Positions 1-47,226 of a DNA stretch of 47,226 bases are shown in pieces. Position 1 is the first letter of the stretch, and every line of letters starts with the position of its first letter. Under the pieces are notes generated by a model. That model was not told the DNA's origin and did no database searches. It saw only the letters and a program-made list of their open reading frames with translations. The position numbers were made by a program, and so were the translations under genes. The DNA is taken from contig PMAT01000131.1 of NCBI GenBank assembly GCA_003152695.1, forward strand, positions 1-47,226. Reading direction: 5' to 3'. Origin of the DNA: Acidobacteriaceae bacterium (GTDB lineage: Bacteria > Acidobacteriota > Terriglobia > Terriglobales > Acidobacteriaceae).

Positions 1-294
1 CAAAATTCGCCGGTCACGTCAGTAGGGGCACAGTCGATCTGGTGGCCTAGCGCTTTAGAGGTGCGCATCTGCCAAACTGTCAGGGTACATATACTTGGCA
101 CTTACGTGGAGCCAGAAAGCGCAGGACTGAAGCGGCTAGCCGATCCCCGCAATTCTGTAACTGCCATCCGCAGTGACAAACGCCCCCTGCCACCCATTGT
201 GACGAGGGTCATTGACATGCGCTTCGCTGATAACAGCTAATAGGCCTGGATCATTGCAAAGCGGGTTGCGCTTTCGAGCATTTGGGAGAACCTC
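1..294. other. Left-edge region without a confident gene
   Basis: No reading frame here has a convincing start, ribosome binding site and recognisable product. A minus-strand frame of about 60 codons (136-321) overlaps the start of the next gene and is probably spurious. A GGGAG ribosome binding site at the right end of the stretch belongs to the gene starting at 295. Confidence 0.5.
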
Positions 295-1143
295 ATGGAA
301 ACACTTTCCCGAAGCTGGCACCTTCTAGGGCAAAGCTTCGCGGTCTTAAAGTCGGACAAGGAACTGATGTGGTTGCCGGTTCTATCGGCTATGTTCTGTC
401 TGGCTGCGGCGGCGATCATCCTCGGCATCGGACTGCTCGTGATGATGCCTCCCGGGCCCTTTCCCCACGATGCTGCGCAGCAGAAACTGCTGGGCAAAGC
501 GATGGCGCCCTTTATTTTCCTGTTCTACTTCGTCACCTATAGCCTCGGGATCTACTTCAATGTAGCGCTGGTCAGCATCGCGTCAAACCGGCTCGCCGGC
601 GGCGACGCCACGTTGAATGATGGCTTGCAGATTGCATGGAAGCGCAAGTGGAGCATTCTTCAATGGGCGTTGCTGGCCGCAACCGTGGGCATGCTCCTGC
701 AAACGCTGGAGCGCCGCTTGAGTGTTCTGGGACGCGTCCTTACCCGCATCACCGGCTTCGTCTGGGCGTTGGCCAGCTTCTTCGTCGTCCCGCTTCTCGC
801 GGCGGAGGACATAGGCCCGGTCGAAGCGCTCTATAAATCGACGCAGATATTTCGCCGGACATGGGGCGAAGAAGTTGCCGGCGGCTTCAGCTTCGGACTT
901 GTCTTTTTTCTTCTCACCTTGCCGGGATTGCTTCTCCCGGTAATGGGCGCGCGGCTCGGACAAACAGAAATGATGGCGGGCTTCGCCGTCATGGTAATTT
1001 ACTGGCTGCTTCTGGGTGTCGCCAACTCAGCCGCTCAGGGAATCTTCGTCGCCGCGCTTTACCGCTACGCCACCAAACAGGAGGTCTCCGCCGGGTATGA
1101 CCGCGACGATCTTTCCGGCGCGTGGCAGCCGAAGGTACGTTGA
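295..1143 (+). CDS. Six-helix integral membrane protein, DUF6159-like
   Basis: A 282-residue protein with about six hydrophobic segments (near residues 25-50, 70-96, 118-137, 152-170, 200-220 and 229-252) and short charged loops. It has no signal peptide or catalytic motif. The arrangement, including the 'FFVVPLL' stretch after the fourth helix, resembles the DUF6159 family of uncharacterised bacterial membrane proteins; this assignment is from memory of the family. The ATG is preceded by GGGAG at 5-6 nt, which supports the start. It stands alone on the plus strand, facing a tRNA gene. Its function is unknown; a role in membrane organisation or transport is only a guess from topology. Confidence 0.75.
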   Translation: METLSRSWHLLGQSFAVLKSDKELMWLPVLSAMFCLAAAAIILGIGLLVMMPPGPFPHDAAQQKLLGKAMAPFIFLFYFVTYSLGIYFNVALVSIASNRLAGGDATLNDGLQIAWKRKWSILQWALLAATVGMLLQTLERRLSVLGRVLTRITGFVWALASFFVVPLLAAEDIGPVEALYKSTQIFRRTWGEEVAGGFSFGLVFFLLTLPGLLLPVMGARLGQTEMMAGFAVMVIYWLLLGVANSAAQGIFVAALYRYATKQEVSAGYDRDDLSGAWQPKVR

Positions 1144-1250
1144 AGGGAGTGCCTTGCGCGAATCGCTCTTTGCTGTTCGTCTTTACATTTAGCCCTTAGC
1201 AGGCGCGACTAGACAGTTGCTAACAGCGGGAAGAAGAGTTGCCTTTAGGT

Positions 1251-1339
1251 TGGTGCCGGGAGGGGGACTTGAACCCCCACAACCCTTTCGGGTCTGCGGA
1301 TTTTAAGTCCGCTGCGTCTGCCAGTTTCGCCATCCCGGC
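1251..1339 (-). tRNA. tRNA-Leu (anticodon UAA)
   Basis: On the minus strand the acceptor stem GCCGGGA pairs with TCCCGGC and is followed by an encoded ACCA tail. The anticodon arm is GCGGA-CTTAAAA-TCCGC, giving anticodon TAA (reads UUA). A long variable arm (AGACCCGAAAGGGTTG region) marks it as class II, as expected for leucine. The T-loop GTTCAAGTCCC is canonical. The gene is 89 nt including CCA. Confidence 0.97.
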
Positions 1340-1473
1340 GAGCCAAGAATCGAGCCTCCGAGGGGCGCGACCGATTTTGAGCCTACAACAGGCGTATGGC
1401 AAAGGACAACCTGCACTAGGAAGAGAACAACGCCCCGTAACCAGGATGCAGACTTTGGGAAGGCGATGACTTT

Positions 1474-2721
1474 CTAAGCCGTGCTGCGGGCACTGCGTTT
1501 TGCCAGGTACATGGCCCGATCAGCGGCGGCGTGCAATTCGTCGGGATTGTGCCCATGATCGGGATAAAGCGCTACGCCAATGCTCAATCCAGTTTGAATG
1601 AAATGTCCTTCCACCTTTAAGGGAATCGCGAGCGCCGACTCCAGGCCCGACATCAGGGTCCCGGCGCCATGCTCATCGGACACATTGCTGACCACGGTAA
1701 ACTCATCGCCTCCCGAACGAGCCAGCGTGTCGGAGGCCCGCATCCGGCTGGACAGTCGCAACACCACCTGCTGTAAGGCTAAATCTCCGATTCGGTGCCC
1801 GAAGGTGTCATTCACTTCCTTGAAGTGGTCGAGGTCAATTAATAGCACTGCCACCTTGTTGCCGGCTCGTGCCGCCTGGGCCAGGGCCCGTTCCAATCGG
1901 TCTTCGAGCAATCGCCGGTTAGGCAGCCCGGTTAACGCGTCGTGATAGGCCAGATGTTTATTCGTGCGAATCTGGTCCTCCAGGAGCGTCAGAATCATGC
2001 CAACTGCCACAAAGTACTTGGGAAGGTTCCAAGTCTCGGATTCAACAATCGTCAATGGAGAGTGGAAATGCAGAAACATTACGATCGGATAGACCATGCC
2101 CCAGGCGATAAAGCCTAAAACCGTGATCAGCACGCCTGCGGTGTCGCGCTGAAAGTGGCGCCAGTACAGAATGGCAACAACAAAGTTGAGACCAGCCAGA
2201 ATAACGCTGACACCAAGGTCAGCATGATTGCGGGCAGCCATCCAGATCAACAACGAGGAGAACACCAGAGACCCAAGCAGTATGCCAGAAAGATAAGACG
2301 TTGTATCGAGATACCAGTTCCAAGCCAATAGCGAGCTAGCCGCGAAGGCCACTACCACCACGCCATAATAGAAGCTGTGCGCCGCCACCCCCCAAACCGC
2401 CGCGGTCGTGTAAGCCAGTGCGGGGAGACCGAGGATTGTTCCGAGCAGGAGCTGACGGCGAGCAGTGGTCGCCCGCGGCGACATGGAGATCAGGAAAGAT
2501 ACGGTTGCAAGGTTTAAAGATCCCAGGCTAATGGCGGTTGCAATATGGCTCCAAAGACCATGACCTACGTTTACAAACTGGGCAACGAAGTGTATGAGTA
2601 CGAGGACCCAAGCCGTGAGCCAGAGCTGCAACCGCTCGGCTGCACCCTGACGCAGAATGGCCTCGAATACCACGACCAGAATTGCAAGCGCAACGAGGCT
2701 GGGCAGAACATTGAAGTTCAT
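1474..2721 (-). CDS. Membrane-bound diguanylate cyclase (GGDEF)
   Basis: Makes cyclic di-GMP from two GTP. From the ATG at 2721 the protein is 415 residues. The first ~250 residues form about eight hydrophobic segments, a membrane sensor without a recognised ligand domain. The GGDEF domain begins at the DALTGLPNR motif near residue 260. The active-site motif is an intact SGGDEF at residues 336-341. An RxxD product-inhibition (I) site, RASD, lies exactly five residues upstream, so the enzyme is probably active and feedback inhibited. A TTG at 2790 would add 23 residues with no hydrophobic character, so the ATG is preferred. There is no EAL or HD-GYP domain. It is a single gene, separated from the efflux genes by 190 bp. 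Confidence 0.92.
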   Translation of the reverse strand: MNFNVLPSLVALAILVVVFEAILRQGAAERLQLWLTAWVLVLIHFVAQFVNVGHGLWSHIATAISLGSLNLATVSFLISMSPRATTARRQLLLGTILGLPALAYTTAAVWGVAAHSFYYGVVVVAFAASSLLAWNWYLDTTSYLSGILLGSLVFSSLLIWMAARNHADLGVSVILAGLNFVVAILYWRHFQRDTAGVLITVLGFIAWGMVYPIVMFLHFHSPLTIVESETWNLPKYFVAVGMILTLLEDQIRTNKHLAYHDALTGLPNRRLLEDRLERALAQAARAGNKVAVLLIDLDHFKEVNDTFGHRIGDLALQQVVLRLSSRMRASDTLARSGGDEFTVVSNVSDEHGAGTLMSGLESALAIPLKVEGHFIQTGLSIGVALYPDHGHNPDELHAAADRAMYLAKRSARSTA

Positions 2722-2911
2722 GACGAAGGTTTGGCGCTGACCTGAAGTCCTGTTTAGAGTATGACAGCGATTTGCTGTAACTCTAAGCAAAAAATGGGGG
2801 ATTGACCCGGAATGCGCAGTAAGTCAGACCAACGATTGTTTGATGCCGCCAACCGTGGTCCAGTGCGGGAGTGCATCGTCAGTGTGACTCCAAAGCGCAC
2901 CTCCCCGCGGT

Positions 2912-4210
2912 TCAGCGCACTTTGACATCGGGCTGCACCGACATGCCTGGACGCAGCAGGCCGTCCTTGTTGAAGTCGGGTTTGTCACTGCCATCGAAGT
3001 CGATTCGCACGGGAATGCGCTGCACGATCTTGACGTAGTTACCGGTGGCATTCTCCGGCGGCAACAAGCTGTATTTTGCACCCGTCGCTCCTCCAATACT
3101 GGTAACGTGTCCCTCCCACTTGCGACCGCCGTAGGTATCGACCTTGATCTTCGCAGCTTGCGGTGGCCCCATGCGGGCGAGCTGGGTCTCCTTGAAGTTG
3201 GCCGTGACCCAGATCTCACGAAGCGGAACGATGGCCATCAGGTCCTGGCCGCTGGATACGTTCGCACCTACCTGCACGGAGCGCTTGCCGACAACGCCAT
3301 CCACTGGAGCCACGATGGTGGTGTAGGAGAGATTCAGCTGCGCTTGATCAAGCGCAGCTTTGGAGCGTTGCGCCAGGGCATCGGCGGACTTTGCCTTGGC
3401 CTGGGTTGCGGCCACCGTATTCGGCGTGGCCCTCGCGTTGCGTATTTCAGCGGTAGCCTGTTCTATGCGGGATTGGGCTTGTTTCACTTGCGCCTGCGCA
3501 GCCAATAGCGCCGCCTGCCGCGCGCTGACGGTAGCATTCGCGGCGATGGCTGCTGCCGTAGCCTGGTCGAACTGCTGCTGCGAGATCTCGCGCTTACCCA
3601 GCAGTTGGCGATATCGCTCAACATCGGTGTTGAGCTTGTTGGCATCGGCTTGCGCTTCCAGGACCTGGGCTTGTGCGGCTTCTGCCTGCTTCAGGGCAGC
3701 AGTCACGCCGGCTTGCGCGGAGTCCATGTCGGCGCTGGCGGAACGGATCTGGCTGAGCGACCCGACACTGGAAACCGGCACCCCAAACTGTGCGGCCTCG
3801 GCCTGTGCTTGCTGGTCCTGGTAGTCGGCTTGCGCACGCGCCAAGGCAACCTGGTAATCGGTGGGGTCAATTTGTACCAGTACATCGCCTTTGTGCACTA
3901 CTTGGCCATCGTCATAGTTCACCCTGGTCACCTGGCCGCCCACGCGCGCACTGACCGGGTAGATGTGGCCGTCAATCTCGGCGTCGTCGGTGCTCTCCCA
4001 GTGACGGCTCTCCCACCAGAACCAACCCACCAACACCACGACCACAATCGCCACTAGGAAGGCAATCGGTTTGGCAGCCGGATGTTTCTGGAAGAAGCCG
4101 CGACGGTCTTCCTCGTAACGCTTCGCCTCCGGATCAACGTGTTCTTCCTCAGGTCGATCGAGGACTTCGCGCCGTTCCAGCTCATTTTCATCAGTCCTGC
4201 TCGGACTCAT
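2912..4210 (-). CDS. HlyD/EmrA-type periplasmic adaptor of an efflux pump
   Basis: Membrane fusion protein linking an inner-membrane pump to a TolC channel. The 432 residues comprise a charged cytoplasmic tail (1-46), one membrane anchor (about 48-67), the EmrA-like motif DDAEIDGHIYPVSARVGG (75-92) opening the lipoyl-like domain, a long Ala/Gln-rich coiled-coil hairpin (about 115-290), and a beta-barrel with 'TIVAPVDGVVG' and 'PLREIWVTANFKETQL'. This pattern matches EmrA (drug/proton antiporter systems) better than RND adaptors, which usually carry a lipobox. It lies 18 bp after the TolC-like gene, clearly the same operon. No EmrB-type permease follows; the next gene is the diguanylate cyclase. 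Confidence 0.93.
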   Translation of the reverse strand: MSPSRTDENELERREVLDRPEEEHVDPEAKRYEEDRRGFFQKHPAAKPIAFLVAIVVVVLVGWFWWESRHWESTDDAEIDGHIYPVSARVGGQVTRVNYDDGQVVHKGDVLVQIDPTDYQVALARAQADYQDQQAQAEAAQFGVPVSSVGSLSQIRSASADMDSAQAGVTAALKQAEAAQAQVLEAQADANKLNTDVERYRQLLGKREISQQQFDQATAAAIAANATVSARQAALLAAQAQVKQAQSRIEQATAEIRNARATPNTVAATQAKAKSADALAQRSKAALDQAQLNLSYTTIVAPVDGVVGKRSVQVGANVSSGQDLMAIVPLREIWVTANFKETQLARMGPPQAAKIKVDTYGGRKWEGHVTSIGGATGAKYSLLPPENATGNYVKIVQRIPVRIDFDGSDKPDFNKDGLLRPGMSVQPDVKVR

Positions 4211-4228
4211 TTGTTCACCTGTCAGTAA

Positions 4229-5923
4229 TTATTCGTGAGGAACTGTGCCAGCCGCAGCATCGCCGTTGCCTGTGCTCTGGGGCGCGGCTACAGGATTCTC
4301 TCCTCCCGGGCTCGGCTGCTGTCGCATCGGGGAAGCGTCAACTGCTCCCGCCATTCCACTCGGACCCGGACCAACATCGGGTGTTGTTTCGGGTGGGTTA
4401 TCCGTGCTCCCCGGAGGACTTCCCGTTCCGTTAGGGGGCAGCACGCTTCCTGGCTCCGCCAAGTATTGCTTCACTGCCTGCTCAGCATTGCCGATGGCGC
4501 GCGCCAACAGTACCTTGGCAATGTTGTGCGCATACAGACTGGAGATGTAGCGGTCATTGGCCGATGCCAATTGCTGCTGCGCTTGAATCACCTCAACATT
4601 GTTCGTGACCCCTGCGGCAAACCGATCCTGGGACTGCCCGAGTGCTTGTTGCGCCAGATCGAGGCCCAACTTGGCTACCTCCACGTTTTGGGCGGCCGCC
4701 TTCAGATCGAGGATCGCATCTTCCACCTCCTGCTCGATGCGCCCTCGCATGTCGTCCACTTGGGCCTGCCGCTGCTTCAGGACAGCGTCGCTCTGTTGCA
4801 CGTCGGCTTCTACTTTTCCGCCTTGAAATATGGGAATTTTCAGCGTCGCTGCCGCCGTCCAATTGGGGGACATGGCATCGGGAGTGGTGCCCAGCACACC
4901 GTATTCGCCCGCCAGTCCAATGGAGGGCAGACGCTGCTTCCAGGCCGCCTCCCGGCTTAACTGTGCCGCGCGCAATGCTGCCAAGGCCGCCTGATAATCG
5001 GGACGGGTTTGCAGGGCCCGCGCATAGGCATTTTGCAACTCGGTTTCGGGAAGAGGGTGATAGGGAACGCGATTCACCAGGCGGAACTTCTGTCCTACCG
5101 GCAACCCAATCACGCGCGCCAGAGCGATGCGCTGCTTTTCCAGATCGTTCTGCGCCTCGATCAGCGCCTCCTGCTGAGCCTGTAACTGTACCCGCGCCCG
5201 CAGGGTATCGATGTTGGGCGCAAGCCCTGCCGTCTCCTGGTCCGCCGCCAATTGGTAGAGCGCCTGGGCGGTCTTTAGTTCAGCTTCCGTTGTCTCCACT
5301 CGCGATTCGTTGGCGATGGTGAGCAAGTAGTTGGCCCCTACGGCGAGCACTACGGTGTCGCGCGCATCGCGGTAAGTGAACTGCGCGGCCTTAACGTTCT
5401 GACTCGCCGCCCGGATGTTATCGATGGTATGCAAATCGATGGCATTCCACGAGCCCGTGGCGCGAAGGTCCGTGATACCGAAGGGCCCGATTGAAGTCGG
5501 AAATCCTGGAAAGATCGCACCGCTAAACCCCAACGCCTTCAGGTTGATCTTCTGCTCTTCTTCGGCAAACGATCCGTTAACGACAGGCAGCATGTCGCTG
5601 AGGGCGCGCAGCCGCGAAGCCCGCGACAGTTGCGTGGCCCGTTCAGACAAGTACAACCCCAGGTTGTACTTCAGCCCGCGCTGCAGCGCGTCTTCGATGG
5701 TAAGGTCAATGGCCTCCGCCGTGGCCTTCGCCTGAGGAATCGAGCCCGCGAAAGGGTCTTGGTTGCGATTGATAACTTGCTCCGCCGAGGGAAGAGAAGA
5801 CGATGCTTCCCCAGAACTCTGTCCCATTGCAGAAGCGCACGCCAGCAGAACGCTGACGGCGATCAGCCCTGTGCAAAGCGCAGAGCGCGGCTTCTTGGGA
5901 GGATTGCTTTCAGGTCGTTCCAT
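4229..5923 (-). CDS. TolC-family outer membrane efflux protein
   Basis: Outer-membrane channel of a tripartite efflux system. The chosen ATG at 5923 gives 564 residues starting with a signal peptide (positively charged, then a hydrophobic core to about residue 34, ending ASAMGQ). Two OEP repeats follow, with long alpha-helical stretches rich in Ala, Gln and Leu ('AALRAAQLSREAAWKQRLP' type heptads). The last ~65 residues are an unusual Pro/Gly/Asn-rich, probably disordered tail, absent from E. coli TolC. Open frame extends upstream to 6376 but runs antisense-like over gpsA, so it is not used. An ATG at 5956 would add eleven residues and falls inside the palindrome described below. Confidence 0.92.
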   Translation of the reverse strand: MERPESNPPKKPRSALCTGLIAVSVLLACASAMGQSSGEASSSLPSAEQVINRNQDPFAGSIPQAKATAEAIDLTIEDALQRGLKYNLGLYLSERATQLSRASRLRALSDMLPVVNGSFAEEEQKINLKALGFSGAIFPGFPTSIGPFGITDLRATGSWNAIDLHTIDNIRAASQNVKAAQFTYRDARDTVVLAVGANYLLTIANESRVETTEAELKTAQALYQLAADQETAGLAPNIDTLRARVQLQAQQEALIEAQNDLEKQRIALARVIGLPVGQKFRLVNRVPYHPLPETELQNAYARALQTRPDYQAALAALRAAQLSREAAWKQRLPSIGLAGEYGVLGTTPDAMSPNWTAAATLKIPIFQGGKVEADVQQSDAVLKQRQAQVDDMRGRIEQEVEDAILDLKAAAQNVEVAKLGLDLAQQALGQSQDRFAAGVTNNVEVIQAQQQLASANDRYISSLYAHNIAKVLLARAIGNAEQAVKQYLAEPGSVLPPNGTGSPPGSTDNPPETTPDVGPGPSGMAGAVDASPMRQQPSPGGENPVAAPQSTGNGDAAAGTVPHE

Positions 5924-5947
5924 GTTGTATTCAGTGCATACATAAAT

Positions 5948-5961
5948 GTACGACATCGTAC
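5948..5961. promoter_or_regulatory. Palindromic operator candidate upstream of the efflux genes
   Basis: A 6-2-6 palindrome, GTACGA-CA-TCGTAC, lies 25-38 bp upstream of the TolC start codon. A second, looser half-site (TGCATACATAAATGTAC) is directly adjacent. TetR-type repressors of efflux operons typically bind sites of this size and composition at this place. No regulator gene is present in the window. Confidence 0.5.
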
Positions 5962-6042
5962 GCGCCAGCGCTTTTAGATGTATTTCCGGGTATCGGCGTT
6001 GCGCGAAACCACTGTTGCTCGTCGAGTCATTTCGAAAGCGCT

Positions 6043-7074
6043 CTAATTCCTGTAAAGTCCCACTTCGCTGGTTGAGGGTCGCCTCATTAAGTCTCGTATG
6101 GCGTCCTGCACCGATTTCCCTTGCTGAAGAATCGCGTGCATCTGCTGCGTAATTGGCATTTCCACTCCGGCCCTTTGGGCCAGTCCGACCGCAGCATTGG
6201 TGGTAAGCACGCCTTCGGCGACCATGCCGTGCATCCCAGCGATGATGTCTTCCAGCTTGCGGCCTCGTCCTAGTTCGACGCCGACACTGCGGTTTCGCGA
6301 AAGGCCGCCGGTGCAGGTGAGCACCAGATCGCCGAGTCCGGCAAGCCCGGCCATGGTTTCCGCTCGGCCTCCGCAAGCGACGACCAGCCTGGTAATCTCG
6401 ACCAGCCCCCGCGTGATGAGTGCGGCCACGGTGTTGTATCCCAGGTCCATGCCGAAGAGAACTCCGGCGGCGATGGCGACGATGTTTTTCAAGGCTCCGC
6501 CCAGTTCCACTCCGATGACATCGTCGTTGGTGTACACGCGGAAGTTGGGATCGCTGAATTCTCGCTGCACGATGGCCGCGAGTTCCTTGTCGGATGAGGC
6601 AATGGTGATGGCGGTGGGATCGGCTTTCGCTACTTCCTTGGCAAACGTCGGCCCGCTCATCGCGCCGATCCGTGGAACAAAGCCGCTAGCGCCGCCCCTC
6701 AATAGCTGGGTAATGACTTCAGTCATGCGCAGCAGGGAATCGTTTTCTATTCCCTTGGTCGCGCTGACAAACAGCATCTTTGGCCGAAGTTGTGGGAGCA
6801 TGGCTTGAAACACGCGGCGAGTGTGATGAGAAGGCATCACGCTTACCACAATCTCCGCGCCGCGCAACGCCTCTTCGAAGCTGTTGGTTGCGTGGACCGT
6901 TTCAGGTATCGTGTTTCCCGGCAAAAACAATTCGTTCACGCGCCGCGTGCGGACGCTCTCGCACACTTCATGTTCATGCGCCCACAGCCGCACTCGGTGC
7001 GTCTGTTTGCGGCCCAGCACAATGGATATTGCCGTACCCCATGCTCCCGCGCCGATGACTGCGATCTCACTCAC
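6043..7074 (-). CDS. gpsA: NAD(P)-dependent glycerol-3-phosphate dehydrogenase
   Basis: Reduces dihydroxyacetone phosphate to sn-glycerol-3-phosphate for phospholipid synthesis in the cytoplasm. The GTG at 7074 gives 343 residues, the normal family length (E. coli about 339), and starts with the Rossmann motif SEIAVIGAGAWGTA. The family motifs are present: SATKGIE, GPTFAKE, the catalytic-lysine segment GGALKNIVAIAAG, and GLGDLVLTCTG with SRNRSVG. Longer forms to 7149 would overlap plsY and add non-homologous sequence. It begins 13 bp after plsY stops, so the enzymes making and acylating G3P are co-transcribed. It is the last gene of the rimO-to-gpsA operon. Confidence 0.97.
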   Translation of the reverse strand: MSEIAVIGAGAWGTAISIVLGRKQTHRVRLWAHEHEVCESVRTRRVNELFLPGNTIPETVHATNSFEEALRGAEIVVSVMPSHHTRRVFQAMLPQLRPKMLFVSATKGIENDSLLRMTEVITQLLRGGASGFVPRIGAMSGPTFAKEVAKADPTAITIASSDKELAAIVQREFSDPNFRVYTNDDVIGVELGGALKNIVAIAAGVLFGMDLGYNTVAALITRGLVEITRLVVACGGRAETMAGLAGLGDLVLTCTGGLSRNRSVGVELGRGRKLEDIIAGMHGMVAEGVLTTNAAVGLAQRAGVEMPITQQMHAILQQGKSVQDAIRDLMRRPSTSEVGLYRN

Positions 7075-7087
7075 AAGCAGGTCTCTT

Positions 7088-7762
7088 TCAACGAAATCGG
7101 TTTTCGGTGCCCGCCAACAGGCGCCGGATGTTGTCTTTGTGTCGCGCAATGATCAGCGCGGCTGAAGCCGTAATCACCAACAGAATAGGCGCCGTGTTGC
7201 GCTCCGCGGGATTGAGCCATAAAACCAACCAGGGAAAGGACGCCGCCGCCACAATGCTCCCCAAAGAAACATACCGCGTGAGCGCAAAGACGATGGCAAA
7301 CAGGAGAAGTGAAAGCAGCAGACACTTGGGCGCAAGCGCCACAAATGCGCCGGCAGCCGTTGCCACCCCCTTGCCGCCCTTGAAGCGGAGCCATACGGTG
7401 AACATGTGTCCCAGGATCGCACAAAAGGCGGCGACCGCTGCGAGAAGAAAGATCATACGGCTATCGATCATCTGCGGGGACGAGTCGTACAGGCTGGGCT
7501 GAATGTTACCCGCCGTAAAGCGGTGCGATCCCGCCAGCCAAAAAGCAAACGCCACCGCGACGTAACCTTTCAACGCATCGAGAATCAAGGTCACAATTGC
7601 CAACCCCTTCGAGCCGGCGCGGGCAACATTGGTTGCGCCGATGTTTCCGCTGCCGGTATGGCGGACGTCCTGGCCGCGGAAAATACGCACCAGCAGATAG
7701 CCAAAGGGTATCGAGCCCAGCAGGTAGGAAACCACCACGATAATGAGCAAAAGTGTCGTCAA
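7088..7762 (-). CDS. plsY: Glycerol-3-phosphate acyltransferase PlsY
   Basis: Integral membrane enzyme transferring acyl from acyl-phosphate to glycerol-3-phosphate, the first step of phosphatidic acid synthesis. The 224 residues contain the three conserved PlsY motifs: SIPFGYL (first loop), [12 protein letters not shown] (glycine-rich) and [10 protein letters not shown] (phosphate binding). There are several membrane spans, with an Arg/Asp-containing second loop a little longer than usual, which accounts for the size above the typical ~200 residues. The only reasonable start is TTG at 7762. It lies 21 bp after thpR and 13 bp before gpsA. Confidence 0.96.
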
Positions 7763-7783
7763 GACTATGTGCAGACAGCGAGA

Positions 7784-8359
7784 CTATTCCAGCGGATAGC
7801 GCGACAGCTTGGTATACCGCGCGCCCGCCGGGGACAGCTTACTCTCGTAGAGATAGAACTCGTGCGCGGTCATTGTACCGAACTCGGGCGGCCCAAGCGT
7901 CTCGAGTTTGACGCGCAGCTGCTGCAAGGCGGGTGCGGAACGCTCTCCGGGGACCGGGCGCGGACGCCCGCTGCCGGCACGCGCCAGCGTCAAATGGGGC
8001 TTGAAAGGAGCAGCATCCCGTTCGAATCCCAGCGGCTGAAGAGCCTGGCCAACGGAGTTCACTAATCCTTGCAGATTCCGATCCCCTTCGATCCCCACCC
8101 AGAACACGCGCGGAGACTTCGGAGAAGGAAAGAAGCCTGCATTGCGGAAACTTAGCTCGATGCATGCGGCACGCACCGACTGCAAGGCGCGCTGAATCTC
8201 GTCGAGCCGCTTTGTCTCGCCCAGGAACTGCAATGTAATGTGAAATGTTTCCGGGTCGACCCAGCGAACATCCGGCGCCAGCAGTCGCATCTGATTGCGG
8301 AATTCGGTGCTCCGCTGTCGTATATCCCGGTCGATATCAAGTGCTACGAAGAGGCGCAT
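7784..8359 (-). CDS. thpR: RNA 2',3'-cyclic phosphodiesterase (2H superfamily)
   Basis: A 191-residue member of the 2H phosphoesterase superfamily, related to LigT/ThpR, which opens 2',3'-cyclic phosphates to 2'-phosphates. Both signature HxTx motifs are present: HITLQFLGE near residue 41 and HLTLARAG near residue 125. The N-terminal MRLFVALDI is typical. It starts at ATG 8359, 4 bp after the cinA stop, and precedes plsY. The cinA-thpR order is a recurrent bacterial neighbourhood, often with pgsA and recA. The physiological RNA substrate of this family is not firmly established. Confidence 0.95.
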   Translation of the reverse strand: MRLFVALDIDRDIRQRSTEFRNQMRLLAPDVRWVDPETFHITLQFLGETKRLDEIQRALQSVRAACIELSFRNAGFFPSPKSPRVFWVGIEGDRNLQGLVNSVGQALQPLGFERDAAPFKPHLTLARAGSGRPRPVPGERSAPALQQLRVKLETLGPPEFGTMTAHEFYLYESKLSPAGARYTKLSRYPLE

Positions 8360-8363
8360 AAAT

Positions 8364-9608
<1,245 letters not shown>

Positions 9609-9625
9609 GGATTCAGTCTAGCAGC

Positions 9626-9646
9626 GTTGAGCGGTTAGCATTTAGC
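9626..9646. repeat. Heptamer array, locus I (single arm)
   Basis: Three 7-bp units in exact phase (GTTGAGC, GGTTAGC, ATTTAGC), followed by GCTAGCT which runs into the stop codon of the NHL-repeat gene. It fills most of the 39-bp gap between that gene and cinA. No inverted partner fits in the space. The unit is close to the right-hand arm in front of pdxS. Confidence 0.6.
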
Positions 9647-9647
9647 G

Positions 9648-10703
9648 CTAGCTTTCCGGAATCAGCTCCCGCCCCTCGATGTCCCAGGAAAGGTGATGCA
9701 CGCCGGTGGTGGTGGCAAGAACGGCCGAGGCGCCGCGCGCGAAGGCCAGTCCGACCAGGTTTTGCCCCGAGACTACCAATGATGCCTTGCGATCGGGTGT
9801 AACCCGCACGATGCCGCGGCGGCCACTAAGCGAAGCGGCGACATAAAGATTGCCGTCAACGTCGACTGCGAGTCCCTGCGGGCGCCCCAGTCCGCGGTAG
9901 AAAACGCTGACGGCGCCGTGCGGATCGATCTGCTGAATGGCATCGAAGCTCGAAGTGGTGGGGCCGGTGACGTACAGATTTCCATTGTTGCCGAAGGCGA
10001 GATGATAGGCGGAGACGCTCGGCTCCAGCATGGCAAACACGAAGATCTGGCGGTCACGATCGATCTTGAAGATGGTGCCGCTGCGATCGCCGACGTAAAG
10101 ATTTCCGATCGGGTCGAAGGCCATTCCCGTCGCGACGCCCATGCCTTCGGCGTAGGAGGTCATGGTACCGTTCTGTGCCACGCGGTACACCGTTCCGTCA
10201 TAACGCGACGAAACATAGAGACTGCCCGCGCGGTCGAAGGCCATGCCGGTGGCATTCATCATTTCGTGGACGAAGGGCTTGACGTTGTAATTATTGTTGA
10301 TGCGGTAGATCGCAACCGGGGCCTTCTGCCCGCGCGATCCGGAAAACGTGACATAAATGTTTCCATCTTGATCAATCGCTGGGTTCGCTACCGGGTGGAG
10401 ATTCTCCGCGATGGGAACGCCGACCCGCACCTCGCCTGGATTGCTCTTGTGACCATTGGTTGCGACCACGACTTCACCGGAAGCGGCGCCTTCGGGCACG
10501 CGGGCCACAATGAATTGTTCCGCACTGATGATGATGGAACCATCTACGTCGCCGAATCGCACCTGCGGCCGGCGCAGTTCCCGGGGCCGGAGCCCACTGC
10601 CGCTAATGCGAACCTCGCCTCCCGGCAGAGCGCACCCGGGATCGATGGAATCGATATGGGGTTTGCCGTTTACGTTTTTTGCGCCCGTTCTTCGTTCCAT
10701 CAT
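9648..10703 (-). CDS. IPT/TIG plus NHL-repeat beta-propeller protein
   Basis: A 351-residue protein. Residues ~15-95 look like an IPT/TIG immunoglobulin-like domain ('SIDPGCALPGGEVRISGSGL'). Residues ~100-340 form about six repeats of the type 'GMAFDxxGNLYVxxR...GTIYRV', an NHL/SMP-30-like six-bladed beta-propeller. No signal peptide or lipobox is visible, so it may be cytoplasmic. The position between pgpA and cinA, 43 and 39 bp gaps on the same strand, places it in the phospholipid operon, but no lipid-related motif is seen. Such propellers bind protein, sugar or RNA; no enzymatic residues can be named. Tandem ATG codons start the frame. Confidence 0.8.
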   Translation of the reverse strand: MMERRTGAKNVNGKPHIDSIDPGCALPGGEVRISGSGLRPRELRRPQVRFGDVDGSIIISAEQFIVARVPEGAASGEVVVATNGHKSNPGEVRVGVPIAENLHPVANPAIDQDGNIYVTFSGSRGQKAPVAIYRINNNYNVKPFVHEMMNATGMAFDRAGSLYVSSRYDGTVYRVAQNGTMTSYAEGMGVATGMAFDPIGNLYVGDRSGTIFKIDRDRQIFVFAMLEPSVSAYHLAFGNNGNLYVTGPTTSSFDAIQQIDPHGAVSVFYRGLGRPQGLAVDVDGNLYVAASLSGRRGIVRVTPDRKASLVVSGQNLVGLAFARGASAVLATTTGVHHLSWDIEGRELIPES

Positions 10704-10746
10704 CTGTCGATCTCGTTCTTAACTCATGCGGTCGCGTGCTTGGCTC

Positions 10747-11232
10747 TCAGCGTATCACTCCAAAGTGAAGCAGCAGCTGCAGGACAATCAGTGCGTAGAT
10801 GCCTGCGCCAAGGTCGTCCACCACAATTCCAGTTCCTTCCGGCAGTCGCTCCAGGGCACGCACTGGCGGAGGTTTAACAATATCGAATGCACGGAAAAGT
10901 ATAAAGCCGGCGAGCAGCGCTGGCCACACAATGGGACAAGTCACCAGCGTCAGCAGTTGCCCGGCGACTTCGTCAATCACCACATGCGAGGGATCTTTCT
11001 TGCCGCATCCACGCTCTTCCAGGGTCGCGGCGGGTATGCCAATCGCGACTACTAGTGCTATCAGCAGCACGATCACCGGAGTCCGCGCTGCCGGAGGCAG
11101 ATGCGAGGCCAACAGCCACCACAACAACACGGTAGCGAGCGAGCCCCATGTCCCTGGGCCGGGGCGCAATCGCCCAGCGCCAAAGAAGGTGGCGACTAGG
11201 GTGGCCCATCGCGGAGCCGGCGGACCGTTCAG
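10747..11232 (-). CDS. pgpA: Phosphatidylglycerophosphatase A (non-canonical start)
   Basis: Dephosphorylates phosphatidylglycerol-phosphate to phosphatidylglycerol in the inner membrane. Family motifs are RPGPGTWGSL, the acidic DPSHVVIDEVAGQLL (catalytic metal site), FRAFDIVKPPP and GTGIVVDDLGAG. The clearly homologous N-terminus WATLVATFFGAGRL extends upstream of the first usable codon, a TTG at 11169. Between the preceding in-frame stop (about 11290) and that TTG there is no ATG, GTG or TTG; the best candidate is CTG at 11232, giving 161 residues, the usual length, with a purine-rich AGAGTGAG upstream. It follows yacG by 7 bp, suggesting translational coupling. Confidence 0.88.
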   Translation of the reverse strand: MNGPPAPRWATLVATFFGAGRLRPGPGTWGSLATVLLWWLLASHLPPAARTPVIVLLIALVVAIGIPAATLEERGCGKKDPSHVVIDEVAGQLLTLVTCPIVWPALLAGFILFRAFDIVKPPPVRALERLPEGTGIVVDDLGAGIYALIVLQLLLHFGVIR

Positions 11233-11239
11233 CCCCGGC

Positions 11240-11443
11240 TCACTCTGGCTTTTTGCTTCGTGAGTAGTTGGAATCGTCGGTCTCCGGATCGTTCAACGGG
11301 GTGGAGATGACATATGCGCCGCTCGCCCATTTGCCAAGATCAATCGCGCGGCAGTGCTCGCTGCAGAAAGGATACTCGGGATCGTTAGCCAGCACGATCT
11401 TTCTGCAAGTTGGACAACGTAAGCTGCGGACCTTTTTCTCCAT
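11240..11443 (-). CDS. yacG: DNA gyrase inhibitor YacG-type zinc protein
   Basis: A small zinc-binding protein of 67 residues, the usual YacG size. The four-cysteine site is complete: CPTC near residue 10 and CSEHC near residue 27, followed by the family signature RAIDLGKWASGAYVI and an acidic/basic tail. In E. coli YacG binds GyrB and blocks DNA binding; that role is known for the family and only inferred here. The start is the ATG at 11443; longer frames upstream run into the heptamer repeat array. The stop codon lies 7 bp from the proposed pgpA start. Confidence 0.93.
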   Translation of the reverse strand: MEKKVRSLRCPTCRKIVLANDPEYPFCSEHCRAIDLGKWASGAYVISTPLNDPETDDSNYSRSKKPE

Positions 11444-11457
11444 AGAACCAGTTGGAA

Positions 11458-11600
11458 CAGTTGTCAGTTGCCAATAGTCAGTTATCAGTTGGCATCGAAC
11501 ACGCACCAGTCGGAGCGCTATCTTTATCTGCTGGAGCACATTGCCCAATCACATCGACAATCTCACCAGCTCCGCAGGCTTACTGGCAACTGACTACTGG
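11458..11600. repeat. Heptamer array pair, locus A (CAGTTGN)
   Basis: Left arm 11458-11492: five 7-bp units in perfect phase (CAGTTGT, CAGTTGC, CAATAGT, CAGTTAT, CAGTTGG). Right arm 11582-11600: the reverse complement reads CAGTAGT, CAGTTGC, CAGTA. The arms are separated by about 90 bp with no coding potential. The pair fills most of the 174-bp space between rimO and yacG within the operon. Confidence 0.85.
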
Positions 11601-11617
11601 CGACCGGCAAGTGGTCA

Positions 11618-13153
11618 CTATTCTAGGATCCGCGCCACCAGATCGTAGTCGTGCGCTTCGGTGATCTCGCAGCGGTAGAACTCACCCTCGCGAATGTCTT
11701 CGCGATCGCCAAAATCGTTGACATAAACCGTGCCATCAATCTCGGGAGCATGCATTGCCGTCCGTCCTTCCCAAAGCAACTCGGTTTCTGCCGAGGGACC
11801 CGACAGAAGCAAATCGCACTGCTGTCCCACTAGAGCGCGCTTTTTCTTGCGGCTGATCTGCTTCTGCAGAGACATGAGCTTCTTACGGCGCCTTTCGATC
11901 TCTCTCCGTGGAACTTTGTCTGCCAGTGCGAAAGCCCCGGCCCCTTCCTCGTCGGAATAGCCGAACACTCCCAGCCAGTCGAATTGCGCCTGGCGCACGA
12001 ACTGGCAGAGCTGTTCGAAATCGTCTTCGCTCTCGCCGGGGAAGCCAACAATGAACGAGGTGCGCAGTGTCAGACCCGGAATCTCGCGCCGCATCTTCTC
12101 GATGGAGCGCAGGAAGATATCTGCGCCGGCGCCGCGTTTCATGCGCTTCAAAACCTCAGGCGAGGCGTGTTGCAAGGGTACGTCAATATAGGAGCAGATT
12201 TTTTCATGCGCTGCGATCGTTTGCAACAGCTTGCCGGTGATCTTGTTGGGATAGGCGTAGAGGAAGCGCACCCAGCGTAATCTTTCGATTTGTGCCAGTC
12301 GTTCCAGCAGCAGCGCCAGCCCATCTTTCAGCCCCAAATCTTCTCCGTAGCAGGTCGTATCCTGGCCGATCAACGTGATCTCGCGCACGCCCTGGCCGGC
12401 GAGATGCTGTGCTTCGGCGACCACTGACTCGAATCGCCGCGAACGGAACTTGCCGCGCAACTGCGGGATGATGCAAAACGAACAGGGATGATCGCAGCCC
12501 TCGGCGATCTTGATGTAGGCCGAATAGTTCGGAGTCGCGAGCAGGCGCGGCGTGTTTTCGTCATACAGGTAGTTCGGCAGATCGGCAATTGCGCCGTCCC
12601 ATTCTTCCTTCGAGAAGCGGCCAGCCGCCTCGCGAGCATCGCCTTCGGAACGCGAATTCAGAATGACGAATGGAGATCTGGCCGGCGATGGCGGCGCAAT
12701 CCCTGCGGCGCTAAGAATCTTCTGCAACTCGCCAGTGCCCACCACAGCGTCAACTTCAGGAATGTTTTTCTGAATTTCGTTGCGGTAGCGTTCCACCAGG
12801 CAGCCCGCGACGATCAATTTCTGCGCTCGCCCTGCGATCTTGTGCTGCGCCATTTCCAGAATCGTATCCACCGATTCCTGCTTGGCCGAGTCGATGAAAG
12901 AGCAGGTATTCACGACGATAATGTCGGCGTCTTCCGCGCGGGAGGTGATCTGCGCTCCCCCTTGGGAAAGCAGGCCCATCATCACCTCGCTGTCCACCAG
13001 GTTCTTGGGACAGCCCAGGCTCACAAAGCCAATTTTCTTGGGAGCAGCCGCGGCGTTGGGCCCAGATTCGGACTCGTAAACCCGTGCAACCTTGGCGCGA
13101 GTTGACGTGTCCGGAACGTCCAGCACGGCTACAGAATCGGTTTTTGACGGCAT
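11618..13153 (-). CDS. rimO: Ribosomal protein S12 methylthiotransferase RimO
   Basis: Radical-SAM enzyme that adds a methylthio group to an aspartate of ribosomal protein uS12. The 511 residues contain an N-terminal extension of ~40 residues that is poor in conserved sequence. The UPF0004/MTTase domain follows, with Cys48 (SLGCPKN), Cys84 (NTCSF) and Cys118 (VAGCLVERY) for the auxiliary [4Fe-4S] cluster. Next is the radical-SAM motif EGCDHPCSFC (Cys220, 224, 227), then a C-terminal TRAM domain. The SLGCPKNLVDSE motif distinguishes RimO from the paralogue MiaB further right. ATG at 13153 with AGGGA about 7 nt upstream. It heads the minus-strand operon. Confidence 0.97.
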   Translation of the reverse strand: MPSKTDSVAVLDVPDTSTRAKVARVYESESGPNAAAAPKKIGFVSLGCPKNLVDSEVMMGLLSQGGAQITSRAEDADIIVVNTCSFIDSAKQESVDTILEMAQHKIAGRAQKLIVAGCLVERYRNEIQKNIPEVDAVVGTGELQKILSAAGIAPPSPARSPFVILNSRSEGDAREAAGRFSKEEWDGAIADLPNYLYDENTPRLLATPNYSAYIKIAEGCDHPCSFCIIPQLRGKFRSRRFESVVAEAQHLAGQGVREITLIGQDTTCYGEDLGLKDGLALLLERLAQIERLRWVRFLYAYPNKITGKLLQTIAAHEKICSYIDVPLQHASPEVLKRMKRGAGADIFLRSIEKMRREIPGLTLRTSFIVGFPGESEDDFEQLCQFVRQAQFDWLGVFGYSDEEGAGAFALADKVPRREIERRRKKLMSLQKQISRKKKRALVGQQCDLLLSGPSAETELLWEGRTAMHAPEIDGTVYVNDFGDREDIREGEFYRCEITEAHDYDLVARILE

Positions 13154-13265
13154 GCGATTTCCCTATTTTAGCATTGTTTTCCGCGGCCCCCAGAGCATTA
13201 GCGGCCGCAGGCGTGCGCTGCCTGCGTCCAGCAAGCCATCGCGAAGGAATGTTATATTGAATGGT

Positions 13266-13366
13266 CGGGCGCTGGTCCCGCGCAACGCAATCTTGTGAAT
13301 CCCGCCAGGTCCGGAAGGAAGCAACGGTAGCAGGCTAGTGCGGGTGCAGCGGTCAACTGGCGCCTG
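13266..13366 (+). ncRNA. ffs: Small (4.5S-type) signal recognition particle RNA
   Basis: The region folds as one long hairpin: GGGCGC at the left end pairs with GCGCCT at the right. The apical part contains the near-invariant domain IV sequence CCAGGTCCGGAAGGAAGCA with the GGAA tetraloop and the asymmetric internal loop that binds Ffh. The length of about 100 nt is the short bacterial form lacking the Alu domain. The ends are approximate to a few bases. Confidence 0.95.
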
Positions 13367-13379
13367 GCTTGTTTGTGCG

Positions 13380-13458
13380 CTCTTCGCCTTTCGCCCTTGG
13401 TTTTTCGCAGGGCGATTCCTAATAATTTGATTCACCGGTCAGCGAGCAGCGAAGAGCG
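13380..13458. repeat. Heptamer array pair, locus H (CNNTTCG)
   Basis: Left arm 13380-13400: CTCTTCG, CCTTTCG, CCCTTGG. Right arm 13438-13458: GTCAGCG, AGCAGCG, AAGAGCG, whose reverse complement is CGCTCTT, CGCTGCT, CGCTGAC. The pair sits directly after the SRP RNA and before fabH. A shorter stem CGCCC/GGGCG (13392-13414) with a T-run in its loop is nested inside and may help end the SRP RNA. Confidence 0.7.
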
Positions 13459-13526
13459 GCTCCATAGACTTTCCCCCGCGCATGATTCAAAATGATTGCG
13501 CCGTCATTTTGTTTCGGAGAACTCTA

Positions 13527-14525
13527 TTGCCAACTACTCGTCGCGCCAAAATTACTGCGCTCGGCACCTATGTCCCGCCTCGCGTTTTGACCAATAAGCA
13601 CCTGGAAAAAATGGTGGACACCACCGACCAGTGGATCTTGGAGCGCACCGGAATCCGCGAACGCCACTTGGCGGACAAAGGAGTAGCAGCCAGTGATTTG
13701 GCGGTCGAAGCGGTCAAGAAGCTTGTCGCGTCGCACCCGTTCGATCTTCAGGAGGTGGATGTGATCGTGGTGGGGACGGTTACTCCTGACATGATGTATC
13801 CCTCAACGGCGTGCCTGGTGCAGCACAAACTTAGCATTGCACGCACCTGGGGCTTCGACGTGTCGGCAGGATGCTCGGGCTTCGTGTATGCGTTGAACGC
13901 CGGCGCGCAGTTCATCGAATCTGGCAGGGCCAAGAAGGTGCTGGTGATCGGCGCCGACGTGAACTCCTCCATGACCGACTTCACCGATCGCGCGGTCTGC
14001 ATCATCTTCGGCGACGGCGCGGGCGCCGTGTTGCTGGAACCGGCGGAAGAAGGTGAGGACGGGATTATCGACTACGAAGCCCAGATCGAAGGCATGGGAG
14101 GCCAGTACCTGTACATGCCGGGTGGGGGCAGTCTGAACCCCGCGTCGCACGAAACTGTTGATAAAAAGATGCATTATATTCATCAAGATGGACAGCAGGT
14201 CTTCAAGTACGCGGTGAAGAAAATGTCGGAGATGACGGAGCGCCTCCTGCGCAAGAATGGCCTGACCGGGCAGGAGGTGGATTGCTTCATCGCTCACCAG
14301 GCCAACATGCGCATCATCAAGGCGACCGCTGACCGCCTCAAGATGCCGACCGAAAAGGTCATCATCAACATTGACCGTTACGGCAATACCACGGCTGGAA
14401 CCATCCCTCTGGCCATGCAGACCGCGATTGACGAAGGCAAGCTGAAGAAGGGTGACCTGGTTTTATTGGCGGCTGTAGGTGCGGGATTCACTTCTGGAAC
14501 TACGCTGCTGCGCTGGGCGTACTAG
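13527..14525 (+). CDS. fabH: 3-oxoacyl-ACP synthase III
   Basis: Condenses acetyl-CoA (or a branched acyl-CoA) with malonyl-ACP to start fatty-acid synthesis. The catalytic triad is complete: Cys116 in SAGCSGF, His in FIAHQANMR and Asn in RYGNTTAGT. From TTG at 13527 the protein is 332 residues, beginning [19 protein letters not shown] as family members do. TTG has an excellent GGAGA six bases upstream, whereas the in-frame ATG at 13482 has none and adds 15 unrelated residues. It is a single plus-strand gene. Its last 26 bp overlap, convergently, a small antitoxin-like ORF. PlsY, GpsA and PgpA nearby act later in the same membrane-lipid route. Confidence 0.96.
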
Positions 14526-14685
14526 AGGGCGGCCGCTCAGCGCGTCGCTGCCGCAACATTTCGCGCGTGGCGTCCTCGTCGATCAGCTCGCCCCGCTCGG
14601 CCTGCGCAAATCCAGTTGCGATTTGTGCTGCCACTTCCTTGCGTTGCGCAAACATCCAGTCCGATCCACAAGCAAGATCGCTCAT
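14500..14685 (-). CDS. Small antitoxin-like protein coupled to the aspartase gene
   Basis: A 61-residue frame whose ATG overlaps the aspartase stop codon in an ATGA junction, a classic sign of translational coupling. The segment [27 protein letters not shown] resembles the C-terminal helix region of ParD/RHH-type antitoxins ('[12 protein letters not shown]'). The N-terminus is short and no ribbon-helix-helix DNA-binding strand is obvious. No toxin gene is adjacent. The last 26 bp overlap fabH tail to tail. It could be a solitary antitoxin, a decayed remnant, or a small protein unrelated to toxins. Confidence 0.5.
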
Positions 14686-16130
14686 TTTGCTTTTAGCCTT
14701 TCCCGCTCCTTCGCTGCGTCCAGCGGGCGCACCGGCTCGGTCATGCGTGCGGGATCAAGAATTTCCTTGATCTGCTCTTCGCTCAGATCGCCGCGCTCAC
14801 GGGCAATCTCAATGATGGACTTGCCGGTCTTCACCGACTCTTTGGCAATCTCCGCGGCTTTGGCGTAACCGATGTACGGATTCAGCGCCGTGGCCAGTGA
14901 CACCGTGCTCTGCACGTAGTAGTCGGTGCGCTTCTGGTTGACCGTGATGCCCTTGATACAGAACTCGGTGAGCTGCCGCAGCATGTTGCTCATGATGGTG
15001 ATCGAGGTGAGCACGCTGTAAGCCATCGTCGGCATCATGACGTTAAGCTCGAGTTGGCCGGCCTGGACCGCGAGCGCTACCGTGGTGTCGTAACCGATAA
15101 CCTGGAACGAAACCATGGCCGCCAGCTCCGCCATCACCGGATTGATCTTGCCCGGCATGATGGAAGAGCCCGGCTGCAGTGCTGGCAGATTGATTTCTGC
15201 CAGGCCAGTGTTCGGGCCCGACGACAGCAGCCTCAGGTCGTTGGAGATGCGGATGACCTCCAACGCTAGATTGCGCAGCGCCGAGCTGACCGACGACATC
15301 GCCAGGTTCGATTGCATGGCATAGCGCATGTCATCCACGACGTGCAGCTTTTGTCCCGAGATGCGCGCCAGGTCGGCGATCGCCTTCTCCCGGTAATCGG
15401 GATGAGTATTGATGCCGGTGCCCACCGCCGAGCCGCCGAGTCCAACCTCGCGCAGCAGCTCCGATTGCTGCTGGATGGACTTCGCCGCGCGCTTGATCGC
15501 GCCCGCGTAGGCCTGGAACTCCTGTCCCAGCCGCATGGGAACTGCGTCCATCATGTGGGTGCGGCCCGACTTTAGGATGTCGTGGAACTCCTTGCCTTTT
15601 TCGTCGAGCGCGGCAAACAGGCCATCGAGCACCGCGTACAGCTTTTCCAGTTCGAGCAACGCGGCGAGGCGCATGGCGGTGGGGAAGACGTCGTTCGTCG
15701 ATTGCCCGTAATTGACGTGATCGTTGGGATGGACGTGCTTGTACGCGCCCAGCTTGCCGCCCAGCAACTCGGAGGCGCGGTTGGCGATGACCTCGTTGGC
15801 ATTCATGTGGAAGCTGACGCCCGCGCCTGCCTGGAAAACGTCCACCACGAATTCCGGGTTCCATTTGCCCTGCTGAACTTCCTTGGCCGCCTCGATGATG
15901 GCATTGGCCGTCTTCTCGTCCACCAGACCGAGCTCGCGATTGGCGAGGGCGGCAGCTTCCTTCACCATCGCGATAGCGCGGATAAGCGAAGGGTGAGCGC
16001 GCAATCCGCTGATGGGAAAATTCTGCGCGGCGCGCGCGGTTTGAATGCCGTAGTAAACCTCGGCGGGGATTTCCTTGGGGCCGAGGGAGTCTTTCTCCGT
16101 ACGGGTGGGAGTCTTGACAGCGGCAGACAC
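14682..16130 (-). CDS. aspA: Aspartate ammonia-lyase (class II fumarase/aspartase superfamily)
   Basis: Deaminates L-aspartate to fumarate. Superfamily motifs are ANRASELLGG with VHPNDHVNYGQSTNDVFPTA, SGRTHMMDA and GSSIMPGKINPVMAE, the signature loop with its catalytic Ser. 'NYGQSTND' and 'PVMAE' fit aspartases rather than FumC, and a separate class I fumarase lies nearby, but FumC cannot be excluded by eye. GTG at 16130 is chosen because TTGGAGGA lies 8 nt upstream; it gives 482 residues. A TTG at 16145 lies within that ribosome binding site. The C-terminal stop overlaps the next small ORF. With fumarase, the product enters the TCA cycle. Confidence 0.85.
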   Translation of the reverse strand: MSAAVKTPTRTEKDSLGPKEIPAEVYYGIQTARAAQNFPISGLRAHPSLIRAIAMVKEAAALANRELGLVDEKTANAIIEAAKEVQQGKWNPEFVVDVFQAGAGVSFHMNANEVIANRASELLGGKLGAYKHVHPNDHVNYGQSTNDVFPTAMRLAALLELEKLYAVLDGLFAALDEKGKEFHDILKSGRTHMMDAVPMRLGQEFQAYAGAIKRAAKSIQQQSELLREVGLGGSAVGTGINTHPDYREKAIADLARISGQKLHVVDDMRYAMQSNLAMSSVSSALRNLALEVIRISNDLRLLSSGPNTGLAEINLPALQPGSSIMPGKINPVMAELAAMVSFQVIGYDTTVALAVQAGQLELNVMMPTMAYSVLTSITIMSNMLRQLTEFCIKGITVNQKRTDYYVQSTVSLATALNPYIGYAKAAEIAKESVKTGKSIIEIARERGDLSEEQIKEILDPARMTEPVRPLDAAKERERLKAK

Positions 16131-16233
16131 CAGTTTGTCCTCCAAGGAGTAGAGATGATCGCGCGGGGCAACACGACTTTCTATATCGAGTATTTTTTAT
16201 CCGGCCGCCACTCTTGCGGAGTATATAGGGAGT

Positions 16234-17496
16234 ATGCGCACTTCTAAGCCTTCCCCACTCAGCACGGGGTACGAGACTGAACGAAACACGGAAGCCTTGC
16301 TAAAAGCCGTAGTAGACGCTCACGTCCAAGGACTGTCCGGAGACGACGTTTGGCAACTTCTCCGACTCACTTGGATTACCAAAAGGAAAGATCACTGGAA
16401 GAGCCTCAAAGTGCCAGCGCTGGCCCACCTTTTCCCCAAGGGACTCCGCGCAAAGAAAGCCGACATTCGCGGCGATTTGAAATCCACGGTCGAGAACATA
16501 AAACTCTCCGACGTGATCGTGGCAGAAGCTGCCGCTAAGAAGACTGGCTTTGTAAATTGTTACGCCGCATACAGAAACTCTGCGCAAGCTTGGTGCAAGG
16601 AGAACGAGAAAGAGTTAAAAGCAATTGTGAAAGCGGCCAGAAACCTCGGGCCTAATGATCGGGCTCGATTCGATCTAGCTGGCAGAATCGAGAAATTGTC
16701 GCCAGTGTTAACTCCTCGTCGTAAGCGAAAAATGAGTGCTGTGAATCTCATCACGCCGTTGATCGCCTGTCTCGATCCCAAGCGGTATTTTCCGATTATT
16801 AATGGACAAAAGAACGTCAGGCGTCTGCTGACGAAGTTGGGCTTGGCGAAACACGATCTAGAGGCTCAGGTGGAGGGCATGATCGGCCTGATTGGTTCTC
16901 AAGACATTGCCGATGCCTTCGATCTGGATACGCTAGGGGACGCTCGAATAAGTGAGATCGCAATGAAACAAAAGCGCACCGCGCCTCCCTCTATTCAACT
17001 ACGACGGAGCGAGCATAATCTTCAAGGTCGCGGGGCTCCACTCCCTGTGTTGGACGAGGAAGAGCGGCGGTCAGTCATCAAGAGTGCGACAGTGATCTTT
17101 CGGAAGCGACACAACAAAATGACCAAGAGACTCGGTCAGGTATGTAGGGCGCGACTCACACAGGGCAAGGATTCGTTTTGTCGCTACGATGTCTTGACTG
17201 AGAACTACAACGGAACGGGACGCGATTTGCTAATCGAAGTAAAACCTGATCCGGACAAAGGCTCCATTCGGATTGCGATCGGGCAACTTCTTGATTATAG
17301 GAGATTCTTGCCGCACCAAGCCGGTACCGATCTTGCGATTCTAACCATCTCTCCCCCTTCCCGCAGCTACAGGAAACTCTTGCAGGAGCATCAGATCACG
17401 TCGCTCTGGTTCACCAGCGAGAGCTGTAAGACACTGAGGGGCGATGGGAAAAGTTGGCAATCGCTAAAAACAATCATTCGATCGGCTGACAAATGA
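16234..17496 (+). CDS. Putative PD-(D/E)XK nuclease, RecB-like; unassigned family
   Basis: A 420-residue protein I cannot assign to a named family. Residues 1-250 are helical, with a conserved-looking segment 'LIACLDPKRYFPIINGQKNVRRLLTKLG' (about 176-203). Residues 270-400 have the layout of a PD-(D/E)XK nuclease core: Asp319 (RYDVL), the EXK motif Glu335-Val-Lys337 (LLIEVKP), then Q351-L-L-D-Y355, which matches the QhXXY motif of RecB/Cas4-type nucleases. The stretch DLAILTISPP forms the next core strand. Codon use looks less GC-rich than neighbours (about 53 %). It is a single gene with no methylase, helicase or ATPase partner, so a restriction or DNA-repair role is inference only. Confidence 0.7.
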   Translation: MRTSKPSPLSTGYETERNTEALLKAVVDAHVQGLSGDDVWQLLRLTWITKRKDHWKSLKVPALAHLFPKGLRAKKADIRGDLKSTVENIKLSDVIVAEAAAKKTGFVNCYAAYRNSAQAWCKENEKELKAIVKAARNLGPNDRARFDLAGRIEKLSPVLTPRRKRKMSAVNLITPLIACLDPKRYFPIINGQKNVRRLLTKLGLAKHDLEAQVEGMIGLIGSQDIADAFDLDTLGDARISEIAMKQKRTAPPSIQLRRSEHNLQGRGAPLPVLDEEERRSVIKSATVIFRKRHNKMTKRLGQVCRARLTQGKDSFCRYDVLTENYNGTGRDLLIEVKPDPDKGSIRIAIGQLLDYRRFLPHQAGTDLAILTISPPSRSYRKLLQEHQITSLWFTSESCKTLRGDGKSWQSLKTIIRSADK

Positions 17497-17542
17497 ATGG
17501 GGGGCTGCTTGGACTTGCCAACCTCCAACGGTCTTCCCTTCT

Positions 17543-19054
17543 TTACCCGATCTCCACCATCTCAGCAATCTTCGCCTGCCATTCCTTTGGGCCGGACTCG
17601 TGTACGGAGTTGCCGTTCACATCCACTGCAACCGTGACCGGCATGTCCTCGACCTCGAATTCGTAGATGGCTTCCATGCCGAGATCGGCGAAGCCCAGCA
17701 CGCGCGACTTCTTGATGGCCTTCGAGACCAGGTATGCGGCGCCGCCCACCGCCATCAGGAACACCGCTTTGTGATCGCGAATGGCGGAGATGCCCTCCGG
17801 CCCGCGTTCCGACTTGCCCACCATGCCGAGCAGGCCGGTTTCCTTCAGCATCTGGCGTGTGAACTTGTCCATGCGCGTGGCCGTTGTAGGACCGGCAGGA
17901 CCGACCACTTCATCTCTCACCGGATCGACTGGCCCGACGTAGTAGATGAAACGATTGGTGAAGTCCACCGGAAGCTGTTCGCCGCGCTTGAGCATGTCGG
18001 TCATGCGCTTGTGCGCGGCATCGCGGCCGGTGAGCAGCTTGCCGCTAAGCAGAATCACTTCGCCGGTTTTCCACGTTGCCACTTCTGCGCGCGTGACGGT
18101 GTCGAGGTTGACGCGACGCGCGCCCGCGGGATTGTAGGTCAACGTCGGCCAATCCTTTAGCGACGGCGGTTTCAGCACGACCGCGCCCGAGCCGTCGAGA
18201 ACAAAGTGCGCATGACGTGTCGCCGCACAGTTTGGGATCATCGCTACAGGCAGATTAGCGGCGTGCGTCGGATAGTCCTTCACCTTCACGTCAAGCACCG
18301 TAGTCAGGCCGCCCAGTCCCTGCGCGCCGATGCCCAGCGCATTGATCTTCTTGTACAACTCGACGCGCAACTCCTCGGCGCGGTTCTTCGGCCCGCGGGC
18401 AATCAGCTCCTGGATGTCGATTGGCTCCATCAGGGCTTCCTTGGCCAGCAGCATGGCCTTTTCCGCGGTGCCGCCGATGCCGATGCCGATAATCCCTGGA
18501 GGACACCAGCCCGAGCCCATAGTCGGGACCGTCTTGAGCACCCACTCGACGATGGAGTCGGAGGGATTCAACATGACGAACTTTGACTTGGCTTCGGAGC
18601 CGCCGCCCTTTGCGGCGACGATGACGTCAACTTTGTCGCCCGGAACGAGCTTCATGTTCACGACCGCCGGAGTGTTGTCCTTGGTGTTCTTGCGTTCCCC
18701 CGCCGGATCGGCCAGCACGCTGGCGCGCAGCTTGTTGTCGGGGTGGAGATACGCGCGGCGCACGCCTTCGTTGACCATATCCTCCACGCTCATGGTCGCT
18801 TCCCACTGCACCTTCATACCAACTTTCAGGAAGACCGTTACGATGCCGGTGTCCTGGCAAATCGGCCGATGGCCTTCGGCGCACATGCGCGAGTTGATCA
18901 GGATCTGCGCCATCGCGTCCCGGGCGGCGGGCGACTGTTCTTTTTCATACGCGCGCGCCAGGTTTTGAATGAAATCGACCGGGTGGTAGTAGGAAATATA
19001 TTGCAGAGCGTCGGCAACGCTCTGGATAAGATCGTCTTGCTTGATGACTGTCAT
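17543..19054 (-). CDS. fumA: Class I fumarate hydratase (iron-sulfur)
   Basis: Oxygen-sensitive [4Fe-4S] enzyme interconverting fumarate and malate. ATG 19054, with GAGG 4-5 nt upstream, gives 503 residues with both alpha and beta parts fused, as in E. coli FumA/FumB. Cluster cysteines appear in PICQDTG (Cys66), GSGWCPPGIIGIGIGG and IPNCAATRHAHF. The C-terminal domain has GPAGPTTATRMDKF and the VGGAAYLVSKAIK strand. Longer frames to 19093 lack support. A candidate -10 box lies 52 bp upstream. Tail-to-tail with the nuclease-like gene, 46 bp apart. The substrate can come from the aspartase encoded upstream. Confidence 0.95.
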   Translation of the reverse strand: MTVIKQDDLIQSVADALQYISYYHPVDFIQNLARAYEKEQSPAARDAMAQILINSRMCAEGHRPICQDTGIVTVFLKVGMKVQWEATMSVEDMVNEGVRRAYLHPDNKLRASVLADPAGERKNTKDNTPAVVNMKLVPGDKVDVIVAAKGGGSEAKSKFVMLNPSDSIVEWVLKTVPTMGSGWCPPGIIGIGIGGTAEKAMLLAKEALMEPIDIQELIARGPKNRAEELRVELYKKINALGIGAQGLGGLTTVLDVKVKDYPTHAANLPVAMIPNCAATRHAHFVLDGSGAVVLKPPSLKDWPTLTYNPAGARRVNLDTVTRAEVATWKTGEVILLSGKLLTGRDAAHKRMTDMLKRGEQLPVDFTNRFIYYVGPVDPVRDEVVGPAGPTTATRMDKFTRQMLKETGLLGMVGKSERGPEGISAIRDHKAVFLMAVGGAAYLVSKAIKKSRVLGFADLGMEAIYEFEVEDMPVTVAVDVNGNSVHESGPKEWQAKIAEMVEIG

Positions 19055-19105
19055 TACGCCTCGCTGTAGAAAAGAATGTAAGATTCCAGACAAACACCCA
19101 TGTTA

Positions 19106-19111
19106 ATTATA
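19106..19111 (-). promoter_or_regulatory. Candidate -10 box for fumarase
   Basis: TATAAT on the minus strand, about 50 bp before the fumarase ATG, in an A/T-rich island. No good -35 box is found at 16-18 bp, so the assignment is weak. Confidence 0.3.
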
Positions 19112-19185
19112 AGAACACAGATGCGTGACACCTAGGGAATTCAATGTGAGCGCAGAAATCCGCATTCCCCAAATGTGGGATATAA

Positions 19186-19311
19186 GCACGCAGCACTCAG
19201 CATTCAGTCGTCAGCCAATTAAGATCTTCCGCGAAAAGGAGACCCCTGCATGATCCCTTGTTGCAGTTCCTTCTTGGCTATTCTGAGTGCTGAGTGCTGA
19301 ATGCTGAGTGC
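19186..19311. repeat. Heptamer array pair, locus B (GCACTCA)
   Basis: Left arm 19186-19213: GCACGCA, GCACTCA, GCATTCA, GTCGTCA, then GCCAA. Right arm 19284-19311: TGAGTGC, TGAGTGC, TGAATGC, TGAGTGC, preceded by TTGGCT, that is, the inverted complement of the left arm. The two arms could form an imperfect stem of about 30 bp around a loop of ~55 nt. The pair lies between cysteine dioxygenase and fumarase. Confidence 0.88.
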
Positions 19312-19317
19312 TGCCCT

Positions 19318-19905
19318 TCAAACCAGCTTCCCGTACATTGACGTGTAGTTCAGTCCAATCTCACCGCAACTGCCTTGCTCCACCGAATAAACAATGCAGG
19401 AGTTGAACGGGCGCGAGTAAATATGCAGGCTCACGGCGCGCTGGCCCAATTCGTGGGGATTGTGGACGTCGTGCACTGGATTCAGCGGATCCACCGCAAC
19501 CGGATTGGCGGGTGTGATCTCGACGACATTGGTAGGAACGATGTGGCAACGATGCGCGGCAAGGTCTTCGGAGAGAAGGCGAAAATTCTGCACCGCAAGA
19601 CGGCCGATGGGCGCAGCCATCCAGCAATTCTGTCCCTGGTGATTGTGAATGGAGCTACCCATGCCGACTTCCCAGCAGATCGCCAGCAATTCGTAAAGGT
19701 CGGTCTTGTCAATCAGGTTGCGGGTATAGTGCTGCGCATTCCAGAACAGATACGGCGTCAGCGACTCAGGATCAACCGCATTCTCTCGCAGATATTGCAG
19801 CGTACCGTTGACTCCAGTGAAGGCATCCTCCTTGAGCTGCCGCAGGCCGTCGATGAAGTGCTGCACTGGAATTCCGCGCGTTGCCCGATCTGCTGACGTA
19901 GCCAT
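19318..19905 (-). CDS. Cysteine dioxygenase (type I, cupin)
   Basis: Non-haem iron enzyme oxidising cysteine to cysteine sulfinate. The 195 residues form a cupin with metal ligands His87 and His89 (SSIHNHQG) and His145 (VHDVHN). Tyr163 in SLHIYSRPF corresponds to the active-site tyrosine of characterised enzymes. Cys94 falls at the spacing of the cysteine that cross-links to that tyrosine in mammalian CDO, which many bacterial forms lack. The ATG at 19905 begins the frame. It lies upstream of fumarase on the same strand but is separated by the repeat pair, so co-transcription is doubtful. Confidence 0.9.
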   Translation of the reverse strand: MATSADRATRGIPVQHFIDGLRQLKEDAFTGVNGTLQYLRENAVDPESLTPYLFWNAQHYTRNLIDKTDLYELLAICWEVGMGSSIHNHQGQNCWMAAPIGRLAVQNFRLLSEDLAAHRCHIVPTNVVEITPANPVAVDPLNPVHDVHNPHELGQRAVSLHIYSRPFNSCIVYSVEQGSCGEIGLNYTSMYGKLV

Positions 19906-20111
19906 TTCCGAGGCGACCTCCTTCTGGGACGAACCGCTTATTCTAACCTGGGTTAAGCCGTTCGAGTCCTGCGACCCTGCGCCGGTGCAGGAAATTTTTG
20001 CGTCCCGAAAGGTTTCTGGAAATCCAATGCGCTACAAAGCGGCTCCAAGTCTATAATGAGCGCAAGTACCACCCCGGCAGGGTGGCTCAGCGTTCGGCAC
20101 TGGAGTATTCC

Positions 20112-21287
20112 ATGAAGTCACGCCCTCTCGCCGTTGCAACCGCAATGCTGCTGAGTGTCCTCCTCGCGGTTCCTTCGTTCGCGCAAAATACCACGCAAAC
20201 TCAAGAGCCATCAGCGCAGGCACCCAGCAACCCACAAGATCAAACTCAATCCGCGGCAGAGACCAGCCCTAACCCGGCGGCTACCGCTGGCAACACGTCA
20301 ACTCCAGCCTCGACCCAGGACGCGCCGAAAACCACTCACGATAAGGGCAAGAACGACATCGACGACATTGGCAATCGCAAGGTCGGTTCCGGCAAGGGCA
20401 TTGGCGATTGGTACGGATACGACACCGAAATCAAGATGGGCAAGCAGTACGCCATGATGGTCGAGTCGAGTGCGCGGATGATTCAGGATCCGGTCGTTGT
20501 TGAGTACGTGAATCGCATTGGCCAGAACCTGGTTCGCAACTCCGACGCAAAAGTGCCGTTCACCATCAAGGTTGTCGACTCCGACGACATCAACGCCTTT
20601 GCCTTACCCGGCGGATTCTTCTACGTCAACAGCGGCCTCATTCTGGCGGCCGACGATGAATCCGAGCTGGCCGGCGTGATGGCACACGAAATTGCGCACG
20701 TTTGCGCCCGCCATGCCACCCGCGAGATGACCCGCGCAAATTATGCGAGCATGGCTTCGATTCCATTGATCTTTGTGGGAAGCTGGGGCCTGTATGAAGG
20801 CGCGAGTCTGGCCTTGAATCTGGCGCTGCCGCTGACCTTTATGAAGTTCTCGCGCGGCTTCGAAGCGGAAGCCGATTATCTTGGCGTGCAGTATATGTAC
20901 AAGGCCGGCTATGACCCGCAGTCCTTCGTCTCTTTCTTCGAGAAGGTCAAGGCGCAGGAAAAGAAGAAGCCGGGTACGCTGGCCAAAGCCTTCGCTTCTC
21001 ATCCGCCAACTCCCGATCGAATTCTCAAGACCCAGGAAGAGATACGCACGGTCCTCCCCCCGCGCCCGGAATATATCGTCAACACGTCTGAGTTCAATGA
21101 GGTGAAGGCCCGGTTGGCGGCATTGCAGAATCGCAAGAAGGGCATCGAAGAGAAGGACAACACCAAGCCTTCGCTGCGGCGCACTCAAACCGCGGACAAC
21201 AAGGGCAAAGATGGCAAAGATGGCGACGATCGCCCCACCCTGCAACGGCGCGACGATGACTTCATCGCCAGCACGGGTCAACAATAG
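20112..21287 (+). CDS. Exported M48-family zinc metallopeptidase
   Basis: A 391-residue secreted or periplasmic protease. The signal peptide (MKSRPLAVAT start, cleavage after PSFA) is followed by a Thr/Gln/Pro/Ala-rich low-complexity linker to about residue 75. The peptidase M48 domain has the HExxH zinc site at His192-Glu193-His196 (AHEIAHVCARH) and the third ligand Glu in GFEAEADYLGVQYM. The last ~60 residues are charged and Asp/Lys/Arg-rich, probably disordered. No TPR domain is seen, unlike BepA. ATG 20112 has GGAG about 6 nt upstream; open frame to 19998 is not used. Likely envelope protein quality control (inference). Confidence 0.92.
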   Translation: MKSRPLAVATAMLLSVLLAVPSFAQNTTQTQEPSAQAPSNPQDQTQSAAETSPNPAATAGNTSTPASTQDAPKTTHDKGKNDIDDIGNRKVGSGKGIGDWYGYDTEIKMGKQYAMMVESSARMIQDPVVVEYVNRIGQNLVRNSDAKVPFTIKVVDSDDINAFALPGGFFYVNSGLILAADDESELAGVMAHEIAHVCARHATREMTRANYASMASIPLIFVGSWGLYEGASLALNLALPLTFMKFSRGFEAEADYLGVQYMYKAGYDPQSFVSFFEKVKAQEKKKPGTLAKAFASHPPTPDRILKTQEEIRTVLPPRPEYIVNTSEFNEVKARLAALQNRKKGIEEKDNTKPSLRRTQTADNKGKDGKDGDDRPTLQRRDDDFIASTGQQ

Positions 21288-21306
21288 CCTGTTCAAGTCT
21301 TGCTCG

Positions 21307-21333
21307 ACCGGCGGCAATGTGCCGCCGGTTTTG
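21307..21333 (+). terminator. Rho-independent terminator after the M48 peptidase
   Basis: A perfect 10-bp stem, ACCGGCGGCA/TGCCGCCGGT, with a 3-nt loop and a TTTT tail, 19 bp after the peptidase stop codon. It lies in the convergent gap before the nitroreductase-like gene. Confidence 0.85.
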
Positions 21334-21392
21334 CTTTGGAGCTGCTGTTCAAGCCAGATTCAGTTTGCGGATGGGTTTGTTGCCCGTAAACG

Positions 21393-21848
21393 CTATTTTT
21401 GTATCAGTTCAAATACCGGATAATTTGCGGCAATGCTTGCAAAACGCTCAGCGGGCGAACCGACAGGTACGGGGAAGTAACGCTGCACGGTGGTCTTGAA
21501 GCTGTCCAGATAAGCTTTCAGCAATGCGGGCTTCTCGTTATCGGCAACCGGCCGCAACCGATAGATCTGTCGTGACCGCCCTTTCTTGAGCGTAATCTCG
21601 CCTGCTGCTTCCGCATTGCGAACCCACTGGGTGCGGCCGCGAGGCGCAACCAGAAACCGCTTGCCGCCGGTCTCCAATAGATCAATCGGCGTAGAGTATA
21701 GCCGCCCGCTTTTCCGCCCTCGGACCTTGAGCAGGTAATTATGTTTCATTCCAAAGCCGAGGCCGACCAGGAATCCGAACAACCGATTGAAGGCGCGTTC
21801 CACCGTGGTCGGTGGCTGGAAGACCGGCGTGCTGGGATTGGTTGCCAT
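21393..21848 (-). CDS. Deazaflavin (F420)-dependent nitroreductase-family protein
   Basis: A 151-residue member of the DDN/F420H2-dependent quinone reductase fold. Typical features are LLKVRGRKSGRLYSTPIDLL (split beta-barrel with the GRKSG phosphate-binding region), RFLVAPRGRTQWVRNAEAAG and the C-terminal VQRYFPVP helix. These proteins bind F420 or related flavins; which cofactor is used here is not visible, and no F420 synthesis gene lies in the window. ATG 21848. It converges with the M48 gene and is probably monocistronic. Confidence 0.85.
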   Translation of the reverse strand: MATNPSTPVFQPPTTVERAFNRLFGFLVGLGFGMKHNYLLKVRGRKSGRLYSTPIDLLETGGKRFLVAPRGRTQWVRNAEAAGEITLKKGRSRQIYRLRPVADNEKPALLKAYLDSFKTTVQRYFPVPVGSPAERFASIAANYPVFELIQK

Positions 21849-21931
21849 GGGCCTATTTTACCCAGGCCTCGCCCGAGGTTGCAGAGTGCCAGACGTACTC
21901 CGCGAAGCCCGCGCGGCTAACCCGAATACAA

Positions 21932-21956
21932 AAGGGCGTTCGCAACGAGCGCCCTT
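21932..21956 (-). terminator. Terminator after the small zinc-binding protein
   Basis: Read on the minus strand, a stem AAGGGCG/CGCCCTT is followed by TTTGTATT. It lies 57 bp past the stop codon of the gene at 22013-22252 and can also fold with an alternative CGTT/AACG inner stem. Confidence 0.7.
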
Positions 21957-22012
21957 CTGAGTTCCGAACAAATTGTTCCCGCAGCTACCACGCGGCGGGC
22001 TCGCACCGGCAA

Positions 22013-22252
22013 CTACGCAGCCTTGCTGCCCGATGCGACGGTGATTGGGTTGGTGGCCGCCGAATCGTCTGACTCGGAGCGAACCATCTTCATTTCCGCC
22101 CAGTCGTAAGGAAATTCCTTGCCACAATCCAGGCAGACGACATAGGTGCCGGTGACTGCCGCCGCTGCGCTGCGTCGAAGTTTACTTTTGACCGTGATGG
22201 GAAAGCTGCACCGTTGGTGCGAACAACCAAAGACGAAATCGAATAGACTCAT
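22013..22252 (-). CDS. Small conserved zinc-binding protein of unknown function
   Basis: A 79-residue protein beginning MSLFDFVFGCSHQRCSFPIT and carrying VCLDCGKEFPYDWAEMK. The pairs Cys-x3-Cys (CSHQRC) and Cys-x2-Cys (CLDC) can form one zinc site. The last ~20 residues are polar. The start is decided by a very strong GGAGGGAGG 3-4 nt upstream of ATG 22252; a longer frame to 22324 lacks this. I recall near-identical small proteins in other Acidobacteriota genomes, without known function. Followed by its own terminator. Confidence 0.8.
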   Translation of the reverse strand: MSLFDFVFGCSHQRCSFPITVKSKLRRSAAAAVTGTYVVCLDCGKEFPYDWAEMKMVRSESDDSAATNPITVASGSKAA

Positions 22253-22627
22253 ATGCCTCCCTCCGCCCCCGCCAAGCAGGGCGCCCGGGCTGCGCGGCGC
22301 AGTCGGGTGAAGCCTCTCGAGCAAGATAACGCGCTCCTAAAGCTTTAGATTCGAGAGCTACGCAAAAGGTTCGATGGACGAAGCAGGGTTCCCGGTCTAG
22401 GGCAACGTCGAGATTACTCAAGTGCCTTCTCTAAACTGCCGCTGCGAAGTCAAGGTACATACTCGATATCGGCATTCGAGAGGCCGAGATAAGTTTGATA
22501 CTGTGCAAAACTCGAATCAGTTTAAGGCGACGCCGTCTTCGAGTGCCTCGCATCTGAAAAAAGGACGAGAGCAAGGCACAAGTGCGCGCTGAAACTTGCC
22601 GTTGGAAAGCATGCTGCTGGAAGTAAG
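22253..22627. other. 375-bp intergenic region, no gene recognised
   Basis: Lies between the small zinc-binding protein and the anti-sigma gene. Frames here are short and unconvincing. Visible structure includes a 7-bp inverted repeat CTCTCGA (22314-22320) / TCGAGAG (22351-22357), with the palindrome AAAGCTTT between the arms. A further TCGAGAG copy lies near 22467 and an ATCGGC/GCCGAGAT stem around it. On the minus strand a T6 run at about 22558-22563 follows a weak GCAC/GTGC hairpin and could help end the sigma-factor transcript. Confidence 0.4.
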
Positions 22628-22912
22628 CTACTTGGCCGTCGGAGAGCCGCTTGGTTCTCGAGGATCGCTGACTTGCTCCTTGTGACCTTCACACTTGGAG
22701 ACAATGGCCGTACGGAGGCGAGTGCGCAGGTCATCCGGAAGTTCGTACAGGTGGGAGTCGCGGTAGATCTCGATGGTCATCTTGGTTGTGTTGCAGACCA
22801 CGTAGCAGTTGTGGCACCACTGAAGATGGTCTTCCAATTCAGCTCGTGTTTGAGCGTCCATCGAGTCGTCAAGGTAATCGGTGAGCTCTTTCAGAAAATC
22901 AGAGCAGGTCAC
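22628..22912 (-). CDS. Anti-sigma factor with ZAS/zf-HC2 zinc motif
   Basis: A 94-residue cytoplasmic protein. The zinc-associated anti-sigma motif His29-x3-Cys33-x2-Cys36 (DHLQWCHNC) is intact and preceded by Cys3. There is no membrane segment, so it is a soluble, possibly redox-responsive type like RsrA/ChrR rather than a membrane-spanning type. Its GTG start overlaps the stop codon of the sigma-factor gene (GTGA), so the two proteins are translationally coupled. Expected role: holding the partner ECF sigma factor inactive until a signal arrives. The signal is unknown. Confidence 0.9.
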   Translation of the reverse strand: MTCSDFLKELTDYLDDSMDAQTRAELEDHLQWCHNCYVVCNTTKMTIEIYRDSHLYELPDDLRTRLRTAIVSKCEGHKEQVSDPREPSGSPTAK

Positions 22913-23535
22913 GGTTTGCCATCTCCACCAGTACGATTTTTGAAATACTTATTCAACCGTTCACGCAACTGCAGCCGAGCCCGAAGCAGGCGGGACTTGA
23001 CCGCGGGAATACTCAAATCCAAGGCATCCGCCGTCTCTTCGGTGGAGAGCCCCTCAACGTCGCGCAAGACAAACACCGTCCGAAAGCTCGGCGGCAACCC
23101 TTGTATCGTCTTGCCCAGGATCTCTTTCAACTCACCCTGGTTGTAAAGCTGCTCCGGATTCGGAGACCAATCCGCGACTTCGCGCGGCATGGAATCCTCT
23201 TCGGTCTTAATGTCCTCATCGAGCGAGACCATGCGCTCGGGACGCCGGCGACGCAAGCGCATCAGCGCTTCGTTCACCGCGATCCGTACCAGCCAGGTGT
23301 AGAACTTCGACTGCTCCTGGAAGTTCGCCAGGTTCTGGTACGCCTTCAGGAAAGCGTCCTGCACCACGTCTTCCGCGTCCTCGCGGTTTTGCGTGATGTG
23401 TTGTGCGATCCGGAACACGTTGCGGTCGTACCGCTTCACCAGCTCTTCGAAAGCGCTGATGTCGCCGGCCTTGGCCGCGTGGACCAGCGTAATTTCATCG
23501 CCAGCCGCTTCTACCTTTGGTTGGATGGTTCCCAT
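22909..23535 (-). CDS. ECF-family RNA polymerase sigma factor
   Basis: A 208-residue sigma-70 family factor of the extracytoplasmic type. Region 2 (residues ~25-95) has the typical DAEDVVQDAFLKAYQNL and FYTWLVRIAVNEALMRLRR motifs. Region 4 (~140-200) has LPPSFRTVFVLRDVEGLSTEETADAL with the recognition helix IPAVKSRLLRARLQLRERL. Region 3 is absent, as usual for ECF factors. ATG 23535. The 4-bp overlap with the anti-sigma gene makes the pair an operon. The upstream region contains a strong hairpin and other inverted repeats, but no certain autoregulated promoter was recognised. Confidence 0.95.
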   Translation of the reverse strand: MGTIQPKVEAAGDEITLVHAAKAGDISAFEELVKRYDRNVFRIAQHITQNREDAEDVVQDAFLKAYQNLANFQEQSKFYTWLVRIAVNEALMRLRRRRPERMVSLDEDIKTEEDSMPREVADWSPNPEQLYNQGELKEILGKTIQGLPPSFRTVFVLRDVEGLSTEETADALDLSIPAVKSRLLRARLQLRERLNKYFKNRTGGDGKP

Positions 23536-23843
23536 GTTTGCGTAGATTCAGGATTTTAATCCGGCGTCCCCAACGCGCGCTGCTTTTGCGCGGGTTGGGG
23601 TGGGTTATGCCCAGTACAAAATTCCCGAAGCCATTGTACCTATACGGGCGAGGATTCGGGAAAACCGGGGAAACAAAATTTCACTGATCGATCTGTTGCT
23701 GCCTAGTGGGTTGAATCACGGTCCTGGTGGCAATACGTCCATTGTACGGACGCGCGAGTCCAACAGATGTCACAGGCGGGAATCCATTTCGTAAACGATT
23801 TGTTTGCGTCCGGCTGGGAAAGAATCGCGCTACACTGAATCCG
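23536..23843. other. Divergent intergenic region between sigma factor and lytic transglycosylase
   Basis: No gene is seen in this 308-bp stretch. It holds a palindrome GGATTTTAATCC (23551-23562), a 13-bp hairpin (separate entry), an inverted pair GTACAA (23614-23619) / TTGTAC (23634-23639), and a hairpin CGTCC-7-GGACG (23736-23752) whose loop repeats TTGTAC. The density of dyads suggests shared regulation of the two divergent genes. Confidence 0.5.
23568..23600 (-). promoter_or_regulatory. Strong hairpin in the sigma-factor leader
   Basis: A 13-bp stem with one mismatch (CCCCAACGCGCGC against GCGCGGGTTGGGG) around a 7-nt loop, 33 bp upstream of the sigma-factor ATG. No T-run follows it on the minus strand, so it is more likely a leader or operator structure than a terminator. 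Confidence 0.5.
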
Positions 23844-26159
23844 GTGAATCCCCACAGCCGCTTCCAAGTCGTTCTTCTGGCCGTTGTCCTGGCCTTGCTG
23901 GGCAATGGAGTGCTTGCGCAAGACAGCACCTCCGCCCACAAGAAAAAGTCTACCTCCAGTACCAGCGCGCATAAGTCAGCGAAGCCGGCCGGCAAGAAAT
24001 CGGTATCTACTCAGCACCACGCGCCTCGCAAGAAAGTAACCGCTGCGCGCGCCCACAGCCTGAAGCGGAGCTTCGTGGCTTCCAGCGACTTGCGCCCAAT
24101 GGCGCGGCAGCTCGTGGAATTTCGCACTCCCGCCGCCTATGCCGGAGTCGAAACCTACGCGCATGCCCGCGCTGGAACCGAGGCCGGAGCGCTGGCTTGG
24201 TTCGCCATCGGATACGCACACTACCTCGACGGGCAGCATCCCGCGGCCATTGCCGCCATGCAAAAGGCGCAGGCGCAGATCGGCGAATTGAAGGATTACA
24301 CCGCGTTTTTCATCGGCAATTCGTTCGTGGCCAGCAATAACCCAGAGGAGTCATTTGCGTACCTGCGCGACTTCGGCACTCGCTTTCCCGACTCGCTTTA
24401 TGCGCATGACGCCTTGATTGCATACGCGAGAGCGCTGCTCGCGACCAATCGGTCGAGTGAAGCCGTCCGCCTGCTGGAAGCGCACCGCTCGCCTCCTAGC
24501 GCCGAAGCCGAATATTTTCTCGGCAAAGCCTACGTGCAGAACGGCCAAGGCCGCACCGGAGCCGAGGCCTTGCGACGCGTTTACTACAACTATGCGACCA
24601 ATTACACGGCCGACAACGCCGCTGCCGATCTGAAGAAAATTCCCGAAACGGCAACGCTTCCCCCCATCACCTACGCCGAGCACCTGAGGCGTGCTGAGGC
24701 GCTCTACAAGGCTCGTCGCTATCCCGCAGCGGCTGACGAGTACCGCGCGCTGGCGGATCTCGCTCCTCCGGCGGGACAGCAGTCGGCAGCGCTGATTCAG
24801 CTCGCCAACTGCTACATGCACGATGGCAATACCCGCGATGCCCGCGCCGCGCTTGATCGCATTCCCGACGATGGCAGCGAAGCCAGCGCCGAGAAGTGGT
24901 ATCAGCAGGCCGAGATTGCCCGCAATGCCAACGATGACGCCTCCCTGACCACCATTCTGCAGCACATGCGGAGTACCACTCCCAAGTCGCCGTGGCTGGA
25001 ATCGGCTTTGTTCACTGCAGGAAATATGTACTTGCTGCGCAAGGATTACGACCGCGCCATTGACTATTATCGCGAGCTTCATGATCGCTTCCCGTCGGGA
25101 ACGAAAGCGGCGTACGCGCATTGGAAGTGCGCCTGGCTCACCTATCGGCAGAACCGCAAGGAGCAAGCCAAAAAGTACTTTGACGAGCAGATTGAGTTCT
25201 ATCCTGGCACCAATGAAGTCCCCAACGCGATGTACTGGCGCGGACGCATGGCCGAGGACGAAGGTCAGTATGGCGCTGCCCGCGCGTACTACCAGAAGCT
25301 TGCGGAGCGTTATCGCAACTATTACTACGGCGTGCTGGCGCGCAAGCGGTTGGCTGCCTTGCAGACGGCCCCCTCCGTGGTCGTGGCGTCACTGCAACAC
25401 ATCGGTTCGGCCCCGGCGTACGATCCCGCGTCAAAAGTCACCGATCCGCCCGAGGACGATCTTCACTACATGCGCGCCCGGCTGTTGGAAAATGCCGGGG
25501 TGACCGACCTGGCGGTGAGGGAACTGCAAGCCGGAAGCTCCAGCGGCCCGTCGTGGGAGATGCTGGAAATTGCGCGCATCTATTCCAGCGGGGGCGACTA
25601 CTACCGTGCGCTGCAGGCTTTAAAGCGGGCCATCGCGGGCTATTTCGCAATGGATGTAGATGGGCTGCCTGCGCCCTACTGGCACGGATTGTTCCCGCGC
25701 CCCTACTGGGACGCACTGCGGCGCTACTCCGAAGAGAACGGCCTCGACCCCTATTTGGTGGCGTCGCTGATTCGGCAGGAATCGGAGTTCAATCCCAGCG
25801 CCATCTCCCACGCCAACGCTTACGGGCTGATGCAACTGTTGCCCAAGACAGGGAAGGGTGAGGCCAAGAAGGAAGGGCTGCACCACTACAGCACCGACTT
25901 GTTGCTCGATCCGACCACGAACATTGAACTGGGAACCCGCTACTTCCGGCAAATGATTGACCACTTCGGCGGACAGACTGAGTACGCGTTGGCTGCTTAT
26001 AATGCCGGGGCCGATCGCGTCGAGGATTGGCGCGCGTCGGGCAACTTCCGCGACGTCGAGGAGTTCGTCGAGTCCATTCCGTTCACCGAAACTCGCGAAT
26101 ATGTGCAGGCCATCGTGCGCAACGCCGAGGTCTACAAGCGGGTGTATGGAACGCCGTAA
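23844..26159 (+). CDS. Slt70-type soluble lytic murein transglycosylase
   Basis: Cleaves the MurNAc-GlcNAc bond of peptidoglycan, forming 1,6-anhydroMurNAc, in the periplasm. GTG 23844 gives 771 residues starting with a signal peptide (VNPHSRFQVVLLAVVL, cleavage near VLAQ). A Lys/Ser/Thr-rich linker, then ~500 residues of helical TPR-like repeats forming the Slt70 superhelix, precede a C-terminal SLT domain. The catalytic Glu is in LIRQESEFNPSAISHANAYG, followed by GLMQLLP, the GTRYF helix and ALAAYNAGADRV. ATG 23727 would put ~39 residues before the signal peptide and is rejected. Divergent from the ECF sigma factor. Confidence 0.94.
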   Translation: MNPHSRFQVVLLAVVLALLGNGVLAQDSTSAHKKKSTSSTSAHKSAKPAGKKSVSTQHHAPRKKVTAARAHSLKRSFVASSDLRPMARQLVEFRTPAAYAGVETYAHARAGTEAGALAWFAIGYAHYLDGQHPAAIAAMQKAQAQIGELKDYTAFFIGNSFVASNNPEESFAYLRDFGTRFPDSLYAHDALIAYARALLATNRSSEAVRLLEAHRSPPSAEAEYFLGKAYVQNGQGRTGAEALRRVYYNYATNYTADNAAADLKKIPETATLPPITYAEHLRRAEALYKARRYPAAADEYRALADLAPPAGQQSAALIQLANCYMHDGNTRDARAALDRIPDDGSEASAEKWYQQAEIARNANDDASLTTILQHMRSTTPKSPWLESALFTAGNMYLLRKDYDRAIDYYRELHDRFPSGTKAAYAHWKCAWLTYRQNRKEQAKKYFDEQIEFYPGTNEVPNAMYWRGRMAEDEGQYGAARAYYQKLAERYRNYYYGVLARKRLAALQTAPSVVVASLQHIGSAPAYDPASKVTDPPEDDLHYMRARLLENAGVTDLAVRELQAGSSSGPSWEMLEIARIYSSGGDYYRALQALKRAIAGYFAMDVDGLPAPYWHGLFPRPYWDALRRYSEENGLDPYLVASLIRQESEFNPSAISHANAYGLMQLLPKTGKGEAKKEGLHHYSTDLLLDPTTNIELGTRYFRQMIDHFGGQTEYALAAYNAGADRVEDWRASGNFRDVEEFVESIPFTETREYVQAIVRNAEVYKRVYGTP

Positions 26160-26165
26160 GAAGCA

Positions 26166-26506
26166 GCTGTCAGCCGTCAGCGCGTGAGGTCCGCGGGAAT
26201 ATTTCAGTTAGTCTGGTCGATTTTGCCGCGACCTTGCGTGCCAGCAGCAATCGCCTCGACCAGTCCGTCATACTCCCCAACAGGCAAGGACGCATGAATC
26301 ACCAGGCTTTGCCCCTTCGCTTCCATACCGGTAATCAAACCTCGGCGGGCGACGAGTTCCTGTTGCGAGGCGCCGACGAATTCTTCCGGCACTGTGATCC
26401 GGATTGAAACCTCACCAGCGGCGCGGTTTGGTTTCTCAGGCTCCATCTCGCCACTGGCCGTTAACGGCACTGTTCCATTCTCCAAGCTGACGGCTGAAAG
26501 CTAACC
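26166..26506. repeat. Heptamer array pair, locus C (GCYGTCA), bracketing a gene
   Basis: Left arm 26166-26179: GCTGTCA, GCCGTCA. Right arm 26486-26506: GCTGACG, GCTGAAA, GCTAACC, inverted relative to the left. The arms are 306 bp apart and enclose exactly the small EF-G domain V-like gene. The right arm runs into the last codon and stop of lspA. Confidence 0.7.
26204..26446 (-). CDS. Stand-alone elongation factor G domain V-like protein
   Basis: An 80-residue protein (ATG 26446; a TTG at 26485 would add 13). The core 'SIRITVPEEFVGASQQELVARRGLITGMEAKG' and the ending 'AAGTQGRG' resemble the C-terminal ferredoxin-like domain of EF-G ('VPEEYMGxVxGDLxxRRGxIxGME ... MTQGRG'). The GTPase and other EF-G domains are absent. 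It is co-directional with lspA and ileS but separated from lspA by a repeat arm. The function is unknown; ribosome binding is a possible inference from the fold. It is too short and too well ordered to look like recent decay. Confidence 0.7.
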   Translation of the reverse strand: MEPEKPNRAAGEVSIRITVPEEFVGASQQELVARRGLITGMEAKGQSLVIHASLPVGEYDGLVEAIAAGTQGRGKIDQTN

Positions 26507-26995
26507 GCTGGACTTCACCGCTTCGGTGCTGGACTTGGCAAAGACGATCTCCGACACCAGCAAAACCGCGCCAATCACGATGGCGCTATCGGCCACGTTG
26601 AAGGCCGGCCAGTGATAGCTGCCGACGTAAAAGTCCAAAAAGTCCACGACGTGCCCGGTCATCATGCGGTCCCACAGGTTCCCGGTGGCGCCGCCCAGAA
26701 TCAGAGACAGGCCGATGGTAGTGGTGCTCAGCGCGTGGCTATGCTTCCACAGCAACGCGGAAACCACCATCAGCGCGATGACCGAGAAGCTGACCAGCGC
26801 GCCAACCTTCCACTGCGCCGTGGACTCAGCAAACAGGCCAAACGCCGCGCCGGTATTCTCCACGTGGGTGAGGTGAAAACAGCCGGGGATAACCGTGACG
26901 CTGTCATGCAGCGGAATGTTGCTGGCCACGGCCCATTTGGCGAGACGGTCCAGCAACAATACGGCAGCGGCAATGAGGAAAAAGTACTTGCGCAT
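26501..26995 (-). CDS. lspA: Lipoprotein signal peptidase II
   Basis: Aspartic protease of the inner membrane that removes the signal peptide from diacylglyceryl-prolipoproteins. ATG 26995 gives 164 residues with four membrane spans. Conserved motifs: LDRLAKW in helix 1, HVENTGAAFGLF, GGATGNLWDRMMTGHVVDFLDFY (first catalytic Asp) and FNVADSAIVIG (second catalytic Asp). It follows ileS on the same strand by 115 bp, the common ileS-lspA arrangement. A longer frame to 27013 has no support. Confidence 0.96.
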   Translation of the reverse strand: MRKYFFLIAAAVLLLDRLAKWAVASNIPLHDSVTVIPGCFHLTHVENTGAAFGLFAESTAQWKVGALVSFSVIALMVVSALLWKHSHALSTTTIGLSLILGGATGNLWDRMMTGHVVDFLDFYVGSYHWPAFNVADSAIVIGAVLLVSEIVFAKSSTEAVKSSG

Positions 26996-27110
26996 GACGT
27001 AACTTCGATGCAATTTCCTATTTCTTAGACGCTATCACTTGGCGGAAAGAAGCGACGGAAAAACTGCTTTTGCGCCACCGGCGCATTCCCGCGCCCTGAA
27101 GCGCGCCGTA

Positions 27111-29948
27111 TTACCGTGCGCGCGTAGTTGCCTCGATCTCCGACAGTACAGCGCTGCAGCGTTCGCACACGGTCGGATAGGTTTTATCTTCTCCCACGTG
27201 CGTCGAATAGTTCCAGCAACGTTCACACTTCGCGCCCGGAGCCCGATTGACCGTAATCATCAAGCCGGCGTCGCCGTTGCTGGCCGGGGATTTCTCCAAC
27301 ACAACATCCGAAACGATAAACAGGTAGCGCAACTGATCGCGATGACGTTCCAACACCGCAAAAAGCTGCTCGGGAGCAGCCACATGAAGCTGTGCTTCCA
27401 GGCTCCCGCCGATTTGTTTCTCGGCGCGGGCCGTCTCCAGCGCCTTAAGAGCTTCATTGCGAACTGTCAGCAGAGTGTCCCAATCACTTTCCACCGCGCC
27501 GGTATCGAAGCCGGAGGGCAGCTTGCTCGTCAGTTCCTCGGGCTGCGGAAACAGCGTCAAGTGCACACTCTCCAGACGGTCGTTGACGGCCGGCAAAAAT
27601 CCCCAGACCTCTTCCGCAGTGAAACTCATGACCGGGGCCAGTAGTCTCACCAACGCCTCGCCCAGCCGCCACAGCGCAGTCTGGGCCGAGCGGCGAGCCA
27701 GCGATTTCGGCGCCGACGTGTACAGCCGGTCCTTGAGCACGTCGAAGTAAATCGCGCTCAGGTCCCCGATGCAAAAATCCTTGAGCCGATGGTAGAGCCT
27801 GTGGAAGACAAAGTTGTCGTAGTGCTCCCGCACATCCTTGGTGACCTCAGAAGCGCGCAGCAGGATGTACCGGTCCAGCGGATGCATCTCGGCGAAGCCG
27901 ACCGCATCCTGGGCTGGAGCAAAGTCCGACAAGTTGCCGAGGATGTAGCGGAACGTATTACGAATCTTGCGATAGCTTTCGGAAATGCGCTGCATCAACT
28001 CGTCGGAGGCCATGACGTCTTCGCGGAAATCCACCGACGCCACCCATAGACGAACGATCTCGGCCCCAAGTTTGTCCGCGATCTCCACCGGATCGACGGT
28101 ATTGCCCAGCGATTTGGACATGGCGCGCCCATGCGGGTCGAGCGTCCAGCCCGCGGTGGCGACGCTGCGGTAGGGCGCTCCGCCCTTGGCCGCAACCGCG
28201 CAGAGCAGGGAGGAGTGAAACCATCCGCGGTGCTGATCGCCGCCCTCCAGGTACAGGTCGGCAGGCCAGGGAAGTCCGGCCTCACGACCCAGCACTGCCG
28301 CCTGGCTCGAACCGGATTCGAACCAGACGTCAATGATGTCCATCTCCTTGCGAAACTTCGTGGCTCCGCACTTTGCGCACTTGATTCCCGCTGGAAGAAT
28401 CTCGGCTGCAGAGTGTTTGTACCAGGCGTCAGCGCCTTCGCGAGCGAACAACTCGACGACCGCGCGATTCACCGCAGCATCATTGAGAAATTCCTGGCAG
28501 GCTTCGCATTGAAACACCGCGATGGGGACACCCCAGATACGCTGGCGCGAAATACACCAGTCGGGACGAGTGGCGACCATGTTGGAGATGCGCTCCTCGC
28601 CCCACGCCGGGTCCCACTTCACCTTCTTGATCTCTTCCAACGCGCGACTGCGCAGGGTGCCGCCGGGGATCTTGCCTTCCATCGAGATGAACCACTGCTC
28701 GGTGGCGCGGAAGATGATGGGATTGTGACAGCGCCAGCAGTGGGGATAGGAGTGTTCGATCTTTTCGAAACCCAGCAGCACGCCCCGGCTCTTCAGCAGC
28801 TCCACGATCAATGGGTTGGCCTTGAAGACCTGCTGGTTCTTGTACTCCGGCAGCCCGTTGCGCAGGATGCCCCCTTCGTCCACGTCGCAGTGCAAATCAA
28901 GGCCGTACTTGACGCCGGTGACGAAGTCGTCCGCACCGTGAGCAGGGGCGGTGTGCACCGCACCGGTTCCGGTGTCCATGGTGACGTAGTCGCCCAGCAC
29001 ACCGAGGACGCTGCGCTCCAGGAACGGATGAGCGAAAGTGGCGTATTCCAGCTTCGCGCCAGGGAAGGACGCAATCTCCTTCGCCTCGCCAAGGTTGCAC
29101 TTTTCGATCGTCTGCTGCGCCAGCTCTCTGGCAACGATGTATGTCCACTCACCGGTGTCGAGCGCGACGTATTCCGCTTCGGGGGCGAAGGTCACCGCCA
29201 TAGAGGCAGGAAGCGTCCACGGCGTAGTCGTCCAGATGATGGTCGCGACGTTTTTTTTGCCGGCCAGCACGGCATCGATCTTCGCGGGCTCGCTGGTCAG
29301 CGGATAGCGCACCCAGATGCTGGGGCTGGCATGCATCTCGTATTCGACTTCCGCCTCGGCCAGCGCGGTCTTGTCGTACACGCACCAGTACACCGACTTC
29401 AGGCCTTTGTAAACCAGTCCCTGCTCGAAGCACGAGTAGAACGTCTCCATCACGACGCTCTCGTAGCTCGGGTCCATCGTGGAATACGGCCTCTCCCAAC
29501 GCCCGAAGACGCCGATTCGCTTGAACTGTTCGCGTTGCAGATCGAGATACTTCTGCGCGTACTTGCGGCACTCCTCGCGTACCGCCAGCGGGTCCATGTC
29601 GAGCTTCTTGCGGCCCAGGAGATCATCAACCTTGATCTCGATTGGCAGTCCATGGCAGTCCCATCCGGGCACATACGGCGCATCGAAACCGCTCATGCTG
29701 CGCGACTTCACCACGAAGTCTTTCAGCGTCTTGTTGAGTGCCGTACCCAGGTGGATGGGGCCGTTGGCATAGGGTGGGCCGTCGTGCATCACATAGATGG
29801 GCTGGCCTTTGTGCGCCTCGCGGATGCGGTCGTAAATCCGCATTTTCCCCCAACGGTCGAGCATCAAGGGCTCGTTCCGGGGCAGGTTCGCCTTCATGGA
29901 GAAGTCGGTCCTGGGCAGATTCAGCGTGGATTTCAGATCGAGCGGCAC
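27111..29948 (-). CDS. ileS: Isoleucyl-tRNA synthetase
   Basis: Class Ia synthetase charging tRNA-Ile. The 945 residues have the full bacterial layout: HIGH-type motif PIHLG (His66), the editing CP1 domain with WTTTPWTLPAS and DTGTGAVHTAPAHG, WCISRQRIWGVP, the KMSKS-type loop GRAMSKSLGN, the anticodon-binding helical domain, and a C-terminal zinc finger CERCWNY...CERC. GTG 29948 is preceded by GGGAG at about 8 nt. No T-box leader was recognised upstream. It is followed by lspA. Confidence 0.98.
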   Translation of the reverse strand: MPLDLKSTLNLPRTDFSMKANLPRNEPLMLDRWGKMRIYDRIREAHKGQPIYVMHDGPPYANGPIHLGTALNKTLKDFVVKSRSMSGFDAPYVPGWDCHGLPIEIKVDDLLGRKKLDMDPLAVREECRKYAQKYLDLQREQFKRIGVFGRWERPYSTMDPSYESVVMETFYSCFEQGLVYKGLKSVYWCVYDKTALAEAEVEYEMHASPSIWVRYPLTSEPAKIDAVLAGKKNVATIIWTTTPWTLPASMAVTFAPEAEYVALDTGEWTYIVARELAQQTIEKCNLGEAKEIASFPGAKLEYATFAHPFLERSVLGVLGDYVTMDTGTGAVHTAPAHGADDFVTGVKYGLDLHCDVDEGGILRNGLPEYKNQQVFKANPLIVELLKSRGVLLGFEKIEHSYPHCWRCHNPIIFRATEQWFISMEGKIPGGTLRSRALEEIKKVKWDPAWGEERISNMVATRPDWCISRQRIWGVPIAVFQCEACQEFLNDAAVNRAVVELFAREGADAWYKHSAAEILPAGIKCAKCGATKFRKEMDIIDVWFESGSSQAAVLGREAGLPWPADLYLEGGDQHRGWFHSSLLCAVAAKGGAPYRSVATAGWTLDPHGRAMSKSLGNTVDPVEIADKLGAEIVRLWVASVDFREDVMASDELMQRISESYRKIRNTFRYILGNLSDFAPAQDAVGFAEMHPLDRYILLRASEVTKDVREHYDNFVFHRLYHRLKDFCIGDLSAIYFDVLKDRLYTSAPKSLARRSAQTALWRLGEALVRLLAPVMSFTAEEVWGFLPAVNDRLESVHLTLFPQPEELTSKLPSGFDTGAVESDWDTLLTVRNEALKALETARAEKQIGGSLEAQLHVAAPEQLFAVLERHRDQLRYLFIVSDVVLEKSPASNGDAGLMITVNRAPGAKCERCWNYSTHVGEDKTYPTVCERCSAVLSEIEATTRAR

Positions 29949-30148
29949 TCTCTATATCTCCCGCCAGCCGGTAACTGGATGGCAATCGACGCACAAGCTA
30001 TCTGTTCATTATAGGGAGCGGGTAAATTCGCGTCCATCAGCGGGTTGCGCGGAGTAACTGCCGAGGCTAGCCGCACAGGATGTCAATGGGCAATATCCCA
30101 AGGAGAGGTCAACCAGCGTCTCCTTTTTGCTTGTGGACACCCAATACT

Positions 30149-30835
30149 TCACAGCGTCTTCAGGAAGGCCTTGGCCCGCTCTAACTCCGGAAACAGCTTT
30201 TCTTCCGCCTGAAACGCCGCCCCGTGGACACAACGGCGGCTGCCGCGCAGCTTTACAGGGTGCTTCAGATGGAGCATTTCGTGATAGACGATGTATTCCA
30301 CGGCATAACGCGGAACTCGCGGATGGTCGAAGGCGCGGCTGACCACAATGGCATTATGGGCGGGATCGTAATGCGCGAGGCTTCTGCGGGCGTGCGCCTG
30401 GCTCCACGTCATCTGCGGCCTGCCCAGTAAACCGTAAAAGAAGCGCTGGTTGAGTTCCTCGAAGATCTGGTCCAGATCGTAGACCTCGCCTTGCGCCGAG
30501 ACAATTCGTTTTCGCCCACGCAGCTGCCGCACCCGTTGTGCCTTGGCGCTGATGTCACGGCTGGAAACGTAGCGGCGATAGCGCGTCGAGTGCAGTGCTG
30601 CGATGGGCTTGCGATAGATTTTGGCCAGCAGGATGTGAGCGATTGCCTCCAGAACGGTCTCAGGTGCACCTTCCAGCAGGTCGGAGATGCGTGCGTGAAC
30701 GATGGTCTCGCGCACTCGAATGGTGCTATTCACATTGGCGAAGGGATAAAACTCGATGTGGAACTCCGGCAGCGGCGCGCGTGGCCGCAGCTCGCGGTAG
30801 GTCCTCTGGAAAATCTCCTGCAGCTTGGGGAGCAA
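30149..30835 (-). CDS. SprT-like zinc metallopeptidase
   Basis: A 228-residue protein with the metal site HEMLHLKHP (HExxH plus a third histidine in RCVHGAAF). This arrangement fits the SprT-like/WSS1-YgjP group, whose members include proteases acting on DNA-protein crosslinks; that role is not shown here. The N-terminal half is basic and helical. Start TTG 30835 is the only reasonable one. It is the last gene of the uvrA operon, 38 bp after the previous frame. Co-transcription with uvrA would agree with a DNA-repair-related function, by inference only. Confidence 0.8.
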   Translation of the reverse strand: MLPKLQEIFQRTYRELRPRAPLPEFHIEFYPFANVNSTIRVRETIVHARISDLLEGAPETVLEAIAHILLAKIYRKPIAALHSTRYRRYVSSRDISAKAQRVRQLRGRKRIVSAQGEVYDLDQIFEELNQRFFYGLLGRPQMTWSQAHARRSLAHYDPAHNAIVVSRAFDHPRVPRYAVEYIVYHEMLHLKHPVKLRGSRRCVHGAAFQAEEKLFPELERAKAFLKTL

Positions 30836-30873
30836 GGTGTTACTAACGTAGCACGGGTTCGCGGCTGATACGA

Positions 30874-31434
30874 CTAATCCGGCCTCTGCGTATAGATCTT
30901 GTTCAGCTTCTTTTCCCTGGCCAGCTCATTCTGCTCCTGAAGTTCCTTGCGCGCTCCGTCGGCACTGTCGCTTACGGCATCGCGGGCATTCGCCAGCACG
31001 AAGGAGTATTGCTCTAACTCCTCCGGAGGCGACTGGTCTTTCAGACCGCGCAGCTTGAGGGCCCACTCACTGTCGGCTTCAATCAGCAATTTCAGGCCTC
31101 TGCGCATGTCGGTTTTGTGCGAGGCGTACATGTCCACGTTATCGTCGATTTCATCCAGCAGCGAGGAAAAATCCTGCAGCAGATCGTGTATCTGCATGGG
31201 GCGATCTTTCGCGTTCTTCGCGTCGGCCCTTAATTGATCGATGGATGCCATGCGCGCTCGCGCGAAGTTAATCATCAACTCCAGGCGCTTGTCAGGAAAG
31301 TCCGCCGATTCGCGCATTTGGTCGATTTCCTTTTCGTTGAGCGGATCTCGATCACGAGTTTGAGGCAGTGCACATTGGGCAAGAAAACAAATCAGAAAGA
31401 TGAGCCCGGCCAGCCACTGCGTCCTACGAAGCAT
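30874..31434 (-). CDS. Exported helical protein of unknown function
   Basis: A 186-residue protein with a signal peptide (RRTQWLAGLIFLICFLAQ, cleavage near ALPQ) and an otherwise all-helical, charged body without cysteines or a known motif. Its ATG overlaps the stop codon of the preceding gene (TGATG), so it is translationally coupled. It probably works with that gene's product and the TPR protein in the periplasm. No family is recognised. Confidence 0.75.
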   Translation of the reverse strand: MLRRTQWLAGLIFLICFLAQCALPQTRDRDPLNEKEIDQMRESADFPDKRLELMINFARARMASIDQLRADAKNAKDRPMQIHDLLQDFSSLLDEIDDNVDMYASHKTDMRRGLKLLIEADSEWALKLRGLKDQSPPEELEQYSFVLANARDAVSDSADGARKELQEQNELAREKKLNKIYTQRPD

Positions 31435-31886
31435 CACGGTTTCTCCTTCGGTTCGGCTTGCGGCCCGAACATTCTGGCCAACAGGTCAGAGCGGATCTGT
31501 TCGATGTCATCCACCGCTTTCAGCAGCGGCGGGCGGTCTTCTACAGCCAGCGTTTCAGCAATATCGTGCATACGTTTGGAGAGCTTGCGCAAGTCAATCT
31601 CGGTTTGCTTCAGATGTTTTCCGGAGGTGGATGCCGCATCGGCCGCCTTGCGGCTGTACTCCACCACATCGCCAACTTCGCCCTGGGCCTTGTCTACGTC
31701 GCCGTTGCTGAACCTAGCATTAGCGTCCTCCAGCAAACGATGAGCATATTCGAGGCAGAGCTTCGCTTGTTCTCCGCCCTGGGCCGCATCGGCGCGGGCC
31801 TTCAAGGCAGGCAGGGACTCGTTCGCTGCCAGCATCATGCTGGCGAGCAGGAAGACGACCGCCGCGCCTCGTAATTGTCGCTGCAT
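31434..31886 (-). CDS. Exported helical protein of unknown function
   Basis: A 150-residue protein. ATG 31886 begins a signal peptide (QRQLRGAAVVFLLASMMLA). The mature part is predicted helical, with Ala/Lys/Glu-rich segments such as 'DVVEYSRKAADAASTSGKHL' and a Pro/Lys-rich tail. It starts one base after the TPR stop codon (TAGTATG) and its stop overlaps the next start, so three consecutive genes are coupled. It may bind the TPR protein; no enzymatic motif is visible. Confidence 0.75.
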   Translation of the reverse strand: MQRQLRGAAVVFLLASMMLAANESLPALKARADAAQGGEQAKLCLEYAHRLLEDANARFSNGDVDKAQGEVGDVVEYSRKAADAASTSGKHLKQTEIDLRKLSKRMHDIAETLAVEDRPPLLKAVDDIEQIRSDLLARMFGPQAEPKEKP

Positions 31887-31887
31887 A

Positions 31888-33252
31888 CTACTTCTGTTTG
31901 ATTTGATACTTCTCTGCGTGGTGCGGGTCAAGAGCTATCAGCCGATGACGAGCCTGCCATTCCTGGTCGGGAAGCTTGCCCTCGTCTGCCGCCAGGAAAC
32001 GTTGATAATATTCCACTGCCTGCTGCACGGCCTTCAAGTGGTCGAAGCAGGTGGCCCGCAGAAAGTAGCTAGCTGGCGACTCGGGCAAGAACTTGGCGCG
32101 GTAATCCAGCGACTTCAACGCCAGTTCGTAATTCTTGTTTTCCGAAGCCACCACGGCGAGGTTGCCATACGCGTCCGCCAAGTCGGGCTTGAGGTTGACC
32201 GCAAGCAGCAATTCCTGTTGCGCCTCGGAATATTTCTTCTCGTGCATCAGCAATGAGCCGAGCGCGTAGTGCGCCTCGGCGTTTTGCGGCATCTTCTGCA
32301 CCGCGACCCGAAACTGTTGCTCCGCCTCGCTGTCCTTGCCGGCCTGCACGTAAAGCGTACCCAGTTCCAGAGCGGCGTGAGGATCGCCGGGATCAGCCTT
32401 TAGTCCTTGCTGCAGTTCCTGCGCGGCCTCATCGCTCTTGCCCTCGGCTGCCAAAACGCGTCCCAGTTGGACGCGCGCGTTGTTATTCTCGGGATTGGCC
32501 GCCAGCAACTTGCGCAGTGCTGCCTCGGCCTCGGGATACTTCTGTTGCATCATCGCGACGTTCGCCAACCCCGCAAGGGCTTCCGGCGATTTCGGGTCGA
32601 GTTCTGCCGCCAACAGGAACTCGCGCCCTGCGGCGTCCAGCCCATTCTGCTTTTCCAGCAAAATTCCAGCGGAGAGGTGCGGCTGGGGAGCTTTGGGATT
32701 GAGCCGGGCGGCTTCCGAATAAGCGGTCAGCGCCTGCTGCGGATCGCTGTCCTCTTCGACGTGCCCCAGCGACTGCCAGGCGCGCGCCAAGCCTTCTTCA
32801 GGGCTTGCCGTGGGCTTCACTTGGGTTGCCGCCTTCAAGTACTTTGCCGCTTCAACCCTGTCGCCTTGCCCAGCCAGTAATATGCCCAGGTTCAGATTGG
32901 ACTCGAAGACATCCGGCTTTGCCGCGACCGATTTACGATAGGCGTCGATCGCTTGCGTGCCGCGCTGCGTGGCGTTGTACACGTATCCCAGGTCGAACCA
33001 TGCGCGATAGTCATTCGGCTTTGCGGTTACAGCCTTCTGCAAGAGCGATTCCGCCGTGGTGAAGTCGCGATGCTGCATCGCCGTTTCCGCCTGGTCCACT
33101 TCCGGCGAACTGCTGTCGTCGTGGACGTCCTCGGCAACGCGATGATGACGGATCGTCGGCTTGCTTTCCTGTGCGGCGACGCTGACGAAAGTGCTGGCCA
33201 CAGTCAGAACCATGGACAGGCAGATCGCCAGCGAGCGTCTATGGATGATCAT
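31888..33252 (-). CDS. Exported TPR-repeat protein
   Basis: A 454-residue protein from ATG 33252 with a signal peptide ([18 protein letters not shown], cleavage near VAAQ). About ten tetratricopeptide repeats follow, e.g. 'YRAWFDLGYVYNATQRGTQAIDAYRKSVAAKP' and 'DALAGLANVAMMQQKYPEAEAALRKLLAANP'-like units. It overlaps the 3' end of uvrA by 14 bp. A scaffold role in the periplasm is likely, with the two small exported proteins downstream as candidate partners. Open frame further upstream to 33387 runs inside uvrA and is not used. Confidence 0.88.
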   Translation of the reverse strand: MIIHRRSLAICLSMVLTVASTFVSVAAQESKPTIRHHRVAEDVHDDSSSPEVDQAETAMQHRDFTTAESLLQKAVTAKPNDYRAWFDLGYVYNATQRGTQAIDAYRKSVAAKPDVFESNLNLGILLAGQGDRVEAAKYLKAATQVKPTASPEEGLARAWQSLGHVEEDSDPQQALTAYSEAARLNPKAPQPHLSAGILLEKQNGLDAAGREFLLAAELDPKSPEALAGLANVAMMQQKYPEAEAALRKLLAANPENNNARVQLGRVLAAEGKSDEAAQELQQGLKADPGDPHAALELGTLYVQAGKDSEAEQQFRVAVQKMPQNAEAHYALGSLLMHEKKYSEAQQELLLAVNLKPDLADAYGNLAVVASENKNYELALKSLDYRAKFLPESPASYFLRATCFDHLKAVQQAVEYYQRFLAADEGKLPDQEWQARHRLIALDPHHAEKYQIKQK

Positions 33253-36157
33253 GCGATTGCGGGTTCCCGTTGGGCGGTAAGATGCGCGCCAGCCACTGAC
33301 CGGTGTAGGAATTTTCAGCCTGGGCGATGGCCTCCGGCGTTCCCACCGCCACGACTTCGCCGCCGCGCGATCCGCCTTCCGGTCCAAGGTCGATCACCCA
33401 GTCGGCGGTCTTAATGATGTCGAGGTTATGCTCGATGACCAGGATCGATCCGCCCGCCTCGATCAACCGGCGGAAGGCCGCTAGAAGTTTGCTGACGTCG
33501 TCGAAGTGCAGACCGGTTGTGGGTTCATCGAAAATGTACAGCATGCGCGGGTGGCGCTTGTTGCGCTCGAGCTGCGAGCGGCCAAGGTCGCGCAACTTGG
33601 GCTGAAGGTGCGCCGCCAGCTTCATGCGTTGCGCTTCGCCGCCGGAGAGCGTTGTTGCCGACTGGCCCAGGCGCAAATATCCCAAGCCAACTTCGTCCAG
33701 CACGCGCAGTTTCTCCACAATCTTTGGTACGCCTGAGAAGAAGTGCAGGGCCTCCTTGACGGTAAGGTTCAAAACCTCGTGGATATTCTTGCCGTGATAA
33801 CGGACCTCGAGAATTTCCGGTTTGTAGCGCATGCCCTTGCATTCTTCACAAACCAATTCAACATCCGCGAGGAACTGCATTTCGACGGTGACTGTGCCGT
33901 CACCCTGGCAGCCTTCGCAACGTCCGCCGGGAATGTTGAAGGAAAAATGTCCCGCCGTGTAACCATGCTTCTTGCTCTCCGGCAGGGAAGCGAACAGTTC
34001 GCGGATGGCGTCAAACGACTTGATGTACGTCACCGGATTGGATCGCGGAGTGCGGCCGATCGGCGATTGATCCACCAGGACGACCTCATCGATCCACTCT
34101 GCTCCTTCCACGCGATCGACTTCGGCCTGCGGCCCGCCCGTGACTTGGCCGGTTTGCGCAGCTATGGCGTTATAGAGCACATCGTGCACCAGCGTCGATT
34201 TTCCCGAGCCCGATACGCCCGTGATGCACACCATAATGCCGAGCGGGATGGAGACGTTCACCTTCTTCAAATTATGCGCCCGCGCACCAAGCAGCCTGAT
34301 TTGCCTCCCCGTGCCAGTTCGCCGCGAAGATGGCATCGGTATGCGCAGCTCGTCGCTCAAGTAGCGTCCCGTGAGGGAAGCGGGATTGCGCAGGATCTCA
34401 TCGTAGCTCCCAACCGCAATTAGGCGCCCGCCGTTTTCGCCGGCGCCCGGACCAAGATCGAGGATGCGATCGGCCGAGCGCATGATTTCGGCATCATGCT
34501 CCACAACCAGGATCGTATTCCCCAAGTCACGTAGATCGTGCAGAATCTTGATCAGCCGTTTGGTGTCGCGGTGGTGCAACCCGATCGAGGGCTCATCCAG
34601 CACGTAGAGCGTACCAACCAGCCGCGAGCCGAGCGATGTCGCCAACTGAATGCGTTGCGCCTCGCCACCCGATAGCGTGGACGACAAGCGATCGAGGGTC
34701 AGATATTCCAGACCGACATCGTTCAGATAGCGCAGCCGGTCATTAATTTCGTCCAACAACTTGCCGGCAATGTCGGCCTCCTGGCGGGTCAGTTGCAAGC
34801 GCGAGAAAAACTGCGTCGCCTCTTCGACCGTCATCGCCGAAACCTGGCAGATGTCAGTGCCGCCGATCTTCACCTGCCGCGCTTCGCGCCGCAACCGCAG
34901 GCCCCCGCAATCGGAGCATACCGAGTAACCGCGATACCGGCTAAGAAAAACCCGCACGTGCAGTTTGTACTTCTTGCGCTCCAGGTGTTCGAAGAAACCG
35001 CGCACACCCGAGAATTTGCCATCACCGTTGATGATGTAGTTTTGCTGCTCAGTCGTAAGGTCCTGCCAGGGCACGTCGTGCGGAATGCCTGCGGCGCGGG
35101 CGTAGCGGCGCATCTCCGTAGCTAGGGGCTTATATTTCGGCTTGGTCCAGGGTTCGATCGCGCCTTCGGCGAGGCTAAGGGTCTTGTTGGGGATCACCAG
35201 GTTGAGGTCGAAATCGATGGTGTTGCCGAAGCCCTGACAGCGCGGACACGCGCCAAATGGGTTGTTGAACGAGAACAACCGTGGTTCCGGCTCTTCGTAA
35301 CGAATGTTGCACGCCTTGCATTCGAAGCGCTGTGAGAAACGCAAGCGCTCCGCGGCTTCGCCTTCGGCGGGCGCAGTCTCGAACAGCACTTCGCCGGCTT
35401 CGCGGTAGCCCTGCTCGACCGCATCCACGATGCGCGCGCGCGCCTCGGGTGAGACCGCAATGCGATCGATCAGCACCATCACCGGCTCGGCGAAATCGAG
35501 GTCGAGCAACGACTCGGGGGTGGAGAACTCAACCATTCGCCCGTTCTGATAGAGCCGGTTGTAGCCTCGTTTGCGCAGTTCAAACAGGCGCTCTTTCAGC
35601 CACGGATCGTCCGCTGGCTTTGGCGCCTTCTTCTTTGCAATGCGGCGGCCCTTCAATTTTTCCGGCTCGACAGGCTTTGGCGGCGGCTGAACCGGAAAGA
35701 ATGACTGCACGCGCGTTCCTTCTCCGAGGGCGAGAATCCGCTGCGCTACTTCATCGACCGTGTCCTTCTTCACCTCCTGTCCGCAGTTCAGGCAGTAGGT
35801 TCTCCCGACACGGGCATACAGCAAACGCAAATAGTCGTAGATCTCGGTGGCGGTGGCGACCGTCGAGCGCGGGTTGCGGGTGGTGTTCTTCTGCCTGATG
35901 GCGACTGCGGGAGCGATGCCGTCGATGACATCGACATCGGGCTTCTCGATGCGCTCCAGAAACTGCCGCGCATAGGCCGAAAGCGACTCCACGTAGCGGC
36001 GCTGGCCTTCGGCGTAAACAGTATCGAACGCCAGCGACGACTTGCCCGACCCCGAAACTCCGGTCACCACCGTCATGGCATTGTGCGGAATTTCGAAGTC
36101 GATGTTCTTCAGGTTGTGGACGCGCGCGCCACGTACGACGATGCTCTCGTTTGACAT
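33239..36157 (-). CDS. uvrA: Excinuclease ABC subunit A
   Basis: DNA-damage recognition ATPase of nucleotide-excision repair. ATG 36157 gives 972 residues. Both ABC modules are complete: Walker [14 protein letters not shown] and [13 protein letters not shown], two LSGGEAQR signatures, and Walker [13 protein letters not shown] and [12 protein letters not shown]. Zinc sites appear at CLNC...CKAC-type positions and CEGCQGDG...CEEC. The ~30-residue excess over E. coli UvrA lies in a Lys/Pro-rich insert near residues 150-175 ([15 protein letters not shown]). It heads the minus-strand operon with the TPR protein. No LexA box was recognised upstream. Confidence 0.97.
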
Positions 36158-36391
36158 GGACCCCAGGTTTTCGGCAGGGAAGAATCTGCAGGGGAGCAGC
36201 GTTTGGCTGGCCCGCCTCACAGATGCGGCTAAAACTGGCTACCGAAACTTTTAATTATATCTGGTTGCAAATCGCTGCGCGGGAGCACGGAAGGGACGAT
36301 ACCGGGCTAAGAGCGTATTGCGACAAAGCGGCCCCCGGCGAGAGGGGGTATTGGGAGGAGGTCATGCCAGCGGTGGGAGACTACGTCTGCT

Positions 36392-36784
36392 CTAGCGGGG
36401 AATAGTTATTGGATGGCCGTTATCGCAATAAATGTCCTTGGCGTTCCATGTGGGCCGCTCTAGGAGAATCTGTTGTTTGGTGGTGCCATGTGGCCGGATT
36501 GCGATAAGTTCTGTGAGGGCTTCGCAGTCTCCGTTTTCGCATTTGCCAACAATGGAAATCCAGACGGGGTCGCTGCGGGACAGTGCGTCGAACTGTCCCA
36601 CCACCTGCCTCTGGTCATAGTTCCAGGAAAAGCATTTCGTGCAGCGCTGGCACACGAATACCAGGAATGGTTCGCCCGTGGTTGCCACTTGCCGGTTACG
36701 GATTATTTCTGCAAGGGTAGTTTCGAACAGAGGCGTGCTGAACCTGCAATACGGACACACTGCACCGTACCAGAGCTGGGGCAT
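36392..36784 (-). CDS. Small multi-zinc-ribbon protein, function unknown
   Basis: A 130-residue protein starting at ATG 36784, chosen because GAGGA lies 7-8 nt upstream; a TTG at 36832 is less likely. Four cysteine groups are visible: CPYC (near residue 10), CQRCTKC (near 45), CENGDC (near 83) and CDNGH (near the C-terminus), enough for two zinc sites. Aromatic-rich strands (LWYGAVC, FVCQRCTKCFSWNYD) resemble zinc-ribbon folds. The base composition is lower in GC than the flanking genes, which may indicate transfer. It lies upstream of uvrA on the same strand but 234 bp away. No family is recognised. Confidence 0.7.
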   Translation of the reverse strand: MPQLWYGAVCPYCRFSTPLFETTLAEIIRNRQVATTGEPFLVFVCQRCTKCFSWNYDQRQVVGQFDALSRSDPVWISIVGKCENGDCEALTELIAIRPHGTTKQQILLERPTWNAKDIYCDNGHPITIPR

Positions 36785-36964
36785 TTCGATTTCCTCGGGT
36801 GGATTGTCATACCAACCGGGAGGATTGTCCAACCTATTCTGCGCCTACCAGTTCACCGATTGTCCAAGCGTGGTCCCTTGGCCCTCTTTCCAGGAGTTAC
36901 GTGTGGCCTTTGGTAAACGCGGAAGAAGTTGTAGCACGGGCGTGCAGCGTAATAGCCGAGGGGC

Positions 36965-37852
36965 TCACCTGGCGAAGTACAGCAGCGCGAAGATGTAAAT
37001 CCACAACAGCCCCATGAAGTGCCAATACCAGGCGGTTACGTCAATGACGATGCGGCGCGTCTCCGGCGGGCGATGCAGCCACGTCGTCATCCCGGCATAG
37101 ACGAGCGCGAGAATCCCTCCGACGAGGTGCACGGCGTGGACGCCGGTCAGCATGTAAAAGAACGAACTGCTGGTGCTGGTGGCGAACGTGGTGTTGGTCA
37201 ACCGCAGCTGATGCCACGCATAACCCTGTCCGCCAAGGAAGCCGACGCCAAGGGCGACCGTCGTCCAGATCCAGGGAAGAGCATGGCTGGCGCTCACGCG
37301 AATGCCGGGCATGCCGACAATGGGCGCCAGAGCGACATCTTCGGCGGCGCGCCGCCGCGCAAACTCCAGAACAAAACTGCTCAACAGCAGGATGAAGGTG
37401 TCGACCACCAGTAACCTGACCGGGAGTGTCAGCGGCACCCAGTTGCTGACATAGTCATTGCTCGTCGGGTCCCAGACGGCCCCTGCTTTGCGCACCACGT
37501 AAGCTGTGGTGAAGGAGACGAAGAGCATGGTCACCGAAGACAGCGCCAACATCAGCCCCAGGCGATAGCGGCGCAGGCGCTCGCCATAGCTGGGCATATG
37601 GTCGTCGCCGCCACGGCCCCCGCCTCCGCCCCCGTTACCTGGCCAGCCTGGAGTGGGGCCTCGGCCTCCGCCGCCTCGCGACGTCCTCGGTACCCGAATG
37701 CTGATTCCGCGGCTCACGACTGCAATACCCTTTGGATAGCCTTCCGCCTTGCCATGGTTTTCGCGGCGGGCTGGCTGGATGACGATTTGAGAGCGCTGGT
37801 GTTGGAACGCGGCCACCCCACGTTGGGCCCTCGTCACAATTCCCTGTGACAT
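36965..37852 (-). CDS. Cytochrome c oxidase subunit III-like protein
   Basis: A membrane subunit of a haem-copper oxidase. Residues ~100-295 hold five or more membrane helices with subunit III motifs: GLMLALSSVTMLFVSFTTAYVV, GFLGGQGYAWHQL, TGVHAVHLVGGILALVY and the terminal DVTAWYWHFMGLLWIYIFALLYF. The first ~95 residues are basic, then Gly-rich (GGGGGGRGG); such linkers occur in other acidobacterial subunits. ATG 37852 has no good ribosome binding site; a GTG at 37717 preceded by AAGGG is an alternative and would give 250 residues. Subunits I and II are not encoded next to it. Confidence 0.87.
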   Translation of the reverse strand: MSQGIVTRAQRGVAAFQHQRSQIVIQPARRENHGKAEGYPKGIAVVSRGISIRVPRTSRGGGGRGPTPGWPGNGGGGGGRGGDDHMPSYGERLRRYRLGLMLALSSVTMLFVSFTTAYVVRKAGAVWDPTSNDYVSNWVPLTLPVRLLVVDTFILLLSSFVLEFARRRAAEDVALAPIVGMPGIRVSASHALPWIWTTVALGVGFLGGQGYAWHQLRLTNTTFATSTSSSFFYMLTGVHAVHLVGGILALVYAGMTTWLHRPPETRRIVIDVTAWYWHFMGLLWIYIFALLYFAR

Positions 37853-38015
37853 TATGATGCGTTACCGGCGGGGAACTCAACCCATCGGCAGGGTTATATT
37901 CTTAGGCGGGGAATGTCCCTGCCGTCCGAGACTCTGGCCGGGCGAAAGCTAACCATCGCAGAAACTCTCGATTGAGTGAGGACTCACAATAGGGGGGCGA
38001 GTCGCTGTCCGGCTC

Positions 38016-38318
38016 ATGAAGCGCATACTCATCATCGCCGTTGTTCTTGCAGGCATTCTGTATCTGGCCGACCTGGTTTCGGTGCGGTTCCGGATTCCCG
38101 CCCGCGACACCTTCGGCACGGTGACGGTCCACACCTACTACGTGGTCAAGTTGAAGAATGGACGGACCGAGTACGATTACGCAGGCGACCACGACATAAG
38201 TTGCTCCAATTCCGTGTTTCCGCAGTTCAGGGTGAAGCCCTGCTGGTACGCTCGCCGGCACACCGAGGAACAAATCAAGATCGACTCTGGCACTCCGAAC
38301 AATCCGCGTCTGTTTTAG
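38016..38318 (+). CDS. Small exported protein of unknown function
   Basis: A 100-residue protein with an N-terminal hydrophobic segment (RILIIAVVLAGILYLADLV) acting as signal anchor or signal peptide, followed by a domain with 'FGTVTVHTYYVVKLKNGRTEYDY' and two cysteines (ISCSNSVFP, KPCWYARRH) that could form a disulfide. I recall similar small proteins in other Acidobacteriota. It has no known role. Divergent from the oxidase gene. Confidence 0.75.
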   Translation: MKRILIIAVVLAGILYLADLVSVRFRIPARDTFGTVTVHTYYVVKLKNGRTEYDYAGDHDISCSNSVFPQFRVKPCWYARRHTEEQIKIDSGTPNNPRLF

Positions 38319-38323
38319 GAAAA

Positions 38324-38420
38324 CTCGCTGTTCGCTTTTCGCTATTCGCTATTCGCAAAACTAGTGCATCAATCGCTTTGTCCTCGATCGTCTTTGGCGA
38401 AGAGCGAAAAGCGACGAGCG
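38324..38420. repeat. Heptamer array pair, locus D (TTCGCTN)
   Basis: Left arm 38324-38358: CTCGCTG, TTCGCTT, TTCGCTA, TTCGCTA, TTCGCAA. Right arm 38393-38420: TTTGGCG, AAGAGCG, AAAAGCG, ACGAGCG, the inverted complement of the same unit. They are separated by 34 bp, between a small exported protein gene and a thioesterase gene. Confidence 0.88.
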
Positions 38421-38464
38421 CCCTCCCACTTGCATCCTGATCGACTCTGCTTCATCTTGGTTCT

Positions 38465-38950
38465 ATGCCCCGCCACGAACGAGTTCACGGTCACGAGGTA
38501 AAGAAACAGCAGTACACCAACAATTGCTTCGGTTGCGGCCCCGCCAACGAGGCCGGACTCCGGCTGAAGTTTGTGCTCGACAAGAAGCGCGCGCGCTTTA
38601 TCTGCCGCTTCCGTCTGCAACGGCGCTTTGTGGGGCCGCCAGCGCACGCCCACGGCGGCATCATCGCCACCATCCTCGACGAAGCCATGGGCAAGGTGAA
38701 CAAGTTGCACAATCTAATTGCCCTGACCAGCACGATGGAAGCCACTTACGTGAAGCCGGTGCCGCTGTTCAAGCCGCTCATCGTCGAAGGCTGGGAGGTG
38801 CGCGTCCATGGCCGCGAGCATTACCGCGCGGCCGAGATTCGCAATCGCGAAGGAGAGGTGCTGGCCAGCAGTACGGCGAAGTTCATCGAGGTGGATGCGC
38901 ACCGCATGTTTGCCAAGTATCTGAAGAAGAAGCACAGCGACGCGACGTGA
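38465..38950 (+). CDS. Hotdog-fold thioesterase (PaaI/YbgC-like)
   Basis: A 161-residue single-domain hotdog protein. The motif HAHGGIIATILDEAMGKV carries the Gly-Gly and the acidic Asp/Glu of the PaaI-type active site, and 'ALTSTMEATYVKPVPL' the central beta-strand. An N-terminal NNCFGCGPAN motif precedes the helix, as in many acyl-CoA thioesterases. Substrates cannot be predicted. ATG 38465. It is followed by the repeat pair in front of pdxS, so it is probably not part of the pdx operon. Confidence 0.88.
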   Translation: MPRHERVHGHEVKKQQYTNNCFGCGPANEAGLRLKFVLDKKRARFICRFRLQRRFVGPPAHAHGGIIATILDEAMGKVNKLHNLIALTSTMEATYVKPVPLFKPLIVEGWEVRVHGREHYRAAEIRNREGEVLASSTAKFIEVDAHRMFAKYLKKKHSDAT

Positions 38951-39014
38951 TGTTCGCAGGCCGTCCACGGAGAGTAAAATAAAGGGTTCCTCAAGGACAG
39001 GATCGGGCTGCTGG

Positions 39015-39090
39015 GCAGTTGGCACTTAGCACTTAGCACTTAGCCAATGCTTTCGATCCAACTAAATGCTAACGGCCAAGTGCTAACGGC
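39015..39090. repeat. Heptamer array pair, locus E (GCACTTA)
   Basis: Left arm 39015-39049: GCAGTTG, GCACTTA three times, GCCAATG. Right arm 39063-39090: TAAATGC, TAACGGC, CAAGTGC, TAACGGC, inverted. The spacer is only 13 bp. The right arm ends 20 bp before the pdxS ATG, leaving room only for its ribosome binding site, so the pair would be in the pdxS leader if transcription starts upstream. Confidence 0.88.
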
Positions 39091-39110
39091 TTCGATCCAG
39101 GGAGAAAGCT

Positions 39111-40049
39111 ATGTCAGAGAACAATGGCAACAACACCAGCCTTCGGCTGAAGACCGGATTGGCCGAGATGCTCAAGGGCGGCGTCATCATGGACGTGATG
39201 AGCGTCCAGCAGGCCGAGGTCGCCGAGAAGGCCGGCGCAACCGCGGTCATGGCGCTGGAGCGTGTGCCCGCCATCATCCGCGCCGAGGGCGGGGTTTCGC
39301 GCATGGCCAATCCCAAGCTGATTCGGCAGATCATGGCCGCAGTCTCGATCCCGGTCATGGCGAAATGCCGCATCGGACATTTTGCTGAGGCGCAGATTCT
39401 GCAGGAACTCGGCGTGGACTACATCGATGAATCGGAGGTGTTGACCCCCGCCGACGAAGAACATCACGTGAACAAGCATGCGTTCAAGACGCCGTTCGTT
39501 TGCGGGGCGCGCAACTTGGGCGAAGCACTGCGCCGCATCGCCGAAGGAGCGGCCATGATCCGCACCAAGGGCGAAGCTGGAACCGGCGATGTGGTCCATG
39601 CCGTCAAGCACATGCGGCAAATAATTAAAGAGATGCGTCAACTTACAGTGATGAGCGAGGAAGAGCTTTTTGCTGCCGCCAAGAACCATCAGGCGCCCTA
39701 TGAGTTGGTGCGCATGGTTGCCCAAGCGGGGAAGTTGCCAGTGCCGAATTTCTCCGCCGGCGGCATCGCCACTCCGGCCGATGCCTCGCTGATGATGCAA
39801 CTTGGCGCCGAAGCTGTCTTCGTCGGCTCGGGCATCTTCATGAAGGGCGGAGCGACGCCACTCGACCTCACGCTGAAGGCGGAGCGCGAAGAAGCCGAAT
39901 CGCGCGCCCGCGCAATTGTGATTGCGACCACCCACTACGACGATCCCAAAGTGCTGGCCGAAGTCAGCGAGCAGATGACGGGCGCGATGAAGGGGCTGGC
40001 CGTCGGCGCCATCGCGGAAAAGGACCTGCTGCAGACGCGGGGATGGTAG
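39111..40049 (+). CDS. pdxS: Pyridoxal 5'-phosphate synthase, lyase subunit
   Basis: Forms PLP from ribose 5-phosphate, glyceraldehyde 3-phosphate and ammonia supplied by PdxT. The 312 residues form a TIM barrel with family motifs KGGVIMDVM (catalytic Asp), [14 protein letters not shown] (Lys forming the first imine), [11 protein letters not shown] (second Lys) and [13 protein letters not shown]. One of the most conserved enzymes in the window. ATG 39111 with GGGAG 6 nt upstream. This is the deoxyxylulose-5-phosphate-independent vitamin B6 route. pdxT follows 161 bp later. Confidence 0.98.
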
Positions 40050-40056
40050 GAAGGCC

Positions 40057-40206
40057 GCCGTCAGCTATCAGCCATCAGCCATCAGCTTTCAGTTAGGCGC
40101 GGCCTAGCCGCGCCTTTTGCTGTTCGCTCGCGTCTCTAGAATGCTGCAGTCGGCACGCTCGTATTGATTCTTGGCTGAGAGCTGATGGCTGATAGCTGAA
40201 GGCTAG
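40057..40206. repeat. Heptamer array pair, locus F (GCYATCA), inside the pdx operon
   Basis: Left arm 40057-40091: GCCGTCA, GCTATCA, GCCATCA twice, GCTTTCA. Right arm 40172-40206: TGGCTGA, GAGCTGA, TGGCTGA, TAGCTGA, AGGCTAG. Each arm has five units in exact register and inverted to each other. The right arm stops 4 bp before the pdxT ATG and supplies its only Shine-Dalgarno-like GAAGG. Confidence 0.92.
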
Positions 40207-40210
40207 CGTT

Positions 40211-40780
40211 ATGAAAATCGGTGTTCTGGCATTGCAGGGCGATTTCGATGCGCACCGCCGCCGCCTGGAAGAACTGGGCGCGGAAGTTGTGTTGGTGCGC
40301 AAGCCCGAGCAGTTCGACGAGATCGACGGCCTGGTGATTCCCGGAGGCGAGTCGACCACGTTCCTAAAGCTACTCGGCGACGAAACCTTTCGAAAATTGA
40401 ACGCCTTCGTGCATACCAAGCCGACTTTCGGCACCTGCGCCGGAGCGATCATGCTGGCCAAAGAGGTCGAGAGCCCGCATCAGCCCGGCCTCGATGCGAT
40501 TGACATTACAATTCGCCGCAACGCTTACGGACGGCAGATCGATTCCGCCATTGTCGAAGCCGCCAGTGCGCTCGGCGGCGACCCGCTGGAGATGGTGTTC
40601 ATTCGCGCGCCGCGCATCGAGAGAATTGGCGAGGGCGTAGAGGTCCTGGCGAAACGCGGCGACGATCCCGTGCTGGTGCGGAAGGGAAGCGTGATGGCGG
40701 CAACTTTCCATCCCGAATTGTCGGACGATACGCGCGTCCACCAGGAGTTTCTGAAGCTGGTGAAGAACGGAACGAAATGA
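40211..40780 (+). CDS. pdxT: Pyridoxal 5'-phosphate synthase, glutaminase subunit
   Basis: Hydrolyses glutamine and channels ammonia to PdxS. The 189 residues form a class I glutamine amidotransferase: oxyanion segment VIPGGEST, nucleophile Cys in [10 protein letters not shown], and His-x-Glu in [21 protein letters not shown] is the usual N-terminus, which fixes the start. The family normally lies directly against pdxS; here a heptamer-repeat pair separates them by 161 bp. Confidence 0.97.
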
Positions 40781-40880
40781 GACAGCCGCAATCGCCGGAC
40801 AACATCCCTTCGCACTGACCTGTCATAATCTAAGACGAAGCATTTACATCGACAGAATAGGAACGAAAGCACTCACATCT

Positions 40881-42419
40881 ATGGCCGAATCTCCCATCAC
40901 TGCCCGCACCCAGGATTTTGCTAGCTGGTATCAGGACGTGGTTCTGCAAGGCGACATGGCCGAGCCCGCCGAAATCGTCAAAGGCTGCATGGTCATCAAG
41001 GCCAACGGCTACGCTGTCTGGGAGCTGTTGCAGCGCGAACTGGACGACCGATTCAAGGCCACCGGGCATCAGAACATGTATTTTCCGCTGCTGATCCCGC
41101 AGAGTTTTATGCACAAGGAAGCGGAGCACGTGGAAGGCTTCTCGCCCGAGCTGGCGGTGGTCACGATGGCCGGCGGGAAACAACTGGAAGAGCCGTACGT
41201 CATTCGTCCCACATCGGAGACGATCATCGGCCACTTTTTCGCCAAGTGGATCAAAAGCTGGCGCGACCTGCCGATGCTGGTGAACCAGTGGGCCAACATC
41301 ATCCGCTGGGAACTGCGCACCCGCATGTTCCTGCGCACCACGGAGTTTCTCTGGCAGGAGGGTCACACCGCGCACTCCACCCACGAGGAAGCCGCGCAGG
41401 AAGTCTTTCGCATGTTGGACGTGTACGCCGAAGTCGCCGAGGATGTGATGGCCATGCCGGTGATCAAAGGCCTGAAAACGCAATCGGAGAAGTTCGCCGG
41501 AGCACTGCAAACCTATAGCATTGAGGCCATGATGCAGAATGGCTTTGCCTTGCAGTCCGGCACCAGTCACGACCTGGGCCAGAACTTCGGCAAAGCGTTC
41601 AATGTGCAATTTCAGAGCAAGGAAGGGCAGCTGGATTACGTGTGGCAAACCAGTTGGGGAGTGAGCACGCGGCTGGTTGGCGGGCTGATCATGAGCCACT
41701 CCGACGACAAGGGCCTGGTGCTGCCACCGAAGGTTGCGCCCATCAAAGCCGTGCTGGTGCCGATTTATAAGAAGAAAACGAAAGTTTCAATGAAAGTCGA
41801 CCCGAATCCCTCGACGGTAGGACAGCCGGTAACAATTTCGGGTACTGTCATGGTTTTACCCGACGAGGAACAGGACGAAAAAGCGCGCGTGCTGGAGGTA
41901 GCACATCGCATTGCCAAGGAAGTTGATGCGAAGGTCGATGACCGCGAAGACATAACCCCGGGCGCGAAATTTTTTCACTGGGAGCGTCGCGGCGTGCCGG
42001 TGGTTCTCGAACTTGGGCCGCGCGATTTGGCCTCGGGCAGCATCGTGTTGAAGCGGCGTGATACCGGAGTCAAGGAAGTAATACCGCAATCCGAAGTTGC
42101 CGCCAAGTTGCCGGCTGTGCTGGCGGCGATGCAGCAGAGCATGTACGACGTTGGCAAGCAACGCCTGAAGGCGAACACGGTGCTGGCGAATTCCATTGAA
42201 GAGGTGGAATCGCTGCTCAAGGATGTCACTGCGGAAAAGGGCGGAGGCAAGTTCGTGATGGCGCATCTGAAGGACGATCCGCGATGCGATGCCCGCATCA
42301 AGGAGTTCAAGGCCACGATCCGCTGCATTCCCCTGGTGGACGAATACGACGGACCGGGCAAATGCCTGGTCACCGGCGAGCCGGTTGACCGGCGCGTGGT
42401 GATCGCGAAAGCGTATTAA
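40881..42419 (+). CDS. proS: Prolyl-tRNA synthetase, archaeal/eukaryotic type, with an insertion
   Basis: Class II synthetase charging tRNA-Pro. The 512 residues lack the YbaK-like editing insertion of E. coli ProRS and carry the ProS type 3 layout. Class II motifs are [46 protein letters not shown], and [14 protein letters not shown]. The anticodon-binding domain starts at KAVLVPIYK; a C-terminal domain ends VVIAKAY. Between VPIYK and [10 protein letters not shown] lies a ~30-residue insertion (about 298-326) with Ig-like sequence (see findings). ATG 40881 has no strong ribosome binding site. Confidence 0.96.
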
Positions 42420-42422
42420 GAA

Positions 42423-42518
42423 GCAACTCGCAACTAGCAATTAGCAACTAGCCAGTAGGTGGGAGCCGATTTTCATGGGAGCGCTGTTCGCCTTTCGCTC
42501 TTCGCCTTTCGCTCTTCG
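42423..42518. repeat. Two unrelated heptamer arrays, locus G
   Basis: First array 42423-42457: GCAACTC, GCAACTA, GCAATTA, GCAACTA, GCCAGTA. Second array 42484-42518: CTGTTCG, CCTTTCG, CTCTTCG, CCTTTCG, CTCTTCG. Unlike the other loci the two are not complementary to each other; the second shares its unit with locus H and its TTCGC core with locus D. They sit between proS and the glutathione peroxidase gene. Confidence 0.85.
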
Positions 42519-42596
42519 CCAAAGGCGGGACGTTGGACGGTTGCGACGCCCCAGTCCCTGGCAACTCTGGGAACCAGCACCTGAAGGAGATAGAAC

Positions 42597-43079
42597 ATGG
42601 GCCTCTACGATCTGTCCGCCAAGCTGAACAACGGCCGGAACAAGAAACTAGCCGATTACAAGGGCAAGGTGCTACTGATCGTCAACAGCGCCAGCAAGTG
42701 CGGGTTCACGCCGCAGTACGAAGGGCTGCAATCGCTCTATGCCAAGTACAAAGACCGCGGGCTGGAGGTGCTCGGCTTTCCCTGCGACCAGTTCGGCCAT
42801 CAGGAGCCGGGCTCCGATGACGAGATCAAGTCGTTCTGCCAGGTCAATTACGGCGTGGACTTTCCGCTGTTCTCGAAGATCGAGGTCAACGGGGACGATG
42901 CGCACCCGCTGTACAAGTTTCTGAAGAGCGAAAAGGGCGGCCTGCTGGGGGATAGTATCAAGTGGAACTTTACCAAGTTCCTGGTGGACAAGAAGGGCAA
43001 CGTCGTCGAGCGTTTCGCGCCGACGACGCCGCCGACGGCCATCGAACCGCAAATCGAGAAGCTGCTGGGGAAGCAGTAA
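42597..43079 (+). CDS. Glutathione peroxidase family protein
   Basis: A 160-residue thioredoxin-fold peroxidase reducing hydroperoxides with glutathione or, more often in bacteria, thioredoxin. The peroxidatic Cys is in [16 protein letters not shown], the family Gln in [13 protein letters not shown] (this Cys may be the resolving one), and the catalytic Trp-Asn in [17 protein letters not shown] 6-7 nt upstream of ATG 42597 is a near-perfect ribosome binding site. It appears monocistronic. Downstream lies a strong hairpin. Confidence 0.95.
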
Positions 43080-43112
43080 GAAAGTTGACGACGGATTAGC
43101 ATGTTGGCTGGC

Positions 43113-43131
43113 CGCGGCGTTGGGCGCCGCG
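43113..43131. terminator. Hairpin after the glutathione peroxidase gene
   Basis: A 7-bp GC stem, CGCGGCG/CGCCGCG, with a 5-nt loop, about 33 bp past the stop codon. No T-run follows, so termination is only a possibility. Confidence 0.4.
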
Positions 43132-43183
43132 CCTGCATGGATCCCCTTCATGGGATGTTAAACTCCTCTGGCAAGACAACCCT

Positions 43184-43666
43184 ATGTTCATTCTGGTTTT
43201 CTTTCTGCTCTCCTTGATCGTGGCTGGGATTGCGCTGGCCGTCTCGAAACGCCTGCGCGGCAGTCGCCTCGGCATCGTCAGCACAATTCTGCTCAGCTTG
43301 TTGGTGATCCAGGTCGGACTGATGGGGTTGCTCACCGCCTACGCTCACGTCTTCCGGCCCATCCAGACATCGGCTTCGATCGGGTGGCAGACCAGCCCTT
43401 ACGAATACGAAGTCGGCATGGCCGATCTCACGGTCGGTGTCCTGGGCGTTCTCTGCCTATTTTTTCGCGACAACTTCTGGCTGGCCACGGCTGTCGCTAA
43501 CGCCGTCTGGATGTGGGGTGACGCCATCGGACACGTCCGCCAGATGGTCGATTACAACAACCACGCAGCGAACAACGCCGGACTGTTTCTGTATGCCGAG
43601 TTCCTTACCCCACTCATCATTCTGTTGCTCGTCGCTAAGCACCGCCAGTTGAGCGCGCGCGCTTGA
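43184..43666 (+). CDS. Four-helix membrane protein, DUF6790-like
   Basis: A 160-residue protein with four hydrophobic segments (near residues 2-20, 32-54, 85-102, 140-155). The loop between helices 2 and 3, 'SIGWQTSPYEYEVGMADLTVG', and 'WMWGDAIGHVRQM' contain polar residues that are probably functional. The arrangement resembles DUF6790, assigned from memory. The function is unknown. It precedes miaB by 48 bp on the same strand and may be co-transcribed. Confidence 0.78.
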   Translation: MFILVFFLLSLIVAGIALAVSKRLRGSRLGIVSTILLSLLVIQVGLMGLLTAYAHVFRPIQTSASIGWQTSPYEYEVGMADLTVGVLGVLCLFFRDNFWLATAVANAVWMWGDAIGHVRQMVDYNNHAANNAGLFLYAEFLTPLIILLLVAKHRQLSARA

Positions 43667-43714
43667 GCCCGTTTCCGCCATTGTCTCGCCGCGATATACT
43701 GATAAGTACCGAGG

Positions 43715-45049
43715 ATGGCTGTGAGTTCCGCGCAAAAGACGTTTTACATCGAGACCTTCGGCTGCCAGATGAACTTCCATGACTCCGAAAAGGTCGTGGG
43801 GACGCTCATCTCCGAAGGCTACGCGCAGGTGCAGCGCGAAGAGGATGCCGACCTCATCGTCTACAACACCTGCTCGATCCGCGATAAAGCCGAGCAAAAG
43901 GTCTTCCATCGGCTGGCCGATTTCAAGAAGCTGCACAAGGAAGGGAAGCGCTTCGCCGTTTTGGGCTGCGTCGCCCAGCAGGAAGGCGAGAAGATCTTCG
44001 CGCGCGCGCCCTATGTCTCGCTGGTCGCGGGGTCGGCTTCGTATCGCAACTTGCCAGCCATGCTGATTCAGATCGAGGCCGGGGCCGATCGCGTCACCGG
44101 ACTCGATGATCGCCAAACCGACCAGACGTTCGAGACCGAGTTCACCGCGCGCACCAACCCGCATCGGGGATACATCACCATCATCGAGGGCTGCGATAAG
44201 TTCTGCGCCTATTGCGTGGTGCCGTACACGCGCGGCAAAGAGCGCAGCCGTACCGCGCAGTCGGTGCTTGACGAAGCCCGGCGCATGGCCAACGCCGGCT
44301 ACACCGACATTCAACTGCTCGGGCAAAACGTGAATTCTTACCACGACCCGGCCGGCAAAAAGACTTTTGCGGAATTGTTGACTGCCGTCGGGGAATTGCC
44401 GGGCATCCGCCGCGTCCGCTTCACCACCTCGCATCCGCGGGACTTTACCAAAGACATCATCGACGCGATTGATTCGGTGCCGACGCTCTGCGACCACGTA
44501 CATCTGCCGGTACAAAGCGGCTCGTCGCGGGTGCTGGAGTCCATGTTCCGCGATTATTCCCGCGAGCAATACCTGGAGCGCATCGCCTGGATGAAGGCTG
44601 CGCGCAACAGAGAAATCAGCATCACGACCGACGTGATCGTCGGTTTCCCGGGCGAGACGGAAGCCGAATTCCGGGAGACCCTGAGCTTGCTCGACGAAGT
44701 TGGCTACGACGGGGTTTTCTCCTTCAAGTACTCGCCCCGGCCGAACACTCCCGCGCTGCAGTACGCCGATTCCATTCCCGATGCCGAGAAATCGCGCCGC
44801 TTACAGGTCCTGCAGGAGCATCAGCGAGAATTGCAGAGGTCAAGTTGTCGCAGGCATTTAGGGCAGATTGTTGAAGTTATGGTGGAAGGAAAAAATCCAG
44901 CGCGCGGACAGATCACCGGCCGCACTTCGCAGAATAAGACACTCAACTTCGTGGTCAACGGCAGGCCAGAGCCGCGCATCGGAGAATATGTCCGAGTGCA
45001 GGTTACGCAGACGTTTCCCAACAGCCTATTGGGCGAGATGACCGTCTAA
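43715..45049 (+). CDS. miaB: tRNA-2-methylthio-N6-dimethylallyladenosine synthase
   Basis: Radical-SAM methylthiotransferase modifying A37 of tRNAs reading UNN codons; the tRNA-Leu(UAA) in this window is a predicted substrate. The 444 residues have IETFGCQMNFHDSE, YNTCSIRDKAEQK and VLGCVAQQEG (auxiliary cluster cysteines), the SAM motif EGCDKFCAYCVVPYTRGKE, and a C-terminal TRAM domain. GAGG abuts the ATG at 43715 but is ideally spaced from a GTG at 43721, so translation may start two codons later. It is paralogous to rimO in the same window. Confidence 0.97.
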   Translation: MAVSSAQKTFYIETFGCQMNFHDSEKVVGTLISEGYAQVQREEDADLIVYNTCSIRDKAEQKVFHRLADFKKLHKEGKRFAVLGCVAQQEGEKIFARAPYVSLVAGSASYRNLPAMLIQIEAGADRVTGLDDRQTDQTFETEFTARTNPHRGYITIIEGCDKFCAYCVVPYTRGKERSRTAQSVLDEARRMANAGYTDIQLLGQNVNSYHDPAGKKTFAELLTAVGELPGIRRVRFTTSHPRDFTKDIIDAIDSVPTLCDHVHLPVQSGSSRVLESMFRDYSREQYLERIAWMKAARNREISITTDVIVGFPGETEAEFRETLSLLDEVGYDGVFSFKYSPRPNTPALQYADSIPDAEKSRRLQVLQEHQRELQRSSCRRHLGQIVEVMVEGKNPARGQITGRTSQNKTLNFVVNGRPEPRIGEYVRVQVTQTFPNSLLGEMTV

Positions 45050-45124
45050 GAACGAGAAAGTGTTTGCGTTTCGTAGTCGATGCGGAGTATTAAAGGGCAG
45101 GACTTCGGTACTTGGGAGGGAACC

Positions 45125-45613
45125 ATGATGGAAGTTGAAATGAAGATTCGCGGGTTGATGATGGACCCCGTGACCAACATGCCCATCGTGATCCTGAAGG
45201 ACCAGGGGAGCGACACCGTCCTGCCGATCTGGGTCGGCGTATATGAGGCCAACGCCATCGCCCTCGAAATCGAGAAAGTCACAACCCCGCGCCCCATGAC
45301 CCATGACCTGCTGAAGAACTTGCTGGTTGGGCTGGAGACCACGGTGCAGAAGGTGGTGGTGACCGAGCTGCGCGATGACACCTTCTTCGCCGTGATCTGG
45401 CTGGAGCGCGAAGGGCAGGCCATCAGCATCGACTCGCGCCCCTCCGACGCGCTGGCGCTGGCGCTGCGCATGGATTGCCCCATCTTCGTCGAGGATGAGG
45501 TGCTGAAGTCGAGCAAGCAGGCCAACGCGACCAGCGACCGCGTCAACACCGACGAACTCCGCAAGTGGCTGGAGAACCTGGGCGAAGACGACCTGGGCCG
45601 CTACAAGATGTAG
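45125..45613 (+). CDS. Bifunctional nuclease family protein (DUF151)
   Basis: A 162-residue protein of the DUF151/BFN family, whose plant and bacterial members show RNase and DNase activity. Motifs are VILKDQGSDTVLPIWVGVYEANAIALEIE near the N-terminus and SIDSRPSDALALALRMDCPIFV. The C-terminal ~30 residues are family-variable. The start is the ATG at 45125 (or the next codon, 45128), both served by GGAGG 5-8 nt upstream. It lies 75 bp after miaB and 2 bp before the next gene, forming a likely operon. Confidence 0.9.
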   Translation: MMEVEMKIRGLMMDPVTNMPIVILKDQGSDTVLPIWVGVYEANAIALEIEKVTTPRPMTHDLLKNLLVGLETTVQKVVVTELRDDTFFAVIWLEREGQAISIDSRPSDALALALRMDCPIFVEDEVLKSSKQANATSDRVNTDELRKWLENLGEDDLGRYKM

Positions 45614-45615
45614 CC

Positions 45616-45930
45616 ATGCCCGACGCCGCCGAGCAACTGCAACGCATCTATCTGGCCGGCTTTGAGCTGCAAACTTACGAACGCTATCCCAACTCCATTG
45701 GTGTGGTCCGCGACGGCTGCATTGCGCTGCTGACGTCAACGCCGGTTGGCCTGCAGATGATCGGAACGCCTTGCTGGCGGATGGGGGAAGTGCTGGGCGT
45801 GCTGGTGGAGAAGGACGGCCGCCAGGTCTTCCAGGCCAAGTCCGAGATCGTGGAAGCCACGCCAGAGAGGCTGGAGGCGCTGCGACGGTTCCGGGAGGAC
45901 TTGGAGCAGTTGTTAACGGCGACGGCGTGA
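45616..45930 (+). CDS. Small conserved protein of unknown function
   Basis: A 104-residue protein with 'FELQTYERYPNSIGVVRDGCIALLTSTPVGLQMIGTP' and a helical C-terminus (EALRRFREDLEQLL). ATG 45616 lies two bases after the bifunctional nuclease stop codon. No signal peptide or metal motif is seen. I cannot place it in a family. The tight spacing suggests it is co-expressed with the nuclease-like gene. Confidence 0.75.
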   Translation: MPDAAEQLQRIYLAGFELQTYERYPNSIGVVRDGCIALLTSTPVGLQMIGTPCWRMGEVLGVLVEKDGRQVFQAKSEIVEATPERLEALRRFREDLEQLLTATA

Positions 45931-46045
45931 AGGTTTGCTTTTAGCTACCGTTCGGCTTGGCTCAGGGCAGGCTGCCGCACTGAGAGCACGGAAAGATTGG
46001 TAGTGGGTCAGTTTAGAATCGTGCCCGCTCGCGGAGGAGCGCTAA

Positions 46046-46375
46046 ATGAAGCGCAAGGCATATCTGACAGTGGTGGCGATCGCTTTCCTCCTGGGGATAT
46101 TGCATTCAACTCTTGCGTTTGTCCCTTATAAAAGACTGAACGCCAACGCGCTATGGTTTTTGGGTACCGGGCTAGCCCTGTTGTTCTACGGCGCCCTCAA
46201 CCTGATTCACGCAAGACACAGAGAAGAACAAGACATACGCCTCATCGTGCGCGTCACGAACGTGTTAATGCTCCTGTTCATTGCACTGGCGGTCGCGGCC
46301 CTCGGGGTGAAGGGGAATCCCCAAGTGGTAGTGTTAGTTGCGACGGGTATTCTAATGCTCGGACTGTCGTTTTGA
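46046..46375 (+). CDS. Small four-helix membrane protein
   Basis: A 109-residue protein with four hydrophobic segments (about residues 6-25, 36-53, 67-85, 91-107) and a short charged loop with HARHREEQD. ATG 46046 is preceded by GGAGGAG at about 6 nt, a strong start. The function is unknown. Its 3' end overlaps by 24 bp a possible antitoxin remnant on the other strand. Confidence 0.75.
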   Translation: MKRKAYLTVVAIAFLLGILHSTLAFVPYKRLNANALWFLGTGLALLFYGALNLIHARHREEQDIRLIVRVTNVLMLLFIALAVAALGVKGNPQVVVLVATGILMLGLSF

Positions 46376-46528
46376 AATTGACCCAGTGCCGAAAGATTCC
46401 TCGAGAAGATCGTCCACCTTGTAGAACGTGTCCTCGATCTCTTTAGGAAGCGGGTCGTTGAAATCGGCGGCACCCACGAAGTCGCCTTTGCCGGTACCGA
46501 TTGGCCTAGGGGAGGCGCTTGGTTGCAA
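46352..46528 (-). pseudogene. Possible C-terminal remnant of an antitoxin
   Basis: A minus-strand frame of up to 58 residues from TTG 46528 reads PIGTGKGDFVGAADFNDPLP and KEIEDTF. This resembles the C-terminal tail of Phd/DUF2281-type antitoxins, which ends in a 'GKGxFxxxxDFNxPLPEEI' pattern. The N-terminal DNA-binding part is missing; an in-frame TAG lies just upstream. No toxin is adjacent. It could be a decayed toxin-antitoxin locus or chance. Confidence 0.35.
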
Positions 46529-46857
46529 ATCTGGCCTATTCTAGCTGAGGCAATCAGAGACTTAACATAATATCTGTTATCGGACATGCTGTCGCTCTCG
46601 CCGGATACGGGAACCGATGGAGTCCAAAATTTGGACTCGCTACGTCGCTCAAGAGTGAAACTAATTCCAGAAACAATAACCAAGCCGTTCGAGAATGAAC
46701 GCGCCACAACAAAGCCGAAGCAAATCTCCTGTCCCTGTGTATAATTTGGCCGGCCGCGGCGACCAAGCTGGTTTGTCGAGTGGGCGTTCGCGAATCGCCG
46801 ATGGCCTTTAATTATTCCGAACTTCGAGGTTGAAGGTTCGCACCCACCCTAGCGCAG
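46376..46857. other. 482-bp region without an intact gene
   Basis: Apart from the antitoxin-like frame at its left edge, nothing convincing is coded here. Frames on the minus strand up to 46707 are Ser/Arg/Thr-rich and look non-coding. The composition is more A/T-rich than elsewhere, which fits a degraded accessory locus. Confidence 0.45.
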
Positions 46858-47226
46858 TTAGAAATGGCGCTCATGAGCAACCGCCCTATTCAGCAAGCTA
46901 CGCGTTATGGAATCGTTGGGGTTCAACCTGAGGGCTTCTTCGTATTCCTTGATACCCTCGCGGTACTCTCCTTTTGAGATACGGAGGATTCCAAGATCCT
47001 TGTGCGCCACTGGATGATTTGGATTGATTCGAATGGCCTCTTCGCACTCAAGAATCGCGTCGTCATAATCATATTTGAGCATAAGCGCGGCAGCGAGATT
47101 TAGATGAGCGTCAAAGTACTCCGGCTTCAGCGTGGCTGCGGCTCGTAATTCTGCGATCGCATCGTCGGGAAGGTGTTTCTTGAGAAGAAGGCACATACCC
47201 AGATCCACTGCTGTCCGGTTAAAACT
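46858..47226 (-). CDS. TPR-repeat protein, truncated by the window edge
   Basis: The open frame continues past the last base, so only the C-terminal ~122 residues are seen; a GTG at 47208 is internal. Three tetratricopeptide repeats are visible: 'DDAIAELRAAATLKPEY', 'DDAILECEEAIRINPNHP' and 'REGIKEYEEALRLNPNDS', with the canonical Ala8/Ala20 and Pro32 positions. The function is not predictable from this part. Confidence 0.85.
   Translation of the reverse strand, partial: SFNRTAVDLGMCLLLKKHLPDDAIAELRAAATLKPEYFDAHLNLAAALMLKYDYDDAILECEEAIRINPNHPVAHKDLGILRISKGEYREGIKEYEEALRLNPNDSITRSLLNRAVAHERHF

Follow-up and report, generated by a model that had tools for sequence, protein, structure and literature searches.

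Organisation of the locus

The window, by which the whole analysed stretch of 47,226 nucleotides is meant, comes from a soil Acidobacterium and carries a 420 aa open reading frame (ORF) that is a real gene and is present as a single copy within its genome. Both flanks are metabolic genes on the opposite strand, named by eye as an aspartate ammonia-lyase-like (aspartase-like) gene and a fumarase, so that the gene sits isolated among housekeeping genes, as an earlier note on this DNA had described. Its product has a two-domain layout, with a helical N-terminal domain (residues ~8–250) followed by a PD-(D/E)XK nuclease domain (275–418). The positions of these features are given in Table 1.

Table 1. 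Features of the nuclease locus, in positions of the window
Feature	Position	Strand	Basis or remark
Aspartate ammonia-lyase-like gene (flank)	14682..16145	-	adjoins fumarase in four same-genus genomes
Stretch without match in same-genus empty sites, approximate bounds of acquired segment	16162..17542	.	ends at fumarase stop codon on that side
Nuclease CDS, 420 aa, ATG start	16234..17496	+	ORF translation; 11 full-length members aligned
N-terminal helical domain, residues 8–250, candidate recognition domain	16255..16983	+	AlphaFold2 models; HhH-GPD-like fold as a lead only
Asn190, possible catalytic-Asp position of HhH-GPD glycosylases	16801..16803	+	N in 10/11, G in 1; no register significant
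PD-(D/E)XK nuclease domain, residues 275–418	17056..17487	+	AlphaFold2 model, structural alignments, 11-member alignment
Asp319, predicted metal ligand	17188..17190	+	invariant in 11/11
Glu335-Val-Lys337, E-x-K motif	17236..17244	+	E and K invariant in 11/11
Gln351-Leu-Leu-Asp-Tyr355 (QxxxY)	17284..17298	+	Q and Y invariant in 11/11
Fumarase (flank)	17543..19093	-	

The protein (P0001) has no match in Pfam, NCBIfam or PADLOC at E ≤ 10, in PHROGs at E ≤ 0.001, or among PDB sequences, in agreement with its earlier description as belonging to no recognised family. Profile searches of PDB sequences gave a best E of 0.93 with a two-member family profile and 0.4 with a profile of the N-terminal domain, and found nothing with a profile of a 21-row set. 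Nine relatives or module-sharing proteins likewise had no NCBIfam match at E ≤ 0.1. The window protein is an acquired, probably DNA-cutting member of a rare family for which no named counterpart was found.

The nuclease domain

A complete nuclease site had been proposed at D319, E335-x-K337 and Q351-L-L-D-Y355. These positions were confirmed in an alignment of the 11 full-length family members (listed below), in which D319, E335, K337, R346, A348, I349, G350, Q351 and Y355 are invariant; D319, E335, K337, Q351 and Y355 are also invariant in a 21-row alignment that includes nuclease fragments. An AlphaFold2 model of the whole protein, built from the 21-row alignment, has a pLDDT of 86.9 and a pTM of 0.60, the latter making the relative placing of the two domains unsure. 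The model puts E335 in a strand (331–336) with K337 directly after it, Q351 in a helix (342–356), and D319 directly ahead of another strand (320–322). Judged from these secondary-structure positions, the predicted fold is consistent with a single active site for D319, E335, K337 and Q351, the grouping for which the earlier note had proposed structure prediction as a check. The protein has two features of the PD-(D/E)XK superfamily, the D...E-x-K residues, conserved in 11/11, and a common-core fold in the AlphaFold2 model and the structural alignments.

A Foldseek search with the whole model gave BsmI as the best match (E 0.028). In structural alignments of the Foldseek candidates, the nuclease domain was nearest to NucS/EndoMS (2vld, Z 10.3, rmsd 2.5 over 100 residues; a second structure, 5gke, Z 9.9), followed in order by Can2, VC1899, Cdn1 and BsmI, with AF1548 and Card1 lower. 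The label 'RecB/Cas4-like' given earlier therefore stands for the QxxxY motif, which is of the RecB/Cas4 type and has its Q and Y invariant, but not as a family label, as the nearest folds are NucS/EndoMS, Can2 and VC1899 and conserved cysteines are lacking. No RecB or Cas4 family model was matched in Pfam, NCBIfam or PADLOC at E ≤ 10. Cas4 holds an Fe-S cluster by conserved cysteines; none of the positions that are invariant or invariant in all but one of the 11 members is a cysteine, and a relationship to Cas4 was set aside on this ground.

The N-terminal domain

The N-terminal ~250 residues are almost entirely helix in the AlphaFold2 models, and residues 1–269 modelled alone reach a pLDDT of 81.5 and a pTM of 0.80. 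Ten positions are invariant among the 11 members (T19, L42, W47, T104, G105, R114, P175, L180, P187 and D232), and two segments (~104–120 and ~175–190) are conserved, bearing out the helical N-terminal domain with a conserved-looking segment noticed previously.

In a structural alignment of this domain to 544 chains, 23 reached a Z of 2 or above. Folds of the HhH-GPD type make up the top seven rows, and 13 of the 21 best rows of the 23, if 1xg7 and DUF2419, two of the 13, are such folds, as we take them to be. The best are MutY (Z 4.5, 155 residues), EndoIII (4.4, 161), Mag1 (4.3, 149) and OGG1 (3.8, 174), followed by ROS1, a 3-methyladenine glycosidase and AGOG; the Z values of the top seven (3.3–4.5, 139–174 residues aligned) are low for a helical protein. 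Foldseek searches with the domain gave a best E of 1.7 in the PDB and 0.96 among viral models.

Sequence comparisons with the HhH-GPD family were negative. PF00730 had no match at E ≤ 1 in any of eight members, and hhalign of the N-domain profile to 25 PF00730 proteins, drawn from the genome of the window and from related ones, returned a Prob of 0.3%. A restricted segment of the domain outscored 299 of 300 column shuffles against PF00730, this segment having been picked after the structural matches were seen. When 12 full-length rows were used, 19 of 250 shuffles reached an equal score and the best local match fell elsewhere (residues 98–106); with loose gaps, 10 of 200 shuffles scored as high, the reversed query scored higher (18.2 vs 17.7), and an aspartase decoy gave 16.5. 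The residue facing the catalytic Asp depends on the run (Q192 in two alignments, N190 in the loose-gap one), and none of these registers is significant. Since the sequence-profile tests were negative, the HhH-GPD likeness is treated as a lead from the fold alone; the domain is not identified as a reader by family libraries or by sequence profiles. If the fold holds, N190 (Gly in L026) may lie where glycosylases have the catalytic Asp, and such a domain would read a base, not excise it.

Family members and distribution

A search of 100 genomes with the single protein matched two, the window's own and G092, and none of the eight other genomes of the genus; homologues are thus not fixed core genes, which would have spoken against the earlier note's reading. 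The same search in 396 genomes of the phylum found the window's own only. Within the class, a two-sequence profile matched 16 loci in 15 of 399 genomes; four of the loci are full-length (the window, L003, L004 and L005) and 12 match in the C-terminal part only. A pattern scan of the genomes of 84,980 species gave 23 loci, comprising seven full-length genes (L018–L021, L023, L024 and L026), three that are partial or broken (L022, L025 and L027), and a further 13 in which the match is confined to the nuclease module (by record title, 11 in Actinomycetota and two in Myxococcota). Searches with an N-domain profile matched 1/199 genomes of Planctomycetota (the phylum of G795), this being the seed, which also bears a second, truncated copy (L050); 2/321 in the class of G793 (the seed and L051); 6/250 in the order of G655 (L105 and L107 as new full-length members, the broken L106, and three already known); and 1/201, again the seed, in the order of G793.

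The 11 full-length members are those of the window, L018, L019, L020, L021, L023, L024, L026, L052, L105 and L107; the genome of L052 was placed by the class-level N-domain search. Copies that are broken or lie at contig edges (L022, L025/L106, L027 and L050) were excluded. Several genes were found repeatedly and carry more than one identifier (L002 = L003 = L102 = L023; L004 = L103 = L019; L005 = L104 = L018; L020 = L046; L021 = L047; L024 = L048; L026 = L049; L051 = L052). Across the genomes searched, members are few and unevenly spread, occurring in Acidobacteriota, Gammaproteobacteria and Planctomycetota.

Neither the single protein nor alignment A1 found a relative in viral contigs, and alignment A2 gave five matches there, all to the nuclease module only. 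Phage and plasmid records contained no match to P0001 or L021, and plasmid records none to P0002, another family member. The truncated second N-domain of the Planctomycetota genome (L050:1459-2325) adjoins a ParB-like ORF, and its frame runs into a segment that by eye looks like an unrelated iron-sulfur oxidoreductase; decay, recombination or an assembly join could account for it.

Acquisition of the gene

Horizontal gain, suggested earlier from lower GC and isolation, is supported by an empty site, GC content, a tree that is incongruent with the phyla, and the rarity of the family. In four of the eight other same-genus genomes (G005, G006, G007 and G008), the fumarase and aspartase-like genes are direct neighbours, by our own reading about 60–300 bases apart, with no nuclease match between them, while 1397 bases separate the two ORFs in the window. 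The remaining four genomes are uninformative because no fumarase was found within their short loci. Similarity to the empty sites ends at the fumarase stop codon (17543) and restarts at about 16162 or 16142; by eye, no integrase gene was seen at the junction. In one genome of the genus (G001; L061, L063), the aspartase-like gene is in two open pieces, from a frameshift or an assembly error.

The GC content of the nuclease gene (51.7%) is the lowest of 60 ORFs (mean 60.4%, SD 2.2; z -3.9), and its third-position GC deviates with a z of only -1.8. The sample consisted of the 60 longest-ORF picks of at least 250 aa, the nuclease included, over 115 kb of the same genome; these ORFs were uncurated, and the stretches beyond the window were taken by convenience. 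In a tree of the 11 members, those from Acidobacteriota fall into two supported groups: the Acidobacterium F-183 member groups with four Gammaproteobacteria (98/98), away from the window, L018, L019 and L105 (96/99). The same split is found in a nine-row tree (99/98). L107 and L026 have long branches, and their joining is unsafe. The empty sites, the lowest GC, and a rare family scattered over three phyla together indicate that the gene was gained horizontally.

Genomic neighbourhoods

Restriction or Hma genes adjoin four of the 11 members. Upstream of L018, in line and on the same strand, are a DrmD-like helicase (8.6e-198), a type III methylase (1.9e-198) and a type III REase (2.2e-178), and an HsdR-like ORF (4.1e-62) lies immediately downstream of L024. 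Within ~7 kb of L026 lie genes for a C5 methylase (6.8e-126), an HEC-06 protein (5.6e-127) and a kinase. A complete Hma system (HmaA, HmaB and HmaC, each E 0) starts ~2.4 kb from L052 and is divergent from the nuclease gene.

Phage or recombinase genes are near two more. The divergent member L107 (L109:6570-7775, minus strand) lies antisense directly past a gene for a phage tail protein (1.2e-15). Genes for a portal (5.8e-118) and a head protease (3.8e-99) are found upstream, and the contig ends nearby; the placement of L107 resembles that of phage-borne extra genes. On the same contig side as L105 are genes for a DNA-invertase-like recombinase (1.5e-40) and a primase-polymerase-like protein (2.9e-51), and these surroundings may be a mobile element. 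Elsewhere, L019 is next to a PIN-like PDC-S70 gene (4.5e-38), with a gene matching PDC-S05 (1.8e-18) also there, and the 3-kb contig of L021 bears, by eye, a Phd/YefM-like ORF. Three of the 11 members are solitary and lie in housekeeping surroundings where no defence gene was recognised by eye: that of the window, L020 (between obgE- and proB-like genes) and L023 (adjoining an Hsp70-like gene), the neighbours being named by eye.

As a control, eight ORFs were picked by eye from three stretches in the genomes of L018, L026 and L052. None matches restriction genes in PADLOC; one matches the kinase model PD-T4-6 (6e-83) and one weakly matches JetC, the set being too small for a P value. Because a control ORF matched a kinase model, the kinase near L026 was given no weight and only restriction and Hma genes were counted. 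With that small control, the neighbourhoods of homologues, whose enrichment in defence islands was to be checked, place restriction genes beside four members and leave three solitary. DNA methylases are found near L018, L026 and L052; none was recognised by eye among the ORFs of the window.

A nuclease module shared between proteins

The nuclease, recognisable by its IR.AIGQL.DYRR-type motif, is a module that also follows other N-terminal domains. It is preceded by an EVE domain in L037 (PF01878, E 2.7e-4; 21.4 bits against a cut-off of 23), by an SRA-like domain in L043 (SAD_SRA, E 0.027; 14.7 against 30.7 bits; PADLOC mREase_IV, 1.3e-6), and by a phage replisome-organiser N-domain in L041 (E 3.2e-4; 21.1 against 23.3 bits), all three matches being under the Pfam cut-offs. 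The SRA-like part of L043 alone (residues 14–153) matches an archaeal plasmid 'AAA family ATPase', a match that an McrB reader would be expected to give. The occurrence of the module behind EVE- and SRA-like domains is the main ground for reading the N-terminal domain of the window protein as a recognition part.

Several further arrangements of the module were seen. Five proteins of Acidobacteriota (L006, L008, L009, L010 and L017) have a recurring YWVVSPNV...AFMGW...GDVILIARR domain with the same module; L009, the one of the five that was scanned, has no Pfam or NCBIfam match. The domain is, to our eye, presumably EVE/PUA-like, and the five look like a second unnamed reader-nuclease family. 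An SRA-like domain with the module occurs in viral contigs (L043:7284-8213, L044 and L045) and in gene 63 of Gordonia phage Sidious (MK967384.1, 43947-44816), which adjoins two annotated methyltransferases; these proteins are possibly phage-borne modification-dependent nucleases directed against rivals. In two other viral contigs (L041:7524-8534 and L042:684-1715), the module is embedded in a replisome-organiser-like protein, whose N- and C-terminal parts on either side match weakly (in L041, E 3.2e-4 and 0.078, respectively). L012, L014 and L016 carry three further, mutually different N-terminal regions before a related nuclease domain, none of them with a confident Pfam match.

Proposed function and alternatives

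Relatives of the gene often adjoin antiviral genes, and this makes the window protein a likely defence enzyme; that it serves defence in some form is judged highly probable. Indirect support for a role in defence or modification-dependent restriction, for which it had been named a candidate, comes from the restriction neighbours (4/11), the phage or recombinase genes (2/11) and the module shared with EVE- and SRA-like proteins. The more specific reading, a horizontally acquired single-gene defence endonuclease acting in the manner of modification-dependent (type IV) restriction, has about an even chance of being right. Points against this reading are the three solitary members, the empty phage and plasmid searches with three members, an N-terminal domain that no library or profile places among readers, module partners whose EVE and SRA matches fall short of the Pfam cut-offs, the mismatch-repair enzyme as top structural match of the nuclease, the best Foldseek E of 0.028 for the whole model, and the small size of the neighbourhood control.

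Under type IV-like restriction, the C-terminal PD-(D/E)XK domain would cut DNA, with D319, E335, K337 and Q351 predicted to surround metal ions. The helical N-terminal domain, standing where EVE- and SRA-like domains stand in other proteins, would direct the nuclease to foreign DNA by binding a mark on it, which is most likely a modified base. The host would be spared by the absence of the mark from its own DNA, a step suggested by the lack of a recognised DNA methylase gene in the window. Should the N-terminal domain be a degenerate HhH-GPD domain, the base might be flipped out for reading and, without the catalytic Asp, left unexcised. The DNA cutting, the choice of target by the N-terminal domain, the modified-base target and the antiviral effect are what we infer from the evidence set out above.

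The nuclease folds of NucS/EndoMS and the DNA glycosylase folds nearest to the N-terminal domain would suit a DNA-repair endonuclease, in which a glycosylase-like domain recognises lesions and a NucS/EndoMS-like nuclease joined to it makes the incision where a base is damaged or mismatched. A repair role is unlikely, as the family is rare and patchy (0/8 other same-genus genomes, 6/250 in the richest order searched), the gene has moved horizontally and restriction genes adjoin 4/11 members; the N-terminal domain of NucS is also different, being beta-rich. The restriction genes could themselves mean that the nuclease is an accessory to larger restriction systems (type I, type III or Hma) and that lone copies are orphans, since four unlike systems adjoin members: type III RM (L018), HsdR (L024), a C5 methylase with HEC-06 (L026) and HmaABC (L052). 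The partner changes each time, however, as expected from co-residence in defence islands rather than from a subunit role, and three members have no such neighbour recognised; an accessory role is accordingly rather improbable. The likeness to Can2 and Card1 (Z 7.2 to 9.8) raises the case of a suicide (abortive-infection) nuclease whose N-terminal domain senses a phage-induced signal, as Can2 and Card1 do with cyclic tetra-adenylate. That resemblance is limited to the nuclease fold, no CARF or other family was matched in Pfam, NCBIfam or PADLOC, and no signal-making neighbour was recognised by eye, making this the least probable of the three alternatives. Activation by a cyclic oligonucleotide was set aside, as no CARF-family match was found.

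Within the modification-dependent reading, the N-terminal domain may have an HhH-GPD fold, now without its catalytic Asp, that flips bases in order to read them and so guides a one-gene restriction enzyme against hypermodified phage DNA; this is a tentative proposal and more probably wrong than right. If true, search-and-flip machinery of the glycosylase type, taken from a repair enzyme, would here give the restriction enzyme its specificity and add a new class to the readers already known, which include PUA-like (SRA/EVE), winged-helix and sulfur-binding domains. Many phages evade restriction and CRISPR by means of modified bases, and the domains known to read such bases are, to our knowledge, a short list. 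A module that is otherwise paired with likely modified-base readers, and here with an unfamiliar helical domain, would offer a direct route to a new one. The family also includes solitary genes among housekeeping genes, which searches by defence-island context overlook. One published study reportedly describes a defence system against modified cytosine. Among the literature matches listed, no title or abstract opening names the family, and none names a restriction enzyme whose reader has a glycosylase fold.

Comparison with known systems

Weak matches to NOV_C (PF13020, Protein NO VEIN C-terminal) were found in two of eight family members (best E 0.0042), the best of them (P0002, 17.6 bits) below the gathering score of 22.1; the window protein itself has no match. 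The mismatch endonuclease NucS/EndoMS is alike in its nuclease fold, and the window protein differs from it in having a helical N-terminal domain, in not being a core gene and in the lack of a sequence match. The nucleases of the Can2/Card1 and VC1899 types are also alike in this fold (Z 7.2 to 9.8), and the window protein differs in having no CARF-family match.

The N-terminal domain has HhH-GPD DNA glycosylases (including MutY, EndoIII, Mag1, OGG1 and ROS1) as its top seven structural rows, and is unlike them in lacking a PF00730 match, in seemingly having Asn or Gly at the catalytic Asp position, and in profile tests that are not significant. The antiviral DNA glycosylases Brig1 and Brig3 defend by recognising modified cytosine; they are assigned to the uracil-DNA glycosylase superfamily and excise the base, and parts of the reports on them mention no nuclease domain, unlike the window protein (PMC11078745, PMC13160076). 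EVE- and SRA-type modification-dependent restriction endonucleases have a PUA-like N-terminal domain, whereas that of the window protein is helical and matches no reader family; the two are alike in joining an N-terminal domain to a C-terminal PD-(D/E)XK nuclease in one chain. EVE-PD(D/E)XK proteins of this build are described as putative type IV restriction enzymes (PMC7641849).
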